Below are positions 1 through 64,000 of a DNA stretch of 64,000 nt, piece after piece. Origin of the DNA: a virus. Where the stretch lies: positions 62,001-126,000 of the IMG/VR virus record IMGVR_UViG_3300025881_000006. One strand, 5' to 3'. How positions within the stretch are numbered: the first letter of the stretch is position 1; each line of letters starts with the position of its first letter. Made by a program: the position numbers and the translations under genes. The notes under the pieces were generated by a model. That model was not told where the DNA came from. It saw only the letters and a program-made list of their open reading frames with translations, and ran no database searches.

Positions 1-1305
1 ACCAAGTACAACGTAAAGGTCTTTACGTAATCCAATCGGCGTCAATAACTTCTTCTTAGTTTCTATAGAGAAACCAGAATCGTAAATAGCTGAGAAAGGA
101 TAAACCGCATCGTCCATCAAGTTATATTCAGAGTTAGCAAAGTTCATTGCCTGCTCGCCGACCAATTGATCAAATGAATCAAATGACATATCGCCATTAC
201 TACCACCTGACAAATAATGCGTAGCACTATCTGTAAGTAGTATGCCGCCTTCAGAAGGTCCGACTACTTCGAATGATTGGTAAGGAGCACCATCGTAATC
301 TACTCCGCCGAACATGTTGATTGCGTGAGCACCCAATTCAAGTCCGCCAGTTGCTGTATCTTCAGCAGCATGTAGTAAATCCACAATAGCCTGTACGTAA
401 TCGCCGTACATGTTAATACTACCAAAGCTACCATACACGGGACCGAAGCCACCTGTGGTATCTGTGTCAGTATAAGCCGCATCTACGACCTTGTTGAAAG
501 ATAGCTCAGTATCAACTTTCTTATTGATAACGCCTTCTTTAAATGCAAACTCAACATATTGACCACCGTTAAGTGTCTGTTGAACTAACGCACTTGAATT
601 AGCATCTGCTCTTTCAACTACTTGTAAGCGATATAAATACGCTTCGGTTGTTTCGATGACTTCTTCATCCACAGGCACGGCAGAGCGTGTAGTAGGTGCA
701 GAAAGTCTAAAGCCTAGGTTATTACCATACGCACCAAAGTGATGTGCAGGAATTTCCATGATAGGGTAAACAGTAGAAACAGAACCATCACGTCCAACAA
801 GTGAACCAGCTTTAGGAGTAGCCGCATTGAATGCTTCACCTTCTGCCATGGCTTCAGTTAACCAACGCACTTTATAACCAGGAACCGTATCACCAGTTGC
901 TACTTTAAGACCATTGACATCTAGACGGTAAGTGCCGTCTCCATTTCTTTCATACTCAGGTACATCTGCTTCAACAACTTCACATACAAGACGTACTTTA
1001 GCTTGACTTGCGTCAGTCGGAATTATCCGCTGTACGAAAATCGCATTACCACGGGCATTAACAGTATTTGCCAATACAGTAGCATGATTCGCGAAAGGTT
1101 GTCTGTAATCGAATGACTTGGCACCGTACATTGTAGTCATATCTGAACCACTAACTAGTTGTGGTGCAGCAGGACCGCGTTCGGTAATCAAGTAAACGAA
1201 AGGAAGGTGCATCGGCAAGGCTTCTGCGACCGGTGGTGGAACTCGACGACTTAAATCGTTTATACCGGTCAGATTAGCACGTGGAGCTGCGCTCGTAATT
1301 GTCAT
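1..1305 (-). CDS. Contractile tail sheath protein, partial (C-terminal end lies outside the window)
   Basis: The reading frame is open from the start codon at 1305 to base 1, so the gene continues off the left edge; 435 codons are present. The start has an AAGGAG ribosome binding site. The N-terminal part looks like tail sheath proteins of jumbo myoviruses: a Pro-rich opening, then LPFVYLITERGP, then LVSGSDMTTMYG and a segment on filling subunits with NARGNAIFVQRI. In the family, the sheath contracts around the tail tube to drive DNA delivery. It is divergent from the gene at 1514 and next to genes in the order of phiKZ gp29 to gp24, where gp29 is the sheath (from memory). A different large virion protein is possible but less likely. 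Confidence 0.75.
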   Translation of the reverse strand, partial: MTITSAAPRANLTGINDLSRRVPPPVAEALPMHLPFVYLITERGPAAPQLVSGSDMTTMYGAKSFDYRQPFANHATVLANTVNARGNAIFVQRIIPTDASQAKVRLVCEVVEADVPEYERNGDGTYRLDVNGLKVATGDTVPGYKVRWLTEAMAEGEAFNAATPKAGSLVGRDGSVSTVYPIMEIPAHHFGAYGNNLGFRLSAPTTRSAVPVDEEVIETTEAYLYRLQVVERADANSSALVQQTLNGGQYVEFAFKEGVINKKVDTELSFNKVVDAAYTDTDTTGGFGPVYGSFGSINMYGDYVQAIVDLLHAAEDTATGGLELGAHAINMFGGVDYDGAPYQSFEVVGPSEGGILLTDSATHYLSGGSNGDMSFDSFDQLVGEQAMNFANSEYNLMDDAVYPFSAIYDSGFSIETKKKLLTPIGLRKDLYVVLG

Positions 1306-1458
1306 TTCCGACTCCTTGTTTATCCTAATTGTTATTTCAATCAGGGCTATACAAATAAAATTAATTTAGCTAAGTTAATTTTTAATGGTGAAGTAATATC
1401 TAATATTAAATCATTATACCTAATGACCAAGGCCAATTCTATATAACGACAATGTTAA

Positions 1459-1488
1459 ACGTACATCATACAGATTAGTAAATAATTA
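1459..1488 (+). promoter_or_regulatory. Variant of the recurrent ACCTACATYAT promoter motif
   Basis: ACGTACATCATA at 1459-1470 is followed by the TA-rich TTAGTAAATAATTA and then the gene at 1514. It differs from the other copies by G for C at the third position, so it may be a weaker copy. The rest of the 208-base divergent gap between the sheath gene and this gene is AT-rich with no other clear element. Confidence 0.4.
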
Positions 1489-1513
1489 CCGCTCTTACCA
1501 CAAGGAACTCCCC

Positions 1514-2440
1514 ATGATTAAAAATCCCTACAGTGCCTTTGTCACTCAACACTACCGTATGGACAAGATATATAGCGCTATCGAACCCGCTTTTATCAAA
1601 GGTGAACTGTCGTCGTTTAACGAAGTTCCAGATGGCCAAGATGTCATATATTTGATAACGAGCCGTAATGAAGATATTCCTTCCTTTGCGCACCCCATAC
1701 AGGTTCCTATCTCAGTGCGTGATGATAAGATAGTGACGGTTATAGATGCTCGTCCATTTACCCGTGTTAACAGAGATGACCCTAGTGATTACTCAGTTAC
1801 ACAATCTATGGACTTCTTCATGTCAACCCTGCGTGTTATATTAGAACGTAGTTACGATGAAGGTGAGGGCTATAAAGAACTTTACTTAGCCGGTGATGTT
1901 GCCATGTGGACTTATGTCCGTTGGATATCAACGCAGTTATCAACCCGATTAGCTTTAGACCCCGACAGCGAAATAAAGTTAAGTATGATAGTAGCGTTAC
2001 ATTACGCTAACATGCATGGTGTGACTATGGGTGACTCGGATACGGACCTAGCTAGAATAGCCACTCGTATATCTCGTATCATCAGTGTCTCTACAGAGCG
2101 TGTAATAGCCGTCATTGAAAGTTTACCCGTTATGGGTGACTTACGCTCATTGGTTGACGTTATACGTTCTACGTTGGATACACCTCGTGTTGAGAACGTT
2201 ACCCCGGCATTGATACTTAATATAGCTATCGGTTCAGCTGGTTGGCGTGGCGTTCAATCTAAAGAGATTGTAGGCATTGCATTAGAACATGCTCCAACCT
2301 GGCACGCTATGATGGTGAATGCAATTGACCATAGTACTTATAAACGTAGTGCTATCGCAGAACTTGTATTGAAGAAGTATCGCGATAAGGACAACATCCG
2401 TTCTTATACTCGTGTAATTGGTAACATTATAAGAATGTAG
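1514..2440 (+). CDS. Probable virion structural protein (phiKZ gp28 position)
   Basis: 308 residues. I recognise no domain. The protein is soluble and mixed alpha/beta, with no signal peptide or membrane segment. It is the first gene of a run of four forward genes ending in the large terminase, next to the divergent tail sheath, a place held by virion proteins in phiKZ-like phages. Its start has AAGGAA upstream. A perfect 7-bp hairpin begins at the stop codon. Function is inferred from position only. Confidence 0.6.
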   Translation: MIKNPYSAFVTQHYRMDKIYSAIEPAFIKGELSSFNEVPDGQDVIYLITSRNEDIPSFAHPIQVPISVRDDKIVTVIDARPFTRVNRDDPSDYSVTQSMDFFMSTLRVILERSYDEGEGYKELYLAGDVAMWTYVRWISTQLSTRLALDPDSEIKLSMIVALHYANMHGVTMGDSDTDLARIATRISRIISVSTERVIAVIESLPVMGDLRSLVDVIRSTLDTPRVENVTPALILNIAIGSAGWRGVQSKEIVGIALEHAPTWHAMMVNAIDHSTYKRSAIAELVLKKYRDKDNIRSYTRVIGNIIRM

Positions 2441-2455
2441 GGTAGTGATACCCTA
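2438..2455 (+). other. Hairpin overlapping a stop codon, no T-tract
   Basis: TAGGGTA and TACCCTA pair perfectly around a GTGA loop, and the stem includes the TAG stop of the preceding gene. No run of T follows, and the next gene's AGGAGG lies ten bases downstream. It may be a processing or attenuation element rather than a full terminator. Confidence 0.4.
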
Positions 2456-2475
2456 TAGTCGATTAGGAGGCGTTT

Positions 2476-5073
2476 GTGTCTGACTTCATTTCCCAGTACG
2501 GATATAGTAACATATGGTGCAATCCTTATATGGACGGTGCCGCTATTATTAAACCATTCCCATTATCACCGAAGGGAGGTACATTCGATTATATATCCCT
2601 ACCTTGGGATGGTGTTGCTATGCCCAGTCGGGATAGAAGCTATCGTGTATTTAAAATAGGACAACTGCCTCGTCAGGTGTTAAACATTGAAACTCAGTTA
2701 ATAGATTGGGTTAGAGTTGATAACGTTTGTAATGCTAATCAGTTACAATTAGATATCTATTTACAAAACGGTGTACAGATACCTAAGGTGTCGTCCTATT
2801 TACGCATCACGAAGAATCGTACGGTATTAATAGCAGTACAGGAGTATGCGGCTATGCCGGATATATACTCCCAACCAATATTCCTACGGTTCTATCGTAA
2901 TAGCTACTTTAGTTCAACTCGTGTCGATGAGTTAGCTCCACCGGTATTTAAAGTAGTGGGTGCGGTTATTACCTCTGTGGCTGACACGTTAGTCGTCCTC
3001 AATGAGTTTTATAACCATTCGTTATTAGCTGGCCATACTGAGCTGTTGATTAATGGGATAAGTAAAGGTTACTTAATTCCGGGTCAGGTTAAAGTCGGCG
3101 ATGTGTTAGAGATGGTGTATGATTCTACGGTATACCGTGATTTACGATTTACACTAAGTGATTTACCTACATTTGAATCTACGTTAGACGAACAGGTCAA
3201 GTATCTGATTCATCCTACCAAGACACCCGGTGAAGAACTTATTAACTATCGCGATGATGTAGATATCACATTGATGCAATTGGTACCGGGTAGCGAGACG
3301 GAATACTACGGTGTGACTTATCATTACAATAGAGATTTTAATCTTCGTATGGTAACACATCAAGACTACAGTCTATCTGCTAATGCCATTGATGCGTTTA
3401 TCAATAGTCATAATGACCATTTCAATACTAATGAGTTGATAGTTAATATCAGAATCAAACGTTCTGGTTATGCCCGCCCGTTAATATTCGAAGCAAACAA
3501 AGTGCATGAGTTGTATAAATTACCAGATGATGAAATAGTTTCACACATCCAAGGTCTTAATGCAAACGTACCCTTTTGGCACGCTCCTCACCTAGAGGCA
3601 TCTTCTTATACCGCAGTGATGCGATTCCTAGATGTCCCCGGTGAGATACATACTGACGTAAGTGATACTGTCTTTCGTGATTTGACGATTGAGGCTTTAG
3701 GTTATAATGCATTAGTAAATGTATTGGCTAAGAGTCCTGTAATGGGAGTGTTGGATGGCGGAGCAGTTGAGTTCAAAGTTCCTTATGCGTATCGCCACAA
3801 CAGTACGGTATATGAATACAATGCATCTGGTCGGTTAACTGGTTTCTTTTATCACACTTCTGGTACTGAATATTATCCTAATGATGAGGATACTGTACAG
3901 GTAGAGTTTGTGGTAGGTATCATGTCTGATGTCCTTGACCAACAGGTAGCGGCAGCTAACGTTCAGTTAACCCCGAATGTTAATACGCGTTACTATTTAT
4001 ATACGGCTACTGAGCCAAGTGCTTTAGACGGTACATGGGAAGATGTAACTGGTAGTGATAACTATTCTATTTCTAACGGGAACGTTGTTTGGGATATCGA
4101 TACTAGATTACAAACTCCTATCGTCAGAGGTAACGGTAGAGGTTTAGGATTGGTTCGTACGGTTGAAGATACGACAGGTTACCTATACGTGCCATTAACG
4201 GCTACTTATAAACAAGGTGGCGTTGAAGTATCTGATGCTCCTTTATTAGTATCACTTGGTAAGTTAGATGTGTGGTTAAATGGATATCCGTTAGTTCGGG
4301 ATGTTGACTTTACTATCACAGAAGACTTCACGGTGATTATCACTAATAAGTCACGTACCGTTGCAGGCAATTCACAAGAAGTCATGATTAGATTCATGAA
4401 TCATTGTACTGAGACCTTAACTCAGGATGTTGAATTTGAATTAGGTTATGTTCGACACGGTGCTTTGTCTCGTAATAATCGTTTTGATGTTCGGGATGAT
4501 AAGAATGTACGGATAGTAAGTGAAGGGAAGTTGATTCACAAAGACCAATTGGTATTCAGTGAAGATAACAACCTAACGGTGAATGGATTACGCGATGGTG
4601 CTATTTACGCCATTGAATATCAACACCCGCCTATCCATGGCGTTGCTGAAGAAACTATGGTCCGTTTAAAGCAGACAGCAGGTGAATATGACGTAGCGGT
4701 ATCCAATATCCTTACTGATAGATTGCCTGAGGAACCTAATGTGGCTCCTATCGTCTCTACAGAGCGTCATACGCTGTACAGTGTGGTAACGGCTGCCATA
4801 TTGAAGGATATGAGAGATCGTCGTCTCACGTCGCTTACAGGACGTATTACGGATGAAGACTTAGATAGTATCTTCCACCCATATCGACCCCTGCTGGAGT
4901 TTGATGTCACGCAACAAGATATCAACCCTGCATTAATATCTATTCATCCCCATCCGTTTAGGGAATCTCAAAATATTAGCATTGAGGAATACGCTGTCTT
5001 AGATAGGATAATTTCACGTTATCTTAATAACAGAGTAGATTTAACTCAATTCGTTACCGTAGGAGTGTTGTAA
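2476..5073 (+). CDS. Large virion structural protein (phiKZ gp27 position)
   Basis: 865 residues from a GTG start at 2476, five bases after a strong AGGAGG; an ATG-led frame beginning at 2474 is out of frame and is a shadow. The protein is rich in beta-strand and turn sequence, with repeated short segments of the kind found in baseplate, tail-fibre or neck proteins, but no named domain is recognisable. The TAA stop overlaps the next ATG (TAATG), so the two are translationally coupled. The role as a virion or baseplate component is inferred from composition and from its place between sheath and terminase. Confidence 0.6.
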   Translation: MSDFISQYGYSNIWCNPYMDGAAIIKPFPLSPKGGTFDYISLPWDGVAMPSRDRSYRVFKIGQLPRQVLNIETQLIDWVRVDNVCNANQLQLDIYLQNGVQIPKVSSYLRITKNRTVLIAVQEYAAMPDIYSQPIFLRFYRNSYFSSTRVDELAPPVFKVVGAVITSVADTLVVLNEFYNHSLLAGHTELLINGISKGYLIPGQVKVGDVLEMVYDSTVYRDLRFTLSDLPTFESTLDEQVKYLIHPTKTPGEELINYRDDVDITLMQLVPGSETEYYGVTYHYNRDFNLRMVTHQDYSLSANAIDAFINSHNDHFNTNELIVNIRIKRSGYARPLIFEANKVHELYKLPDDEIVSHIQGLNANVPFWHAPHLEASSYTAVMRFLDVPGEIHTDVSDTVFRDLTIEALGYNALVNVLAKSPVMGVLDGGAVEFKVPYAYRHNSTVYEYNASGRLTGFFYHTSGTEYYPNDEDTVQVEFVVGIMSDVLDQQVAAANVQLTPNVNTRYYLYTATEPSALDGTWEDVTGSDNYSISNGNVVWDIDTRLQTPIVRGNGRGLGLVRTVEDTTGYLYVPLTATYKQGGVEVSDAPLLVSLGKLDVWLNGYPLVRDVDFTITEDFTVIITNKSRTVAGNSQEVMIRFMNHCTETLTQDVEFELGYVRHGALSRNNRFDVRDDKNVRIVSEGKLIHKDQLVFSEDNNLTVNGLRDGAIYAIEYQHPPIHGVAEETMVRLKQTAGEYDVAVSNILTDRLPEEPNVAPIVSTERHTLYSVVTAAILKDMRDRRLTSLTGRITDEDLDSIFHPYRPLLEFDVTQQDINPALISIHPHPFRESQNISIEEYAVLDRIISRYLNNRVDLTQFVTVGVL

Positions 5074-6743
5074 TGTTAAATGATAGTGCCCCGGTATTTA
5101 ACTTAGACCTGAATCGTGGATTCCGAACGTGGAATATCGCTGAGATATATCAAGGTCAGTTAGATACCAATGGCTATAATAACCATGTACCTAATGTAAA
5201 TGATGCTGTCATCGACTGGGACGTCGGCCTCTTGCGGGTAACGTTTGTTAACTTGGAGACAGGTATACCCACTTTAGAACCATGGCGTATCCCTACTCGT
5301 TCAGGTGTGAGTGAACTAGATGCCATCTTAGGATTACAAGGTGCACCTAACTCAGGTGGGTTTAGAGCATACGTTAATAACGATGTAAATCCTCGACCTA
5401 TCAGTATCGATAGTCAGTTGCAGGTCTATGGTACTTCAGCTTCTCATGCTAAGATATTTCTTGGTGTGGATATCTCTGAAGAGACAGGTGATGTTATCTC
5501 TGTTCGTTATAATGAATCCGGTGATGTTATCTCTGATAATATTCCACTAGAGTCTGTAACGGTTGGTGAAGATATCACTAATGCAATAAAGACTGTACGT
5601 ACGGGTTTCGTTACTCAGCAAATTAACAACGGTGAGTTATTAACGGTTGTTATTTATAATGACAACAATACAATCTCTTCTACTGCTAGACTGTTAGCTG
5701 TGGATACGAGTTTTGTTAAACCGTCTGCTGGTGCAACTAAACACATTACCGATATTCGCGTATTGTCTCCATTTGTATCAACCGTTGCAGAACGTACTAT
5801 TAACTATCCGCACAACTTACCGCTTAACTCGGCTGGCCTAATGGGTCAAGTAGTTTATAGCGATGGTTCAGTCAAACGTGTGCTGTTATCTGGTACACGT
5901 ATGGCGTTGTTGGGTATGAAAGGTTACGTACCTTCAGTGGTAGGTCAGAGAGTTCCTTTGGTCTTAACGTATCGACTTGAAGAAGACGAAGCGTCCTTTA
6001 GTCAGTACTTGAGTAACGGTGCCATTTCCATCCCCTACTCTTTAGTTACAACTGACATTGACACTATCTACAACATCAAACTGTTTGTAGTGCCACAGTG
6101 GAAGGGTACGGTTGAAGGTTACAAGTTGCGTTACTATGCTTATAATGCTGATAGAAACTTATCGGTAGAAGTAACTGATAAGGTAGAGTTGGACGTTACC
6201 CGTTCAATGGTTTATCAACCTACTCAGTATGGTGTAGAGCAACGCATTGCTGTAGTCTTTGATTTAGTCAACCTTGGAGTAGGCTATCGTTCGGTTAGAC
6301 ATTTGCAAACGTTTGCAATCTCATTACTAGGTACCCCTACTACGGTAGATGCCCCGTACTTGATTGATTACAATGCAGATGGTGAGCGTGTGTATGGTGA
6401 AGGTGTTAATGCCATCGCATGTCAGAGTCTTAGTGACCCAAGTAAGTACGAGATAGATGTCTCTGCTGGTAAGTTAGATGTGAATGAATACCTCCGTGAT
6501 TTATTTACTCCTTCTGACCCATTAGTACTTCGTGCTACTGAAGCACAGGCCCCTAACCCTACCCATATACGGATTAAGGTAGATGGTGTAGTAACCTATC
6601 GTCCTATCAGTGAGTTTAGAGAAAGGGTCATCATTGACTTTGTACCTAATACAAGTTGTGTGGTAACGATTGAATGGGTTAAAGAAACGCCTACTAGTAA
6701 TTTATTATTAGGAATATCTCCTCTAAGTCTCGTAATAGAGTAG
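5073..6743 (+). CDS. Large virion structural protein (phiKZ gp26 position)
   Basis: 556 residues. Its ATG overlaps the stop of the preceding gene by one base, implying coupled translation and perhaps a stoichiometric complex. Like its neighbour it is strand-rich, with many short Thr/Val/Asp-rich segments and no membrane segment or obvious catalytic motif. It ends before a terminator hairpin. Likely a baseplate or tail-associated protein, by context only. Confidence 0.6.
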   Translation: MLNDSAPVFNLDLNRGFRTWNIAEIYQGQLDTNGYNNHVPNVNDAVIDWDVGLLRVTFVNLETGIPTLEPWRIPTRSGVSELDAILGLQGAPNSGGFRAYVNNDVNPRPISIDSQLQVYGTSASHAKIFLGVDISEETGDVISVRYNESGDVISDNIPLESVTVGEDITNAIKTVRTGFVTQQINNGELLTVVIYNDNNTISSTARLLAVDTSFVKPSAGATKHITDIRVLSPFVSTVAERTINYPHNLPLNSAGLMGQVVYSDGSVKRVLLSGTRMALLGMKGYVPSVVGQRVPLVLTYRLEEDEASFSQYLSNGAISIPYSLVTTDIDTIYNIKLFVVPQWKGTVEGYKLRYYAYNADRNLSVEVTDKVELDVTRSMVYQPTQYGVEQRIAVVFDLVNLGVGYRSVRHLQTFAISLLGTPTTVDAPYLIDYNADGERVYGEGVNAIACQSLSDPSKYEIDVSAGKLDVNEYLRDLFTPSDPLVLRATEAQAPNPTHIRIKVDGVVTYRPISEFRERVIIDFVPNTSCVVTIEWVKETPTSNLLLGISPLSLVIE

Positions 6744-6758
6744 TTAGCAAACATAGTA

Positions 6759-6790
6759 GGTAGGGTGTAATAACCCTACCTTTATGCCGT
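6759..6790 (+). terminator. Terminator hairpin with TTATGCCGT tail
   Basis: GGTAGGG pairs with CCCTACC around an 8-base loop (6759-6780), followed directly by TTTATGCCGT. It separates the structural trio from the terminase gene. Confidence 0.7.
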
Positions 6791-6834
6791 GATTGTATGA
6801 TACAGGGCGATTTACAGCCTTTGAGGAAACACAC

Positions 6835-9006
6835 ATGACTATTTTATTTCAAAGAGACTTTCATCAGTATCCTGATGCGATTGTAGATTTAAAAACTACC
6901 AATCAGAGCTTCTTACGTCTAGCTGAAATATACAGACGGATGGGGGTAAAGAACAACGTATTCCATCTAACCCTACTTCAACCCGAATTACAGGGCATAG
7001 ACCCACACGACCCTGACCTCGATGAAGAGACCAAGGTACGTATAGGGATTGAGTGTAAGTGGAATATATGGTATTACCTTCGTGAAGTAGTAAGAATTCC
7101 CCCTACTGCTGGTAATACACCTATTAAGTTTAAAGCTAACCGTGGTAACATCGCACTTATGTGGTGTTTCTTAAACCATATCGATTTTGCATTAATACAA
7201 CCTCGTCAGACAGGTAAGTCGGTCTCTACCGATTCCTTGATGATTTGGCTAATGATGTTTGGTATGGAGTCGTCGTACATCAACATGATTACTAAGGATA
7301 ATGACCTTAGGAAGAAAAACGTTGATAGGCTTAAAACCATACGTGACTTATTACCTAGATACTTAGTGGTAAAAGATAGACTAGATACTAATAACCAAGA
7401 GACTATCACTTATCATGCATTGGGTAATAGATACACTACTGGTGTAGCACAGGCTTCTGAATCGGGTGCTGCTAAACTAGGTCGTGGTACTACGTCACCT
7501 ATCACTCAGATAGATGAGCCACCATTTATTAGTAACATCGGTGTCACTATCCCTGCTCTATTAGCGGCAGGTTTGGCTGCACGTGAAGAAGCAAAACGTA
7601 ACAACATGCCTTATGGTAACATCTTCACCACTACTGCTGGTAAGAAGGATGACCGTGACGGTAAGTACATGTACGATATGATACATGGCGGTGCAACGTG
7701 GAGTGAGCGTTTCTATGACGCCGAAGCTTTACCAGACCTTAACCGTATTGTTAAAGCAAACTGTGCTGGTCGTAAGATTATCGTCAATGGTACTTTTAGC
7801 CATAAACAGTTAGGTAAGTCTGATAGTTGGTTACGTGAGGCAATCATCCTTACTAATGCCACCGGTGAAGAAGCAGATAGGGATTTCTTTAATAGATGGA
7901 CAAGTGGTACTCAGCGTTCCCCTCTTACGCCTAAACAAAATGACATGATATTCAACTCTGAGGTAGAGCCGGACTATGTAGAACTCATGCAGAAGACGTA
8001 CATGTTCCGCTGGTATATACCTGAAAACAAACTAAGAGAAGGTTTGGATAACGGTCACTTTGTCATGGGGCTAGATACATCAGAAGCGATTGGTGCTGAT
8101 GGCATGGGTTTAATTATTACAGATGTAAGAGATTTATCTGTAGTGGGCGCAGCCTCCATTAGTGAAACTAACCTAATCACCTTTGCTAAATTCATAGCTC
8201 AAATACTTATTGCGTATAAGACGATTACATTAATCATTGAACGTAAGTCAACGGGTATTGCTATTATCGATGCACTTCTAATAGAACTGCCAGCAGCAGG
8301 TGAAGACCCATTTAAGCGTATGTATAACCGCGTAGTAGATGAATCTTTAGAACGTAAGAATGAGTTTAAAGAGATATGTCAAGATGTGCGCTATCGTACT
8401 CCTGAGTTCTATGCGATGTATAAGAAAGACTTTGGGTTTGTTACCAACGCTCAATCACGTGCCTTGCTTTATGGTAACGTGTTACAGAACGCTGTTAAGA
8501 ATGCCGGTCATTTAGTACAAGATAAAGTACTCTCTTCTGAGATACGCGGTTTGGTTACTAAGAACGGTAGGATTGACCATGCATCTTCTGGTAATGATGA
8601 TACTGTAATCGCATGGCTATTGACACATTGGTTTGTCACTAACGCCCGACGTTTAGACTTCTACGGTATACCCGCTAATCAATGTATGGTATTAGTAGGG
8701 GGTGATAATACTGAGATGGACCAAGCATCAGTTATGCTTCGTGCTCGTCAAAGTAGAACCCGTGAAGAGATTGCTGGCATTATGGAAGAGCTTAAGGTAG
8801 TGCAGGTGGGCTTTAAGTTAGCCAAGTTAGAACGTAGGTTGAAAATGCTAACACGTGAAACCAAGTTAGATGGTGGTGAAGCGTTAAGTTTCGATGCGTT
8901 ATTAAAACAAGCCGCTGATGCAAGAAGTAATAGACTTAAAGGTAATAAGTCTCACTCTAAAGCTAAGCCGTTTAAAATGTCAAACATTTGGGGCCGTGCA
9001 GCCTAG
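6835..9006 (+). CDS. terL: Terminase large subunit (packaging ATPase and nuclease)
   Basis: 723 residues. I chose ATG 6835 because GAGGAAA lies eight bases upstream; an in-frame ATG at 6793 has no such site. The N-terminal ATPase domain carries a Walker A of the form QPRQTGKS near residues 122-129 and a Walker B ITQIDEP with Asp227-Glu228. The C-terminal RNase H-like nuclease shows GLDTSE (Asp414), IIERKSTG (Glu469) and a late GNDDT (Asp588-589), the usual three acidic positions. The enzyme would cut concatemeric DNA and pump it into the prohead. No small terminase subunit is recognisable nearby, as is usual for phiKZ relatives. Confidence 0.93.
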   Translation: MTILFQRDFHQYPDAIVDLKTTNQSFLRLAEIYRRMGVKNNVFHLTLLQPELQGIDPHDPDLDEETKVRIGIECKWNIWYYLREVVRIPPTAGNTPIKFKANRGNIALMWCFLNHIDFALIQPRQTGKSVSTDSLMIWLMMFGMESSYINMITKDNDLRKKNVDRLKTIRDLLPRYLVVKDRLDTNNQETITYHALGNRYTTGVAQASESGAAKLGRGTTSPITQIDEPPFISNIGVTIPALLAAGLAAREEAKRNNMPYGNIFTTTAGKKDDRDGKYMYDMIHGGATWSERFYDAEALPDLNRIVKANCAGRKIIVNGTFSHKQLGKSDSWLREAIILTNATGEEADRDFFNRWTSGTQRSPLTPKQNDMIFNSEVEPDYVELMQKTYMFRWYIPENKLREGLDNGHFVMGLDTSEAIGADGMGLIITDVRDLSVVGAASISETNLITFAKFIAQILIAYKTITLIIERKSTGIAIIDALLIELPAAGEDPFKRMYNRVVDESLERKNEFKEICQDVRYRTPEFYAMYKKDFGFVTNAQSRALLYGNVLQNAVKNAGHLVQDKVLSSEIRGLVTKNGRIDHASSGNDDTVIAWLLTHWFVTNARRLDFYGIPANQCMVLVGGDNTEMDQASVMLRARQSRTREEIAGIMEELKVVQVGFKLAKLERRLKMLTRETKLDGGEALSFDALLKQAADARSNRLKGNKSHSKAKPFKMSNIWGRAA

Positions 9007-9070
9007 TAGATTAAAACATACGTCGGCTAGGTATGTAACGGTTTAACAAATAATAAAAGGTGAAAATGCA

Positions 9071-10228
9071 ATGCAAGATATTGTTGAGTATATTAAGGGC
9101 ACTATTAGTGATATGGGCTCTGCGGATGTAGTGTCGGAAATATGTAAACCTAAGGGTGTATATAAACCGCATTTACATATGGCTATTGAGAAGGTTCAGG
9201 AAGAGGGTCTAGAAGAACTCACTACCCGTCAGATAGCATCTTTAATATCGTTAGATGAAGTTTTCTTTAAGTATAACTTTAAAGACAAACCTATTAACAC
9301 TGACCGCATCCTACGTGAAATCGTTGAACTTAACAAACATGAATGGTTTGTTAGAATTCCAGAATGGTTAAACACTGCCGTATTGCAATTGGTAGCTTCA
9401 GAAGAATATAATCATAAGGTCGTATTAAGTGTAAGGACTCCTTACTTTGATAAAGACTCTACTGACATTCCTTCGATGACTACCGCTATATCCCACATAC
9501 AGCCTTCCACGTGGAGCACTGTAGATATAATGACGTTGTTTGGTCCACAGGTAGTTAAGTTAAAACTAATGCCTGCATTGGAATACGCTGACTTCATTAA
9601 TATGTTCAAAGAGCTTGTAACGGTTAAGTGTCAAGTAACGGGTGAGTTAATATCTAAGCTACCTATCTCTTTAAGTGCTGAAGATAAAGCTTTCTTAGAA
9701 TCTGGTACATTACCACAAACTCCAGCGTTGATTCGTGAGTTGACAATATTAGCAACGTCTACTACGCCTTACTCTGCCATGTTGACCTATATCTTAAAAC
9801 GCGTTACTGATTTAGACAGTATAAACAGTGAAGCGTTAATTAGCTATCGTGCTCAGATGATGGATAAAGATGTTAAGATTGGAGCAATGTGTCTAGGTAA
9901 TGGTAAGTTGATGTTAACTTCTAGACAGATACAAAATGCAATTAACAAATTGTGTTTAAAGTACTCTACTATCTTAGATGGCATTACTGCTAAAACATTG
10001 TTCTATAACGACTATACGGTCTGGGACCAATTACGTTATGTATCTGGTGATGTGGCAGAGGCTGCCTTTCAAATGCATCAATCGACTAACTACTGCGTAG
10101 AAGCTGCTAAAAGATTTAAACCAGCAGGTAAGTCCAAAGCTAAAGCTAAACCTAAGGCAACTCCTAAAGCTAAAGCTGCTATTAAGCCTAAGTCTACCAA
10201 GAAGCCTGTTGCTAAGAAAACAGCATAG
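9071..10228 (+). CDS. Unknown protein with a Lys/Ala/Pro-rich C-terminal tail
   Basis: 385 residues. The first about 350 residues have no recognised domain. The last about 35 are an alternation of Lys, Ala and Pro like a histone H1 tail, likely disordered and able to bind DNA or RNA electrostatically. It follows the terminase gene after a short gap and ends at a terminator shared with the convergent gene. In phiKZ this is the gp24 position. A virion or DNA-packaging role is possible but is inference. Confidence 0.6.
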   Translation: MQDIVEYIKGTISDMGSADVVSEICKPKGVYKPHLHMAIEKVQEEGLEELTTRQIASLISLDEVFFKYNFKDKPINTDRILREIVELNKHEWFVRIPEWLNTAVLQLVASEEYNHKVVLSVRTPYFDKDSTDIPSMTTAISHIQPSTWSTVDIMTLFGPQVVKLKLMPALEYADFINMFKELVTVKCQVTGELISKLPISLSAEDKAFLESGTLPQTPALIRELTILATSTTPYSAMLTYILKRVTDLDSINSEALISYRAQMMDKDVKIGAMCLGNGKLMLTSRQIQNAINKLCLKYSTILDGITAKTLFYNDYTVWDQLRYVSGDVAEAAFQMHQSTNYCVEAAKRFKPAGKSKAKAKPKATPKAKAAIKPKSTKKPVAKKTA

Positions 10229-10231
10229 ACA

Positions 10232-10265
10232 AGAGCATCCCGTTATGGGATGCTCTTTATGCCGT
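10232..10265 (+). terminator. Strong terminator between convergent genes
   Basis: AGAGCATCCC pairs perfectly with GGGATGCTCT around GTTAT, followed by TTATGCCGT. The end of the convergent minus-strand gene lies inside the hairpin, so it can serve both strands. Confidence 0.8.
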
Positions 10266-10761
10266 CTATACTAAGTAAGTTGTTAATCGCTACATCGTCT
10301 GCGGTTGTACATGACATTGCTTTTACTGCGTACATGACCCGCACATCCCATCTTTCAAATGGTGTATTGGTTAAGTACGAATACCACAAGTCTTTACGAC
10401 CCACACGTTTTAATAGTTTACGAAGTAGCCACTGTCCCTGTAATCGTAACCTAAGTGTCCTTGCATTACTACTACGTTGAACAATCCTTAATAGTTCACG
10501 AATAGTATCATCAGACTGTAGGTTAAGGTCAACATCCGATATAGGTGTAGCATGTACAGTAAAGTTAATCACTTCATCTACGGTAAGTTCTTCATCGTAA
10601 TCATTACGTACACTGCGTATTAGACTAGTTATCATCATCTTACCGAACTCAGTAATCCTTCCACTGTTAACATAGTCCCAGTAGAAGTCACTGGCTAATA
10701 TCTCCACTTGTAAATGGAGACTCAGTCCGTGATACAATTTGATGTTAGTATCGTTAAACAT
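10243..10761 (-). CDS. Unknown, probably virion-associated
   Basis: 172 residues with many Arg, Leu and Ile. I recognise no family. Its ATG shares one base with the stop of the upstream gene on this strand (TAATG), so the two are coupled. Minus-strand blocks in this window mostly hold virion-type genes, which is the only hint of function. It stops within the shared terminator. Confidence 0.55.
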   Translation of the reverse strand: MFNDTNIKLYHGLSLHLQVEILASDFYWDYVNSGRITEFGKMMITSLIRSVRNDYDEELTVDEVINFTVHATPISDVDLNLQSDDTIRELLRIVQRSSNARTLRLRLQGQWLLRKLLKRVGRKDLWYSYLTNTPFERWDVRVMYAVKAMSCTTADDVAINNLLSIDGIKSIP

Positions 10762-11978
10762 TAGTTATAATGCTTCATCGCTAGAGTACGAAGTACTACG
10801 TATAATAACAAACCGGTTCTAACACTTGCTTTAACAGGAGCGTTGCGAGAACTAACTGATTCTTCTACTAACTTATCGGCTAAGTCTCTTATCTCTACCA
10901 ATGAAGGTTCATTAGAGCGAGAAGACATGTATATAGCACGAAGGTTAACTAGGACAGAGCTAAGGTCACTTAGTTTAATCTTGCTGCGTTGTAAATACTC
11001 AAACGCATGGATAACTGTTTTGTCTAAAAGCTCTTCTATGTATCGCTCTCCACGAGCTTTGTAGTTATCGCTACAGTATTGCAAGACTTCTTCTAAATGC
11101 TTAGTGGGTAGTGTATGGATAGTCTTACCTATCAATCCCACTAGCTCTTCCTTTATAAACCCTTTCTCATCTGTTACGATAGAGTGAATGTATTTACGAA
11201 AGCGAATGTAATCGTTGCGTTTATCTTTAACAACACTCTCACCTTCAATATCTATCAGGCTGGATGAGGCGCTGATTCTACCATCACTCTCACGTACTTG
11301 ATAGAATACATCCATGATAGCTTTTACTACCTCACGTATTCTAGATTGGATGTCCCCAATCATGTACCCTACCTTCTCATCGTTATCGTAGTTCAAGATA
11401 GTATTATAATGAATACTGTCTTTACCAATAATATCCTCAGCACGTACTTTAACTAACGCTGACCAAGAACCGTGTACTTTCAAAGAGAACTTCTTCGATA
11501 GTGTGGCATACGTAGCTAAAGCTACTGACTTATCTGCTGGGTACTTAAAGTAGTGAGACATCAAAGAGGAGAGGAACTTATAGTGCATCATTGATAACAG
11601 GTCAATCATTACACGTTCTTTATCACTACTGGATAAATCTTTACTACTGTTAAAGCGATGTAAACACCAGATAAATGAGTTGTTAACTAAGTCACTGGCT
11701 ACTTTACGTTGTACTGGGTCTATAGTGGGGAGTGAATAAACCTCACTACGTAATGTGAATTCGTCAATGTCAAGTATCTCATCAAACCACATGTTGCGGT
11801 CTTCAGTAGTGTACTTAACTGGATATACGCCTATAAGCGCATCACCGAAGAAGTTGATAGAATCCGCTGTCTTAGTAACAAAGTTGTTAACATATTTTCT
11901 TATATTCTTTGCTAAGGTGCGGTCAAACTTCACTTCGGAACCTACGTCGTTAAAGACGCCTTTCAATGTACGCTCCAT
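10761..11978 (-). CDS. Unknown, probably virion structural (phiKZ gp22/23 position)
   Basis: 405 residues, mostly helical and charged, with no catalytic motif or membrane segment seen. The start at 11978 has AAAGG upstream. It is the first gene of a two-gene minus-strand unit. Placement next to the terminase neighbourhood suggests a head or tail component, but this is inference. Confidence 0.55.
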   Translation of the reverse strand: MERTLKGVFNDVGSEVKFDRTLAKNIRKYVNNFVTKTADSINFFGDALIGVYPVKYTTEDRNMWFDEILDIDEFTLRSEVYSLPTIDPVQRKVASDLVNNSFIWCLHRFNSSKDLSSSDKERVMIDLLSMMHYKFLSSLMSHYFKYPADKSVALATYATLSKKFSLKVHGSWSALVKVRAEDIIGKDSIHYNTILNYDNDEKVGYMIGDIQSRIREVVKAIMDVFYQVRESDGRISASSSLIDIEGESVVKDKRNDYIRFRKYIHSIVTDEKGFIKEELVGLIGKTIHTLPTKHLEEVLQYCSDNYKARGERYIEELLDKTVIHAFEYLQRSKIKLSDLSSVLVNLRAIYMSSRSNEPSLVEIRDLADKLVEESVSSRNAPVKASVRTGLLLYVVLRTLAMKHYN

Positions 11979-12028
11979 AATAGCTACCTTTTATATTGAT
12001 TCATAGTTTAGGATTAAACATAACTTGA

Positions 12029-12055
12029 GACATATATTATTGTAATGGACTATAC
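12029..12055 (+). promoter_or_regulatory. Candidate phage promoter, GACATATATTATT type
   Basis: GACATATATTATTG is followed by a TATACA element. From CATATA to TATA it is 24 bases, exactly as in the copy at 32859, and the two match at most fixed positions (CATATA, TAT, CTATA). It lies upstream of the small gene at 12119. I treat it as a variant of the ACCTACATTATC class. Confidence 0.45.
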
Positions 12056-12118
12056 ATCTTACTATACAAGTCGATACGGATTACTTTGACTTACAATAAA
12101 ATTAAACCAGAGGTTATC

Positions 12119-12199
12119 ATGCACGATAAAATCACATTTAAAACTTGCTTACTTGCCGCCGTTGTATTAGGTATAATAACATTTGCACTAGGGGTATAA
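12119..12199 (+). CDS. Tiny single-pass membrane protein
   Basis: 26 residues. A short charged start (MHDKITFK) is followed by one hydrophobic stretch, TCLLAAVVLGIITFALGV, long enough to span the membrane once. CCAGAGG lies five bases upstream of the ATG. Its TAA overlaps the next gene's ATG (TAATG). The ribosome site and coupling support it as a real gene. It may be an inner-membrane peptide acting on the host; function is unknown. Confidence 0.6.
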   Translation: MHDKITFKTCLLAAVVLGIITFALGV

Positions 12200-12474
12200 T
12201 GGTGGACTTACCTAAACTAATAGCCATGTTAAAAGAAATTGATACAGATAAACGTATTAAAGAGCAGGAGTATGTAAACGAAGATATAGATACACACTAC
12301 CCTAAGTTTGGAAGTCTCTTAGATAATGCTATTATTACTAAAGACGGTAAGCCAAACTTTACCTCCATTGATACGTTAGCTAAGGCTGGGTATAAAGTAG
12401 GACCCTCAGAAACTGACAGTTTTGGTTGGTTAACATCATTTACAAGAACAAAAAAGGGGATGTATATTCTCTAA
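12199..12474 (+). CDS. Small protein of unknown function
   Basis: 91 residues from the ATG that overlaps the stop of the tiny membrane gene; an earlier in-frame start at 12145 lies inside that gene and has no ribosome site. The N-terminal half is a charged helix (Lys/Glu/Asp) and the rest is mixed. It ends just before the homing endonuclease gene. Its coupling to the membrane peptide suggests a shared role. Confidence 0.6.
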   Translation: MVDLPKLIAMLKEIDTDKRIKEQEYVNEDIDTHYPKFGSLLDNAIITKDGKPNFTSIDTLAKAGYKVGPSETDSFGWLTSFTRTKKGMYIL

Positions 12475-12483
12475 GGAACATCT

Positions 12484-13185
12484 ATGGTAAATATTGATTT
12501 CACTAAAGATGAGTATTGCCAGATAGATAATATAGAGTGTCAGAGTATGCCGGGTGCATACTCTGTCTATGCCGTTATAGCTAAACGTTCGTTAGAAGGT
12601 ATTAGATTGCGGGTTTATATAGGCTTTACTTATAGAAATCCACAAATTAGGTTAAAAGAACATCAGGCCAAGTTGCGTGCTGGTAGACATGATAATCACC
12701 CATTACAAGAGGATTATAACCTTGGTGTAGGTTTAAAACTGTATAAGTCTTGGGTATTTGAATATCGTGAACAGGCCGAGTTGGGTGAACGGTTAATGAT
12801 AACGAGATTACTGAAAGACGATTTATGTTATAATAAATTAATCGGTATGAACTGGACTGAAAAGTTAAAATCAGAACGGTCTGGGGAGAAGGCCTCCTGG
12901 TGGGGTCGCCGACATAGTGCAACAACTAAACTTAAGATTGGTGGGAAGAGTAGGGGTAGAAAGCATACCGTGGAGACTCGTCGCAAACAATCTAAGGCTA
13001 AAAAGGGTATGTACAAAGGTAAAAATAATCCGATGTACGGTAAACGTGGAGCACTTGCACCTAAGTCCAAGTCGATTATTATCGATGGTGTTACGTATGG
13101 TGGATATAGAGAGGCTGCTCGTGCATTAGGTATAGCCCACAGTACAGTTACCCGTCGTGTTAAAATGGGGATGTACGCTGGCTGA
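12484..13185 (+). CDS. Free-standing GIY-YIG homing endonuclease
   Basis: 233 residues with AAGGA upstream. The N-terminal GIY-YIG nuclease fold is marked by GAYSVYAV (about residues 22-29) and VYIGFT (about 44-49), with a conserved-type Arg in LKEHQAKLRAGRHDN. The middle has NUMOD3-like Lys/Arg/Gly segments (GEKASWWGRRHS, GKNNPMYGKRG) and the end a NUMOD1/IENR1-like helix-turn-helix (YREAARALGIAHSTVTRR) for DNA recognition. Such genes cut phage DNA lacking them and spread by recombination. It sits alone between unrelated genes and no split gene is visible beside it. Confidence 0.9.
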   Translation: MVNIDFTKDEYCQIDNIECQSMPGAYSVYAVIAKRSLEGIRLRVYIGFTYRNPQIRLKEHQAKLRAGRHDNHPLQEDYNLGVGLKLYKSWVFEYREQAELGERLMITRLLKDDLCYNKLIGMNWTEKLKSERSGEKASWWGRRHSATTKLKIGGKSRGRKHTVETRRKQSKAKKGMYKGKNNPMYGKRGALAPKSKSIIIDGVTYGGYREAARALGIAHSTVTRRVKMGMYAG

Positions 13186-13236
13186 CCAGTGTGACTCACA
13201 CTGCAAAGGGTATCTACGTTCTTTAGATAACGGTAA

Positions 13237-13281
13237 GGGAATAACAATACTAGCCTAATATGGTCGGTGTTGTTATTTCCC
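13237..13281 (+). terminator. Long imperfect hairpin after the homing endonuclease
   Basis: GGGAATAACAA pairs with TTGTTATTTCCC with one bulge around a 22-base loop. It is followed by CCCCTATGCC, a partial form of the post-terminator element. A separate small hairpin CAGTGTG/CACACTG lies at 13187-13203 right after the endonuclease stop. Confidence 0.5.
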
Positions 13282-13340
13282 CCCTATGCCTTATTTTATG
13301 CTTTATTTTTTTATTCACATAACCAACAGGGTGCAAATTC

Positions 13341-13889
13341 ATGACTACAATAGTGTGGGATGGAAAGTGTCTTGCAGCAGATAGCCAAATGACGGCTGGA
13401 TTTAATACTATCTCGCAAGAACCATTTCTAAAGATACACGCACTAGCAGGAAAGTTTATCAATCCAATTACAAAAGAGGAAGATACTTTACTTGCTATGG
13501 CCGGTGCTGGTGATGCAGCGTTATTACTACCATTTAGAAATTGGTTAATGGAGGGTATGCCTGAAGGTGGACTGACGTTTAATGTAGAAGATGTAGCTGT
13601 AGTAGTTATATGTAAAAACTCGGTATGGAGCTTCTACGGTTCGATTCACCCTCTTCCAGTAATGAACCACACTACTATAGGCTCAGGTTCTACCTTTGCA
13701 CAATCAGCGTTATCGTTAGGTCGTAATGCCCCCGAAGCAGTTGAACATGCTATTCGTCACGATATCTATTCAGGTGGTCGAATTGTCTGTATGAACTTTG
13801 ACCATGAAGGTCCGTATAATTTAGAAGTATACGACCCTACACTTGGATTAGAACATAGAAGTCAAGCAGCTTCTTTAAATTGGGTATAA
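13341..13889 (+). CDS. Proteasome beta/HslV-like Ntn hydrolase
   Basis: 182 residues beginning MTTIVWDGKCLAADSQMT. After removal of Met the next residue is a Thr, as in HslV and proteasome beta subunits, where it is the catalytic nucleophile. An Asp 13 residues in and a Lys about 30 in (FLKIHAL) sit near the expected places of the Asp17/Lys33 pair. Later GAGDAA and GSGSTFA match the Gly-rich turns of the fold. No ATPase partner such as HslU is near. It could be a small phage peptidase or an Ntn-fold protein with another role; the substrate is unknown. Confidence 0.75.
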   Translation: MTTIVWDGKCLAADSQMTAGFNTISQEPFLKIHALAGKFINPITKEEDTLLAMAGAGDAALLLPFRNWLMEGMPEGGLTFNVEDVAVVVICKNSVWSFYGSIHPLPVMNHTTIGSGSTFAQSALSLGRNAPEAVEHAIRHDIYSGGRIVCMNFDHEGPYNLEVYDPTLGLEHRSQAASLNWV

Positions 13890-13911
13890 TTATAACTAAC
13901 GTGAGGCAAAT

Positions 13912-14487
13912 ATGGCAACTGGCATTTCAGACGTTCGAGTAAACTTTACATCAAGATCAATAGATATATTTTCTGGTATCGGTAGAGGGATAAAACATCT
14001 AGTGCATTTAAAAGCCTTTGAGAGGCAGATAGATAGTGCGTTGATGTGTATAGTCTTTCTTAAAGATACTATTAAACCCATGCATCTATCTGTCTTTCCT
14101 CATACTACGTTCGATACTACAACGGTTGGGGAGCACCTCGCACAAGTAATAGAATCAGTTAATGGATTAGATAACTCAGATGTTAGATTACTGCGGGTTA
14201 TACGAGAACCTTTCACGTTACAGACTGACGGTAAGTTTGCAATTATATGTTCTGGTAATGAAATATTAGTAAGTTTTACCGAAGATAAAGTAGGTCCTTG
14301 TAAAGACTATGTATTCGAAGGTAAACGGTATAGTATTTTATCTACAGTTATTGACAGTATGAATCCACGTTACTACATGAAAGAAGCGATGGTTGATACG
14401 ATGGTTGAGTTAATTGAAAAAGAAGTAGAAGTCTCTGTGGGTAATCTGCCAATTACTACGACTCATGATGTTACTTTAAGTCATTGA
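13912..14487 (+). CDS. Unknown protein
   Basis: 191 residues, GTGAGG upstream. Predicted mixed alpha/beta and soluble, with no motif I recognise. It follows the Ntn hydrolase after 22 bases and is probably on the same transcript, ending at a terminator. Nothing points to a function. Confidence 0.6.
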   Translation: MATGISDVRVNFTSRSIDIFSGIGRGIKHLVHLKAFERQIDSALMCIVFLKDTIKPMHLSVFPHTTFDTTTVGEHLAQVIESVNGLDNSDVRLLRVIREPFTLQTDGKFAIICSGNEILVSFTEDKVGPCKDYVFEGKRYSILSTVIDSMNPRYYMKEAMVDTMVELIEKEVEVSVGNLPITTTHDVTLSH

Positions 14488-14497
14488 CGCATAATTA

Positions 14498-14530
14498 GAG
14501 AGTAGGGGAAACCCTACTCTCCTATGCCGT
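14498..14530 (+). terminator. Terminator between convergent genes
   Basis: GAGAGTAGGG pairs perfectly with CCCTACTCTC around GAAA (14498-14521), followed by CTATGCCGT. The next gene on the minus strand ends right at this element. Confidence 0.75.
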
Positions 14531-15318
14531 TAACTGCCTGCATTCGTTGTGAGTCTTATCATTCTACTGTAAGATTCGTTGTCGTCCATAAACGCTATTT
14601 TTTTCCATCTGGTGGTTAGATATTCCTGATAGAGTTCTTCAGCGTCAGCATACCCATCGACGATGTCCCGTACACGACCTAAGCTTTGCCCGCCATGTAA
14701 TTGTGCTACATCCATATCCACGATGGTGTTATTGAAAATGTAACTCTTCACCGCCAACTCCACTAACTTACAAAAAGCTGGAATGGTTTTAGGATTTAGA
14801 TTCTGCATCTCATCGTCATTACTAATCAAACATCTTAATATAGTCTGATTGTTTAAACGTGTAGTTCCTTCTACCATGATAGTGTTCTCACCTATCAGCG
14901 ATATGTCAGCCGTTGAATTAACATTAGGACCATTAGCACCGTCCAATACGTTCAACGCTTCACGGATAACACTGGAGTGATTCTGAGTAACGTTAGTACC
15001 TACAATACCAGAGAACCCTACTGATAATACACTGGTAATGCTTCGCCCACTAGTCTTAGTTTTAGGTATGACATATACCTGTCTATAACCGTCGTCAAAC
15101 TTAGGAGATAGATTACTCATACTTACTTCTACTTGTATACCACCAACTAAATTACAGTCTACTAAAACCCGTTCATTTAGCACTACTTGGCGTATAACTG
15201 ACTCCACTGAAACTGGGTAATTAATTACAGCATAGCCTTTATTTATGAAGGCAAGACGCAGTATTTGTTTAGGTATTTTAAAGGTGATGTCTTGTATTGC
15301 CTTTTGAATCGCGTTCAT
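14530..15318 (-). CDS. Unknown, probably virion structural
   Basis: 262 residues. I chose the ATG at 15318 because TAGGAGG lies four bases before it; the in-frame ATG at 15360 is unsupported. It opens with an amphipathic helix (MNAIQKAIQDITFKIPKQIL) and continues as a strand-rich protein. The isolated minus-strand position, divergent from phuZ, is like other virion genes here. No catalytic residues are evident. Confidence 0.55.
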   Translation of the reverse strand: MNAIQKAIQDITFKIPKQILRLAFINKGYAVINYPVSVESVIRQVVLNERVLVDCNLVGGIQVEVSMSNLSPKFDDGYRQVYVIPKTKTSGRSITSVLSVGFSGIVGTNVTQNHSSVIREALNVLDGANGPNVNSTADISLIGENTIMVEGTTRLNNQTILRCLISNDDEMQNLNPKTIPAFCKLVELAVKSYIFNNTIVDMDVAQLHGGQSLGRVRDIVDGYADAEELYQEYLTTRWKKIAFMDDNESYSRMIRLTTNAGS

Positions 15319-15396
15319 GCGGCCTCCTAATAAATTTGTATACGAAAATAAAGAACTCATAATTTAACGATTATCATTATCAAAGGGGTAAGTATC

Positions 15397-16368
15397 ATGG
15401 GTCAAAAGAACCTACGTATCTATGGATGTGGCGGGGCAGGTATAAACCTAACCACTACATTTGCATTGGAGACTAGTGAGTCGCCTGTATATGCAGTTGT
15501 TAATCCGGTGTTTGTAGATACCAGTCTTTCTAATCTTGATTCTAACATTAGTAAGGACCAGTGTTTCATACTGCCTGATGTAGATGGTTCTGGTAAAGTT
15601 AGACGTGAGAATCACAGAGCGATATCCGAATCTGTGAAAGGCTTACTATCTACTCATGAGCCGTTGGATTTCAACATTGTTGTATTTAGTGGTTCTGGTG
15701 GTTCTGGTTCTGTAATAGGTCCACTTATTGCAAGAGAACTTTTAGATAAAGAAGTGCCGTTCATCTGTATAGTAGTAGGTTCAACTGAATCTGTCATTAC
15801 CTGTGAAAACACACTGAACACTTTAAAGTCATTAGATGCCATTTCTAAACGTGCTGAGTTACCTATCACCATTTTCTACCGTGGTAATGATGGTGATACT
15901 AAACGTTCAACAGTTGATAAGTCTATTAAAGATACTATCGTACGTTTGATGGCATTAACTTCTGGTAATAATGCTGAACTTGATAGCCGTGATATTTCTA
16001 CATGGTTATACTACAATAGACACTCTGATGTATCCCCACAGATATCTGAACTTAGCATTATCGATAACAGTACTATAGTTGAAGGTGTTAACGATCCAAT
16101 TTCTATTGCATCATTACTTAACGACCCTGATACCCCACTGCCACAAGCAGGTGCTGACTATCATTGTACTGGCTACATCAAAGGTGGAAAGAAAGAAACT
16201 CTACCTGACATGCATTTCATCATTTCTACTAGTGGTATTAAACACGCATACGAAAGTCTTACTGAGACACGTGAGCGTTATTTAAAGGCTGCTAAGAAGC
16301 GTAACACAGGTCGTAACGACTTGGTTAGTGCAGACGATGAAGTGGGTGACGACGACTTAGTATTATAA
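15397..16368 (+). CDS. phuZ: PhuZ-family phage tubulin
   Basis: 323 residues, close to the roughly 315 of known PhuZ. It opens with a nucleotide-binding strand and loop (LRIYGCGGAGINL) and has the tubulin/FtsZ signature as SGSGGSGS at residues 98-105, followed by VIGPLIARELL. Further PhuZ-like blocks are ESVITCENTLNTLKSL, LDSRDISTWL and LPDMHFIIS. The C-terminus is an acidic tail (DDEVGDDDLVL), the type that mediates filament contacts in PhuZ. In the family, GTP-driven bipolar filaments centre the phage nucleus and carry capsids to it. It has its own terminator, and the preceding gene is divergent, so it is a single-gene unit. Confidence 0.93.
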   Translation: MGQKNLRIYGCGGAGINLTTTFALETSESPVYAVVNPVFVDTSLSNLDSNISKDQCFILPDVDGSGKVRRENHRAISESVKGLLSTHEPLDFNIVVFSGSGGSGSVIGPLIARELLDKEVPFICIVVGSTESVITCENTLNTLKSLDAISKRAELPITIFYRGNDGDTKRSTVDKSIKDTIVRLMALTSGNNAELDSRDISTWLYYNRHSDVSPQISELSIIDNSTIVEGVNDPISIASLLNDPDTPLPQAGADYHCTGYIKGGKKETLPDMHFIISTSGIKHAYESLTETRERYLKAAKKRNTGRNDLVSADDEVGDDDLVL

Positions 16369-16383
16369 GTCATATGCGTCTAC

Positions 16384-16407
16384 GCCGTATCCCGTATGGG
16401 GTACGGC
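16384..16407 (+). terminator. Terminator after phuZ
   Basis: GCCGTATCCC pairs with GGGGTACGGC (one G-T pair) around GTAT, followed by TACCTATGACG, a diverged form of the usual TATGCCGT tail. Confidence 0.7.
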
Positions 16408-16443
16408 TACCTATGACGTGTTTTTAAATGCACCACTTTATAC

Positions 16444-16470
16444 ACCTACATTATCTTGGTAATACAATAA
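16444..16470 (+). promoter_or_regulatory. Phage promoter motif for the small-gene array
   Basis: ACCTACATTATC at 16444-16455, then TAATACAATAA at 16460-16470, 18 bases before the first ATG of the operon. It is a near-consensus copy of the motif also found before chmA and the RNA polymerase genes. Confidence 0.65.
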
Positions 16471-16487
16471 ACTAATAGAGGTTATCA

Positions 16488-16838
16488 ATGGATGAGCGTA
16501 AGAAGCATTATCTTTTCGATGTGAGTTTGGCAATGGAGGTAGCACGGCCAATAGTAAAGGATTTACAATGCCATATATCGCCGCATGATAAGATGGATGT
16601 GTACAATGTAATCAACGTATGGTTCATGCAACGTCTTTCAGATATGCAACTCATTATCTTTAAAGAACATATTAAAACTAGAATACCTCTCTCCGCAGCA
16701 GTATTTCTAGATGCCCTACCACCACAGATACAGGCAGCTGTGGATTCGGCATTATATCAAAGTGTTAAACACATGTGGGGACCCGAGGTTCAGGTAGAGA
16801 CTAAATTGAATTTCGATACCCTTCTAATAACAGTGTGA
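16488..16838 (+). CDS. Small-gene array member 1, unknown
   Basis: 116 residues, first gene after the promoter motif. It begins with a strand-like HYLFDVSL leading into a helix, has a helical middle, and ends in a strand, FDTLLITV. This layout recurs in most of the following ten genes. No known family is recognised. Eight bases separate it from the next start. Confidence 0.65.
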   Translation: MDERKKHYLFDVSLAMEVARPIVKDLQCHISPHDKMDVYNVINVWFMQRLSDMQLIIFKEHIKTRIPLSAAVFLDALPPQIQAAVDSALYQSVKHMWGPEVQVETKLNFDTLLITV

Positions 16839-16845
16839 GGTCGAT

Positions 16846-17349
16846 GTGATAAAAAGAATAATATTACCCTTAAAAGAATTTGCTGAACTACTATCGCTAC
16901 AGACACAACAGTTTCTATACATGTATACAAACTCAAAGATACCATACACTGCCAACCCTACCGTATATAACGACATAGTAAAAGCAATGGTAGAGGATGT
17001 TTTAAACAGTAGAATTAAGTGGGCACCTAATACCGATTTACTATCGGGTGTCCTTGCTGATAAGTTCGACTGGTATATAGACTATCCGCAAATAGGCAGG
17101 GAGTACTTCTGTAGGTGTGTAGATGGTATTGATGGTAGGATTGACGATATCATCAGTCAGTATGTACCTTACTCCACTAATGACGTATGGAGTGTAATCT
17201 ATACTAAACGGGATTTAATCTTAGATAACCTAGGAGAGGATACCACCACCAAAGAACATCAATATCAGGATACAATAGAACGTTACGAAACTGTTATTAA
17301 ATTAATGTTAGATGGTAATCACGAAGCACGTGAGTTATTGGTGAGGTAA
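16846..17349 (+). CDS. Small-gene array member 2, unknown
   Basis: 167 residues from a GTG at 16846 with GAGG six bases upstream. It starts with MIKRIILPL then a helix; the body is rich in Tyr and Asp. Unlike most members it lacks a C-terminal strand and ends in a charged helix. One base separates it from the next gene. No family recognised. Confidence 0.6.
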   Translation: MIKRIILPLKEFAELLSLQTQQFLYMYTNSKIPYTANPTVYNDIVKAMVEDVLNSRIKWAPNTDLLSGVLADKFDWYIDYPQIGREYFCRCVDGIDGRIDDIISQYVPYSTNDVWSVIYTKRDLILDNLGEDTTTKEHQYQDTIERYETVIKLMLDGNHEARELLVR

Positions 17350-17350
17350 T

Positions 17351-17845
17351 ATGGAAGACGAGATTAGTGTTATAGTGTCAATGGAAGACCCGGCAGCATT
17401 AATAAGGAAAGTCTTACGTCAGAATATCGGAGTGGTAGCAGAGATGATAGACATTGCTCCCATCATTGAGTTTGAATTAGAACTTGTATTGATGGGAAGT
17501 CAGGTGAGACCTTACATTGATAAGGATATCACTGAAATGTACCTATCTCCTCACTGCCCCCAGACGGCTATACTGACTGAACTTAAAGTAATCATAGCGC
17601 ATTGTGTACATAATGCCGTACAGGGCTCTATAGGGCTTCCTAAGGGTAACCACGAATACTCTTACGGGAAATTAAACTCTGAATTGGACTATGTGGTCAC
17701 AGACCATGGAGATTACCGCCTACAAGACTACTTTAGGTTATTACGTGAAAAGAATGAAGAGGGGTTAGAACATGGCGATGAATTTAAAATCCCAACTGAT
17801 CTTGCTAGACATAAACGATTGTTTAACCGACCGGGCTGCTATTGA
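17351..17845 (+). CDS. Small-gene array member 3, unknown
   Basis: 164 residues, starting EISVIVSMEDPAALIRKV (strand then helix). The C-terminal third is charged (REKNEEGLEHGDEF) and overlaps the next gene by 74 bases, an unusually long overlap. No known family. The overlap means either compact coding or that the last residues are dispensable. Confidence 0.6.
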   Translation: MEDEISVIVSMEDPAALIRKVLRQNIGVVAEMIDIAPIIEFELELVLMGSQVRPYIDKDITEMYLSPHCPQTAILTELKVIIAHCVHNAVQGSIGLPKGNHEYSYGKLNSELDYVVTDHGDYRLQDYFRLLREKNEEGLEHGDEFKIPTDLARHKRLFNRPGCY

Positions 17846-18257
17846 AGATAAGTTACCACTTTATAACCTAGACATACGAGATGGAGTGGCCATAGCTATT
17901 TATGGTCTCTCCGAATCCATGCATGACCTAGGTAGTTTAGATGCTAACCTATTTAAATTATTACAGAATGAATCAGGGTATGTAGGTATGGACTATACTC
18001 TGGAAGACACGTACGACGTGACATTACACATTTTGTCAATAATAAATGATGTACTTCCTATAGTCAATACCCTTAAATTGCATCACCCCATTAAACACCT
18101 GACAGTGAACGAATGGCTTGGGGATGTAGTCATTATTAGTATTGAAACGGAGATAGAGTACAATGCCATTTGTAGCACATTCACCCACGATGGATCTGTA
18201 TCACCAACCAGCCAACAATCAGTGTTTAACTTTCCCAATTATTATTCCCATGCATGA
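17772..18257 (+). CDS. Small-gene array member 4, unknown
   Basis: 161 residues with GAGGGG upstream. N-terminal strand SQLILLDIND, then a helical region including GVAIAIYGLSESMHD, and near the end GDVVIISIETEIE as the closing strand, followed by about 25 residues that overlap the next gene by 95 bases. Helix-level similarity to members 6 and 7 is visible but weak. Confidence 0.6.
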   Translation: MAMNLKSQLILLDINDCLTDRAAIEDKLPLYNLDIRDGVAIAIYGLSESMHDLGSLDANLFKLLQNESGYVGMDYTLEDTYDVTLHILSIINDVLPIVNTLKLHHPIKHLTVNEWLGDVVIISIETEIEYNAICSTFTHDGSVSPTSQQSVFNFPNYYSHA

Positions 18258-18636
18258 TATCTATCCACGATTAGACCCTGCTTACATCCAAGAAATGTTC
18301 ATGTTTAATACGTCATTACCAGACTTAATGCACTGCGCAGCCACATGTGCTGTACGTTTCATTAGAAAGGTAGGAGATGTCATTCCGCCTAATGATGAGG
18401 TAGAAGATGAGATATATAGTCAGTTAAACCAAGACTATCTAGACAGTGATATTAATCCAAATAACTACAGTGCCTATCAGTCAATAGTGTACCTAACGTT
18501 AGATATGACACTTGGACTGATATCTAGGTTGTCTACAGTGATATCACATTACCCATCGCTAACACTTTATGATATCAAGTACATGTCCAACTATGACATT
18601 ACTTATATCGCACACACTCGGGAGCAAGTATGGTAG
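18163..18636 (+). CDS. Small-gene array member 5, unknown
   Basis: 157 residues from ATG 18163, which has GGAGATAGAG upstream; a later ATG at 18250 would avoid the overlap with the preceding gene but has no ribosome site. Strand LTFPIIIPM near the start, helices around LMHCAATCAVRFI, and a closing strand YDITYIAHT. Its stop overlaps the start of the next gene. Function unknown; the exact start is uncertain. Confidence 0.55.
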   Translation: MPFVAHSPTMDLYHQPANNQCLTFPIIIPMHDIYPRLDPAYIQEMFMFNTSLPDLMHCAATCAVRFIRKVGDVIPPNDEVEDEIYSQLNQDYLDSDINPNNYSAYQSIVYLTLDMTLGLISRLSTVISHYPSLTLYDIKYMSNYDITYIAHTREQVW

Positions 18637-19031
18637 GTAACGGCACGGTACTTTTAGAGTATAGTGGTAGTTATTTTACTAGGCCGAAATGGTCACATGA
18701 GGTCCTATCTGAATTAGGGCTTACATGTGACATTTTATTTGATTATGCCGTCTATGGTGCACAGTGTGCTATGGATTCGGTACAATACTTAGAGCCAAGT
18801 AGACTATTACCAGTACTATCGGATATAATGTACAACGATTTAGACGATCAGGTAGGCAGACTTTCTCAACAAAATTTAATGCGGTTAGATGAATTGGTAA
18901 TACTGGCAACTGTAATGGCCAATGAATTACTACCAGCGTTAAGACAGATTCAATATAATGCAGGTAGGGATGTTTCTTTTGACTATGTAGAATTTAACCA
19001 CGATACCATAATACTACACATGGAGTACTAA
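18630..19031 (+). CDS. Small-gene array member 6, unknown
   Basis: 133 residues. Strand TVLLEYSG, then VLSELGLTCDILFDYAVYGAQ, a second helix with MRLDELVILATVMANELLPAL, and the closing strand HDTIILHMEY. It aligns by eye over most of its length with member 7 (LSELGL/LSEVGL, MRLDEL/VRLDQL), the clearest evidence of paralogy in the array. The start overlaps the previous stop. Confidence 0.65.
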   Translation: MVGNGTVLLEYSGSYFTRPKWSHEVLSELGLTCDILFDYAVYGAQCAMDSVQYLEPSRLLPVLSDIMYNDLDDQVGRLSQQNLMRLDELVILATVMANELLPALRQIQYNAGRDVSFDYVEFNHDTIILHMEY

Positions 19032-19032
19032 T

Positions 19033-19419
19033 TTGATAACATCTAAAAAGAAGATGATAATTGATGCTCCTGAGGCATTGTCATCCGTCCCACCGTGGGA
19101 GCAAGAAGCCTTGTCCGAAGTAGGGTTACAACGAGATGTTGTAATGAATTATGTACTGTGGGCTATACAACAATACCACCATCACGATATCGAATTCGTT
19201 GAGACCATGTATATGTGTCTTGAAGATGACATAGAGACTAGTGGTGAGACATTAACCGATGTAAACGCGGTACGTTTAGACCAGTTAATAGAACATTACA
19301 TTAAAGTAGCGACTGAGTTGTATACACAGATAAAGTTGCTGTTAGACGAACAAGACGAGGATTCCTATATGTCAATACAAATGATAAATCCTTACCACTT
19401 GATAGTGGGGATAGAATGA
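19033..19419 (+). CDS. Small-gene array member 7, unknown, TTG start
   Basis: 128 residues from a TTG at 19033 preceded by GGAG at seven bases; the next in-frame ATG (19054) lacks a good site and would cut into the first strand, KKMIIDAPE. It continues ALSEVGLQRDVVMNYVLWAI, VRLDQLIEHYIKVATELY, and closes with YHLIVGIE. It is paralogous to member 6. Its end overlaps the next start (ATGA). Confidence 0.6.
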   Translation: MITSKKKMIIDAPEALSSVPPWEQEALSEVGLQRDVVMNYVLWAIQQYHHHDIEFVETMYMCLEDDIETSGETLTDVNAVRLDQLIEHYIKVATELYTQIKLLLDEQDEDSYMSIQMINPYHLIVGIE

Positions 19420-19793
19420 AAATAATAATAGACAGGTCTGAATTAGTAGACGAACGTCAAGAAACACTACCCGCCCATTTAGAGTTAGGTATACCAACGG
19501 AAGAAGTAATAGAGTGTGCAGCTGCTATTGTTAATGAGGAAAGAGCACTAGGGTCTAAGTTATCCACTAGTGACCGTCACCATGCGGTACAGGGCTTCCT
19601 AGGACATTATGGGATAGCCACAGGTAAGTCTGAAGTGGTTGCTAAGCAGGTAGCGGCATTAGAAAGTACTATCATGGAAACCGTTGAGGTGTTAGATAAT
19701 ATACTGACACGTACTAATCAGTTAATTGAATTGTATAGCTTTATAGAGGTGAAGCATTTAAATGATAATGCTATATCAGTAGAGGTAGTGTAA
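19416..19793 (+). CDS. Small-gene array member 8, unknown
   Basis: 125 residues. Opens MKIIIDRSELVDE, then LELGIPTEEVIECAAAIV, which is positioned like the LSELGL segment of members 6 and 7, a long helix pair ending ILTRTNQLIELYSF, and a closing strand AISVEVV. ATGA overlap upstream and TAATG overlap downstream show coupled translation. Confidence 0.65.
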   Translation: MKIIIDRSELVDERQETLPAHLELGIPTEEVIECAAAIVNEERALGSKLSTSDRHHAVQGFLGHYGIATGKSEVVAKQVAALESTIMETVEVLDNILTRTNQLIELYSFIEVKHLNDNAISVEVV

Positions 19794-20206
19794 TGAATCA
19801 ATTATCAACAAAGCAAGTCATTATTGACCCTACTACTATAGAGGCAATGTACGACGTCCTAAAGATGGAATGGTTACAACGCTGGAAACACATCATTGTA
19901 GAAGTACCCTTTAAAACGTTCATTGATTTCTTACTTAGATACATGAACCTGTATAGAACCGGTGATGATGCTTCGTTTATAGCAGATATGTTTTGTAGAA
20001 GGATGGACTTACCTCCAATCTCAGATGAAGCATTTCTTACACTTAACAATGTGTGTAAAGAGTTACAACAGTTAAGTAGGTTAGTCAACCCCCATTTAGA
20101 TGGCATGAGGTTGGTATCCATTAATAAACACGTACTAGTAATAGAGATACAGGCCCATGTCACAATTAGTAATACTACAAACCCAAGACCTGCTAATCGA
20201 ATTTAA
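19793..20206 (+). CDS. Small-gene array member 9, unknown
   Basis: 137 residues. Strand KQVIIDPTTI, helical body with ISDEAFLTLNNVCKELQQL, closing strand HVLVIEIQAHV, then about a dozen residues that overlap the next gene by 50 bases. The IID after the first strand is shared with members 7 and 8. No known family. Confidence 0.62.
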   Translation: MNQLSTKQVIIDPTTIEAMYDVLKMEWLQRWKHIIVEVPFKTFIDFLLRYMNLYRTGDDASFIADMFCRRMDLPPISDEAFLTLNNVCKELQQLSRLVNPHLDGMRLVSINKHVLVIEIQAHVTISNTTNPRPANRI

Positions 20207-20504
20207 TCAAACTATCTATGGATTGAGTGATTTATCTATCGAGGATAAAGATATAATTTCAGTAGCTCTTATGTGTACTACCTACAGTCCAAACGATGTA
20301 GATGATTACAGAGATGTATTAATAGGTAAGTATATATCCACGCTAGCATTAAACGTCAGTGAGAGTGAAACCTTACACGGCGCTATATTGAAGTTAGTAC
20401 TAGAATTTCAACTACGATTACAACGCAGTGGTCATGAAACAGTAGGTAAGACCATAGAGCTTGACCGTGTAATTGAAGATGACATATTTGTCAAAATAGG
20501 CTGA
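20157..20504 (+). CDS. Small-gene array member 10, unknown
   Basis: 115 residues with ACAGG five bases before the ATG, inside the end of member 9. Strand SQLVILQTQD, helices including LHGAILKLVLEFQLRL, closing strand DIFVKIG. The layout is again strand, helices, strand. No known family. Confidence 0.62.
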   Translation: MSQLVILQTQDLLIEFNQTIYGLSDLSIEDKDIISVALMCTTYSPNDVDDYRDVLIGKYISTLALNVSESETLHGAILKLVLEFQLRLQRSGHETVGKTIELDRVIEDDIFVKIG

Positions 20505-20510
20505 TGTATT

Positions 20511-20885
20511 ATGTTTAAGTTAATAGTAGTAGAAGTAGAAGAACTCAATCCAATATTCAGAGCACTAGGAGCTACCATATTCCCCGACTCTGAAGTATAT
20601 CAAGTTGATGTAGTGAATATGTTAAACCGTGCCTTAACTCATATTACCGAACATGGTAAAATAGAGAGTAGGGCACTTAGTGACAAATCCTATGTATTAT
20701 TAGACCTAGCACCTATAGTCGATGATTGGCTTGAAGTACTAGGCACTTTCCTAACACAGCACAATCTCGGATGGGACTGCTGTACATCAATTGAAGCTTT
20801 AGACTCTAAGGGTTCAGTGGCACTACTTTTTGGAGATTACAGTTATGGAGATTTTCACCGGTGTACGAATCTTCGACACGGTTAA
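20511..20885 (+). CDS. Small-gene array member 11, unknown
   Basis: 124 residues. Strand FKLIVVEVEEL at the start, helices around DVVNMLNRALTHI, closing strand GSVALLFGDY, then a short tail overlapping the next gene by 41 bases. It is the last member with the common layout. Confidence 0.6.
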   Translation: MFKLIVVEVEELNPIFRALGATIFPDSEVYQVDVVNMLNRALTHITEHGKIESRALSDKSYVLLDLAPIVDDWLEVLGTFLTQHNLGWDCCTSIEALDSKGSVALLFGDYSYGDFHRCTNLRHG

Positions 20886-21252
20886 CTTTAGCTTACACGC
20901 CAATACGACAATAGGCACAACGTTCAAGCGTGTTAAGATTAAAGGTATAGTCGATTTCGATACAGCCCGTACGCTAATAGACCCTATAGCACTACATGAG
21001 AATATCATCCCTAACCTGCCAGACGGTACGTTAGATGACCCACGTCAATACTCTTATCTTAAAGTAGAGTTATTAAATGGTGATACTACGTTTGTAGGTG
21101 TTCCTTGGATAGTAGCGGCAAGTGTGGTCAAGGTTACTTCTGGTAAACTGACTATTGTGATAGGTGATATTGATGTTACTAAGGTGGATGATGTACTGAC
21201 TGCATTATCTGCTAATAACTTCAAAGTGACGTCCTCGGACTTCAGTGGATAG
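20845..21252 (+). CDS. Unknown strand-rich protein ending the array operon
   Basis: 135 residues from ATG 20845, nine bases after GGAG; a TTG at 20830 is the alternative. Unlike the preceding eleven it is almost all beta-strand (FKRVKIKGIVDFDTA, KLTIVIGDIDV) and has no helical core, so it is not a member of that family. A small beta-barrel is plausible. Function unknown. Confidence 0.55.
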   Translation: MEIFTGVRIFDTVNFSLHANTTIGTTFKRVKIKGIVDFDTARTLIDPIALHENIIPNLPDGTLDDPRQYSYLKVELLNGDTTFVGVPWIVAASVVKVTSGKLTIVIGDIDVTKVDDVLTALSANNFKVTSSDFSG

Positions 21253-21380
21253 TAAAAAAATAGTGTATAACCAATACTATGTACTGTAACAGTAGTTCCG
21301 CCAATTCTGCCGTTACGTAAAACGACCTGTCGCCAGCGGGAAGTTGGGTCTTCGTGACCTCTATATTTGTCGAACGGACT

Positions 21381-21402
21381 CTCCCGACCATAAGGTCGGG
21401 AG
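21381..21402 (+). terminator. Perfect 9-bp terminator hairpin
   Basis: CTCCCGACC pairs with GGTCGGGAG around ATAA, then TTGTCTTTCTTATGCCC and a run of six T. It ends the array operon or a short RNA, just before the polymerase promoter region. Confidence 0.75.
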
Positions 21403-21458
21403 TTGTCTTTCTTATGCCCTTTTTTCTTTGATTTGGCTACTTTTCTTTTTATGCCGTC

Positions 21459-21480
21459 ACCTCAGTTATGACAATATAGT
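21459..21480 (+). promoter_or_regulatory. Degenerate promoter-like motif before DNA polymerase
   Basis: ACCTCAGTTATG followed by ACAATATAGTAACA resembles the ACCTACATTATC class with several mismatches, 20 bases before the polymerase ATG and right after a TTATGCCGT element. Low certainty. Confidence 0.3.
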
Positions 21481-21499
21481 AACAACAAGAGGATTGGCA

Positions 21500-23626
21500 A
21501 TGCAACATTTTATCAACGATACCCATGCATACGGACGTGATTTAAATATAGTAAGTAACTATCATCACGATACCGCTACGTATATAGCTAAGATGACAGG
21601 TCAGGATATGGATTACTGTTTATCTTGGGTTAAACAACAGACTAGTCCTGGCGGTACTATGGCTGGACATGACCCTGAGCTATTATGTTTATCTAAAGAG
21701 ACCCCTGGGAACCGTACACGCATCCCTATGACGTTCTTACAGTACTTACATGAAGTAGAAGAACGTAAAGCTTTAACTTCACCCACAATGGCTGCCTATT
21801 TAAACCCTAACGAGCGTAAGTCTATACTGGCTAAGTATATTGATGGTAACATCAAACTACGTTCTAAGGTTAAGAAGCAGATGTTCCAAGACAAAATGGA
21901 TGGCAATAAGCAAGCTGCTGCTGATGGACAGAAGATTCAATCCACCTTTAAGATAAAGAACAACTCACTATCAGGTGCCCACGCCTCTCCATATACGCCG
22001 TTGTTTAACAAATCTACTCACTCAACTCTGACATCTACTTGTCGTAGTGCTACTGGTTATGCTAATGCTAACAATGAACGGTTCTTATTTGGTAATCGAC
22101 ATTACTACGCTTTGAATGTAACACTTGAAAATATCATCTCAATTGTTAATCAAGCAGACTATGCATTAATAGAACGGGCTATGGTAGAATATGAGTTAGT
22201 AGTACCAAGTATTACAGATGTTTGTGCAGCTATTAAACGCTCTACTGATTTATATTGGGCTAACTCTGTATGGACAGCGCAGATAGAAGCATTAGTGTCT
22301 AAGTTAACCGACATAGAACGTGCAGCCTATCTCTACACTGCCGATATGTATCACCTACGAGTATTAAACCCAGACATGGTGTATAACTTCCTAGATAAGT
22401 TGTCTACTAAGTTAGATACACCACATCCAGACCCAGACCCTATTATTAAAGCATTAGATGCTGACTTGATAGCGTATATTGGTATCCTGTGCTCTAAAGA
22501 GTTAAATGGTAATACTATCTGGGATGCCAAGGATAAGAATCCTGAGAACTATGCAATCATTGCTAATAATGCAGCGAACGTAATAGGTGTGTTAGATAGC
22601 TACCGTTTACTGATACGTGCCTTTTGGGTAACGAACTCACCACCTAGTGCTATTGCATTCTTTACAGATTCAATTCGCCGTGGGGTATTAGTGTCTGATA
22701 CAGATTCTACTATCTTTACGGTGCAGGATTGGACTACGTGGTTCTTAAAGGGTATTAAGTTTGGTGAGAAGAATGATGCCCTGTGTGCAGCTATTGTCTA
22801 TATGGCTTCACAGACAACCATTCATTTACTTGCACAACTATCTGGTGCGATGGGTGTTATACCTGAACATATGTCTTTACTATCAATGAAGAATGAGTTT
22901 ATGTTCCCGACTCTATTGTTAACCTCACGTGCTAAGCATTATGCGTCGTATATCTCAGCCCAAGAAGGGAACGTATTTCCTAAGATGGATACTGAGATTA
23001 AAGGGGTGGCTTTAAAATCATCTAAAGCACCACAGCACGTTATTGATAAGTTACACAAGTTCATCATGGAACCTATGGATTTAGTATTAGCCAGTAAGAA
23101 GGTATCTGTTAAGAAGATGTTAACAGAAGTAGCTGAACTAGAACGTGAGATTGAAAACTCTATCTCAACTGGTAAGGTTGATTACTTGACTACGTCTAAT
23201 ATTAAAGAACGTGAGTCTTACGCTAATCCTAAGAGTTCTAACTTTATCTACTACGACATGTGGGAAATGGTATTTGCACCGAAGTACGGCCCTGCCCCAT
23301 TACCACCTTATCGTGCTGTAAAGGTATCTATGCGTTCAACTAGCGGTACTACACTTCGTAAGTGGATTGATAGTATCGAAGATAAAGAAATGGCAGAACG
23401 TTTAAAGACTTGGGTATCTGAAAACAATCGCTTAGGTGGTATGCAGCAAATTCTAGTACCTATAGAAGTAGCTGTTACGTCTGGGATACCTAAAGAAATA
23501 ACGATGAATGCGGATACTCGTAAGGTAGTGTATTCAACCGTAGAGCCATTCTATTTGATACTTGAATCGTTTGGCGTGTATATGCGTGATAAAAATATCA
23601 CTAAGTTAGTTAGCGACTTTCATTAG
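21500..23626 (+). CDS. Family-B DNA polymerase, C-terminal part (motifs B and C)
   Basis: 708 residues from ATG 21500 with AGAGG upstream. Motif B of family-B polymerases is KIKNNSLSG at residues 151-159, and motif C is the metal-binding DTDS at 400-403 (SDTDSTIF). Downstream TSRAKHYASYISAQEG and KGVALKSSKAP match the usual post-motif-C region that contacts the primer. No exonuclease domain and no motif A (SLYP type) is present, so the gene encodes only the later half of a split polymerase; the partner must lie outside the window. The region between motifs B and C is longer than usual. This is as I recall for phiKZ-like replicases. It has a separate promoter region. Confidence 0.85.
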   Translation: MQHFINDTHAYGRDLNIVSNYHHDTATYIAKMTGQDMDYCLSWVKQQTSPGGTMAGHDPELLCLSKETPGNRTRIPMTFLQYLHEVEERKALTSPTMAAYLNPNERKSILAKYIDGNIKLRSKVKKQMFQDKMDGNKQAAADGQKIQSTFKIKNNSLSGAHASPYTPLFNKSTHSTLTSTCRSATGYANANNERFLFGNRHYYALNVTLENIISIVNQADYALIERAMVEYELVVPSITDVCAAIKRSTDLYWANSVWTAQIEALVSKLTDIERAAYLYTADMYHLRVLNPDMVYNFLDKLSTKLDTPHPDPDPIIKALDADLIAYIGILCSKELNGNTIWDAKDKNPENYAIIANNAANVIGVLDSYRLLIRAFWVTNSPPSAIAFFTDSIRRGVLVSDTDSTIFTVQDWTTWFLKGIKFGEKNDALCAAIVYMASQTTIHLLAQLSGAMGVIPEHMSLLSMKNEFMFPTLLLTSRAKHYASYISAQEGNVFPKMDTEIKGVALKSSKAPQHVIDKLHKFIMEPMDLVLASKKVSVKKMLTEVAELEREIENSISTGKVDYLTTSNIKERESYANPKSSNFIYYDMWEMVFAPKYGPAPLPPYRAVKVSMRSTSGTTLRKWIDSIEDKEMAERLKTWVSENNRLGGMQQILVPIEVAVTSGIPKEITMNADTRKVVYSTVEPFYLILESFGVYMRDKNITKLVSDFH

Positions 23627-23633
23627 GAGTATT

Positions 23634-23963
23634 ATGGCACAAAGTGCATTAATGGAGTTACCACCTTGGTATAGTCATCCAACTTTCAAGAATGGTAACT
23701 CCAAACTAATCAAAGGCATGATAGTAACGCCTATTGAGCCCATCCTTACAGAGTCCCCTAACGAATATGACCCACAAGTCTACGCTTACCCCGGTGAGCG
23801 TTTAAAGGTGGTACGTAATAACAAGATAGGGGATTACCCAATTGAGGTACAGCACAGTCATATGCGTGACCAAACCTTCTTTGTTAAGGCTGAGGAAATA
23901 ACTATCTCTAGAGGAGTAAAAGACATCTTTTACCCCATTGACGGCATAAGAAAAAAGCAGTAG
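23634..23963 (+). CDS. Unknown small protein
   Basis: 109 residues, GGAG before the ATG, seven bases after the polymerase gene and so in its operon. Pro- and Tyr-rich strands (YAYPGERLKVVRNNKIGDYPIEVQ broken across two strands) suggest a small beta fold. Its last codons lie within the terminator hairpin. A polymerase accessory role is only suggested by position. Confidence 0.6.
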   Translation: MAQSALMELPPWYSHPTFKNGNSKLIKGMIVTPIEPILTESPNEYDPQVYAYPGERLKVVRNNKIGDYPIEVQHSHMRDQTFFVKAEEITISRGVKDIFYPIDGIRKKQ

Positions 23964-23987
23964 GGTTATCCTACTGCTTTATGCCGT
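23941..23987. terminator. Bidirectional terminator with ACGGCATAA/TTATGCCGT outer stem
   Basis: ACGGCATAA at 23941-23949 pairs with TTATGCCGT at 23979-23987; inside, AGCAGTAGG pairs with CCTACTGCT. It has an A-tract on one side and T on the other and lies between two convergent genes, overlapping the ends of both. It is the clearest example of the full element. Confidence 0.8.
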
Positions 23988-25078
23988 TATTCAATTATTA
24001 AAGATAGTTCTTCTAACATAGTGTCAAGATGTAATTGTAACATTGCATCTGGTGCGTTCTTAGTTAGCTTATCTGTTTTGATACGTCTTAACTGTCGTTT
24101 TAATTGCTTAGCCCAACGTCTATCTTCACCTTGTTGATTAATAAGGTAGAAGTGAGATAAGAATAATACATACGGTAACCACATCGCAAGGATGGCCCAA
24201 TAAATCTGTCTGGTTTCAGTAAGACTAGTAAAGGGTAGGATATCGCGTAATGTATTATCTATTGTCAAAGGGATATTATCCAACACGTCCTCAGTAGATG
24301 CAGCTGAGTCGTAGAGGTACTCCATGACATCAGGTACTTCTTTATCAAAAGACCCGGTATGTTTAGCCAGTGCTAATGGAGTGCGTTCTATAACCTTAGA
24401 GGGAGTAATGTCGTTATTGATATCCCGATAGCGATTAAACATGGCTATCTCTAACTGCCTATCAATCATATTCCCCAACACATAACGGTATATGAACTGT
24501 TGTGTAGTCTGACGTCTGTCGATAGGTTTACTGTTCTGCAAGTTAGCCCAATGGGTATATTGAATAGTCAGTAAGGGAATATCAATCATTATCACTGCAT
24601 AGCCAAACGCATCTGTTTGTTCTACACCGTAAGGTACGTTGAAATTTAAATCGCTGCTAGGATGATATAGGATACGTACTGCACTTATACTATCCCAGTT
24701 AAGCAATTCGTCCTGTGCGTTGAACTCTGGACGATTAAGTGTACCTGCAATAACAATCTCCTTAACGTCTCCGCCGTAGAAATTACCAGAGGTAAGCTCA
24801 CCGGATTGAATGTCTGTGGAGATACGTAAACCTCGTGCTATCTCTTCCGCTACATCTTCTACTAAGTCATAATGACGAAGTGCAGTGGTTGCAGGGGCAG
24901 GTGGTATACTCTCTAGTAGTTTTACCAAGAGGTGATTACTGCGCAAACGCTTAGTTGATGTACGGACATATTCTGACATCTTAAGTAAGTTAGCATTCAA
25001 ACCCTTCTGGGCTTGAAATAGTCCGGGGAATACCCGAGTGTTTCTATTAGCCTTTAAAGGTGAGAAGAACGATTGCAT
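23987..25078 (-). CDS. Unknown, probably virion structural (phiKZ gp53 position)
   Basis: 363 residues. I chose ATG 25078 because AAGGG lies eight bases upstream; two earlier in-frame ATGs lack such sites. Helical N-terminal region, then a mixed region, and a C-terminal helix-rich part with a hydrophobic stretch (YWAILAMWLPYVLFLSHFY) that could be a membrane segment or a buried helix. It lies alone on the minus strand before chmA. Function inferred only from location. Confidence 0.5.
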   Translation of the reverse strand: MQSFFSPLKANRNTRVFPGLFQAQKGLNANLLKMSEYVRTSTKRLRSNHLLVKLLESIPPAPATTALRHYDLVEDVAEEIARGLRISTDIQSGELTSGNFYGGDVKEIVIAGTLNRPEFNAQDELLNWDSISAVRILYHPSSDLNFNVPYGVEQTDAFGYAVIMIDIPLLTIQYTHWANLQNSKPIDRRQTTQQFIYRYVLGNMIDRQLEIAMFNRYRDINNDITPSKVIERTPLALAKHTGSFDKEVPDVMEYLYDSAASTEDVLDNIPLTIDNTLRDILPFTSLTETRQIYWAILAMWLPYVLFLSHFYLINQQGEDRRWAKQLKRQLRRIKTDKLTKNAPDAMLQLHLDTMLEELSLIIE

Positions 25079-25230
25079 ATAGGTGCCCTTAGTCTTAACA
25101 GATGTGGTGTGTAAAAAAAGAATGCTCATGATACATAGTATAGAGGATGCCTGTGTATCCACACGGTGAGCGAGAGCTCATCATGCACAGTCCCCTATGG
25201 TGTCGTTTGTGTTATTGAAACTGTTTTGAC

Positions 25231-25256
25231 ACCTACATCATCACCGTGGTATAACT
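25231..25256 (+). promoter_or_regulatory. Phage promoter motif for chmA
   Basis: ACCTACATCATC followed 19 bases from its start by TATAAC. It lies about 60 bases before the chmA start. The 236-base gap holds this motif and no other gene. Confidence 0.65.
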
Positions 25257-25314
25257 ACGTAGTTATTCCATTAACTAGTTAATGTTCGACAAATATAAAA
25301 AAGGTATTATTATT

Positions 25315-27195
25315 ATGGCTATAGATAAAGGTAACGATAAAGCAGCACCAAAAACTGCTATGGCAGATGCAATGACTGAAGCTACAGGTAACCAAAGTAC
25401 GCAACAACGTGCTCAAAGTAACCAGCGTCAGACATCATCAGAGCGTCCATCCTTAAGTGGATTGAATGCGTTCTTGGCCAACCCTATATCGCGTAACAGT
25501 GCCGGTGAAGTAACTTCTGCTTACTTGAATACGTTCAAGAAGTTGTTAGCGAACGAAAGCTCACCTGCTATTAAAACTATTAAAATTGATGCAATCAATG
25601 GAGATGCCAACTCCCTTGCCCTTTCTGCAATCGTTTTACAGTTACCAATCGATGGTATCGTCGCATGTTATACATTCATTGTAGAAGCATCTGGTGATAA
25701 GTTAGCTGACCGTGTTGTAACTATCGGTCAAAATCAAGTAGGTATTGCAGTAACGTCGGGCGATGTTTACGATGACTACCTATGGAAGCAAGTAAATAAC
25801 GTATTGAGTAATCAGTACGACAGCGCACGTCTAGTAGATGTAGGTGCATGTGTAATACCAGCCACTACCGTAGCTACAAACGAAACGGCAATACACGCAC
25901 TTATGTACCATGCGGTTACTGCATGTTGGACAACGTTAATGCGTATCACGCAAGCGTCAGTACCTACATTGTCAGTATCTGATATTAACACTCGTGACAT
26001 CTTAGTTGCTAAGTTGATATACGCACCGGGCGATACTCAAACTGCTGCTGGTTCAGTTGTACGTTCTGATGTTGAAATTAACCTTAACGGTATTTTACAA
26101 ACAGGCGATGCGACTTCTGCTAAACAGCAAGTACGTCTATCATCTGTTGATGGTTTTGTAGACACAGTCTTCATTCCTAAAGCACCACATAACCCAGCGA
26201 CCATGTATGGCCAGGCTCCAGACCTTCGCCAGTATCAGCCACGTTTCGTAATGACTGATGTTGAATCTGGATTAGATGCAAACAACTTAGAACTACAATT
26301 GTTAGCCATCTCAACTACAATGTTGTTGACAATGCAGTCTGGTTGGACACATTGCTTTAAGCCTCAGTATGGTGGTAAAGGTACTGACCTTAAAGATATC
26401 GGTGCAGTTGGTTACGAAATCAACTTCAACCCAACCGATCCTAATGCACCATTAGCCAAGATTAATACTAAGTCTGATAAGTTCTCTGAGTCTGATTTAT
26501 ACCAGCTGATTCAAACTACTTACCATCCTGAACTAATCTTCTCTCTTGATATCGAAGAGTGTGGTGAGTTAACGTGGTTGCAAGAAACCTTCCTTGCAGC
26601 AGCAGTAGGTAACCCTAAAGCTTCTAATGCAATCATCAAGGCGTGTGATAACTTGACCAATGGTCAGTTCTCTAACATCTACCAAGGTGGTCGTCCATTA
26701 ACAAATGAAGTTATCCGGGTTCACTTGGGATACTACGAAGACGAGAAAGGTCAACAGCGTGACATCCGTGATTTGGATTACGTTGCTATACTTAACTTGT
26801 TTGGTGGTCGTGATATGGCTGTTGTTGAACAGTTCTCTAACACGTACGACCGTACAGATATCCCTGAAGAAATACGTTTGTCAGAGCGTGCTAACATCAT
26901 CCGTAATGCCTTGGGTGAAACAGTACGCATCACTGGCTACGCTCGTCGTGTAACATTCGACCCTAAGTTCATGGAAGCATTATCTAGTGCTATCACAGCT
27001 GCCGGTCTTACAGTACGTCCTGAAGGTATCTTCAGTAACAATGCTGGTGTTGTACGTGGTAATCCAAACTCTGCCAATCTTGGTGTAGGTATGGGTGCAG
27101 CGGACGCATACTTCAAAACTGCGGGTAGTGGTTTCCAAGGTCATAGCCAAGGTAACTACGGTTCACGCATGGGTTCCAATTTCTGGAATAACTAG
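25315..27195 (+). CDS. chmA: Chimallin, phage nucleus shell protein (candidate)
   Basis: 626 residues from ATG 25315, ten bases after AAAAAAGG; the in-frame ATG at 25282 has no ribosome site. The length fits chimallins (about 600-630). The protein has a disordered Gln/Ser/Thr-rich N-terminus, a large alpha/beta core, and a Gly/Asn/Ser-rich disordered C-terminal tail ending in MGSNFWNN, as expected for subunits joined by flexible terminal segments. The next gene is the beta' N-half with NADFDGD, the same order as phiKZ gp54-gp55 (from memory). It has its own strong promoter motif and terminator, consistent with a very abundant product. In the family, ChmA assembles the square-lattice shell that shields replicating DNA. 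The identity rests on order, size and tails, not on an alignment. Confidence 0.78.
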   Translation: MAIDKGNDKAAPKTAMADAMTEATGNQSTQQRAQSNQRQTSSERPSLSGLNAFLANPISRNSAGEVTSAYLNTFKKLLANESSPAIKTIKIDAINGDANSLALSAIVLQLPIDGIVACYTFIVEASGDKLADRVVTIGQNQVGIAVTSGDVYDDYLWKQVNNVLSNQYDSARLVDVGACVIPATTVATNETAIHALMYHAVTACWTTLMRITQASVPTLSVSDINTRDILVAKLIYAPGDTQTAAGSVVRSDVEINLNGILQTGDATSAKQQVRLSSVDGFVDTVFIPKAPHNPATMYGQAPDLRQYQPRFVMTDVESGLDANNLELQLLAISTTMLLTMQSGWTHCFKPQYGGKGTDLKDIGAVGYEINFNPTDPNAPLAKINTKSDKFSESDLYQLIQTTYHPELIFSLDIEECGELTWLQETFLAAAVGNPKASNAIIKACDNLTNGQFSNIYQGGRPLTNEVIRVHLGYYEDEKGQQRDIRDLDYVAILNLFGGRDMAVVEQFSNTYDRTDIPEEIRLSERANIIRNALGETVRITGYARRVTFDPKFMEALSSAITAAGLTVRPEGIFSNNAGVVRGNPNSANLGVGMGAADAYFKTAGSGFQGHSQGNYGSRMGSNFWNN

Positions 27196-27219
27196 TTAGT
27201 ACTGACGTAAAGTCATTTG

Positions 27220-27253
27220 AGAGGGGGTAACTCCCCTCTTTTTTTGTGCCGTC
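27220..27253 (+). terminator. Terminator after chmA
   Basis: AGAGGGG pairs with CCCCTCT around GTAACT, followed by seven T and then GTGCCGTC, a variant of the post-terminator element. Confidence 0.85.
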
Positions 27254-27272
27254 ATGAGTTAAATATTTACAG

Positions 27273-27298
27273 ACCTACATCATTATTGTGTTAGATAA
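27273..27298 (+). promoter_or_regulatory. Phage promoter motif for the beta' N gene
   Basis: ACCTACATCATTATTGTGT then TAGATAAC, 33 bases before the ATG. A near-consensus copy. Confidence 0.65.
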
Positions 27299-27330
27299 CC
27301 CTTACAAATGATACTAATAAAGGAGTGAAC

Positions 27331-28785
27331 ATGGGACTACATTTAAAGGTAGTAAATCACGATGAAGTATTCCATTCATTACGTGAACCGCCCATTATTG
27401 TAAATGAAGTAGATGTACTTAGTACTGATGCTAAAACTCGCTTTAATGAAATGATATCCACTAAATACGGAGGAGATAGCTTAAGCGTAGTACCCTCGTG
27501 TGATTGCGGTGAGGTATTAGGTGAGTACAATATCGGGAAGATGTGTCAAGGGTGCCACACTAAGGTTCAACACTCTACAGAAAGACACATTGAGTCCGGT
27601 GCATGGATTGAAGTACCTGAAGGGGTAAAGGGTTTAATCAATCCGGTTTTCTGGTTAATGTTCTCTAGTTATTTCAAAGCTTCAAGTTGTAACATGGTTG
27701 AGTGGCTGTGTAACCCTGCGTATAAGAACGATAATCCTAACAACGCCCTGTTAAACAGATTAAAAGCGTATGGCTTTCCACGTGGCTTGAATAACTTCCA
27801 TAATAACTTTGACGCTATCATGGAAGCATTGTTTAAGATATTCAATATTAATCGTAATACGTCATTACAACATCTTAAGACCATGATTGAAATGCATCGC
27901 GATGCGGTGTTCTGTCGATACCTACCTATTCCTAGTAAGATATGTTTCATTACTGAGAAGACGGTAACGGGTACATTTGCTGACCCTACGATGGCATTAG
28001 CATTAGATGCTATTAGAACTATCTCGATGATTAAGACGTTACGCACAATGACACTCAAGCGCCGTGAGTTACGAGCACTTAAGTGTTGTATGCAGTTGGC
28101 TGAGTATTACGATGAAACGTTTAAGAGCGGTCTAGCTTCTAAAGAAGGTTGGTTTCGTAAACATACGTTCGGTGGTAGATTACACTTTACCTTCCGTGCG
28201 GTTATTACATCACTGTCTGATAATCACGATTACGATGAGATACATCTCCCGTGGTCTTTGTCAGTGGGTGCATTTAAAACCATGCTTACTAACAAGTTAC
28301 TTAACTTAGACTATACGCCTAAGGGAGCTGCTGCTTTATTACAAGAGCATACAAACAAATATCATCCGTTAATCGATGACTTGTTTAAGGAACTGATAGC
28401 TGAATCGCCTAGAGTGAAAGATGTTATCCCTGATGCTCCTGTAAAGGACGATACTCACGGTATCCTTATCATACTACAACGTAACCCCACATTGGCTCGT
28501 GGTAGTGCTCAAGCATTGCGTGTTACTAAGATTAAGACAGACGTAGAGGTTAAAACAATCTCAATGTCAGTAAACATCTTAGCTGCTCCCAACGCTGACT
28601 TTGATGGTGATACACTTAATGGTGTTATCATTCTGGATAAGAAGATGTATAAAGATGTCTACATGTTATCTCCTCACTATGGTGTACTGTCTTTACAGAA
28701 ACCATTACAGGTAGGTAGTAATGTAGGTATGGCCAAGCCCGTTATCAGTACGATTGATAATTGGTTAATGGAAGGAAGAGCATAA
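27331..28785 (+). CDS. Non-virion RNA polymerase beta' subunit, N-terminal half
   Basis: 484 residues from ATG 27331, six bases after AAAGGAG. An N-terminal zinc site is visible (CDC at 57-59 and CQGC at 72-75). The catalytic magnesium loop NADFDGD is intact at residues 421-427, preceded by the RNPTLARGSAQ strand that matches the RQPTLHR region of cellular beta'. It ends soon after the active site, so the rest of beta' is encoded separately (see 45661). It corresponds to phiKZ gp55 in place and content. With its partners it would transcribe phage genes inside the nucleus. Confidence 0.93.
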   Translation: MGLHLKVVNHDEVFHSLREPPIIVNEVDVLSTDAKTRFNEMISTKYGGDSLSVVPSCDCGEVLGEYNIGKMCQGCHTKVQHSTERHIESGAWIEVPEGVKGLINPVFWLMFSSYFKASSCNMVEWLCNPAYKNDNPNNALLNRLKAYGFPRGLNNFHNNFDAIMEALFKIFNINRNTSLQHLKTMIEMHRDAVFCRYLPIPSKICFITEKTVTGTFADPTMALALDAIRTISMIKTLRTMTLKRRELRALKCCMQLAEYYDETFKSGLASKEGWFRKHTFGGRLHFTFRAVITSLSDNHDYDEIHLPWSLSVGAFKTMLTNKLLNLDYTPKGAAALLQEHTNKYHPLIDDLFKELIAESPRVKDVIPDAPVKDDTHGILIILQRNPTLARGSAQALRVTKIKTDVEVKTISMSVNILAAPNADFDGDTLNGVIILDKKMYKDVYMLSPHYGVLSLQKPLQVGSNVGMAKPVISTIDNWLMEGRA

Positions 28786-28789
28786 AGTA

Positions 28790-28827
28790 GTGACGACCCA
28801 TTACGGGTCGTCACTTATACTTTTTTT
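28790..28827 (+). terminator. Perfect 10-bp terminator
   Basis: GTGACGACCC pairs with GGGTCGTCAC around ATTAC, followed by TTATAC and seven T. Confidence 0.85.
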
Positions 28828-28842
28828 GTAATGAGGTGTGAT

Positions 28843-29259
28843 ATGAAGTTAGCTAAAGTACAATGTATACCGGTATTACCAGACGAGGACTATCGTAAGG
28901 TAAGGCAGCGTGTGTGGTCAAAAGTTGCCAAGGATACATTCCTTCCTGACGGCATTAAGGTACTAATCGTTACAGATAGATCGTGTGATGATGAATATCT
29001 TAATAGTAAACAACGTGACTTTGATTGCACAGAGGTAAGGATACAACCTGAAGACCCTACCCCTCTTGTTGATAGTAGTCAGATTCTAAACGGTTATGAT
29101 GTTGACCCTAGTCAGTTTAAGGTAGTCATTATACATACCCCTAAGATAATTACACCTACTGCTGTAAATGAGTTGCGTAAGTATGTAACTGGTATTGGTG
29201 GTACGGTTTATCTTACGTCAGATAGCATCGATATGGATTTAATTGTTGAATGGGATTAG
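28843..29259 (+). CDS. Unknown small protein
   Basis: 138 residues from ATG 28843 with GAGG six bases upstream (an earlier ATG at 28831 overlaps that site). The second half alternates strands and helices (IKVLIVTDRS, FKVVIIHTPK, GGTVYLTSD), the pattern of a small Rossmann-like fold, perhaps nucleotide- or ligand-binding. No family recognised. First of an accessory run. Confidence 0.6.
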   Translation: MKLAKVQCIPVLPDEDYRKVRQRVWSKVAKDTFLPDGIKVLIVTDRSCDDEYLNSKQRDFDCTEVRIQPEDPTPLVDSSQILNGYDVDPSQFKVVIIHTPKIITPTAVNELRKYVTGIGGTVYLTSDSIDMDLIVEWD

Positions 29260-29261
29260 AT

Positions 29262-29663
29262 ATGAAAGATGTATTTGAAGGTAGTGATGAAGGGGTAGCT
29301 AAAGCTATTAACTGGCTGAAGTATATAGGGGTTGATAAAGACCCTGAAGGTAAGTTAGATATAGTACACGATGTATGTGCACTTGCTCTAGCTAATCGTT
29401 TAGCTATACCTGAATTACGAGATACGGCGGTTAAGTGTGAATCTATGGCGGATTATAATATTGTCATGTCGTTATACTTTCGTGCTGGCTGTGGTCGATG
29501 GCCTTGGCATAAAGGATATAAAGACCCTGAATCAGATGAGCACGAGTGTCCTTATTATGGTTGGGAACATGCTGGATTTATGAAACACATCATCTGTGCA
29601 CCTGCTAATGTGATAACACTAAAGCAGTTAATGGATACGGTATCTAAACACCTTCCGGAGTAA
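29262..29663 (+). CDS. Unknown small protein
   Basis: 133 residues from ATG 29262 just after the previous stop; an ATG at 29250 would overlap it. Helical first half; second half has Cys and Trp residues (GCGRWPWH, ECPYYGWEH). No recognised domain. Confidence 0.55.
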   Translation: MKDVFEGSDEGVAKAINWLKYIGVDKDPEGKLDIVHDVCALALANRLAIPELRDTAVKCESMADYNIVMSLYFRAGCGRWPWHKGYKDPESDEHECPYYGWEHAGFMKHIICAPANVITLKQLMDTVSKHLPE

Positions 29664-29665
29664 TT

Positions 29666-29992
29666 ATGACTATATTTCAATGTAACCGATGCGGCTGTGC
29701 GGAAGACGTGGCGTTTGGCTTTATAGCTAAAAGTCCCCAAGGGCCCAGGGCATTTGTTAATTATACTTCTGGCACCCATGTATGTTCTGTATGTGCACCT
29801 ACATGTAGGGTTAATGGTGAACTTACACATATGCACGATGGCACTTGGCATGGTATGTTTCCTAGAATATTCCTACCACACGGAATGTTCATTACTAATG
29901 GTCAAGGTATGGTAGAACATATCGAAACTGGTATTTCTGGAAATGAAGCGTATAAACTTTACGGTAAGTCCGAAGAATATCCTAATTACTAA
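29666..29992 (+). CDS. Zinc-ribbon protein, copy 1 of a tandem pair
   Basis: 108 residues. Two Cys pairs, CNRCGC near the start and CSVCAP near residue 43, form a likely zinc ribbon. The C-terminal half holds WHGMF, IFLPHGMFITN and VEHIETGI. The next gene is a recognisable duplicate with the same blocks in the same order. Starts three bases after the previous gene. Function unknown; such small zinc ribbons often bind nucleic acids or proteins. Confidence 0.65.
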   Translation: MTIFQCNRCGCAEDVAFGFIAKSPQGPRAFVNYTSGTHVCSVCAPTCRVNGELTHMHDGTWHGMFPRIFLPHGMFITNGQGMVEHIETGISGNEAYKLYGKSEEYPNY

Positions 29993-30017
29993 ATTTACAA
30001 ATAAGGATTTAATACAC

Positions 30018-30344
30018 ATGGCTATATTTCAATGTCAACGATGTGGCTGTGCTGAAAATACCGGCACTGGTTGGTTTCATTCTGCCCATAGGAATGAAAA
30101 GTGGTTTGATGGTTATGCTAAGGATGAGAAGGTATGTTCAGCCTGTGCCCCTACCCATTACAAAGATGGTAGCCCTGTTAAAAAGTTTAATGGTGAATGG
30201 CATGGTAGTTTTAAACGTACATTCCTACCTCATGACATGTTCTTTACTAATGACCATGGTACGGTAGAACATATCGAAACTGGTATAATGGGTAACGGTG
30301 CATACGAGTACTATGGGCGTGCTGAAGAGTATCCAAAAGAATAA
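30018..30344 (+). CDS. Zinc-ribbon protein, copy 2 of a tandem pair
   Basis: 108 residues from ATG 30018 with AAGG upstream; a longer in-frame start at 29943 would run into copy 1. It keeps CQRCGC and CSACAP, then WHGSF, TFLPHDMFFTN and VEHIETGI. The spacing between Cys pairs matches copy 1. Near-identical nucleotide stretches at the start and near the end point to a fairly recent duplication. Confidence 0.65.
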   Translation: MAIFQCQRCGCAENTGTGWFHSAHRNEKWFDGYAKDEKVCSACAPTHYKDGSPVKKFNGEWHGSFKRTFLPHDMFFTNDHGTVEHIETGIMGNGAYEYYGRAEEYPKE

Positions 30345-30376
30345 AACTATATTAATCCTTAACCCTAGGAATGTTC

Positions 30377-30598
30377 ATGCCGAAATATAATAACTACCAT
30401 GACGCTGTTGTCGACCTTAAACTATTCGACCATAAGACCAGTGGTGATATATTAAAACTCTCTGACCATAACGGTTGGACTATTGCACACGAATTAGCTT
30501 CTCAGGGTATATTATTTACTAAACGTAAGGATATACTTTCATTAGAAAACACAGCTGGTTTATCGGTTAACGATGTATCTGAATTTGATGAAAAGTAA
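30377..30598 (+). CDS. Short ankyrin-like protein
   Basis: 73 residues from ATG 30377 (AGGA seven bases upstream). It contains NGWTIAHELASQGILF, the core helix-turn-helix of one ankyrin-type repeat, flanked by shorter half-repeats. A related segment (GMTIAHIAAGRG) occurs in the gene at 50244. It probably acts by binding another protein. Confidence 0.5.
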   Translation: MPKYNNYHDAVVDLKLFDHKTSGDILKLSDHNGWTIAHELASQGILFTKRKDILSLENTAGLSVNDVSEFDEK

Positions 30599-30604
30599 AT
30601 GAAT

Positions 30605-30635
30605 AAAGAACTATGTACACGTGGTTCTTTTTTTG
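30605..30635 (+). terminator. Terminator with T-tract
   Basis: AAAGAAC pairs with GTTCTTT; with wobble pairs the stem extends to 12 around TACA. A tract of T follows directly. Confidence 0.7.
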
Positions 30636-30655
30636 TTATAAAGGAGTAGCTCCAG

Positions 30656-31039
30656 ATGGCTTTATCTCTAAACGTCCCTGTTGTAATGGGTATATATCTC
30701 ACGCACAGGTTACCTAAAGTCAAACTTAGGTTTAATGGGGAGTATACTGATAGTTTAACCCTACATGTAGGCATTCGTTCTCAGTCTACTGTAGTGGAAT
30801 TAGTTAATGAAATCTATTCTACTTTAAATACCGTTGGGGCTGTTATCTCTAAGAAAGAAGCTGACTTACGTCAATCTGGACTAGATATTAGTGCAGCAAT
30901 ACTACGTGACCTTACTAACTATGTAGAGGCGTGCATGGAATGTATCGACGGTATAAACCCTTCGTCAGAACCGTTTGATTCCTTATTAGGTAGGTTCCAC
31001 ATCACACTTAAGAACATAAATGAAGAGGAGGATGAGTAA
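30656..31039 (+). CDS. Unknown small protein
   Basis: 127 residues, GGAG upstream. Strand-rich N-terminus (KVKLRFNGEY, LTLHVGI) and a helical C-terminus ending in an acidic NEEEDE. Its stop and the next ATG share a base (TAATG). No family recognised. Confidence 0.55.
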   Translation: MALSLNVPVVMGIYLTHRLPKVKLRFNGEYTDSLTLHVGIRSQSTVVELVNEIYSTLNTVGAVISKKEADLRQSGLDISAAILRDLTNYVEACMECIDGINPSSEPFDSLLGRFHITLKNINEEEDE

Positions 31040-31458
31040 TGGTTGAAGGTGATATTACAGTAAGTAACAATGATGGTATAATATCCATCCTTGATGGTGA
31101 CCCTAACAAGGTTAGTACAGTCCATACCCATAGCGTCCCTATTGGCATACCAGAAGGTTTACATCCAGACACTGCCGATACAGTACTATTTGGAATGGTT
31201 AAAGTGTTAAACAAATTAACATTAGCACAGAAAAAGCACGGTCTAGATAGAGGGTGGCGATATCCGCCTAGTACTACTACGCTAGACGAGAGAGGTGATG
31301 GTAGGTATTTCAATACACCTGAGCAATGCGTAACTGCATTAATATCACACCTAAAGAAAGGCGATACTACTGATGCTATCGCTTACCTAATATACCTACA
31401 GTCCCTTTGTGGGGAAAGTAAGGTATCCGAATTAATAACCGCATTTAAAGAGATATAA
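31039..31458 (+). CDS. Unknown, possibly MazG-like nucleotide pyrophosphohydrolase
   Basis: 139 residues, translationally coupled to the preceding gene. The segment VLNKLTLAQKKHGLDRGWRY followed later by ALISHLKKGDTTDAIAYL resembles small phage proteins sometimes annotated as dATP/dGTP pyrophosphohydrolases (a helix with a Gly-Trp turn, then H..KGD..D). The full four-acid metal site of MazG is not seen, so the assignment is weak. Confidence 0.5.
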   Translation: MVEGDITVSNNDGIISILDGDPNKVSTVHTHSVPIGIPEGLHPDTADTVLFGMVKVLNKLTLAQKKHGLDRGWRYPPSTTTLDERGDGRYFNTPEQCVTALISHLKKGDTTDAIAYLIYLQSLCGESKVSELITAFKEI

Positions 31459-31462
31459 GAAG

Positions 31463-31570
31463 ATGAAGCACCTAAGACAGATAACCGTTAAACAAATTGG
31501 TATTGCAGTTAATGTAATAGGTGTACTATTCCTGATTGGTATAATGGCGTATGTTTATAATAGTTACTAG
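31463..31570 (+). CDS. Tiny single-pass membrane protein
   Basis: 35 residues: a basic start (MKHLRQITVKQ) and one hydrophobic span, IGIAVNVIGVLFLIGIMAYVY. The basic-inside rule puts the N-terminus in the cytoplasm. Only a weak AAGAAG lies upstream, so it may be translated by coupling with the preceding gene. It sits in a 169-base gap that holds nothing else clear. Confidence 0.4.
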   Translation: MKHLRQITVKQIGIAVNVIGVLFLIGIMAYVYNSY

Positions 31571-31627
31571 TGATTCCGTCTAATTTTATGTAACTGTAAT
31601 CACAAACCGTCTATCAGGAGTTAGAAA

Positions 31628-32455
31628 ATGAAACATCAGGGTACCAAAGAGCTATCTTTATCTGCTAGAATGATAGCATTGGAGTCTCGTACCTCCGCTA
31701 AGAGTGGAAGTAGTATGAATTTCTCCCGCATCCCCGCCTTTTTAGATACTGTCGTGAGTACTGTTAAGGGTGCCTTGGGATTTCAAGAAAAGTCTTCAGC
31801 AAAGAGCCAACCTATGAGTAATAGTTTTACCAAGTTATTAGGTAAATCTAATTATGTTGATCTTGCCGATGTGCACATTTTTAGACCTACAGGTATGAAA
31901 GGAACGTATAGTGATTACCTAGACATGCTAGACTACTTCCAAGCTCGCATACTAGATATAGAAAAACGCGTCCTGTTACCTGCTAGTCAGTTAATTACGG
32001 CATTAGTATCTGAACCTTCCAGATTATCTAAAGACGTACGTATCAACGTTAAACATGCTGATATAGACGACTTAAGACAACGTATGGCTAAGAGCATTGA
32101 TGTATCTGATGAAGCCGATATGGTCCGTTACGCTGATGCTATTAAGCGTAATAGCGATTGGGGTTCTATAGTGAAACGTCTTGATGATATTGCAGCTGAT
32201 TATAATGCAGTAGGTGTTAAAAACATACTACTACGTATCAGTAACATATCCGAAGCGTCTCGTATATTGATTGAAACAATGCAATCTTCACCTGATACCC
32301 ATGCGGTAAATGGTAATGCTATTGCTGACATTGTGGAGTTATTACACAATGCTGCATTAGAAGTGGAAATGTTTGCAGCACACGGTTACAATATTCGTAC
32401 TATGCAGTCGGCGTTAGCTGATAGTTACGATAAGCTAAAAGAAGTCATTTCCTAA
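31628..32455 (+). CDS. Unknown helical protein, possibly internal virion protein
   Basis: 275 residues, CAGGAG upstream. Basic Ser/Lys-rich first 70 residues, then long amphipathic helices (DYLDMLDYFQARILDIEKRV). No enzyme motif. The composition recalls the helical N-terminal parts of internal head proteins and, more loosely, the gene at 61877. This is a guess from composition. Confidence 0.45.
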   Translation: MKHQGTKELSLSARMIALESRTSAKSGSSMNFSRIPAFLDTVVSTVKGALGFQEKSSAKSQPMSNSFTKLLGKSNYVDLADVHIFRPTGMKGTYSDYLDMLDYFQARILDIEKRVLLPASQLITALVSEPSRLSKDVRINVKHADIDDLRQRMAKSIDVSDEADMVRYADAIKRNSDWGSIVKRLDDIAADYNAVGVKNILLRISNISEASRILIETMQSSPDTHAVNGNAIADIVELLHNAALEVEMFAAHGYNIRTMQSALADSYDKLKEVIS

Positions 32456-32488
32456 GAAGTGGCTTTTAATTATGGACAGGAGTGATTA

Positions 32489-32827
32489 GTGTTATTTTCA
32501 AGAAAGAGTTACATAATCACCATTGATAAGAATGTACTTGAAGTTTTTCTTGGTGTACTTACTGGCATGGGTCGCGGTTCTTTTAAAACCGTATTAATAC
32601 ATGCTAAGAAAAAAAGTACATTAAAGGTAGAAGAACTTCAGGGGATTCCTAACATTACTATAGATGGTGTGATTGTCGATGTCCCCGGCTTAAAGGGCGT
32701 ACTTGCTAATATTGATAGTAATCCCGATACTGAGAAAGGTATCGTTAGAGTAAAGTCTGGTCATTATGCATACCGCTACAAGCCTGACCTTAATCAAATT
32801 ATCATCAATGCAAATAACAACTCTTAG
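32489..32827 (+). CDS. Unknown small protein, GTG start
   Basis: 112 residues from a GTG with ACAGGAG six bases upstream. Begins SYIITIDKNVLEVFLG and ends LNQIIINANN, so it has an opening and a closing strand like the 16.5-21 kb array, but the middle is strand-rich rather than helical. No family recognised. Confidence 0.55.
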   Translation: MLFSRKSYIITIDKNVLEVFLGVLTGMGRGSFKTVLIHAKKKSTLKVEELQGIPNITIDGVIVDVPGLKGVLANIDSNPDTEKGIVRVKSGHYAYRYKPDLNQIIINANNNS

Positions 32828-32858
32828 CCAGCCCTAGGAATATTTTAATACACGTCTT

Positions 32859-32886
32859 GACATATACTATAATCAAACACTATAGT
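32859..32886 (+). promoter_or_regulatory. Promoter before a non-coding stretch
   Basis: GACATATACTATAATC with ACTATAG downstream matches the copy at 12029 in spacing. It also reads as a bacterial sigma70 promoter, TTGACA (32857-32862), 18 bases, TATAGT (32881-32886). Both readings predict a transcript starting near 32893. Confidence 0.5.
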
Positions 32887-32892
32887 CCCTAT

Positions 32893-33035
32893 TCAAGACG
32901 CTTTTCATTCTCTATGCGCATTATGCGTTTAAGAAATGACCATGTTTGATAACAGCAAGAATGTTATATGAATCACCGTAGACCGCATACCACTTAACAG
33001 ACTAGAGGCCCAGCAATTGCGGGTACTCTAGTCTG
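32893..33035 (+). ncRNA. Candidate small non-coding RNA
   Basis: Between the promoter and a strong terminator lie about 140 bases with no open frame longer than 11 codons and no ribosome site. A small CGCA/TGCG hairpin lies near 32918. The gap 32828-33227 is the longest gene-free stretch in the window; after the terminator it holds a TTATGCCGT element (33055-33063), AT-rich DNA, and the promoter of the next gene. Expression is inferred from the flanking signals only. Confidence 0.4.
32998..33035 (+). terminator. Strong 10-bp hairpin
   Basis: CAGACTAGAG pairs perfectly with CTCTAGTCTG, with an inner GCCC/GGGT pairing around AGCAATTGC. TTATGCCGTC follows 20 bases later. Confidence 0.7.
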
Positions 33036-33171
33036 CGTAACTAATAAACAGTGCTTATGCCGTCATCAATTTAACTAACATACTTAATATAGGTAACCAT
33101 GATATTAACTAACTTACCCGGTATCTTTCCCTTGATAGTCTAGTCTCGAATCTTATTGCACATAAGTACAG

Positions 33172-33199
33172 ACCTACATTATCATTGCGTTAAGTATAC
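33172..33199 (+). promoter_or_regulatory. Phage promoter motif
   Basis: ACCTACATTATCATTGCGT then TAAGTATACC, about 30 bases before the ATG at 33228. A consensus copy. Confidence 0.65.
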
Positions 33200-33227
33200 C
33201 CTTACGCTAACAATAATGAGGTGCAAC

Positions 33228-33704
33228 ATGCAATACATCAACAAAGTCGATGCTATTACTTCCGACGAGAAAGTCAACGCCTTACTAGGCGACTTTCTAA
33301 CTAAACAAACTAATAAACATAAACCTCAGCTGGATATCGCTGGGTTTAATAGTCAACTACTGGCATCCAGTAAGAAACAAGAAGTTGTTGTTATCTGCAA
33401 AGACCAGTATGTGGCACAAGACCTTTACAAAACTTTCAAAGGAGTAAAGGGTGTGTTTACTACTAATGAACCGCTGTGTTTAACTGATGCATTGGGAGAC
33501 TTGAATAAAGTCTTAGGTTGTAACGGCCAGTACACTTTCCGTGCTATACGTTACAACTCTGATGTAGATAACCAGTCAGTGCTTGATGAAGCATTAGAAG
33601 ATGTTGCCCTTAGAGCAAACAGTTCTAATGTACAAGTCATAACCAGTGACTTCTTGAAAACTTTATCTACTGAGGATAAAGAGTTTCTATTTGGTACATT
33701 CTAA
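33228..33704 (+). CDS. Unknown protein with its own promoter and terminator
   Basis: 158 residues from ATG 33228 with GAGGTG upstream. Strand/helix alternation (KQEVVVICKDQYVAQDLYKTF) and no recognised motif. It is one of the few genes with a consensus promoter and terminator to itself, which suggests strong or specifically timed expression. Confidence 0.65.
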   Translation: MQYINKVDAITSDEKVNALLGDFLTKQTNKHKPQLDIAGFNSQLLASSKKQEVVVICKDQYVAQDLYKTFKGVKGVFTTNEPLCLTDALGDLNKVLGCNGQYTFRAIRYNSDVDNQSVLDEALEDVALRANSSNVQVITSDFLKTLSTEDKEFLFGTF

Positions 33705-33707
33705 AGT

Positions 33708-33740
33708 AGAGGGGCCTAGCGGTCCCTCTCTTTATGCCGT
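33708..33740 (+). terminator. Terminator with TTATGCCGT tail
   Basis: AGAGGGGCC pairs with GGTCCCTCT (one G-T pair) around TAGC, then CTTTATGCCGT. Confidence 0.75.
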
Positions 33741-33817
33741 TGGTGGCGGTATCTCAGAAATTACACCCAAGGAACATTTATGAATAAAAGAAACCCTTAC
33801 AAAACAGGAGACGTTAT

Positions 33818-34432
33818 ATGGCTACGGTAGTATATGGTGGTGATGCTGAATTTAATGCATTAGCATATGGTGAAAAGCACCCCAACCTAGTACAATTTCT
33901 TACCAACCAAGTAGCATCATTTTCACAGAACTTGAATGACCAAGGTCGGTACTTGTACGATAGAGCCGAAGCTGCGTTCCAAGCTATCCATAATTCCGAT
34001 GCCGTTAGACTAGCTCGTGCGGTACGTAGGAAAGCACAGAACATTTGGGACGATGGGAATATCAAGCCGTTGACGGATATTGGTCAGTTGCAAAATGCAC
34101 AGTTAAAAATGCAACGTTGGATAATGGCTGAACCAAAGGTGAGACGTTCATATCACGAACAAAGATGTGATGGTTACTCAGATAGTTATATAGATACTAA
34201 CCCTAACAGCATAGGGGAATCTCATTATGACTACCGAAGAGTGATGGATGGTATGCTGACAACTAACAAAGAAGGTCGTGACGTTATTACTAACTATGTC
34301 GATGTTATCTGCGATGGTGATAATCTATCCATCGAGGAACAAGTAGATATACTAGTGACATGGCAATCAGTTAAAGAGCATATGAATCGCAAGAAGGATG
34401 ACCCAACTAGTCCTTTCAACGCAAGTCTTTAA
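33818..34432 (+). CDS. Unknown conserved-looking protein
   Basis: 204 residues, CAGGAG upstream. Helical first half (LYDRAEAAFQAIHNSDAVRL), then an aromatic/charged block, YHEQRCDGYSDSYID, and a helical end. I recall similar blocks in jumbo-phage hypothetical proteins but no function. Single-gene unit with a terminator at 34443. Confidence 0.6.
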   Translation: MATVVYGGDAEFNALAYGEKHPNLVQFLTNQVASFSQNLNDQGRYLYDRAEAAFQAIHNSDAVRLARAVRRKAQNIWDDGNIKPLTDIGQLQNAQLKMQRWIMAEPKVRRSYHEQRCDGYSDSYIDTNPNSIGESHYDYRRVMDGMLTTNKEGRDVITNYVDVICDGDNLSIEEQVDILVTWQSVKEHMNRKKDDPTSPFNASL

Positions 34433-34442
34433 TCTAAAGTAG

Positions 34443-34467
34443 GGGTATGTTCAATACCCTTATTTTT
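34443..34467 (+). terminator. Terminator with T-tract
   Basis: GGGTAT pairs with ATACCC around GTTCA, then TTATTTTTTT. Confidence 0.75.
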
Positions 34468-34487
34468 TTAATCCACTAAGGATACTT

Positions 34488-34895
34488 ATGACTATTGCAG
34501 TCCCTACCCTAACAACGGATGGGTTCGTACAAAATATCGGACCATTAGCAGATAGATTATTGAGTTACTTTTTAGTAAGTGAGTATTCTCAATCTAATAT
34601 CTATTACGGTAAAATATCCTCACTGGCTTACTTGGTTTATAAGTACGGTAGTGACCCACAGCAAATGAATATTGAAATACAACGTACTTTGCAAACTTAC
34701 CTTGACCGTCATTTTGATAGCGTTACTATTAGAGTCACTATTGAAGATGACCCAGAAAATCCTGATAGTGGTCAATATGGTCTACGTTTAGATATTCAGG
34801 TTTCTAAGGATGGAGAACGTTATTCTCTTGGTAAAGAAGTAAGTGTTATTAATTCTAAACTTGTTTCGTTAATGGATACTTTAAACAATGGCTAA
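34488..34895 (+). CDS. Unknown small protein
   Basis: 135 residues, AAGGA before the ATG. Helical N-terminal half and a strand-rich second half (SVTIRVTIEDD, YGLRLDIQVSKDG). The end overlaps the next gene by eight bases. First gene of a run leading to the nuclease at 35466. Confidence 0.55.
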   Translation: MTIAVPTLTTDGFVQNIGPLADRLLSYFLVSEYSQSNIYYGKISSLAYLVYKYGSDPQQMNIEIQRTLQTYLDRHFDSVTIRVTIEDDPENPDSGQYGLRLDIQVSKDGERYSLGKEVSVINSKLVSLMDTLNNG

Positions 34896-35451
34896 AGACA
34901 GAGCTCAATCAAACAGAGATGTGTTATTGGATTCACAGACTCGTGAAGCAATGGACACCATTACAAAACTATCTCATCAAAAGGCAACTATTGACTTAGA
35001 TACGTTCGTCCGTGTTTATTTACCCGCACTGGGACAATCGCATGAAGACCCATTATCTTTAGTACCGTGGGTTAAGCTAGCCGGTGGCCCATTCATGCCC
35101 GTAGACGTAGTCTCTAACGGTCGTGTAGTACATACGGTACCTCCACTATTAAATCGTACCCAAACAGTCTTAAACAGCACTAACGGGCAATCTCTTTCCA
35201 ATCTAGTTGAGATAGCTAATAAGAAACGTGATGTCTCACCAAACTTAGGCATTAATCACCTACGTCAAGGACTAGAAGGTCGTGTGCAGGATAGACGTGT
35301 GGTTGTATCTGAACTATTAGAGTGGAATAGCATATTAACAAAATACGGTTACTCACCTATTGAGATTCCAGATGCTGTTAAGAACGCTGACCCAAGCGAA
35401 CCTGCAAGTAATGGTAACGATAACATTTTCACTGAGTACGAGGACTTATAA
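34888..35451 (+). CDS. Unknown protein
   Basis: 187 residues overlapping the preceding gene by eight bases. Charged helical N-terminus, a Pro/Gly-rich middle (LAGGPFMPVDVVSNGRVV) and an acidic C-terminal end. No family recognised. Probably co-transcribed with the nuclease. Confidence 0.55.
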   Translation: MAKDRAQSNRDVLLDSQTREAMDTITKLSHQKATIDLDTFVRVYLPALGQSHEDPLSLVPWVKLAGGPFMPVDVVSNGRVVHTVPPLLNRTQTVLNSTNGQSLSNLVEIANKKRDVSPNLGINHLRQGLEGRVQDRRVVVSELLEWNSILTKYGYSPIEIPDAVKNADPSEPASNGNDNIFTEYEDL

Positions 35452-35465
35452 CTAAGGAACGCACC

Positions 35466-36590
35466 ATGGCATATAAAGGTAAGCACCTCAAGATGGCATC
35501 CATATCGGATATTCACTTAGGACATAGTAACACTCCTACAGTGGATGTGATTGCACGTCTTAGGGAAACCTTTAGAGATTGTGATGAAACGGGTGAATTG
35601 GATATCATCTGGCTGGCTGGGGATATATTTGATAAGTTATTATTCTTTCCAGATAACAATGTACATGAGTTGCAGTTGTGGATAAATGATTTCTTACGGA
35701 TGTGTAGTAAGCGAGATATCGTAGTACGTGTATTAGAAGGTACACCATCTCATGATAGGGGGCAGGGTAAACACTTTGTAACTATAAATTCACTAGGTGG
35801 GCACAACGTCGACTTAAAATACGTAGACACGTTAAGTATTGAATACATAAAACGATTTGACATCAACGTACTTTATGTTCCCGACGAATGGGACCATGAC
35901 CCTAATGTAACGTGGGAAAGTGTTTGTGGGTTGTTACAACAGCACGGATTGGATAAGGTAGACTATGCTATTATGCACGGTCAGTTCGAGTATCATTTAC
36001 CTGAACATCTTAAATTGCCTTCACATGAATCCAAGCGTTACCTTAGTATTGTTAAACGCTATATCTTCATTGGACACATTCATCTTACTTCTATTGTAGA
36101 AAGAATACTGACTGCTGGAAGCTTTGATAGGATATGTCATAACGAGGAAGGACCTAAGGGTCATTTTAGAGTTCAAGTATCCGACGACGGTAAACATGAT
36201 AAGATTACATTCGTTGAGAACAAACAGGCTACTAAATACATTACAATAAACTGTATGGAAGTGAGCATTGAAGGTGTGTGGGAACGTCTAGCTGAGTATA
36301 AAGAATATCCAGCCAATAGTCACTTTAGATTACAGTGCACTAAAGACAGTGAGATACGTCACTCGATGTCAGAGGTTAAAGAACGATATCCTCTTTTCCA
36401 TTGGAAGCTTAAAATAACCGCACAGGAGACGGATGGTCAAACTGCTACTACAGGACTTGTGGATAAGTTTGTAGCAACTGAAATATCCCCCGGGAATATC
36501 TGTGCATTGGTCCAAGAAAAACTAAACGCTCAAGAGTTAGATAGTCGTGTATTACAACGTACTATGTTACTGCTTGATAAGGTAATTTAA
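35466..36590 (+). CDS. Mre11/SbcD-type metallophosphoesterase nuclease
   Basis: 374 residues, AAGGA upstream. All calcineurin-like metal motifs are present in order: SDIHLGH near residue 14, LAGDIFD near 51, a GTPSHDRG motif in place of GNHD, IMHGQF near 178, and FIGHIH near 205. These coordinate two metal ions in Mre11/SbcD and T4 gp47 nucleases. It would process DNA ends in phage recombination. No SbcC/Rad50 partner is recognisable in the window. The C-terminal third, after the phosphoesterase fold, is unassigned. Confidence 0.85.
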   Translation: MAYKGKHLKMASISDIHLGHSNTPTVDVIARLRETFRDCDETGELDIIWLAGDIFDKLLFFPDNNVHELQLWINDFLRMCSKRDIVVRVLEGTPSHDRGQGKHFVTINSLGGHNVDLKYVDTLSIEYIKRFDINVLYVPDEWDHDPNVTWESVCGLLQQHGLDKVDYAIMHGQFEYHLPEHLKLPSHESKRYLSIVKRYIFIGHIHLTSIVERILTAGSFDRICHNEEGPKGHFRVQVSDDGKHDKITFVENKQATKYITINCMEVSIEGVWERLAEYKEYPANSHFRLQCTKDSEIRHSMSEVKERYPLFHWKLKITAQETDGQTATTGLVDKFVATEISPGNICALVQEKLNAQELDSRVLQRTMLLLDKVI

Positions 36591-36591
36591 G

Positions 36592-37149
36592 ATGTTAACA
36601 TTAGAACAACGTATTCAATACGCTATAATAAAAACAATAGTTCAATCTCACAGCTTTATAAGAAAAGATGCTGCGCAGATAAAAGAAATGTTACACGAGT
36701 GGGGAGTCCACCCCTACAAAGACATCTCTAAGGTACCAGAAGGTCCAGTTAGAACCATAAAAGAAGCAATGCCTGACAATGCAGCTTTAAACGCATTAAT
36801 TCAAAAGGCAGTGCAGTATACCAAAGGTGGTTATTCGTTTAGGAGTAACGTCTTTGAAGAGGAGATAGTGCCAAGCGAAGAGTTACGCTTAGTATTGTCA
36901 GATGTTTTAAGGAAAGGCGAGGTGTATGACTTCTTTGATATCATTAGAAGGTACCCGCCGGGTGTAACCCATAAAGGATGTTGGGATTGCAACAGCCCTC
37001 TAGTTGGGGGAACCAGTCTACCATTTGATATACTTTGGTTCTTAATCGGACCCAGTGTACGGATGCGACAGGGTAAACTATGTCAGCCGTGTATAGAGAA
37101 TCGCACGAGGGCCATAACCGAAGGTAAGGGATATGCAATTAAAACGTGA
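36592..37149 (+). CDS. Unknown zinc-binding protein
   Basis: 185 residues, two bases after the nuclease gene. The C-terminal third has two Cys pairs, CWDC and CQPC, separated by about 30 residues: a likely treble-clef or ribbon zinc site. The N-terminal part is helical. It overlaps the next gene by 17 bases. A DNA-transaction role is suggested by the neighbours. Confidence 0.6.
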   Translation: MLTLEQRIQYAIIKTIVQSHSFIRKDAAQIKEMLHEWGVHPYKDISKVPEGPVRTIKEAMPDNAALNALIQKAVQYTKGGYSFRSNVFEEEIVPSEELRLVLSDVLRKGEVYDFFDIIRRYPPGVTHKGCWDCNSPLVGGTSLPFDILWFLIGPSVRMRQGKLCQPCIENRTRAITEGKGYAIKT

Positions 37150-37942
37150 ATTAGGGGAGTTTGGTGTTTCTATTGGAACATCTGTAGCCCTAGAAGAAGG
37201 CTTAGTGCCTTTGGATAAATATCCACAGCAGATTTGGATAAACGTCAAAACGATATATCGTAATCTCTACAGTGCTCTTTCTGAGAACGATACTTATAAC
37301 CATCCGATGATATTAGAAGACTTAGTAGAAGAACTATCCCTGATTGATACCGCTATTGTAGGTATTACTAGTGGGAAGATGGACACTGTCTTTTATTTAC
37401 CATCGTACAAATCTCTAGCAAAGCTTTTTCCTAAGGCTTTAATAAAGAAACCTAAGACACCCATTCAGTTAACGTATAGCGTGACCATGGATGATGTGTT
37501 GGAAGAATTCCTAAAGGGCAAGTATACTGACTTTAGGTTGGTACAGTGTGATTGTGCTGTACCGGGTGAGGATAAAGATAGTTTAATGATAACTCATTAC
37601 CCTGTTGATATTCTATCTAAACCAAACTTCTCTCGATTAGCCTTACTGGAAAGTCATACTGGTAAGATAAAGAAAGAGAATGCGTGGAATAGTAAACTTA
37701 CCTCAGGTAAACAATTACTTAGAATACCTTTTAATGTGCTAACATTACAAGTATTTGGAGACCAAGCAACTCACTTTAATTCAATGCCGCATCGGGTTAA
37801 GCAAGACTTAATTGTACTGGCCGATGAGCGTAAATGGAACAGTCTTACCACTAGAGATAAGATAGTTAGTGACTTGCAATACGTTAAAACACCCCAGCAC
37901 ATCCAACTCTACAAGTCTTTACTGGCGTGCCGTGTAAGATAA
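37133..37942 (+). CDS. Unknown protein in the recombination/replication run
   Basis: 269 residues starting inside the end of the zinc protein, with AAGGG upstream. No domain recognised; a block GDQATHFNSMPHRVKQDLI near residue 205 looks conserved-type because of its Asp/His/Arg content. It lies between a nuclease operon and a nucleic-acid-binding protein. Confidence 0.55.
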   Translation: MQLKRELGEFGVSIGTSVALEEGLVPLDKYPQQIWINVKTIYRNLYSALSENDTYNHPMILEDLVEELSLIDTAIVGITSGKMDTVFYLPSYKSLAKLFPKALIKKPKTPIQLTYSVTMDDVLEEFLKGKYTDFRLVQCDCAVPGEDKDSLMITHYPVDILSKPNFSRLALLESHTGKIKKENAWNSKLTSGKQLLRIPFNVLTLQVFGDQATHFNSMPHRVKQDLIVLADERKWNSLTTRDKIVSDLQYVKTPQHIQLYKSLLACRVR

Positions 37943-37994
37943 TACAGCAAACTGTTATTACATGTAGACTACAACTAAAAATTGGAGAAGTACC

Positions 37995-38681
37995 GTGAGC
38001 GATTTCAGACCACCCCCTCGTAAAAAGAACGCGTTAGATGAAGGTAAGCTTAAGATTATAGGCGAACCTCAGAACGGTTCTAAGCGTAGACCGACCCTTG
38101 GTTGGAGTATCGTAAAGAATCATCCTCGTATCGACGTTTGGACTAACATTGATGGCGACAAGAACAATGGTAATATTCGCGCAGCAATGGATAGCCCTAC
38201 ATTCTTTGTACTGCTAACATTCTTAAAGCAAGCAATCGAAGCAGAACCCGGCTTTAAACAAGCTGTTGAAAACATGGGTTATACTTGGTTTCAGAATAAA
38301 CGCTCTGAAGAAACTAAAGTACTTTCTACCACTCACATCGGCAAAGACAAAAACGGTATTGTTTACATCTCTGTAGTTGCTCATGACCGTCCTAAAATTA
38401 AGTTCGATTTCCGTTCTGGTATTTATCATAAGCTGCGTAATGCAGATGGTTCTGATTTTACTAAAGAGCAAGACTCCATAGCTTACGCTAGTGCGTACCT
38501 TGGTCTACTATCCGGATTAGTTCCAGCAGTACTTGAAGGTGAGTACGTGGAGCCACCCCCTAGAGACATGAATGGTACTGGTGGCAATGGCGGCGGCGGT
38601 TGGAAAGGTAATAACAACAATAATAGTCAGGCACCTAAAGCAGCTGCTAGTAATGACTTTGATGACGACATTCCATTTTAA
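37995..38681 (+). CDS. Nucleic-acid-binding protein with bacterial SSB-type C-terminal tail
   Basis: 228 residues from a GTG with GGAG seven bases upstream. The folded part has strands and a helix (MDSPTFFVLLTFLKQAIE, GIVYISVVAHDRPKIKFDF). It is followed by a Gly/Asn-rich linker and ends DFDDDIPF, which is the C-terminal peptide of Escherichia coli SSB that recruits replication proteins. It is therefore a likely single-stranded DNA-binding protein. By position, just before the gp68-like gene, it is also where I would expect ChmC, the RNA-binding protein of the nuclear shell; the fold is compatible with either. The terminator at 38728 closes the unit. Confidence 0.65.
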   Translation: MSDFRPPPRKKNALDEGKLKIIGEPQNGSKRRPTLGWSIVKNHPRIDVWTNIDGDKNNGNIRAAMDSPTFFVLLTFLKQAIEAEPGFKQAVENMGYTWFQNKRSEETKVLSTTHIGKDKNGIVYISVVAHDRPKIKFDFRSGIYHKLRNADGSDFTKEQDSIAYASAYLGLLSGLVPAVLEGEYVEPPPRDMNGTGGNGGGGWKGNNNNNSQAPKAAASNDFDDDIPF

Positions 38682-38727
38682 TTAGTCATCTATAATAATA
38701 ATAAATCAGTCCTTTACCGGACTCTTC

Positions 38728-38755
38728 GGTAGGTCCGTATGGACCTACCTTTTAT
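38728..38755 (+). terminator. Terminator with TTTTATGAC tail
   Basis: GGTAGGTCC pairs perfectly with GGACCTACC around GTAT, followed by TTTTATGACATTC, a diverged form of the usual tail. Confidence 0.8.
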
Positions 38756-38775
38756 GACATTCGACGTCAATACAC

Positions 38776-38801
38776 ACCTACATTATCAGCACGTATACAA
38801 T
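38776..38801 (+). promoter_or_regulatory. Phage promoter motif
   Basis: ACCTACATTATCAGCACG then TATACAATAA, just before the gene at 38823. A consensus copy. Confidence 0.65.
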
Positions 38802-38822
38802 AAATAAGGTGCAATAGTATCC

Positions 38823-40373
38823 ATGAAACTAATACCCTCCCAATTCAATAACAAAGCTGTGACCGCCGTAAAGGTTGAACATGGCTCTCAGAATATAGAA
38901 TGGTCAATTGGTCTATATGACCGTGCGACACTTAAACGCAAGGAGAATCTGTTTGACAATGCAAACCTTTATCTCTCTACATTAGATAAAGATACACACG
39001 CTAGAATCTGGAACGTGTATAAAGATATCTTTGATTCATTGGAAACGGTAGATAATACCGAAGTATTGCAGCGTATGGTAACTGAATCAGTAAGTGACCT
39101 ATATGCAATACTAGATGTAGACAACTTACGTTACTGGTCAAGTATGCATGGTCAGTACACCTATCCACCTAATCTTGCTGACGACTATGGTCCTAAACAT
39201 ACTAAGGAATTAACCTACCTTAGAAAAGACTATACTGGTTTACTATTCTTATCTACTGCACTGAGATTCATGGTGCCTATATGGGGAGAGTTTATTAAGC
39301 GTTACAAGGGTATAACGGGTACTGTATACAAAGAATACCTAGGTGCGATGATATTGGGACAATCAGAACTATTTACTTCACCTGAAGTAGAACGGTTACA
39401 CGAGTACATTGTAGCTACAATTGGTTCTGGTAAGATTACACCTACAGCTATTCATGGTGGATTAGGCAGTGCCGACCAACCTGATTGGTTACTATCGCTT
39501 ACTCTAATTCGTAGATTGGCAATAGCAGAAAGCTTTGATGCAGAACCTTCTATTATCTCTAGTATCTATAACTTCCTAACCAGTAACATTGAAAATATGG
39601 ATAAGAAGTTTGGACAAGGTAATAAAGTGTTGGATAAGCATCCGCCAAATGGTGGTGGTGATATTGAGGATAACTCTTCAGTGGCTGAAAACTACCGTGT
39701 TAATCAAATGGTATCTGATGCACCTGCTATCATTAACAGTGTATATGTAGAAGATGTAAAACGTTTAGCATGGTTAATAGAGCCTGACCTGCCAGAGTCA
39801 TTATTGAATGCTTGTGTGAATAAGCTAATCAAAGACTCGTCATTAGAGATAGAACCCTTTAGGATAAACCTAGTGGGGGTAATAGTAAGAGAACATATAT
39901 CAATACGTTCCTTACATTCTCTAGATTACGTGACACTACTTCGGTTAATCGGATTAACACAAGCCATCTTGTACTTTCATGAGTACGTAGACTTGGCACA
40001 GCTTATTACTGCACGTGGGAAGGACCCAGACCTTTCAGTAATAAGAAGTAACATGATGGGCTCGGAATCCCGCTCAAGGCTCTCTAAAGAGCATACAGAG
40101 GCTCTGAATCTATTGTATCCATACTACAGGCAAATTGGTCGTAGTACTGAGCGTAATAAGAACGATAACGTAGGTATTCAGTTTATCGAATCTTTTAATC
40201 GCGATACGTTAACGAGAGAGTGGTATTATCAATCTCCTGTTCAGATACTTGAACGAGGTGTAGGTAACGGCAAGCCATTCTTCATTCCAACTAACCTTAA
40301 GAATATCTTAGCTGGCTTAATCTTAGATAAGTTAGGCAGTAAAGAACCCGAAGAAACCGTTCAAACGGTATAA
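38823..40373 (+). CDS. Candidate fifth subunit of the non-virion RNA polymerase (phiKZ gp68-like)
   Basis: 516 residues, mostly helical, with no similarity to cellular polymerase subunits that I can see. Its size fits my memory of phiKZ gp68 (about 520), and it stands between the beta' N and beta C genes just ahead of a gp69-like gene, the phiKZ order. gp68 is essential for promoter recognition by that enzyme. It has a consensus promoter motif. The assignment is by position and length only. Confidence 0.5.
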   Translation: MKLIPSQFNNKAVTAVKVEHGSQNIEWSIGLYDRATLKRKENLFDNANLYLSTLDKDTHARIWNVYKDIFDSLETVDNTEVLQRMVTESVSDLYAILDVDNLRYWSSMHGQYTYPPNLADDYGPKHTKELTYLRKDYTGLLFLSTALRFMVPIWGEFIKRYKGITGTVYKEYLGAMILGQSELFTSPEVERLHEYIVATIGSGKITPTAIHGGLGSADQPDWLLSLTLIRRLAIAESFDAEPSIISSIYNFLTSNIENMDKKFGQGNKVLDKHPPNGGGDIEDNSSVAENYRVNQMVSDAPAIINSVYVEDVKRLAWLIEPDLPESLLNACVNKLIKDSSLEIEPFRINLVGVIVREHISIRSLHSLDYVTLLRLIGLTQAILYFHEYVDLAQLITARGKDPDLSVIRSNMMGSESRSRLSKEHTEALNLLYPYYRQIGRSTERNKNDNVGIQFIESFNRDTLTREWYYQSPVQILERGVGNGKPFFIPTNLKNILAGLILDKLGSKEPEETVQTV

Positions 40374-40409
40374 ACCCCTTACGACAAATATACAAAGAAG
40401 AGGCGCATT

Positions 40410-41864
40410 ATGAATACTGGCGGCAAAATGATTATTAACAAGATGATTATGTACGAAATGGGTACGTATAACTCATTAGCCATCCGTCCTTACCAGTCAC
40501 ATCTGGACATGGATAGTATTAAACACTTTAACGAGTTAACCCATGGTGGTACTAATCTTACTACTACTAACTTAAGTGGTATAGCGGGAAGTATCATCAG
40601 ACCTTCGGGTCAGTCAATTGGTGAAGTGTCAATGTCTAATGGTTGGGACACACCTAGATTTGCATTCATGATGCAGGTGGAGTTGGAAATCATGGGCGTT
40701 AAATCCCATCAGGTGCTAACAGGTTATACTGACCACGTGGGTTTTAGTTACCACAGTGAATCGTTTGACCCTAACATGATACTGCACTTTAATACCAGCA
40801 TCCTGTTACGTTCACACATGATGTCAGGTGCCAATGGTAGGTATCAACAAACGACTGTGCAGAATGCATCTCACATCCTTACAGGTATCCCTACTAAGGA
40901 TAGAAATGTATATGGTGGCACTCAAGGTGCAAGTCCTACTGTAAGTATGCGACCTGAAGATGTCTTTAGTCGTATCGGTACACCGATGATAATGGAATCT
41001 AGTTACGCTGATGCTATTGATACGCGTGTAGATTTCTCACTAGGTGCTAAGAAGTCAAGACGTTCTAACGCTTCTGCACCACAGTACCTATCAAGTGTAT
41101 TAACAGCACATACCACAGCACAGCGTCAAAGTGATATTTCTTACGATGATGATAGTGAGATTGCTGGACGTGCTAAGGGGATGGTTAAAGAAGATACTTT
41201 TGCTGCTGACTCGTTCTTGAATTCATTTTCACAGAACGGAACAATACGTGAAGGGGCTACTTTAGCATGGAGTGAGTTGACTTACACCAACCCACACGTT
41301 TCTGACTTGTGCGTGGTAGTACGACGTAGAGCAGGTGCTCCTGTGCATCAAGCAGGTAGTACTGAAGGTTGGCATGGTTCTACTATAGAAACTATTGCAG
41401 CGACTATTATATCACATGCAGTACCAGCACTCATGTTAGACTTGATGTTAACAACGGTGCATTTTACGGCTACTAACAGTACTATTGACGGACAGTATGC
41501 CATTTCTATTAACCATGTAGAAACCTTTGCCAGTGGCATTGACCCTACACCTTACGTCCAACGCTTTATTGATAAAGTGAGATATGAATTACTTGATGAC
41601 ATATCTAAACGTAATCAAATGTCATTCAGTATAGATGTTAAATGCGATGCAATAGGTGAAAGCTTTATTCGTGTTTCATTAAATGGACAACCTGAGATAG
41701 ACTACATGATGCCGTCTTTCTGCGATGCGTTATCTGCACCCGTTATTGCAGGTGGTATTGATAACCTAATAACAGTGGCATCCGACCTTAATAGCCTTAC
41801 GAGTAATCTTGATTACACAGCAGGCAGTACGGATATCTCTTCCCTTATAGCTTCAGGAGTATAA
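40410..41864 (+). CDS. Candidate nuclear import factor (phiKZ gp69-like, PicA/Imp1)
   Basis: 484 residues, AGAGG upstream. A strand-rich N-terminal region with many Ser/Thr/Gly, a disordered basic stretch near residue 215 (KKSRRSNAS), and a C-terminal alpha/beta part. It follows the gp68-like gene, where phiKZ gp69 stands; as I recall that protein (PicA or Imp1) is needed to bring chosen phage proteins into the nucleus. I saw no motif that proves this; a virion protein is the alternative. Confidence 0.45.
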   Translation: MNTGGKMIINKMIMYEMGTYNSLAIRPYQSHLDMDSIKHFNELTHGGTNLTTTNLSGIAGSIIRPSGQSIGEVSMSNGWDTPRFAFMMQVELEIMGVKSHQVLTGYTDHVGFSYHSESFDPNMILHFNTSILLRSHMMSGANGRYQQTTVQNASHILTGIPTKDRNVYGGTQGASPTVSMRPEDVFSRIGTPMIMESSYADAIDTRVDFSLGAKKSRRSNASAPQYLSSVLTAHTTAQRQSDISYDDDSEIAGRAKGMVKEDTFAADSFLNSFSQNGTIREGATLAWSELTYTNPHVSDLCVVVRRRAGAPVHQAGSTEGWHGSTIETIAATIISHAVPALMLDLMLTTVHFTATNSTIDGQYAISINHVETFASGIDPTPYVQRFIDKVRYELLDDISKRNQMSFSIDVKCDAIGESFIRVSLNGQPEIDYMMPSFCDALSAPVIAGGIDNLITVASDLNSLTSNLDYTAGSTDISSLIASGV

Positions 41865-41867
41865 AAC

Positions 41868-43100
41868 ATGAACCGACTTACAACCCTGTATAAAGACATA
41901 CTAGAATCAGCAGGCTTATCTGTAGATAATGATTCAGTGGTATGTTTGCCGACACCGGCTGAGGACGTACCAACTATCATTGATGGTAAGTTCTTAGTAT
42001 TGCCAACCGATGACATCTTGCGTAATCCTAATTGGGAAGACACAATTGCATTCCATCCACTATCTGAAAACGTTGTACGTGGCGAAAGTGAAGTGTTAAA
42101 GAAATTGCGTGAGATACTACTGACTCGCGCTACTAATGTACTGACCGAAGTAACCTCTCAGTTAATTCATATTGCCAGTAACACTAGTATGCATAAGTCT
42201 TTATCGCCTACACAAAGTGAGTTTCTTTCTCACTTGCCGGAAGCTGATAAAAAGATGGTTGATACGTATCTTAAGATGATTGCTTCAAGTAGTCCAGTTG
42301 GTGCTAACCGTTTCATCAGTATGTATTTGAAGCGTGGTGGTACTCATGACGGTGTTAAGTATAACCGTCTTTGCGTAGTAGACCTGCCTGTACTTAATGC
42401 AGATGAAGATGAAAGAAGTATATTTGGGGTGAAGATGCGAATCAAAGACTTATCGTCTATTCGTGACCTCATCACTTATACACTACCGGGTGATTATACT
42501 TGTGGTTCTAAATCACAAACAGCACCTTACTTTCAAGCATTACTAATGTCTTACATCGCATTAATGGAAGACTTAAACAAAGTAGTTAAGTTGTTTAAGA
42601 AGATATTCCAAAATGGCGACGATTTGATTACTGACCTTAGTTGGAAAGCAGAAATCACATGTCTTTCAGATATGCGTGATCTCATTCCTATCTTAGATGG
42701 TAACCAAGGTACTGCTGTTAAAGGTGCTACTGAAGAGCCTAAAGAAGTAGAGTTAAAACCTGCAACGCGCACGGTACAGCGTACAGCGGGTAATAGTCAA
42801 GTACAACGTCCAGTTGCCAACCAACCTGCTCCTGTTACTAAAAGTAATGATGGAACAATTAGCTGGCAGGACATACAGCGTACTACTCAACCTCAAGGTC
42901 AGTATCCTCCACAACCAGCGTATGCACGTGGGTATCATCAGCCAGCTCCAGTTGATCCTAACGGCGGTACTTCAGCAGGTCGTGCTCGTGTACAACAATC
43001 TCAGTATCATGGTGGATACCAGCAACGGCCCCAACAGCAGTATGGTGGTTACGGTGGTAATTACAATCCTCATCAAGGCGGTGGGTTTACACCAGTATAG
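41868..43100 (+). CDS. Unknown protein with Gln/Gly/Tyr-rich disordered tail (phiKZ gp70 position)
   Basis: 410 residues, GGAG upstream, three bases after the previous gene. The first about 290 residues are helical and folded; the last about 120 are Gln, Pro, Gly and Tyr rich (QQRPQQQYGGYGGNYN), like low-complexity tails of RNA-binding proteins that form condensates. A role linked to the import factor or shell is plausible from the operon. Confidence 0.55.
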   Translation: MNRLTTLYKDILESAGLSVDNDSVVCLPTPAEDVPTIIDGKFLVLPTDDILRNPNWEDTIAFHPLSENVVRGESEVLKKLREILLTRATNVLTEVTSQLIHIASNTSMHKSLSPTQSEFLSHLPEADKKMVDTYLKMIASSSPVGANRFISMYLKRGGTHDGVKYNRLCVVDLPVLNADEDERSIFGVKMRIKDLSSIRDLITYTLPGDYTCGSKSQTAPYFQALLMSYIALMEDLNKVVKLFKKIFQNGDDLITDLSWKAEITCLSDMRDLIPILDGNQGTAVKGATEEPKEVELKPATRTVQRTAGNSQVQRPVANQPAPVTKSNDGTISWQDIQRTTQPQGQYPPQPAYARGYHQPAPVDPNGGTSAGRARVQQSQYHGGYQQRPQQQYGGYGGNYNPHQGGGFTPV

Positions 43101-43105
43101 TCATG

Positions 43106-43145
43106 ACGGCATAGAAGAGTAGGTAGCCCCTACTCTTCTTTTTTT
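43106..43145. terminator. Bidirectional-type terminator
   Basis: ACGGCATA on the 5' side (43106-43113), then AGAAGAGTAGG paired with CCTACTCTTCT around TAGCC, then seven T and GTGCC. It lies between convergent genes. Confidence 0.8.
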
Positions 43146-43177
43146 GTGCCTTTATACTGTCAAATAATACATAAAAC

Positions 43178-43516
43178 CTAGATACTATGGTTAGCGAGAA
43201 ATACTTGCGTTAGCCTATCTATTTCGTTTACTGATGGCATGATGATGGTGTTATTACCGTCATATTCGTTGGGTTGTTTCAGTCCATTGACAGCCATTAC
43301 AATCCAGTGATATTTAGGTAGGACATCTAACTCTAAAAGTAGTCCGTAAAAGTCACCTAGTTGTCTATTGGCACTTTGTTCGCTCACGGCAATCTCTTGT
43401 GAATCAGTAGAAGTACGTAGTTGTTCGATATGCTGCCCTATCATGATGCGGTACTTATCGTTATAGTAAACGTCTTCGCCCCGTTGCTTTGCCAAGGACT
43501 GTATTGATAATGCCAT
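43178..43516 (-). CDS. Unknown small protein
   Basis: 112 residues from ATG 43516, preceded by AGGAAGGA; an in-frame start at 43609 would cross the promoter and start of the divergent gene. Charged helical first half, then LLLELDVLPKYHWIVMAV. The only minus-strand gene within the RNA polymerase block. Function unknown. Confidence 0.55.
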   Translation of the reverse strand: MALSIQSLAKQRGEDVYYNDKYRIMIGQHIEQLRTSTDSQEIAVSEQSANRQLGDFYGLLLELDVLPKYHWIVMAVNGLKQPNEYDGNNTIIMPSVNEIDRLTQVFLANHSI

Positions 43517-43546
43517 AATATTCCTTCCTACTCCAATAAGCTTCAA

Positions 43547-43574
43547 ACCTACATTATTCAGGTAGTACAATACC
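43547..43574 (+). promoter_or_regulatory. Phage promoter motif for the beta C gene
   Basis: ACCTACATTATTCAGG then TAGTACAATACC, about 30 bases before the ATG at 43602. A consensus copy. Confidence 0.65.
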
Positions 43575-43601
43575 CTAACAATAACATAGGATACAATATA
43601 C

Positions 43602-45674
43602 ATGTCCAATAATGAGAACCAACTCGACCCGCGACTATTGGGTATAGGTCTTAACCTTAATCCATTTGCTGCCCATGACTCTGCTTCGCGCCAGCAGATG
43701 TTTTGTAGTCACGTAGGTCAAGCACTCGTCATAGATGGGTCTAATCCACGTCGCATACAAACAGGTGCGGAACGTGAAGTGGGTAAATATACGTTTAGCA
43801 TTACCATGCCAGTAGATGCTAACATTATTAAAGTTATCCAGAAGTATCCACCCACTGGGGGATATGGGAGTATCAAGGAAAATCCTACCTATGTTATTCT
43901 GTATGAAAACATAGATACCAATGAAATAGACGTTCTGATGGTAGAACGCTTCCACACCATGCATACTACGTTTGGTTTTGAATATGTCCTTACTGAAAAT
44001 GCAAAAAGAATACACCCCGGACAGATGGTACCTGCTGGTACAGTCATTGCCCATTCAAGTTCTGTTAAGTCAGATGGTAATTACTGTTATGGTCGTGAAG
44101 TACAAACTGCCTATATGTCAATACCTCAGGTAATTGAAGATGGTTTCGTTATATCTAAAACGTTAGCCAGTCAGTTAACCACACGTATGGTTGATAAGCG
44201 TATAGTAAGTTGGGGTCGTGAATATTACCCGTTAAACTTATATGGTGATAAGAATCATTACAAACCTTTCCCAGACATTGGTGATAAGATACGTGATGAT
44301 GGACTCTTAATAGGTCTACGTCAATACGACCCTGCATTGGGTGTTATTGAAATGACACCCGAAGCACTGATGGAGCCTGATGGTACTTATGATAAACTGA
44401 CATATGCCCTAGCTGGCGCAACTGTTTATGATGTAGATGTCGTAACTGACCTAACTCAAAACGTATCGCCTTCACCGGTAGGTATGAATGAGTCTACTGA
44501 TAAGTATCTACGTCTGCACGATGTGTTCTTTAAGGATATCCTAAAAGAATATCGTCGACTAGCAGCTACGCGTAAAGACCAGCTACATGTTTCGCCACAG
44601 TTTCAACAGTTAGTAGTCCGTGCAATGGCAAACGATACTGAAGCAGTACCCTACAAGGTTAAGCGTCGTTATCGTAGAATACCGTTGGATGATAGACGTG
44701 TTGAGATTAAATATGCTAAGAAGATTGAACCTACTATTGGTTACAAGCTTACTGATGCACATGGTGGTAAAGGTGTTATAGTTGATATATGGCCTGATGA
44801 AAATATGCCTGTAGATAAACATGGTGTACGTGCTGATTTGATAATGGATGGTATATCTGTTGTTAAACGTCTAAACGTAGGTCAGTTGTACGAACAGTAT
44901 ATCAATGCAACCTCTGACATGGTTTCACGTAACCTTAAACAAATGGTTTCAGCCGGTACTAAGAAAGCGATGATGGCAGGATGGGATTATCTATTACGTT
45001 ATTATCAGATAGTATCACCGTTGATGTACGATGTGGTAGTACGTGAAATAAAGACACCAGATGATAAGCAACGTCACTTGGATAATGTCTTAAATGATTG
45101 TATCTACTTATACCTACCGCCCAATTCACCTAACATGGGTTTAGATTTACTCAACGGTAAAGAAGGTGGTTTGGTAAATGAATACCCATTAGACTTTGGA
45201 CCGGTAGCATATACTGGACGTTCTGGTGTACCGTGTGTGACTAAGGACCCAATCATTATAGGTTCTAAGTATGTGATGCTATTAGAAGCAGTACCGGATA
45301 ACTGGTCATCTGTATCTACGGCTAAACTACAACACCATGGCATACCTGCTAAGTTAACTATGGCAGATAAGAACGCAGCACCTACTAGAGAACAACCTGT
45401 AAGGATTGCAGGGGAATCTGAAGTACGTCTATTCAATGCAGCTATGGGGCCTGAAGTTACCGCAGATATATTGGATGGTTCTAATTCACCTTCTACCCAT
45501 AAGTCTATTATCAGAAACATACTTGAAGCGGGTAACCCTTCTAATATCGATGAGATAGTAGATAGAATAAAGGTACCTAGGGGTAACTCTAGACCGGTGC
45601 GTTATGTAGAGCATATATTACAATGTGCCGGTATAGCCTTTAACAGTACGGAGTATGATCATGAAAAAGATTAA
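43602..45674 (+). CDS. Non-virion RNA polymerase beta subunit, C-terminal half
   Basis: 690 residues. The beta signature is DAHGGKGVI at 385-393, the counterpart of the RHGNKGV loop of cellular beta, preceded by a basic KRRYRRIPLDDRRVEIKYA region. Near the C-terminus REQPVRIAGESEVRLFNAA replaces the usual switch/clamp contacts. Corresponds to phiKZ gp71-73. The beta N half is not in the window. The end overlaps the next gene by 14 bases, so beta C and beta' C are made together. Confidence 0.9.
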   Translation: MSNNENQLDPRLLGIGLNLNPFAAHDSASRQQMFCSHVGQALVIDGSNPRRIQTGAEREVGKYTFSITMPVDANIIKVIQKYPPTGGYGSIKENPTYVILYENIDTNEIDVLMVERFHTMHTTFGFEYVLTENAKRIHPGQMVPAGTVIAHSSSVKSDGNYCYGREVQTAYMSIPQVIEDGFVISKTLASQLTTRMVDKRIVSWGREYYPLNLYGDKNHYKPFPDIGDKIRDDGLLIGLRQYDPALGVIEMTPEALMEPDGTYDKLTYALAGATVYDVDVVTDLTQNVSPSPVGMNESTDKYLRLHDVFFKDILKEYRRLAATRKDQLHVSPQFQQLVVRAMANDTEAVPYKVKRRYRRIPLDDRRVEIKYAKKIEPTIGYKLTDAHGGKGVIVDIWPDENMPVDKHGVRADLIMDGISVVKRLNVGQLYEQYINATSDMVSRNLKQMVSAGTKKAMMAGWDYLLRYYQIVSPLMYDVVVREIKTPDDKQRHLDNVLNDCIYLYLPPNSPNMGLDLLNGKEGGLVNEYPLDFGPVAYTGRSGVPCVTKDPIIIGSKYVMLLEAVPDNWSSVSTAKLQHHGIPAKLTMADKNAAPTREQPVRIAGESEVRLFNAAMGPEVTADILDGSNSPSTHKSIIRNILEAGNPSNIDEIVDRIKVPRGNSRPVRYVEHILQCAGIAFNSTEYDHEKD

Positions 45675-47607
45675 TGTTAGAGAACTGGTGGCAATGACTA
45701 AAGAACAAATATGGTCTTTGCCCAATGAACAAATGATATTAGTGTTTGATGATGGTGAGTTAACTACGTATGGTAGAGCCAGTATTATAAGTTGGTACTA
45801 TTGGGAGATTCACAGAACCTATCCTACTGCACCAATATATAAAAGTCATCACGTGGGGAATGGGCATTATAAACCTAGTGTCCATTTGAATCTTGCATCG
45901 AACATCATGTGGGATACTTACTTTGCGTTAAACGAAGTACCTAGCGTAGACCATCTGTGTAGGTTGGTATACGGCATTACTGGTGAGTTGTATAACGACA
46001 TGACTTACCGTTTGGAATCGCATATTACTACGGTGTCTTTATTAGACTATGTGGAAATACATGAACATCCGGTATCGGTAGAGATGAGAGAAAAGACTCG
46101 TCCTACCGACGATAGTATATCGGATGCGTATGCTACTATGAAACATTTGCTGTATAAGACCAACGAGATGCCTAACAATAACGTTACTAAGTTTTGTCGG
46201 GCTGATTTGGTTTCAGCAGGTCAGGTGGTACAGTCAGTTGCTCCTCGTGGTTTTGTTACTGAAATAGATTCTCGAATCTTTAGACATCCTATCATGAATA
46301 GTTATACTGAGGGTATGTTATCGTTACAAGACTCGTTAGTCGAATCACGTTCTGGTGCTAAAGCGTTATTGGCACAGAAAGACCCATTGGAGCATACGGA
46401 ATATTTTAACCGTAGAATGCAATTGGGTTGTAGCGTTATTCAAAATCTACACATGGGTGACTGTGGTACTAAACGCACTGTGAAGTTTAAGGTACGTTCT
46501 GAATCACTGAATCAAGTGGCAGGTAAGTTCTACGAGGTGACAGATGAGAATGGGGATAAAACATTACAGGTAGTAGCTGTTAATCAAAAGAGTCTGATTG
46601 GTGAAACGTTAAAGTTACGTTCATCTATGGTGTGTGAACATCCAGACCCTTATGGTGTATGTTCTACTTGTATGGGTCAATTGGCCCTATCGGTTCCCAG
46701 AGGTACCAACATCGGTCACGTAGCTGCAACTGAACTATGTGCACAGGTATCGCAAGCGGTACTATCTACTAAGCATTTGGATGTATCTTCTTCAGCGGTC
46801 AGTATTGATTTATCTGAATACGATAGGAAGTACGTCTACATTGGACAATCAGGCGATAAGATTTATATCAAGAAGCCTAAGAAGTTCACTAAGATGTCTC
46901 TAGTGGTAGACTCTGCTGATGTTAAACACATTGGTGATATCTCACGTATTGAAGATGTAACTGAATTGTCTTCTACTAAAATGTCCTCGTGTCGTTACAT
47001 TAAGTTAATCATCGAGAATGAAGAAGATGAAGATGTGGTGGTCTTAGGTGTATCATCAGGTAAGAACCTATCCTCACTATCCTTAGATATGTTAATGCAT
47101 CTTAAGGACAACGGGTGGTCACTAAATGAGGATGGTCACTATGTGATTGACTTAACTGGATGGGAGTATAGTAAATCTATTCTTATCCTACCTATGAAGC
47201 ACATGAATATGTTGGACTTTATGGATATCATCAAAGTGATGGTAGAGTCAACATCTAAGAGTAAGGATGAAGTAGGTGGTGAACATAAGCGATTGGTGGA
47301 TTACGATTCACTGTCACATGCTCTAACCGACTTACATCTTATCGTGGCAGAAAAGATTAGCGTTAATATCGCTCACTTAGAGATTATTATCCGCAGTATC
47401 TTAATACGCAACGACGCCGCAGGTGACCATAGATTGCCTTTACCTAAGACTCCAATATTATTTGGAAGTTACAGGGCTAATATGGAAAACCGTTCTTTAT
47501 CTGGCTTAATGGCATTCGAAGCGCAATCAAAAGCGTTTAGACGTGCTGAGTCATATGCAATCACTAATCGAATGGATCACCCAATGGATGTTATTCTCAA
47601 GGGGTGA
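45661..47607 (+). CDS. Non-virion RNA polymerase beta' subunit, C-terminal half
   Basis: 648 residues from ATG 45661, seven bases after GGAG; an ATG at 45655 is too close to that site. It carries a zinc site (C325 and a CSTC about ten residues later), then NIGHVAATELCAQVSQAVLSTKH, the counterpart of the GEPGTQLTMRTFH trigger-loop region of beta'. Earlier RSGAKALLAQKD matches the bridge-helix neighbourhood. Corresponds to phiKZ gp74. Completes the beta' started at 27331. Confidence 0.9.
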   Translation: MKKINVRELVAMTKEQIWSLPNEQMILVFDDGELTTYGRASIISWYYWEIHRTYPTAPIYKSHHVGNGHYKPSVHLNLASNIMWDTYFALNEVPSVDHLCRLVYGITGELYNDMTYRLESHITTVSLLDYVEIHEHPVSVEMREKTRPTDDSISDAYATMKHLLYKTNEMPNNNVTKFCRADLVSAGQVVQSVAPRGFVTEIDSRIFRHPIMNSYTEGMLSLQDSLVESRSGAKALLAQKDPLEHTEYFNRRMQLGCSVIQNLHMGDCGTKRTVKFKVRSESLNQVAGKFYEVTDENGDKTLQVVAVNQKSLIGETLKLRSSMVCEHPDPYGVCSTCMGQLALSVPRGTNIGHVAATELCAQVSQAVLSTKHLDVSSSAVSIDLSEYDRKYVYIGQSGDKIYIKKPKKFTKMSLVVDSADVKHIGDISRIEDVTELSSTKMSSCRYIKLIIENEEDEDVVVLGVSSGKNLSSLSLDMLMHLKDNGWSLNEDGHYVIDLTGWEYSKSILILPMKHMNMLDFMDIIKVMVESTSKSKDEVGGEHKRLVDYDSLSHALTDLHLIVAEKISVNIAHLEIIIRSILIRNDAAGDHRLPLPKTPILFGSYRANMENRSLSGLMAFEAQSKAFRRAESYAITNRMDHPMDVILKG

Positions 47608-47623
47608 TTAAGGAGTAGGTAGT

Positions 47624-50185
47624 ATGGGCACGGCACTCTATGCCCAGGTTGATGTATACTCCCACCATGTGGCCTTTAGCAGGTTATTACCTAACTGCTC
47701 AAAGGCCCTATTGGAGTTTTGTCGAGACCTGATGCAATTTGACGTGGGGTATGACCACCGTACGCAAAGTTATTACAAAATACCCAAACGTGTCTACGCC
47801 TCTTCTACAGCTGACAGAAGTGAGTATAGATTCCATCGACATCAATACAGGGAGATTATTGAATTTCTTGCTAGGCGTGGTATCTTTGAAGAACAGTTTG
47901 ATACAAAGGTACATACTCCATGTGTAGGACATCCGGTTAGTACGTTTAAGATGCCAGATTGGTTTACACCTAGGGACTATCAAGTAGGTATCATCAACTA
48001 CTTTGTTGAGCCCGGTTATACTAAGGTAACTACGCTTCAGACAGGTAAAGGTAAAATGCAATCGTTGGATTCACTTATACGCATACCCGGTGGGTGGAAG
48101 CGAATGGGTGATATTCAAATGGGTGATAAGCTGGTTGCTCCTGATGGCGGCCATACGTGGGTTAATGGTATTTTCCCACATGGTGAAAAGCAGCTTTATG
48201 AAGTTACTTTTGCTGATGGTCGTGTAACCGAAGCAGGTGCAGATCACCTTTGGAAGGTTTACTATGTTAATACTAGTAAGCATAAACGCTGGCGTGTTGT
48301 AGATACGCTAGAAGTCCTTAGATTGATATCCATGCCGAATCCACGCGTATACGTACCGCTCATTGAACCCGAACGGTCCTTGCCAAAGGATTTACCATTG
48401 GAACCTTGGTTCTTAGGTGCATGGTTAGGCGATGGACATATAGGTGCTAATGACATTAGTTTCGCAACTACTTATCCGTTTATATTGGATAAGTTAAATG
48501 CACTAGCACCTGAAGGTGTAGTTATAACAGAAGGGTGTAATGGTAAGGACCGTGGGCTTAAAGGAAAGCCTATATTGCGTGATATCTTTGAGAGGTTGGG
48601 TCTGATAGGGAAATTAGCGTGGGATAAGTATATTCCTAGGCAATACTTGGAAGGTTCAATTGAGCAGAGGTATGAACTACTACAAGGTTTGATGGATACT
48701 GACGGTACTGCAAATAGCATTAATACCGGAGGTGCAATATCATACTCTACTACCAGTGAACAACTTGCTAAGGATGTACAATACTTAGTTCGTAGTTTAG
48801 GTGGAATTGCAATGATATCTTCACGTATTCCAACTTTCGTTTACAAAGATGAAAGTAAGAATGGTAGGTTGGCCTATGATGTTAATATTAGAATGAAGTT
48901 TCCTAGTATGATATTCACGCTACCTAAGAAGAAGATTCGCACCAATGACAATAACCAGTACGCTAAGGGGTTAAAGTTACAGGTTAAATCTATTGTACCT
49001 TCTAGAGTTGCACCAGCGCAATGTATATCAGTCACTCATAGAGACCATTTGTACGTTACAGATGACTTTATAGTTACTCATAACACGGCAATAGCGTTAG
49101 CAGCTGCTACTCAAATAGCAGTACGCACTATTCTTTGTGTTCCGGCTAAGTATATCTACAAGTGGATAGGTGACGCTAAGGAAACATTGGGTGTACCTGA
49201 AGATAGGTTAATGGTTATTAAGGGCTCTAAGGCACTACGTACGGCCATTGAACTAGGTATTGCTGGTAAGATTGATTGTGATTTCATTATCATCTCAGCT
49301 ACTACTTTATATAACTACTTTAAAGCTTATGAGAATAATGAGTTAGAGGAACAAGGTTATCTTTGTCCACCACATTTATTATATCAAGTAATGGACGTGG
49401 GGTTACGGTTAATAGACGAAGTGCATGAAAACTTGCACCTTAACTTTAAACAAGACCTTTATGGGCATGTTAATAAATCAATCATGCTTTCTGCTACATT
49501 GGAAAGTGATGACCCGTTTGTAAATAAAGTAATAGAGATTGCTTATCCGTTCTCCACCCGATATAAAGGTATAGAGTACGATAGATATATAGCTGTTACT
49601 GCACTAGCCTACAGGGTTCGGGATATAAACAAGTTACCGCATAAACGCCGCAAGATGTATTCTCAAGTTAAATACGAAGAGAGTCTATTGAAATGGAAGA
49701 AGGTAATTGAAGCGTATGCTGAAATGATTTATCAGATAGTTGTGAATGAATATGTTGAGGAACGTGAAGAGGGTCAGAGAATGATTATCTTTGCAGATAC
49801 CAAAGACATGTGTACCTTTCTATCTGACTATATCAAAGAGCGCTTACCTAATTTAGTGGTAAGACGTTTTATAGGTGAGGACCCTGATGAGCATCTATAC
49901 GAGTCTGACATAGTAGTATCTACTCCTAAGTCTGCTGGTACGGCTGTTGATATTGATGGGTTGAAAATATCGTTGTTAACATCGGCTATTAGTTCTAGAC
50001 AAGCTAATGCGCAAATCCTAGGTCGCTTACGACACTTAAAGGATTGGCCTGACGTAACCCCTAGATTCTTTTACTTAGTTTGTACTGATATTCCTAAGCA
50101 CATGGATTATCATAAGAAGAAGGTAGAAGCTTTTAAAGACAAGGTATTATCACACAAGTTAATGCCCACATCATTTTCGATATAA
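47624..50185 (+). CDS. SF2 DNA/RNA helicase interrupted by an intein
   Basis: 853 residues as translated, AAGGAG upstream. Removing the intein (residues 145-487) leaves 510 residues. The helicase shows YQ-type motif DYQVGI, a P-loop that becomes LQTGKGKT only when the exteins join (Lys144 and Thr488), a DEVH box (RLIDEVH), motif III (SATL), and QILGRLRH as motif VI. It resembles UvsW/ComFA-like ATPases. It follows beta' C, within the phage transcription block, and likely acts in recombination or transcription-coupled unwinding. Confidence 0.85.
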   Translation: MGTALYAQVDVYSHHVAFSRLLPNCSKALLEFCRDLMQFDVGYDHRTQSYYKIPKRVYASSTADRSEYRFHRHQYREIIEFLARRGIFEEQFDTKVHTPCVGHPVSTFKMPDWFTPRDYQVGIINYFVEPGYTKVTTLQTGKGKMQSLDSLIRIPGGWKRMGDIQMGDKLVAPDGGHTWVNGIFPHGEKQLYEVTFADGRVTEAGADHLWKVYYVNTSKHKRWRVVDTLEVLRLISMPNPRVYVPLIEPERSLPKDLPLEPWFLGAWLGDGHIGANDISFATTYPFILDKLNALAPEGVVITEGCNGKDRGLKGKPILRDIFERLGLIGKLAWDKYIPRQYLEGSIEQRYELLQGLMDTDGTANSINTGGAISYSTTSEQLAKDVQYLVRSLGGIAMISSRIPTFVYKDESKNGRLAYDVNIRMKFPSMIFTLPKKKIRTNDNNQYAKGLKLQVKSIVPSRVAPAQCISVTHRDHLYVTDDFIVTHNTAIALAAATQIAVRTILCVPAKYIYKWIGDAKETLGVPEDRLMVIKGSKALRTAIELGIAGKIDCDFIIISATTLYNYFKAYENNELEEQGYLCPPHLLYQVMDVGLRLIDEVHENLHLNFKQDLYGHVNKSIMLSATLESDDPFVNKVIEIAYPFSTRYKGIEYDRYIAVTALAYRVRDINKLPHKRRKMYSQVKYEESLLKWKKVIEAYAEMIYQIVVNEYVEEREEGQRMIIFADTKDMCTFLSDYIKERLPNLVVRRFIGEDPDEHLYESDIVVSTPKSAGTAVDIDGLKISLLTSAISSRQANAQILGRLRHLKDWPDVTPRFFYLVCTDIPKHMDYHKKKVEAFKDKVLSHKLMPTSFSI
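48056..49084 (+). mobile_element. Intein with LAGLIDADG endonuclease in the helicase P-loop
   Basis: 343 residues. It starts with Met, not Cys or Ser (MQSLDSLIRIPGGWKRMGDI). The Trp in ADHLW (block B), a Cys in QCISV (block F) and a Thr in VTHN (block G) form the Trp-Cys-Thr set of class 3 inteins, which use the block F Cys instead of residue 1. The last residues are His-Asn and the +1 extein residue is Thr. Two LAGLIDADG blocks, LGAWLGDGH and LQGLMDTDG, mark a homing endonuclease between the splicing halves. The block B Thr is replaced by Gly. Confidence 0.88.
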
Positions 50186-50188
50186 ACT

Positions 50189-50219
50189 GAGTAGGGGGAA
50201 ACCCTTACTCTTTATACGT
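50189..50219 (+). terminator. Terminator after the helicase gene
   Basis: GAGTAGGGG pairs with CCCTTACTC (one G-T pair) around GAAA, then TTTATACGTC, a diverged form of the TTATGCCGTC tail. Confidence 0.7.
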
Positions 50220-50243
50220 CATTTACAATAAGGAGTTAATCCA

Positions 50244-50795
50244 ATGACTGTTAATAAAATACGGGCACATGGTAAGTATGGCCACCACTGTATAGGTAAC
50301 GGCTGTAAGGTAGAAGGCTGTGGTTTATCCAGTAATCATTTTGAAGATTCTAAGGCAATGTTAACCGATAAAGAAACCTCATTACGTGTAAGTGGGGCTA
50401 AGTCTGATATGGGGTTTAGAACTATCGATAGTATGGTAGCAGAGCAAGATGGTGGATTCAAGCGTGGTGAGTTAATTACTATTTTGGGTAGTAGTAATCT
50501 AGAAGACCCATATAACCCTAAACATTTAACAGGTCCCTACCCTGATGAAAGCACTTTTGATTTTCTACATCGTAATCTTGACCACATAGACCCTACAATA
50601 GATGATGGTCGTATGCGACAGGAAGGGATGTACGGAATGACCATTGCACATATAGCTGCCGGTAGGGGTATAGCCTTTCCTGAAGATAGCGATATATGGG
50701 ATATAAAAGACCATGCAGGTACTACAGTACGCGATGCATACAGGAGAGCCGTAGGAGTAAATCTAGAACGATACAAATCACCACCAAACACTTAA
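50244..50795 (+). CDS. Ankyrin-like protein with a degenerate P-loop segment and Cys cluster
   Basis: 183 residues, AAGGAG upstream. The N-terminus has CIGNGCKVEGCGL, a possible metal site. Then TIDSMVAEQDGGFKRGELI resembles the segment just before Walker A in RecA/DnaB-fold ATPases, but the loop reads ILGSSNLED with no GKT, so no ATPase is expected. The last half has two ankyrin-like units (FDFLHRNLDHIDPT, GMTIAHIAAGRG). A chimeric or decayed origin is possible. Related to 30377 by the ankyrin-like part. Confidence 0.55.
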   Translation: MTVNKIRAHGKYGHHCIGNGCKVEGCGLSSNHFEDSKAMLTDKETSLRVSGAKSDMGFRTIDSMVAEQDGGFKRGELITILGSSNLEDPYNPKHLTGPYPDESTFDFLHRNLDHIDPTIDDGRMRQEGMYGMTIAHIAAGRGIAFPEDSDIWDIKDHAGTTVRDAYRRAVGVNLERYKSPPNT

Positions 50796-50842
50796 TTTAA
50801 CTAACCTTAGACGTAAGGTACCAACATCATGGAGACAATAAC

Positions 50843-51415
50843 ATGAGTGACCATAAAACGCCTAAGCGGCGTCGAAGTTTGAATGACGTAGATTACCTAG
50901 CGTCTTTACTATCCCATCCGTATACACGCATCCCTGACTTTTTAAAGGGTGGTATATACGACCAGTTAACTAAATCGACTTACGATAACACGTACCTTTC
51001 TACTCTACACTTACTAGAAATTCCCATCCCTAATAAAGAACCTTTGTGGGGATTGGAGTTTATAGAGTATATAGAGCCTTACTACAAGGAAGCGTTATTA
51101 GAGTCTAGGGTAACTGACCCGGAAATGGATTGGGAAGAGCAAGTACGTAAATACACTAGGTTGACTTCTAAACAGCTTACCGACTTACCTAAGCGTATCA
51201 AGATGATTGAAAAAGCTTTGAAAGTAGCAAAGCGTTCTAAGTCTGATGTTCGTGAACAGATGTTTGCTGATGCACTATTTGCAGTCAAAGATGGCATTAT
51301 GCCTAACGACTTCATATTCCAACGTACGTTATTCAGGGCAGGATACAGTCCTACCGATAGTAGTATGGTGAATATGATAGAAAGTGCTATCAGTAGAATT
51401 AACATGGTAATGTAA
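50843..51415 (+). CDS. Unknown basic helical protein
   Basis: 190 residues, GGAG upstream. Lys/Arg-rich start (KTPKRRRSL) and helices throughout, including KRIKMIEKALKVAKRSKSDV. No known domain. The basic start suggests contact with nucleic acid. Nine bases before the NADAR gene. Confidence 0.55.
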   Translation: MSDHKTPKRRRSLNDVDYLASLLSHPYTRIPDFLKGGIYDQLTKSTYDNTYLSTLHLLEIPIPNKEPLWGLEFIEYIEPYYKEALLESRVTDPEMDWEEQVRKYTRLTSKQLTDLPKRIKMIEKALKVAKRSKSDVREQMFADALFAVKDGIMPNDFIFQRTLFRAGYSPTDSSMVNMIESAISRINMVM

Positions 51416-51424
51416 GGAGTAGTT

Positions 51425-51907
51425 ATGGACATTACACGGTCCGATAACGTCGTTGCTTTTTGGCACGAGAACCAAGAGAATGGATTTCTATCTAACTTAT
51501 ATCACGCACCCATTATAATAGATGATGTAGAATGGCCTACTACCGAGCATTGGTATCAGGCTATGAAACACGTTGACCTTGGGTTAATTGAAAAGATACG
51601 TAAGTTAGAAAAACCTATTGCCTCTAAACACCTAGCCCGTAAGATGTGTAAGAAGTTGAACCGATGGCCTACTGATCCATATAAACTCAACAGTATGCGT
51701 ATGGCTATTAAGTTTAAGTTCGACCAACATCCCGAATTGAAACAGAAGCTTATGGCAACGTGGCCTGCTACTATTATAGAAGACTCTCCTAAAGATACCT
51801 TTTGGGGAGTAGGACCTGATGGTAACGGGTTTAACTGGATGGGCGTCCTACTAATGGAACTTAGACTATCTTACATAACTACTGAGAATTTACCTTTAAC
51901 ACATTAA
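51425..51907 (+). CDS. NADAR-family (YbiA-like) ADP-ribose N-glycosidase
   Basis: 160 residues, AAGGAG upstream. Characteristic blocks in order: FWHENQENGFLSNLY near the start, WPTTEHWYQAMKH, a basic KHLARKMCKKLNRWP stretch, MRMAIKFKF, then IIEDSPKDTFWGVGPDGNG. These form the active site in YbiA/RibX proteins. Family members release ADP-ribose from modified bases; phage members have been reported to undo DarT ADP-ribosylation of DNA. It is full length, so probably active. Lies in an accessory block. Confidence 0.9.
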   Translation: MDITRSDNVVAFWHENQENGFLSNLYHAPIIIDDVEWPTTEHWYQAMKHVDLGLIEKIRKLEKPIASKHLARKMCKKLNRWPTDPYKLNSMRMAIKFKFDQHPELKQKLMATWPATIIEDSPKDTFWGVGPDGNGFNWMGVLLMELRLSYITTENLPLTH

Positions 51908-51936
51908 ATACAATACTATTACCATAAGGAAGTACA

Positions 51937-52251
51937 ATGGCAGACCACATGCAACAACTTATTAAGAGCTTAAAGGCAATTGAAAAAGATACCGCTATCA
52001 CCTCAGACGATGGTGACATTACACAGGTATCCCTACTAAGTCGTAACACCATGCAAAAGAATGTAAGGGAGTTATGTATTGTAGGTAAAGAACCTTTACG
52101 TAGTAAGAATAGGGCACGGCTAGGTGAAGCCGGTTGGGATATTGAAGGTACCGTACTTACGACTATTAAGGGTACTATCGATTTGGATAAACTTCAGCAC
52201 ATGGATTTAAAGTCTCTCATTGCTGATGAAATAGAGATATTCACCTCTTAA
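51937..52251 (+). CDS. Unknown small protein
   Basis: 104 residues, AAGGA upstream. A charged helical N-terminus and a C-terminal part with short strands. The layout (helix, then GEAGWDIEG) is loosely like the gene at 12199 (LAKAGYKVG), a possible distant pair. Function unknown. Confidence 0.55.
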   Translation: MADHMQQLIKSLKAIEKDTAITSDDGDITQVSLLSRNTMQKNVRELCIVGKEPLRSKNRARLGEAGWDIEGTVLTTIKGTIDLDKLQHMDLKSLIADEIEIFTS

Positions 52252-52260
52252 GGAGTACCT

Positions 52261-52674
52261 ATGTCTAAGTCAATAGGGTTTCTATACAGGCCACAACGCG
52301 GTACGTTAATAAACGCGATGCGTGAGATGAGATGGTTTCTTAATAAGGAAGAGTTATGTACTTACCTTAGAGAGTTATATAGTCACCTACCGCATAACTT
52401 CGATATCAGCCCTATTGGTTTAAAAGTAACTAAGTACGGTGAAGGTATTGATGAACGTACTGGATGGGATACGCATATTCTGACACTAGCAAACGATTAT
52501 GGGGTACTTGGATATGTAGACCGAAGTATAGATAATCTACTTACACGTCCAGAGTTTAATCAACGGTTAAAAGACCCTGAATGTAACAATCGTTTAGAGA
52601 ACCTATCTAGTGGGATAAATGCTACAGTACAAAAACTAGTAGATGCATCTCATGTAGATTTGTATTCTAAATAA
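52261..52674 (+). CDS. Unknown small protein
   Basis: 137 residues, AAGGAG upstream. Mixed alpha/beta; no motif recognised. Closes the forward accessory run at a bidirectional terminator facing the minus-strand operon. Confidence 0.55.
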   Translation: MSKSIGFLYRPQRGTLINAMREMRWFLNKEELCTYLRELYSHLPHNFDISPIGLKVTKYGEGIDERTGWDTHILTLANDYGVLGYVDRSIDNLLTRPEFNQRLKDPECNNRLENLSSGINATVQKLVDASHVDLYSK

Positions 52675-52714
52675 CGGCATAAGAGAGTAGGGTTGCCCCT
52701 ACTCTTCTTTTTTT
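52674..52714. terminator. Bidirectional-type terminator
   Basis: ACGGCATA (52674-52681), then AGAGTAGGG paired with CCCTACTCT around TTGC, followed by TCTTTTTTT. It separates convergent operons. Confidence 0.8.
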
Positions 52715-52717
52715 GTC

Positions 52718-53026
52718 TTAACTACCGTAGTGCGGCGTGATAGTTACTGTCATTACTTGTTCTAGGTTACCCTTAATAGGCATCTTGACAGTCAGAGGAT
52801 CATGTACCCTATTGAGTACTGCCCAGTTAGTGACCTTTTTATTCAGGAACGTTTTACCAATCTCATAAAAATGTATAGTATCTACAGTGTGTTCCGTAAA
52901 TGACAATATCCCTTTCTTGATTAGTGCTTGTAGTTCCATTCTAACATTTTCGTCTATATCGTTTAATACGAGATCAACACTGTGGCCATCAACAGATACA
53001 CTGACACTAATGTGTGCTTGTTCCAT
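52718..53026 (-). CDS. Unknown small protein
   Basis: 102 residues, AGAGGAG upstream. Begins with a strand (AHISVSVSVDG), helical centre (NVRMELQALIKKG), ends with a strand (VMTVTITPH). Two bases after the ASCH-like gene. No family recognised. Confidence 0.55.
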   Translation of the reverse strand: MEQAHISVSVSVDGHSVDLVLNDIDENVRMELQALIKKGILSFTEHTVDTIHFYEIGKTFLNKKVTNWAVLNRVHDPLTVKMPIKGNLEQVMTVTITPHYGS

Positions 53027-53027
53027 A

Positions 53028-53303
53028 CTACTCCTCTACTACTTCCGTCATCATTAACACCCAACCGTCTTTAATACCATATATGTTCATTTCCATATAC
53101 GTTATTGTACACCTTAAACCCTTACCAGTATATGCTAAGGGTGCCCCGTCGGCCATCGCATCACCACTATGGCATGTTTCTTGAAGTATGATTTCATCGC
53201 CTACTTTAAAATCCCTATCATTGAGGCGTATTTCCCAAGGGCGCTTTCCAGCTTTACGTAATGCTATCAGACCAGGGTCTGTTTTTAAAATGTGCGTTTT
53301 CAT
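53028..53303 (-). CDS. ASCH/DUF3850-type PUA-like domain protein
   Basis: 91 residues, GGAGGGGG upstream. The small beta-barrel family signature is clear: HILKTDPGLI, then GKRPWEIRLNDRDFKVGDEI, a YTGKGL turn and a YGIKDGWVLM strand at the end. ASCH domains are thought to bind RNA or modified bases; many occur singly in phages. The specific role is unknown. Confidence 0.8.
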   Translation of the reverse strand: MKTHILKTDPGLIALRKAGKRPWEIRLNDRDFKVGDEIILQETCHSGDAMADGAPLAYTGKGLRCTITYMEMNIYGIKDGWVLMMTEVVEE

Positions 53304-53314
53304 TAACCCCCTCC

Positions 53315-53617
53315 TTAATGCCCGTTATTTAAGCCAATCCAATAGGCGCTACCTGTTATAGGATTAACTACTAACTTATCAACCCTATTACAACAACCAT
53401 TCTGCATGGCTCTAATATACCCATCAGTTTTACCATCGCCGTTAATAGCTTTATCGACACGCATGTTATCTATACAACCATCGTCATTTTTCTGATATAA
53501 ACTAGCCATTTGGTTACATAACCATTTACAGTCACGTTCGTTATCGACTAGTCCATCTCTACTAAGTAGATAGTCTTTATTAAATCGTTCGTTGAAAGTT
53601 TGTTTTTTATCAGACAC
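53315..53617 (-). CDS. Unknown small protein, GTG start
   Basis: 100 residues from a GTG with GGGGA upstream. It contains DDGCID and NGDGKTDG, acidic loops that resemble EF-hand or dockerin calcium loops, plus several Cys. Too short to be sure. Lies between the virion polymerase gene and the ASCH gene. Confidence 0.5.
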   Translation of the reverse strand: MSDKKQTFNERFNKDYLLSRDGLVDNERDCKWLCNQMASLYQKNDDGCIDNMRVDKAINGDGKTDGYIRAMQNGCCNRVDKLVVNPITGSAYWIGLNNGH

Positions 53618-53631
53618 TTTACTATCCCCAG

Positions 53632-54906
53632 TTACACTATAGCCTTTGTCAAGTCTACCTTTGCGGTTAGTAATGCTTTGCCGTGGAAGGCGGCGAGAAA
53701 CAATGATAGGAAGGCACTACCTACGTTTACTGCTAGTAGGGATAAAGCTTTCTCATTGTCTGATATCTCATCACCCATACACACTTTACAGTAATCGGTA
53801 AACTTCACCTTACAACTCATAGGACTACGCAACACAATAGCCTTACCAATATATCCCTTCAAGTTAGCTTCAGTTAACGATACCTTAGTATCCTCTACGG
53901 TAAACCTACCCACAAACATTTTGTAGTTATCCGCATCGATTAGAAATGGAATACCCACTTTATCCTTACAATCATCTTCAGAGATAAAGCTGTTTTGGAA
54001 TACACGAGAGATAGCCTTCACCGCTTCACCACCTAATGCAGTCTGTGCACCACGAGAGAAACTACCATCACGCAATGAGTTGATAAGGGTAGGTAAGTTC
54101 TCTGGGTCCCAACCTTCTTGTAACGAAGTAGGTACTACATCAATCTTAGTCTCATCACTAAAGGCAGTTTCACCACCATGCATCAGGTGAGAACGCTTAC
54201 GAGTAACGTTAAAAGACTTGTCTGCTTTATAGAACCCTTCAGAGATATCACCTTTAATAAAAGCTCTATCCATTTCAATTAGCTCTTGCTCTATCTTAGA
54301 GACAACCGCAGGGTCATGTAACTCGTCTTTATGCAATTCTAAGAGCTCTTTCTTACGCACAGCGATGTTAGGGTCGGTAGTAACGCTCTTAGCGCTCGCT
54401 GAAGGCACACACAGCTGCGTTAGAGATGAGAGGAAGTAAGACTGACGGTAATACAGTTTAAGCTCCTCTACAGTGATTACATCGTCTTTCAGTAATCTAG
54501 CAATAGAGTCGTTAATCTGCTTGATACTCCACATTTCATTCATGTAAGCTAACTTATCACCAAACGAATGTGCAATGACCATAGCGTTAGCTAATGCTCT
54601 GCCGTAAGTAGTTACTATCTTACTCTTAACGTTTGCCATGTCTCCTGATTCGAGAGTCAGTTCTGCTGCTAATTTAATTGTAGCTTCATTAGTAACCACG
54701 CCTGTAATGGAAAAGGGTTCACCGGTTTCACTAATGTAACCAATTTCACCGTCGTGTAATGTCACTAACTGACCCACGTAAGGTTCAGGGTTTTTACCTA
54801 AAGGTACTGGATTAGATTGTGTAAAGGCAGTGAAGCACCACTCTTTACGATTATAACACTCATTATTCATTGCAAAGAGAAAGTACTCTCGTAACGATAA
54901 TATCAT
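53632..54906 (-). CDS. Virion RNA polymerase beta' subunit, C-terminal part (phiKZ gp80-like)
   Basis: 424 residues. Near the end CKVKFTDYCKVCMGDE is a zinc site, followed by LLAVNVGSAFLSLFLAAFHGKAL, the same layout as the trigger-loop region in the beta' C gene at 45661. Earlier SRGAQTALGGEA aligns with the region of RSGAKALLAQKD in that gene, the bridge-helix area. This second beta' C belongs to a separate enzyme, as in phiKZ, where gp80 is part of the polymerase carried in the virion. Its ATG overlaps the stop of the preceding gene (ATGA). Transcribed from the minus strand like other virion genes here. Confidence 0.8.
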   Translation of the reverse strand: MILSLREYFLFAMNNECYNRKEWCFTAFTQSNPVPLGKNPEPYVGQLVTLHDGEIGYISETGEPFSITGVVTNEATIKLAAELTLESGDMANVKSKIVTTYGRALANAMVIAHSFGDKLAYMNEMWSIKQINDSIARLLKDDVITVEELKLYYRQSYFLSSLTQLCVPSASAKSVTTDPNIAVRKKELLELHKDELHDPAVVSKIEQELIEMDRAFIKGDISEGFYKADKSFNVTRKRSHLMHGGETAFSDETKIDVVPTSLQEGWDPENLPTLINSLRDGSFSRGAQTALGGEAVKAISRVFQNSFISEDDCKDKVGIPFLIDADNYKMFVGRFTVEDTKVSLTEANLKGYIGKAIVLRSPMSCKVKFTDYCKVCMGDEISDNEKALSLLAVNVGSAFLSLFLAAFHGKALLTAKVDLTKAIV

Positions 54907-55796
54907 TTAAATTCCCCTTGGTAGTTAGCACGATATATATTACTAACCGCCATAATTTGTTTATCATCACTTACGTTAGTATTAAGTAACGTAGTGGCAA
55001 ACCCATCTAACATGGTATTGGTCACATCTGAGATAACCACTAATGCAAATAACTCTCTGGTAAAGGCGTCGTAATCTTCAGCATCAAGCAGTGCGTATAG
55101 GCTATCCTTTAAATGTAACCATAACGTAGTAGCGGGCGTTCCAAAGCTACCACCTGATTTAAGGAAGTCATTAATCAACGTAGAGGTAGCTGCAATGGCA
55201 TGTCCATTAAAGCGGTTCATGGCGTGTTGTTTAAACCCATCACCAATCACGTTTAATACATCACCTCTAGGAATGACACCACCGGGTGCTTCTGTTTCTT
55301 TAACGGTGCGAAGTATAGCCTCCACTAACGAATAGTCTACATCTTCAATAGCCTGACTAACCTTCATTCCCGTGATAGTATCATCAACATCAGCTACGAG
55401 CTCCACTAGCAGTCCTATGGCAAAAGGAAGGTCGTTCTCATTCCCTTCTAGAATATCTTCTATGTCCGCTGCTGCATCTATATAAGGTATAGTAATCAGG
55501 GTGTGAAGGATGGCCACGTATATATGTAAATTAGGCTCTTCATCTTTATTCATGATTAACCCATGACTAAGGAGTAAGTTCTCCATGTACTGGGTGTGTA
55601 ATATATGCAGTTCGGTATATAACCAATCTGTACCTTTTTGATCTGCTTGTGATACTAAACCATCAACTTGTTCTTCATAAGCAGGCAGCTTCAACTCAAA
55701 GAAGATTTTGTTCATGTCAATGTAAAGTTGTGCTCTTCCATCTGGCATTGCCGAGATAAGTGCATCAGCATTTGTTCTAAATTTAGTCGTTAACAT
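54903..55796 (-). CDS. Unknown, probably virion-associated, coupled to virion RNA polymerase
   Basis: 297 residues, AAAGGG upstream. Acidic and helical, with no catalytic motif recognised. Its stop overlaps the start of the virion beta' C gene, so the two proteins are made together and may assemble together. First gene of the minus-strand operon. Confidence 0.55.
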   Translation of the reverse strand: MLTTKFRTNADALISAMPDGRAQLYIDMNKIFFELKLPAYEEQVDGLVSQADQKGTDWLYTELHILHTQYMENLLLSHGLIMNKDEEPNLHIYVAILHTLITIPYIDAAADIEDILEGNENDLPFAIGLLVELVADVDDTITGMKVSQAIEDVDYSLVEAILRTVKETEAPGGVIPRGDVLNVIGDGFKQHAMNRFNGHAIAATSTLINDFLKSGGSFGTPATTLWLHLKDSLYALLDAEDYDAFTRELFALVVISDVTNTMLDGFATTLLNTNVSDDKQIMAVSNIYRANYQGEFK

Positions 55797-55895
55797 GTCA
55801 AGACCCTTTGTTCTATTGTTTTTTTATACACAAACTTCGTAACTATGAAGACTTATGCCACTCATAAATTTAACGGATAGGAATATATTTTAATT

Positions 55896-56477
55896 ATGGC
55901 CACCAACAAAAGTAAACCCAGAAAGACAAGAAAGAAGGCTACTCCTGTAAAACCGGCAGTAGATGGCTGGGCAAGCCTTAAAGAGTTACACGCGGCAGCC
56001 CAAGGTCTAGTTATCGAGGCTAGTAAGGTCAGTCTCATTTATCGTGATGGTGCTACTATTAAGACTATCCCAAGTCATAACATCAAAGAGTTTAATATCC
56101 AAGGCGAGATACTACTTCGCGATATGAAGCAGCTAACACAGCGCCTAACTGCTATTAAAGACAAGCACATTAACATCGACCCTATTAAAGATGATGTTGA
56201 TTGTAATATGTTGGCCATTATGATTGGCGACGAATACAGTCGTTGGATGGCGGATTGGACATCAGTAGTACCTGTGACTATCACTAAGATATTTGCACTA
56301 TTACCAGACCCAAGTGGTAGTAATAAAGTAGCCCCAGCTGCTAACCTACCTACCAGTGGTCCTACTAATTCATTTGGCGAAGCAGAACGTCCATCTGGAC
56401 CACGTCCATTGGCACAAAAACAACCATCGATGAAACCATCGGACCTAATGGCTATGGCCAAAGGTAAGAAGAAATAA
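55896..56477 (+). CDS. Unknown, probably virion protein with basic ends
   Basis: 193 residues. Basic disordered N-terminus (KSKPRKTRKKA), a helical and strand-containing core, a Pro/Ser-rich linker and a basic end (MAMAKGKKK). Divergent from the virion polymerase operon and nine bases before a large structural gene. A chaperone or baseplate-linked role is possible by context. Confidence 0.5.
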   Translation: MATNKSKPRKTRKKATPVKPAVDGWASLKELHAAAQGLVIEASKVSLIYRDGATIKTIPSHNIKEFNIQGEILLRDMKQLTQRLTAIKDKHINIDPIKDDVDCNMLAIMIGDEYSRWMADWTSVVPVTITKIFALLPDPSGSNKVAPAANLPTSGPTNSFGEAERPSGPRPLAQKQPSMKPSDLMAMAKGKKK

Positions 56478-56486
56478 GGAACTGTG

Positions 56487-58073
56487 ATGTCAGATGATAA
56501 GATTGATGATAATGGGAATGAAGAAGTCGTTCCCACTACCGATACGGAATCTCTACAGACTGAAGAGACTAAACCAGCTAAGGGTAAGTTGAACGAAGAA
56601 GACCATGTTGAACAAACCGAAGACGCTTCAGAACCTGACATGACTCGCGGTGTTAACTTTGTAATTGATAGTCCTATCTTTGGCCCTGAAAAAGACGGCG
56701 CTCCTAAAGAAGACTTCTATCGTCTACCTATCCCTAGTATGACACTAGATGATTACGACGAGATGATTGCAAACGTACCACGTGTTGAAGCGGGTCGTTC
56801 TGAAGAAACGCAGATATGGCGTGAGCTATTGGAAACTGCTGCCTCTAACATCACAGCTTCTCGTGACCTTGGTGGTTCTATATTCGAAAGGGTATTGGAT
56901 AATCCAGCTGCTGATTTTAGACAATACGTTAATAGTGAAGAAGGTAGATTAAATGCCAGTCGTCCTAGTATTGCCAATAAGACACCCGGCAAGAAGTTAA
57001 CAGGTCAAGCTGCTGTATTAAAAGCACAAGCTTTAATGGGATTGGGGACTATCATTCAAGTTCCTTTATGGCACTCTGGTATCTGGATTAGTATTAAGGC
57101 ACCCTCTGAGTCTGACATATTAGAACTTGACCAACGTATTGCTACTGAGAAAGCTGAATTAGGTCGTCGTAGTAATGGTGTGGCATTCTCTAATGCTAAC
57201 GTATACATCAAGAACTATCTGTTTAACTTCATCATGGCGCGTGTTTATGATTGTAGTTTGAAAGATTGGACGCCTGATAAGCTACGTGAAACCATTCTAA
57301 TTACCGACTTCCCATTGTTAGTTTGGGGTACACTTTGTACAATGTATACTAACGGATATCCGTATAGTCGTCCTTGTATAAACGATACCATGGATTGTCA
57401 GCATGTATTGCGTGAAACTATTAACGTCCACAAGATGCTTTGGACTGATAACAATGCCATGTCTGAGACGCAGAAGAAGTTCATGTCTAAGCGTAATGTT
57501 AAAGTCACACCTGAAGATATAGTTAAGTATCAAGACGGTTTCGATTTTAAAGACATGAAGGGTGTTGAAATTGGTAACTCTACCTTTGTAGATTTACGTG
57601 TACCAACTATCGACCAGTATTTAACTACAGGTATGCGTTGGGTGGATAACATCGAAGCGGTGTTTAATAATTCACTAAACAAAGACCTTAAAGGTAATGC
57701 TCGTCGTGATTACTTAGCCAATCAAAGTAAACTTACCTTACTTGTTCAATATGTACACTATATTAAACGGGTGTACTGGGGTGAAGATGCTAGTGATGGT
57801 GAAGTGGTAGAGCGTGACCGTGAAACTATTGAAGACTTGTTCGAAACCTTCTCTAGAGATGAGAAAGTAACTGAACGTGTATTAGAAGTGGCTCGTGGTG
57901 TAATAGATAGAACTACATTTAGTTTGACTGCTATTCCCACTTACAAGTGTCCTTCTTGTAATCACTTTCAATCGGACATTTCAGAGAAGTATCCTGAACT
58001 GATCCCTATCGAGGTGGATCAAGCTTTTTTTATCCTCACCAAACAAAGGCTGTACCAGATGATAAGTCGGTAA
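56487..58073 (+). CDS. Large virion protein with C-terminal zinc motif (zero-frame product)
   Basis: 528 residues from ATG 56487, six bases after AAGGA. Acidic disordered first 55 residues, a long folded core, then CPSCNHFQSD near residue 492 and IEVDQAFF. The Cys pair followed by a Phe pair recalls T4 gp26-type baseplate proteins, from memory. Seven T at 58025-58031 near the end, and an open -1 frame beyond, suggest that some ribosomes shift frame to make a 665-residue form. The zero-frame protein stops at 58073. Confidence 0.7.
   Translation: MSDDKIDDNGNEEVVPTTDTESLQTEETKPAKGKLNEEDHVEQTEDASEPDMTRGVNFVIDSPIFGPEKDGAPKEDFYRLPIPSMTLDDYDEMIANVPRVEAGRSEETQIWRELLETAASNITASRDLGGSIFERVLDNPAADFRQYVNSEEGRLNASRPSIANKTPGKKLTGQAAVLKAQALMGLGTIIQVPLWHSGIWISIKAPSESDILELDQRIATEKAELGRRSNGVAFSNANVYIKNYLFNFIMARVYDCSLKDWTPDKLRETILITDFPLLVWGTLCTMYTNGYPYSRPCINDTMDCQHVLRETINVHKMLWTDNNAMSETQKKFMSKRNVKVTPEDIVKYQDGFDFKDMKGVEIGNSTFVDLRVPTIDQYLTTGMRWVDNIEAVFNNSLNKDLKGNARRDYLANQSKLTLLVQYVHYIKRVYWGEDASDGEVVERDRETIEDLFETFSRDEKVTERVLEVARGVIDRTTFSLTAIPTYKCPSCNHFQSDISEKYPELIPIEVDQAFFILTKQRLYQMISR
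58025..58031 (+). promoter_or_regulatory. Candidate -1 ribosomal frameshift site, T TTT TTT
   Basis: In the zero frame the codons are GCT TTT TTT ATC, giving the classic X XXY YYZ heptamer with seven T. A slip of -1 continues into an open frame of 150 codons. No clear pseudoknot was identified downstream by eye. Tail assembly genes of many phages use this kind of site. Confidence 0.65.
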
Positions 58074-58483
58074 GGTCTACAGGTGATGTCGCTGCGTCTA
58101 GCTTTGGATTGAAGGTACCTCCTGATAACGATATCAATCGGCTATTAGAAGAGATGCCTAAGTTATCGCCCATGATGGCTCAGATAGCTTTAAGTGAAGC
58201 GTACGATATTGCCTACGGTATTTTTAATCACGATGCAGCTCCAGACCGACCGCTATCAATCATTGCCCATCACCCTAGTGAGGATGTGGTAACCAACGGA
58301 CCGTTACGTCAACGTATCTATCGGTTTATTAAGTTTGATATTAGTGATCGATGTGGATTGTCATTGATGGAGTTCTTAGCATTACCTCGTGACCATGTTG
58401 AAATGATAATGAAGATAACGCAAGACATTATCCAAAAAGAGATGGAAGTGCAGGAAAATGCTACTAGTACTACTAAAAAATGA
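58031..58483 (+). CDS. -1 frame extension of the virion protein (150 residues)
   Basis: Read from TAT at 58031 the frame is open for 150 codons, starting YPHQTKAVPDDKSV. There is no ATG with a ribosome site near its start; the first candidates are a TTG at 58109 and an ATG at 58154. The open frame overlapping the upstream stop is expected for a frameshift product and not for a free gene. It is helical with LLEEMPKLSPMMAQIAL. An independently started short protein is the alternative. Confidence 0.6.
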   Translation, partial: YPHQTKAVPDDKSVRSTGDVAASSFGLKVPPDNDINRLLEEMPKLSPMMAQIALSEAYDIAYGIFNHDAAPDRPLSIIAHHPSEDVVTNGPLRQRIYRFIKFDISDRCGLSLMEFLALPRDHVEMIMKITQDIIQKEMEVQENATSTTKK

Positions 58484-58507
58484 TAATACCTAACCCCGGA
58501 GAATGAA

Positions 58508-58966
58508 ATGACTATTAAGTTATTGGAAGGGGATATCTTTTCCTTTACCAATGCTGTATTAGTCGTTCCTGTTAATACCGTAGGTGCAATGGGTAGTGGT
58601 CTTGCTTATCCCTTTAGAGAAAGGTACCCACTTATGTATAATCGTTATCAGGCTCACTGTAGGTCTGGTAAGCTTAAGATAGGTAACCTTTGGCTCTGTA
58701 CAGCGTATGGAGATGTGGAGATATTGTGTTTCCCTACTAAAGAGGATTGGCGAGACCCTGCCCGCCTGTATTATGTTAAGATGGGCTTAGAGAAGTTTGT
58801 AAGAGAACACAAAAGGTTCTTAGGTAAGACAGTTGTCTTTCCGCCATTGGGTTGTGGACATGGGGGGTTGGCTGAGGCTGACGTGATACCTATCATGCAG
58901 CGTGTATTAAAACCAATTAGTCATCGTGTCAACATTATTATATTGACCAAATGGAGGAGGGCATAG
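58508..58966 (+). CDS. DarG-like macrodomain, ADP-ribosyl hydrolase
   Basis: 152 residues, GGAG upstream. Macrodomain blocks are clear: LEGDIF, VPVNTVGAMGSGLAY (ligand loop with Asn and Gly), then FPTKEDWRDPA, which is typical of DarG-type domains, and FPPLGCGHGGL as the phosphate-binding loop. In DarTG systems DarG removes ADP-ribose from DNA thymidine and blocks the toxin. Here it is a single-domain protein with no DarT beside it, so an antidefence role is likely. Two bases before dcd. Confidence 0.88.
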   Translation: MTIKLLEGDIFSFTNAVLVVPVNTVGAMGSGLAYPFRERYPLMYNRYQAHCRSGKLKIGNLWLCTAYGDVEILCFPTKEDWRDPARLYYVKMGLEKFVREHKRFLGKTVVFPPLGCGHGGLAEADVIPIMQRVLKPISHRVNIIILTKWRRA

Positions 58967-59539
58967 ATGATTGCCTCTGATAAAACAATCAAAGAGTTAG
59001 TACGTGATTTCAATATGATATCACCTTTCGTACCTGAGAGTGTTAATTACATTGAAGGTATGGGTAAGGTACCATCATTTGGTTTGTCATGTGCAGGATA
59101 CGACGTACGTTTAGAACGTAACTTCAAGTTGTTCTGTAAACCACACATGGGTAAGGTCATTGATATCTTGGATTTTAAAGAAGATGACTTTTGCGAATCC
59201 TTTACTGCCGACTCTATTATTATACCACCCGGTGGTTTACTGCTAGGTAATACCGTAGAGTATTTCAAAATGCCTACTAATGTATTGGGTACGTGTGTGG
59301 GTAAGTCAACGTGGGCACGGTTGGGGGGTAGTGTATTAGTTACACCCCTTGAGCCCGGTTGGGAAGGTCAGTTGGTGGTTGAGATTACTAACGGTACTAA
59401 TCATCCCTTGAAGATATATGCCGGAGTGGGTGTTGCACAGATACAGTTTGCACTTTTAGACCAAGAACCAGACATGCCTTATAATTCACGTAACGGTAAA
59501 TATCAGGGTCAACGGGGTGTTCAGCGCAGCATTTTATAA
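58967..59539 (+). CDS. dcd: dCTP deaminase (Dcd/DUT family)
   Basis: 190 residues, GGAGGAGGG upstream. The family motifs are SCAGYDVRL near residue 42, CVGKSTWARLGG (catalytic Ser and Arg), TPLEPGWEGQLVVEITN with the catalytic Glu, GVGVAQIQF, and a C-terminal KYQGQRGVQ that closes over the nucleotide. It would turn dCTP into dUTP, feeding dTTP synthesis. No dUTPase or thymidylate synthase is in the window, so a dUTP-producing or bifunctional role cannot be told apart. Confidence 0.92.
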   Translation: MIASDKTIKELVRDFNMISPFVPESVNYIEGMGKVPSFGLSCAGYDVRLERNFKLFCKPHMGKVIDILDFKEDDFCESFTADSIIIPPGGLLLGNTVEYFKMPTNVLGTCVGKSTWARLGGSVLVTPLEPGWEGQLVVEITNGTNHPLKIYAGVGVAQIQFALLDQEPDMPYNSRNGKYQGQRGVQRSIL

Positions 59540-59551
59540 CGGTAGGGAATC

Positions 59552-59749
59552 ATGTTATTAGTTGAGGCAGTAAGTCTAGGGATAAAGGAAAAACAATGTG
59601 ATAGTTGTAAGCAGATTAAACCATTGTCTTCTTTTGAAATAACCTACAGTCACCAGTTACGTGGTAAGCTACACGGTCACTGTTATACGTGTCGCATATT
59701 GACACTTGTTAACAACGTAGATGCTATAGTAAAACAGAAGAGGTCTTAG
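59552..59749 (+). CDS. Small zinc-finger protein
   Basis: 65 residues. CDSCKQIKPLSSFE and CYTCR form two Cys pairs, with His before the second, a ribbon seen in small phage regulators and nuclease-linked domains. Function unknown. Ends just before a terminator. Confidence 0.6.
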   Translation: MLLVEAVSLGIKEKQCDSCKQIKPLSSFEITYSHQLRGKLHGHCYTCRILTLVNNVDAIVKQKRS

Positions 59750-59770
59750 GACTTCTTCTTACTATGCCGT
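59736..59770 (+). terminator. Terminator with TATGCCGT tail
   Basis: AGAAGAGGTC pairs with GACTTCTTCT (one G-T pair) around TTAG, followed by TACTATGCCGTC. Confidence 0.75.
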
Positions 59771-59839
59771 CAGTGAGGTGTAGGTATATACATACCAACA
59801 ACATGTTGTGACTATGGTAACTAATAAAGGATAAGTGCT

Positions 59840-61267
59840 GTGAAACAAACATTGCGGTACCACATTATCCCTGATATTACACGGATACCCGCTTGGCGTA
59901 TTGATAATTTATACACCGTTGATAGACCCCACCGTCCATGTGGAGTAGATTGTGCAGAGGTATATATAAAAGTAAGGACTCAGGACTATCCTACCGCACC
60001 TCAGGGATATGTATTGGCAAAGTCTGATGTGTGTGCCTTTCAACGTAAAGGGTTGATACGTATTCTAAATCACGGTACACCGCAACGATATCTGAATACG
60101 GTATTCTACGCCATCTGGCTGAAAGATGATATCCATCAATACATTACAAGTAAATACATATTAACATTATTGGGAATCGAAGACATGAGTAATATATCTG
60201 TAGCTACCTTTGAAGGTTTATTACAACTAAGGTCCTTAACTGGGATACTTCGTATATTTGACCATGGTTTATTAAATGGTAGGTCTGTACATACGTCTGA
60301 AACAAATTACGTAATTATACCACAATCCCTACGTGAGTTTGATATTATATCTGACATTCTTAAATTAGAAGGGTTTTTAATTGAATCTACCTTTAATGAT
60401 GCAAACTCTACTGCGTTATCCCTTAATGCGTTTAAAGTAATAGAAGGTATTTGTGAGGAGTTCGTTAGTATCCAGTGCAACGATAAAGACCTTGACATAT
60501 CCCATTATTGCATGGATACCTATAAAGCGCCACCAGTGGCACTACAGAAGCATCTAAAGGGTATTGAGTTGTCAGGTAAGGAGACGATTGATATTTCAGC
60601 GTTAGTTGGCTTCGATAAAGATGGCAATGGGGAGATAGATGATAGGGTTGTAGTCGCACCTAGTTATCCAGTCGATGACTCTTTCTACCCCTTTATAGAT
60701 GAAAGTATTGATGAGTTAGTTGCAAACTTCAATACATCTAAGGATAACCTACTATTTCTAATAGGGCCACCGGGCACAGGTAAGACTACTCTATTACGAG
60801 AGATAGCCTTTAAAATGAATTCCATTGGTAGGCAAGTCATTCACATATTCGGTGAGAAGACTTTACGACACGAAGGGTTTGATAAATACATCTCTACCAT
60901 ACCGGCTAATAGTTTGGTGTTAATAGAGGACGCGGATTCACTATTGGCTAAACGTGCTGATGGTAATGAAGCAATGAGTACTTTGCTTAATGAAATAGAC
61001 GGTATTAGCAGTAAGAATAATAAATACATTGTCTCTACTAACCTACCTACGGTAAAGAGCGTTGATGAGGCTATCTTAAGAGTAGGTAGATGTTTCAAAG
61101 TAATCGAGTTTAGAACCTTGACCACTAGTGAAATGGATTTAATCAATATAGCTAATCCAAATATTACCATACCGGCTACCGATAGAAATCTACCACTTAG
61201 TGAAATATTAAACAATAGAGTAAACGAGTCAATCACTAAATCAGTTGGCTTTATTAATCGCAATTAG
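59840..61267 (+). CDS. AAA+ ATPase
   Basis: 475 residues from a GTG with AAGGA eight bases upstream. The first about 270 residues are unassigned. The C-terminal AAA domain has Walker A GPPGTGKTT at 309-317, Walker B SLVLIEDADSLL near 358, sensor-type STNL and an Arg-finger-like VGRCFKVIEF segment. It is closest in layout to BCS1/FtsH-type single AAA domains. Such phage ATPases can act as remodelling or DNA-handling motors; the substrate here is unknown. Confidence 0.8.
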   Translation: MKQTLRYHIIPDITRIPAWRIDNLYTVDRPHRPCGVDCAEVYIKVRTQDYPTAPQGYVLAKSDVCAFQRKGLIRILNHGTPQRYLNTVFYAIWLKDDIHQYITSKYILTLLGIEDMSNISVATFEGLLQLRSLTGILRIFDHGLLNGRSVHTSETNYVIIPQSLREFDIISDILKLEGFLIESTFNDANSTALSLNAFKVIEGICEEFVSIQCNDKDLDISHYCMDTYKAPPVALQKHLKGIELSGKETIDISALVGFDKDGNGEIDDRVVVAPSYPVDDSFYPFIDESIDELVANFNTSKDNLLFLIGPPGTGKTTLLREIAFKMNSIGRQVIHIFGEKTLRHEGFDKYISTIPANSLVLIEDADSLLAKRADGNEAMSTLLNEIDGISSKNNKYIVSTNLPTVKSVDEAILRVGRCFKVIEFRTLTTSEMDLINIANPNITIPATDRNLPLSEILNNRVNESITKSVGFINRN

Positions 61268-61277
61268 GACACACACA

Positions 61278-61817
61278 ATGCCATATTACCCCACTCCTGT
61301 AGTTGGAATAGTCGCCATGGATAATAACCGTGGTATTGGATTTAAAGATAGCTTACCATGGAGATTGTCTGAAGACTTAATACGCTTTAAGACCCTTACG
61401 CATAACTGTCCGTTGATAATGGGTAGAAAGACATACGAGTCTATAGGTAAACCACTACCCGGCAGGCAGACTATAGTACTAAGTCGTAATCCTAAGTTAG
61501 TATTAGGCGCAGAGGTATTTGTAGTTAACACGGTAGCCAAAGCTTTAGAGCTAGCCAGTATGTGTGCGGTAATGATGAAAAGCAACGCTATTTTTATTGC
61601 AGGTGGTAACGAGATATACTTAGCTTTTAAGGATGAAATAGAAAGGTTCTTAGTCACCCATGTCACACCTATTAATGGTAATGACTTTGAATGCGATACG
61701 CACTTAGACCCTGACGTGTTAACCGATTTCGAAGCGGGTGAATGTACAACCTTAGCTATTTCTGAAAGGGGCGATATTAAATATGCCTATGAGGACTTCA
61801 ATCGCACTAGGCGGTGA
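61278..61817 (+). CDS. Dihydrofolate reductase
   Basis: 179 residues from ATG 61278, nine bases after AGGA. It has GIVAMDNNRGIGFKDSLPW (substrate loop with Trp), a KTLTHNCPLIMGRKTYES NADPH segment, GRQTIVLSR and the IAGGNEIY motif with the Gly-Gly turn. An enzyme of folate reduction that supports thymidylate synthesis. It complements dcd. The active-site Asp/Glu corresponds to Asp in the DSLPW segment. Confidence 0.93.
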   Translation: MPYYPTPVVGIVAMDNNRGIGFKDSLPWRLSEDLIRFKTLTHNCPLIMGRKTYESIGKPLPGRQTIVLSRNPKLVLGAEVFVVNTVAKALELASMCAVMMKSNAIFIAGGNEIYLAFKDEIERFLVTHVTPINGNDFECDTHLDPDVLTDFEAGECTTLAISERGDIKYAYEDFNRTRR

Positions 61818-61876
61818 TTGGCAACGTCTGTAAGTGCCATTTTATAGAGTAACTGCAATAACAAGGATACTGTATT

Positions 61877-63208
61877 ATGACTCCAGAGTTAATAAGACAA
61901 CGTAGAAATAAGACCACTGCGTTACTACATCAACAATGCACGGCCTTAACAGTCTCCTATGAGGATATTGATAAAGATTATTCTAGAATTGATAATCTTT
62001 ATAACGGTATCCTTTCATTAGAAGCCATTCTCGATCACATGCCCAGTCTGGAAGATGTGGGTGATGTTGAAAATACTATTATCGCTAACGTCCTACAGTA
62101 TCAGGAGCGTACATTAGGCTTAGAGAGTATTGACATTATTTCGTTAGAATCTATTCGTAGTAGATTAAAAGAAGTTTGGAAGATGCTAGTAAAGGATATT
62201 GGTAATGTAATGAAGAAGGTAGCCATGTGGTCCACTAGTATGACTAGGACTCTACCTGCCATCCGTACTCATGCCAATACGATGCTTGACCAAGCTGGTG
62301 GTTTAAGTGAAATAAAGGGAGAGGTTACCCTATCGGGACAGCTCTCTTATCTCAAATCCACACCTAGTGATAAATTAAACGTGACAGAAGGTGTAAGGGA
62401 GTTCATGACTACCTTACGTGAATTCTTAGTGTTAGACAGTACTACTAATATTGCAAATGCTAAAACCACATCTTCTTTAATGAAGGATTCACCTAAGGTA
62501 TATAGTGGTGAGAACCTCAACGTAAATCCTGACGCTATTAAACACGTAGAAAAGTTATTGACGGCCAGTGGTTTAGATAAAAAGATTGATTCACGTACAC
62601 CACCACCGGGACCTTGGAAACGTGCTGCGGTTATTAAAGGAATAAGTAATAGTAATACAGTAACGTTTGTGTATGACGATAAACCACTACTAGGTGGGCG
62701 CATTGCTGTCTATCGTTATCCTAACATGGATGCTGCGAATCCAGATGCGTTATTGGAACATAAAGCTGTTACGTTGACTGACTATGTTCAAGCTGCTACT
62801 AGACGTATTAGAGGTTCGAAAGTAGGTATTACTGGTATTGGTCAGACTGGTCCTATGGCAGAGTCTAAGGTGACTGCACTCACACCTGATGAAATAGTCG
62901 TTACTTGTAATGGTGTCTTAGAGATGTGTAACATGATAGAGACTTTTAATAGTCAGTATGGTGAAGTCTCTAAGATAAAAGAAGAGTTAGTCAAATCTGG
63001 TAATACTGCAATGGGTATCGTTAGTGATGACGACACTGATATGGTGCGCGGTAAGGTATCGGAGATGATGAGACACTTAGTAGTGTATCACAACGGGCGG
63101 GTTGATAAACCCTACATTCCCATGGTGAACCATTGTATTAATGTAATTAGAAGTACACTATCGTACTGCGATAAGTCGTTACGTTTAGGTTATGACATTT
63201 CACAGTAA
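61877..63208 (+). CDS. Unknown helical protein, possibly internal head or structural
   Basis: 443 residues, AAGGA upstream. Long N-terminal helices, then a folded middle with TPPPGPWKRAAVI and YVQAATRRIRG and a helical end. It lacks motifs of enzymes. The composition resembles inner-body proteins of phiKZ-like heads, but I cannot separate it from a scaffold or tail protein. Confidence 0.45.
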   Translation: MTPELIRQRRNKTTALLHQQCTALTVSYEDIDKDYSRIDNLYNGILSLEAILDHMPSLEDVGDVENTIIANVLQYQERTLGLESIDIISLESIRSRLKEVWKMLVKDIGNVMKKVAMWSTSMTRTLPAIRTHANTMLDQAGGLSEIKGEVTLSGQLSYLKSTPSDKLNVTEGVREFMTTLREFLVLDSTTNIANAKTTSSLMKDSPKVYSGENLNVNPDAIKHVEKLLTASGLDKKIDSRTPPPGPWKRAAVIKGISNSNTVTFVYDDKPLLGGRIAVYRYPNMDAANPDALLEHKAVTLTDYVQAATRRIRGSKVGITGIGQTGPMAESKVTALTPDEIVVTCNGVLEMCNMIETFNSQYGEVSKIKEELVKSGNTAMGIVSDDDTDMVRGKVSEMMRHLVVYHNGRVDKPYIPMVNHCINVIRSTLSYCDKSLRLGYDISQ

Positions 63209-63225
63209 ATCAATTGTGCCATGTT

Positions 63226-63246
63226 GGGTAGATTTACCCTTTTATA
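63226..63246 (+). terminator. Weak terminator-like hairpin
   Basis: GGGTA pairs with TACCC around GATT, then CTTTTATATG. Short stem, so possibly partial termination before the last gene. Confidence 0.4.
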
Positions 63247-63283
63247 TGAGCATGTTAATATAATCAATGAAGGATATTCTCAG

Positions 63284-64000
63284 ATGACAGCTAAAAAGAA
63301 CACAGGTCGCAAGAAGTCGGCAGCGACTATTGCTAAAGAAGAACAGGCAAAACAAACTGCTGAAGCAGCGAAGTTAGCCGAGCAGGAATCAGCTAATAAA
63401 GATGAGTCTACTAAAGACTCTGAAGTTGAAACTGCACCTAAGTCCGAAACTCCACCGACTGGTGATGAAGGCGATGCTCCAGCCGCAGGCGATAACGAAC
63501 TTATACCTGCACCTGCTGAAGGCGAAGAAGGCGAAGAAGACATGCCTGAAATCGAAGAAGAAGGTGAGTTTTCTGTTGAAGGCCTTAGCCTACCTGCCAA
63601 GTTAACTATTCAAACGTTAGAAGAATATGTAGCTAAGATGGGTAAAGGTGTTATGGTTTCAGAATCTAATGGTATTAATAACCAGATGGGTCTGTATCGT
63701 GCTGTTACTAATCTTCTTACATTAGAAGGTGAAGAGTTCACTGAAGTAATGACTCGCGTATTATCAATCATCCACGCCCATCGTGATGGTGCTTTCAATG
63801 ATAAGCGTTTGTTCCGTTTCTTTAACAACCTTAAGTTGGCTAAAGACAGAGCTAAGTCATTCGAGCGTCTATTAAGCTTGTTCACCACTGTTTGCGATCC
63901 TACTACCCGTAGTATGACGTTAGAGCAGGTTAATGTTGAAGAAGCGGTCTCTGGCGTTAAAGACGGTCAGAAGCAACAACAGCTGCTAGCTTACTTTACT
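63284..64000 (+). CDS. Acidic-tail protein, partial (3' end outside the window)
   Basis: 239 codons are present with the frame open to the right edge; AAGGA lies about 11 bases before the ATG. The first about 95 residues are disordered: basic Lys/Ala at the start, then Glu/Pro/Ala-rich and very acidic (EGEEGEEDMPEIEEEGE). The folded part begins near GLSLPAKLTIQTLEEYV. Likely a virion protein by context; the missing C-terminus prevents a better call. Confidence 0.6.
   Translation, partial: MTAKKNTGRKKSAATIAKEEQAKQTAEAAKLAEQESANKDESTKDSEVETAPKSETPPTGDEGDAPAAGDNELIPAPAEGEEGEEDMPEIEEEGEFSVEGLSLPAKLTIQTLEEYVAKMGKGVMVSESNGINNQMGLYRAVTNLLTLEGEEFTEVMTRVLSIIHAHRDGAFNDKRLFRFFNNLKLAKDRAKSFERLLSLFTTVCDPTTRSMTLEQVNVEEAVSGVKDGQKQQQLLAYFT

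Follow-up and report, generated by a model that had tools for sequence, protein, structure and literature searches.

An operon of small, mostly acidic proteins between the PhuZ and DNA polymerase genes of a nucleus-forming jumbo phage

The DNA analysed here (the window, 64,000 bases) comprises positions 62001-126000 of a virus record of 194,866 bases. It encodes chimallin (ChmA; 25282-27195, phrog_4795, E 4.8e-108), the PhuZ tubulin (15397-16368), a phiKZ-type DNA polymerase (likely ATG at about 21500, end at 23626) and multisubunit RNA polymerase genes (matches to phrog_2987 and phrog_3295). Based on these genes, the phage is a nucleus-forming jumbo phage (chimallivirus). Features by which the Chimalliviridae are recognised are found in the window: the chimallin gene, the multisubunit RNA polymerase genes and the conserved block order, which reads gp42 type, PhuZ, array, gp49, polymerase, gp52 type and ChmA and is identical in Erwinia phage Ea35-70. 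The core genes of nucleus-forming phages are mostly of unknown function. Upstream of PhuZ there are also a homing-endonuclease-like gene (12484-13185) and an HslV-type peptidase gene (13341-13889). Two adjacent, overlapping genes at 29666-29992 and 29943-30344 both match phrog_11861 (E 1.8e-20 and 1.6e-24) and form a second tandem duplicate pair in this phage, besides the one described below.

The array between PhuZ and the polymerase consists of head-to-tail genes on the plus strand. All eleven ORFs described in a previous sequence-only reading, of 115-167 aa, were found at the positions and lengths given there (16488-20885): member 1 (16488-16838, 116 aa), member 2 (16846-17349, 167 aa), member 3 (17351-17845, 164 aa), member 4 (17772-18257, 161 aa), member 5 (18163-18636, 157 aa), member 6 (18630-19031, 133 aa), member 7 (19033-19419, 128 aa), member 8 (19416-19793, 125 aa), member 9 (19793-20206, 137 aa), member 10 (20157-20504, 115 aa) and member 11 (20511-20885, 124 aa). 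Most neighbours overlap or almost touch, in agreement with the many overlaps noted there. Member 4 has a C-terminal extension of about 30 residues beyond the closing strand, which reaches into the start of member 5; its relatives end at the strand. The earlier span was too short, as the array runs on into a twelfth gene (20830-21252, plus strand) which overlaps member 11. This last gene is a clear member of the phiKZ gp49 family (phrog_3235, E 4.6e-34; 98 homologues). The gp49 protein has an SH3 fold and adjoins the phiKZ-type polymerase (PMC7824862); it is reported to interact with the polymerase, and its knock-down to cause a strong plaque reduction (PMC12571901). No similarity was found between the phiKZ gp49 family and members 1-11.

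A hairpin, GCCGTATCCC-GTAT-GGGGTACGGC, follows PhuZ at 16384-16407 (plus strand) and was recognised by sequence; relatives also have a hairpin here, and the PhuZ unit probably ends at it. Positions 16444-16469 (plus strand) hold the promoter-like element ACCTACATTATCTTGGTAATACAATA, and a terminator-like hairpin is located at 21381-21402 (plus strand). Based on these three features, members 1-12 form one operon. The shared promoter motif proposed earlier is real: ACCTACATYAT is found at 16444, about 40 nt upstream of member 1, and is supported by its count in the genome and by its conservation before member 1 in relatives. The 194,866-base record contains ten forward matches, no reverse ones and none to the backward control. 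In the window the motif lies upstream of member 1, chmA, the two RNA polymerase beta-type genes (phrog_2987 and phrog_3295), a phrog_3209 gene and the region at 33172. In the closest relatives, the corresponding place before member 1 is taken by ACCTACATTA, and the motif is also present ahead of the arrays of Ea35-70 and Proteus phage 10. Of 67 loci, 13 have their best motif site no more than 450 nt downstream of PhuZ, vs about 1.8 expected; many of these 13 are close relatives. Judging from chmA, ACCTACATYAT is possibly an early promoter. The phiKZ-type early promoter TATATTAC is absent at the operon and shows no enrichment, and sigma-70-like sites (42 vs 32 in shuffles, sd 5.6) were unconvincing. 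DNA repeats within the array do not go beyond short matches in two or three copies. Intergenic gaps of the window contain a recurring (T)TATGCCGTCA-like motif (e.g. 21253-21475, 32828-33155, 33705-33817 and 59540-59839), often directly after hairpins; it could represent a late promoter of the TATG type or belong to terminators.

Concerning the relationship of the members, single-sequence similarity between pairs is mostly nil (phmmer). Members 6 and 7, which had been reported to align clearly, do so with E about 2e-8 and are the sole significant single-sequence pair of the window array; tblastn and a pattern scan with member 6 gave nothing usable. Profile-profile comparison, with reversed sequences as the null (maximum score 24.5), links members 3 and 10 (35.5), 4 and 5 (30.9), 4 and 10 (29.2) and, weakly, 8 and 9 (25.3). 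In a cleaner separate comparison, member 10 aligns with member 3 over only 40 N-terminal columns (score 28.0) and with member 2 over only 22 columns (25.9). Member 1 matches the FLC9_2283 array family (36.5), and member 10 matches two FLC9 families (53.6 for FLC9_5205, and 43.0). Neighbouring array genes of other phages are joined by like profile links, above the reversed null. A strong link of 26 columns between members 2 and 3 was discarded because three long proteins are common to both alignments. Member 3 represents the second widespread array family (59 members), and the iterated profile of member 4 takes in its paralogue, member 5.

A superfamily HMM with reversed decoys accepted 180 proteins, with as many as four from a single phage; member 10 is the hub. 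It finds member 4 (E 2e-14, a value to which member 4 and its orthologues contribute as rows of that HMM), member 7 (E 6e-5) and member 5 (E 8.5e-4). Across the 134 ORFs of 60 aa or more in the window, the ranking is member 10, member 4, member 7, an ORF at 35466, members 5, 6 and 8, one other ORF, and members 2, 11 and 9. When members 4 and 10, whose relatives trained the HMM, are left aside, array genes are seven of the nine next hits (hypergeometric P 1e-8, with the cut-off picked after the list was seen). The HMM gave no hit in PhiPA3, Ea35-70, Eowyn or SNUABM_54, for which the link is by fold hits, position or within-clade orthology only. An ad hoc pattern for the opening strand is found in 57% of array families vs 23% of controls (P 0.002). 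At the level of sequence profiles, these comparisons show most members to be distant tandem paralogues, whose copy number would change through local duplication. The proposal of diverged paralogues thus stands for members 3, 4, 5, 7 and 10, for 6 via 7 and for 1 via array families of other phages, but the links of members 8, 9 and 11 are weak; the partial match reported for member 8 likewise amounts to some similarity, but a weak one.

A common design of opening strand, helices and closing strand had also been proposed, and it holds for the two of the eleven members compared as AF2 models, 2 and 10. The two models were compared by the order of their elements, which agrees; differing folds, named earlier as the refutation, were not seen for these two. 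The model of member 10 (111 aligned sequences; pLDDT 92.1, pTM 0.85) has the order strand-helix-helix-helix-long helix-strand-strand. That of member 2, made from a separate alignment of 42 sequences (pLDDT 90.4), repeats this order, except that helix three is split, and adds two further helices after it. Based on this order, member 2 has the closing strand that the previous description had it lacking: its closing hairpin is internal, in the middle of the protein, and is followed by helices. A Foldseek search of the PDB with the member 10 model gave no match (best E 0.2), and the predicted fold of the array family appears to be without a counterpart among solved structures. Sequence-profile hits in the PDB, only helical designs and EF-hand proteins, were attributed to composition. 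For members 2 and 10, the top matches in the viral Foldseek library are uncharacterised phiKZ-like proteins, partly the same ones for both (PhiPA3 039 and 044), with several proteins per single phage in PhiPA3, Eowyn, Ea35-70 and Psa21 and modest E values of about 1e-5 to 0.1.

The same slot was compared in 22 cultured phages and 81 IMG/VR loci, and the position of the array is constant in nearly all chimallivirus loci examined. The slot between PhuZ/gp42 and gp49/polymerase contains 5-11 small genes (median 6) in the 79 other loci with a gp43-type and a gp49-type gene; 315 of their 522 neighbouring gene pairs overlap and 131 more are at most 20 nt apart (446 together). The window array, with ten genes counting from member 2, is among the longest. 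Within clades the array genes are orthologous and their order is kept; between clades, single-sequence search detects almost only gp49 and the gp43-type genes. The types of member 2 and gp49 are nearly universal among the loci compared. Orthologues of member 1 are found in 14 IMG loci, those of members 5, 8 and 11 in ten loci each, and those of member 9 in relatives. In the closest relatives (8-10 IMG/VR phages, polymerase 55% identical), members 1-5 and 8-11 are collinear and no orthologues of members 6 and 7 lie between members 5 and 8. As both are absent there, members 6 and 7 are probably a local gain, likely the latest duplication. Bacillus phage AR9, a related phage without ChmA and the single negative one, has no array beside the polymerase and none of the array families. 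Vibrio phage JHP1101 has the array, and no PhuZ gene is annotated alongside. The genes could in principle be unrelated small acidic alpha/beta proteins gathered at one insertion-prone place, in line with the near absence of pairwise similarity and the weak links of members 8, 9 and 11. We consider this very improbable, given the profile links above the null, the decoy-controlled HMM, the element order common to members 2 and 10 and the gene order kept within clades.

Among the closest known systems is phiKZ gp43 (201phi2-1 gp75, PhiPA3 gp039; phrog_14023, unknown function). Member 2 belongs to the same family by fold and by iterated HMM, which gathers phiKZ gp43 (2e-27), PhiPA3 gp039 (2e-32) and 201phi2-1 gp75, and both occupy the same slot ahead of gp49 and the polymerase. 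By eye, phiKZ gp43 (357 aa) consists of two fused modules, whereas member 2 comprises a single module plus C-terminal helices. The hypothetical proteins phiKZ gp44-gp48 and their counterparts resemble the window array in slot, size and overlapping layout, and PhiPA3 044, which resembles phiKZ gp47, was hit by the models of both member 2 and member 10; however, no sequence similarity ties gp44-gp48 directly to single window members. The statement that no described family fits also agrees with our searches: members 1-10 have no Pfam or PHROG family, and none of the 111 superfamily rows matches a PHROG. Judged by these matches, the superfamily lies outside every Pfam and PHROG family, except for phrog_14023 of member 2. 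By gene number, phiKZ gp43-48 were not found in the main texts of the literature searched, and the superfamily seems undescribed there. These results tie most of a conserved gene block of nucleus-forming phages to a single protein family, apparently undescribed, and identify genes that belong together.

Based on close pairs of loci (L029-L030 and L026-L027), the dN/dS of the array genes is 0-0.13 at dS 0.07-0.8, close to that of PhuZ (0-0.03); these are gene-wide averages, by which single diversifying sites may be masked. Together with the collinear orthologues of nine members (all except 6 and 7), these values indicate that the array ORFs are real genes. At long range the array genes are 18-38% identical to those of the window, vs 55-59% for PhuZ or the polymerase, with dS saturated at that distance. 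Rapid long-range divergence thus accompanies strong purifying selection, not an arms race. Ten of the eleven members have a net negative charge, and in other phages the acidic fraction of array families is 90%, vs 41% for controls (P 4e-7), a composition which speaks against direct binding of nucleic acids.

The sequence-only reading explained the fast evolution by changing host targets, such as defence inhibition, with subunits of one assembly as the alternative. Under the former, the members would be inhibitors for counter-defence or takeover, each directed against a different host protein, and the array a diversifying arsenal. In its favour, the members are small, acidic and far diverged from their nearest relatives, copy number varies, members 6 and 7 are recent duplicates, and the promoter is possibly early. 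However, the low dN/dS in close relatives leaves diversifying selection, and hence this idea, unsupported; the gene order is fixed within clades, two of the gene types are nearly universal, the operon is shared with the polymerase partner, and members 1-10 have no Pfam or PHROG hit to an anti-defence domain. We regard a host-directed arsenal as unlikely. Subunits of one assembly fit better, and a single cellular assembly is favoured because of the fixed position, the purifying selection, the transcript shared with gp49 and the promoter type shared with chmA.

Our preferred, still tentative reading is that the chimallivirus array is an operon of small acidic proteins, duplicated in tandem and far diverged, mostly of one family with a strand/four-helix core/strand-strand design, which may form one heteromeric assembly. 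The paralogues would be non-interchangeable subunits, made from the promoter type used by chmA. The assembly would be non-virion and remain in the cell; in the 201phi2-1 record, the array proteins gp74-gp80 are without a mass-spectrometry note, whereas neighbours such as gp73 and gp81 bear one. Together with gp49 and the DNA polymerase it would serve replication within the phage nucleus; under this reading, a complex of array proteins and the replication machinery is expected. A shared operon is no proof of a shared complex. We infer the complex of polymerase and gp49 as the first choice and the nuclear shell or an import complex as the second.

The latter could take the form of an adaptor set docking on ChmA and licensing cargo. 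The promoter type is that of chmA, AR9 lacks ChmA as well as the array and its family, and cargo specificity varies among phages (PMC12908238). The import factor PicA/Imp1, phiKZ gp69 as traced by gene number, sits elsewhere, however, the reviews consulted name no gene from the array interval, the operon ends in the polymerase partner, and the negative evidence is from AR9 only; shell or import factors are rather unlikely. Returning to the preferred assembly, a wider form of it is conceivable but doubtful: a superfamily of new fold, tandemly expanded in nucleus-forming phages, might build a machine of several subunits, either a polymerase holoenzyme or a nucleus-associated complex, that belongs, so far unrecognised, to the core of the phage nucleus.

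Matches to the array superfamily also occur away from the array. In the window, the ORF at 35466-36590 (374 aa) scores 14.9 bits with the superfamily HMM, which exceeds some array members. In FLC9, two further genes of the superfamily, gp224 and gp225, form a second pair far from the polymerase (L109 5073-5961, corresponding to FLC9 184572-185460), and similar second sites are present in two IMG/VR phages.
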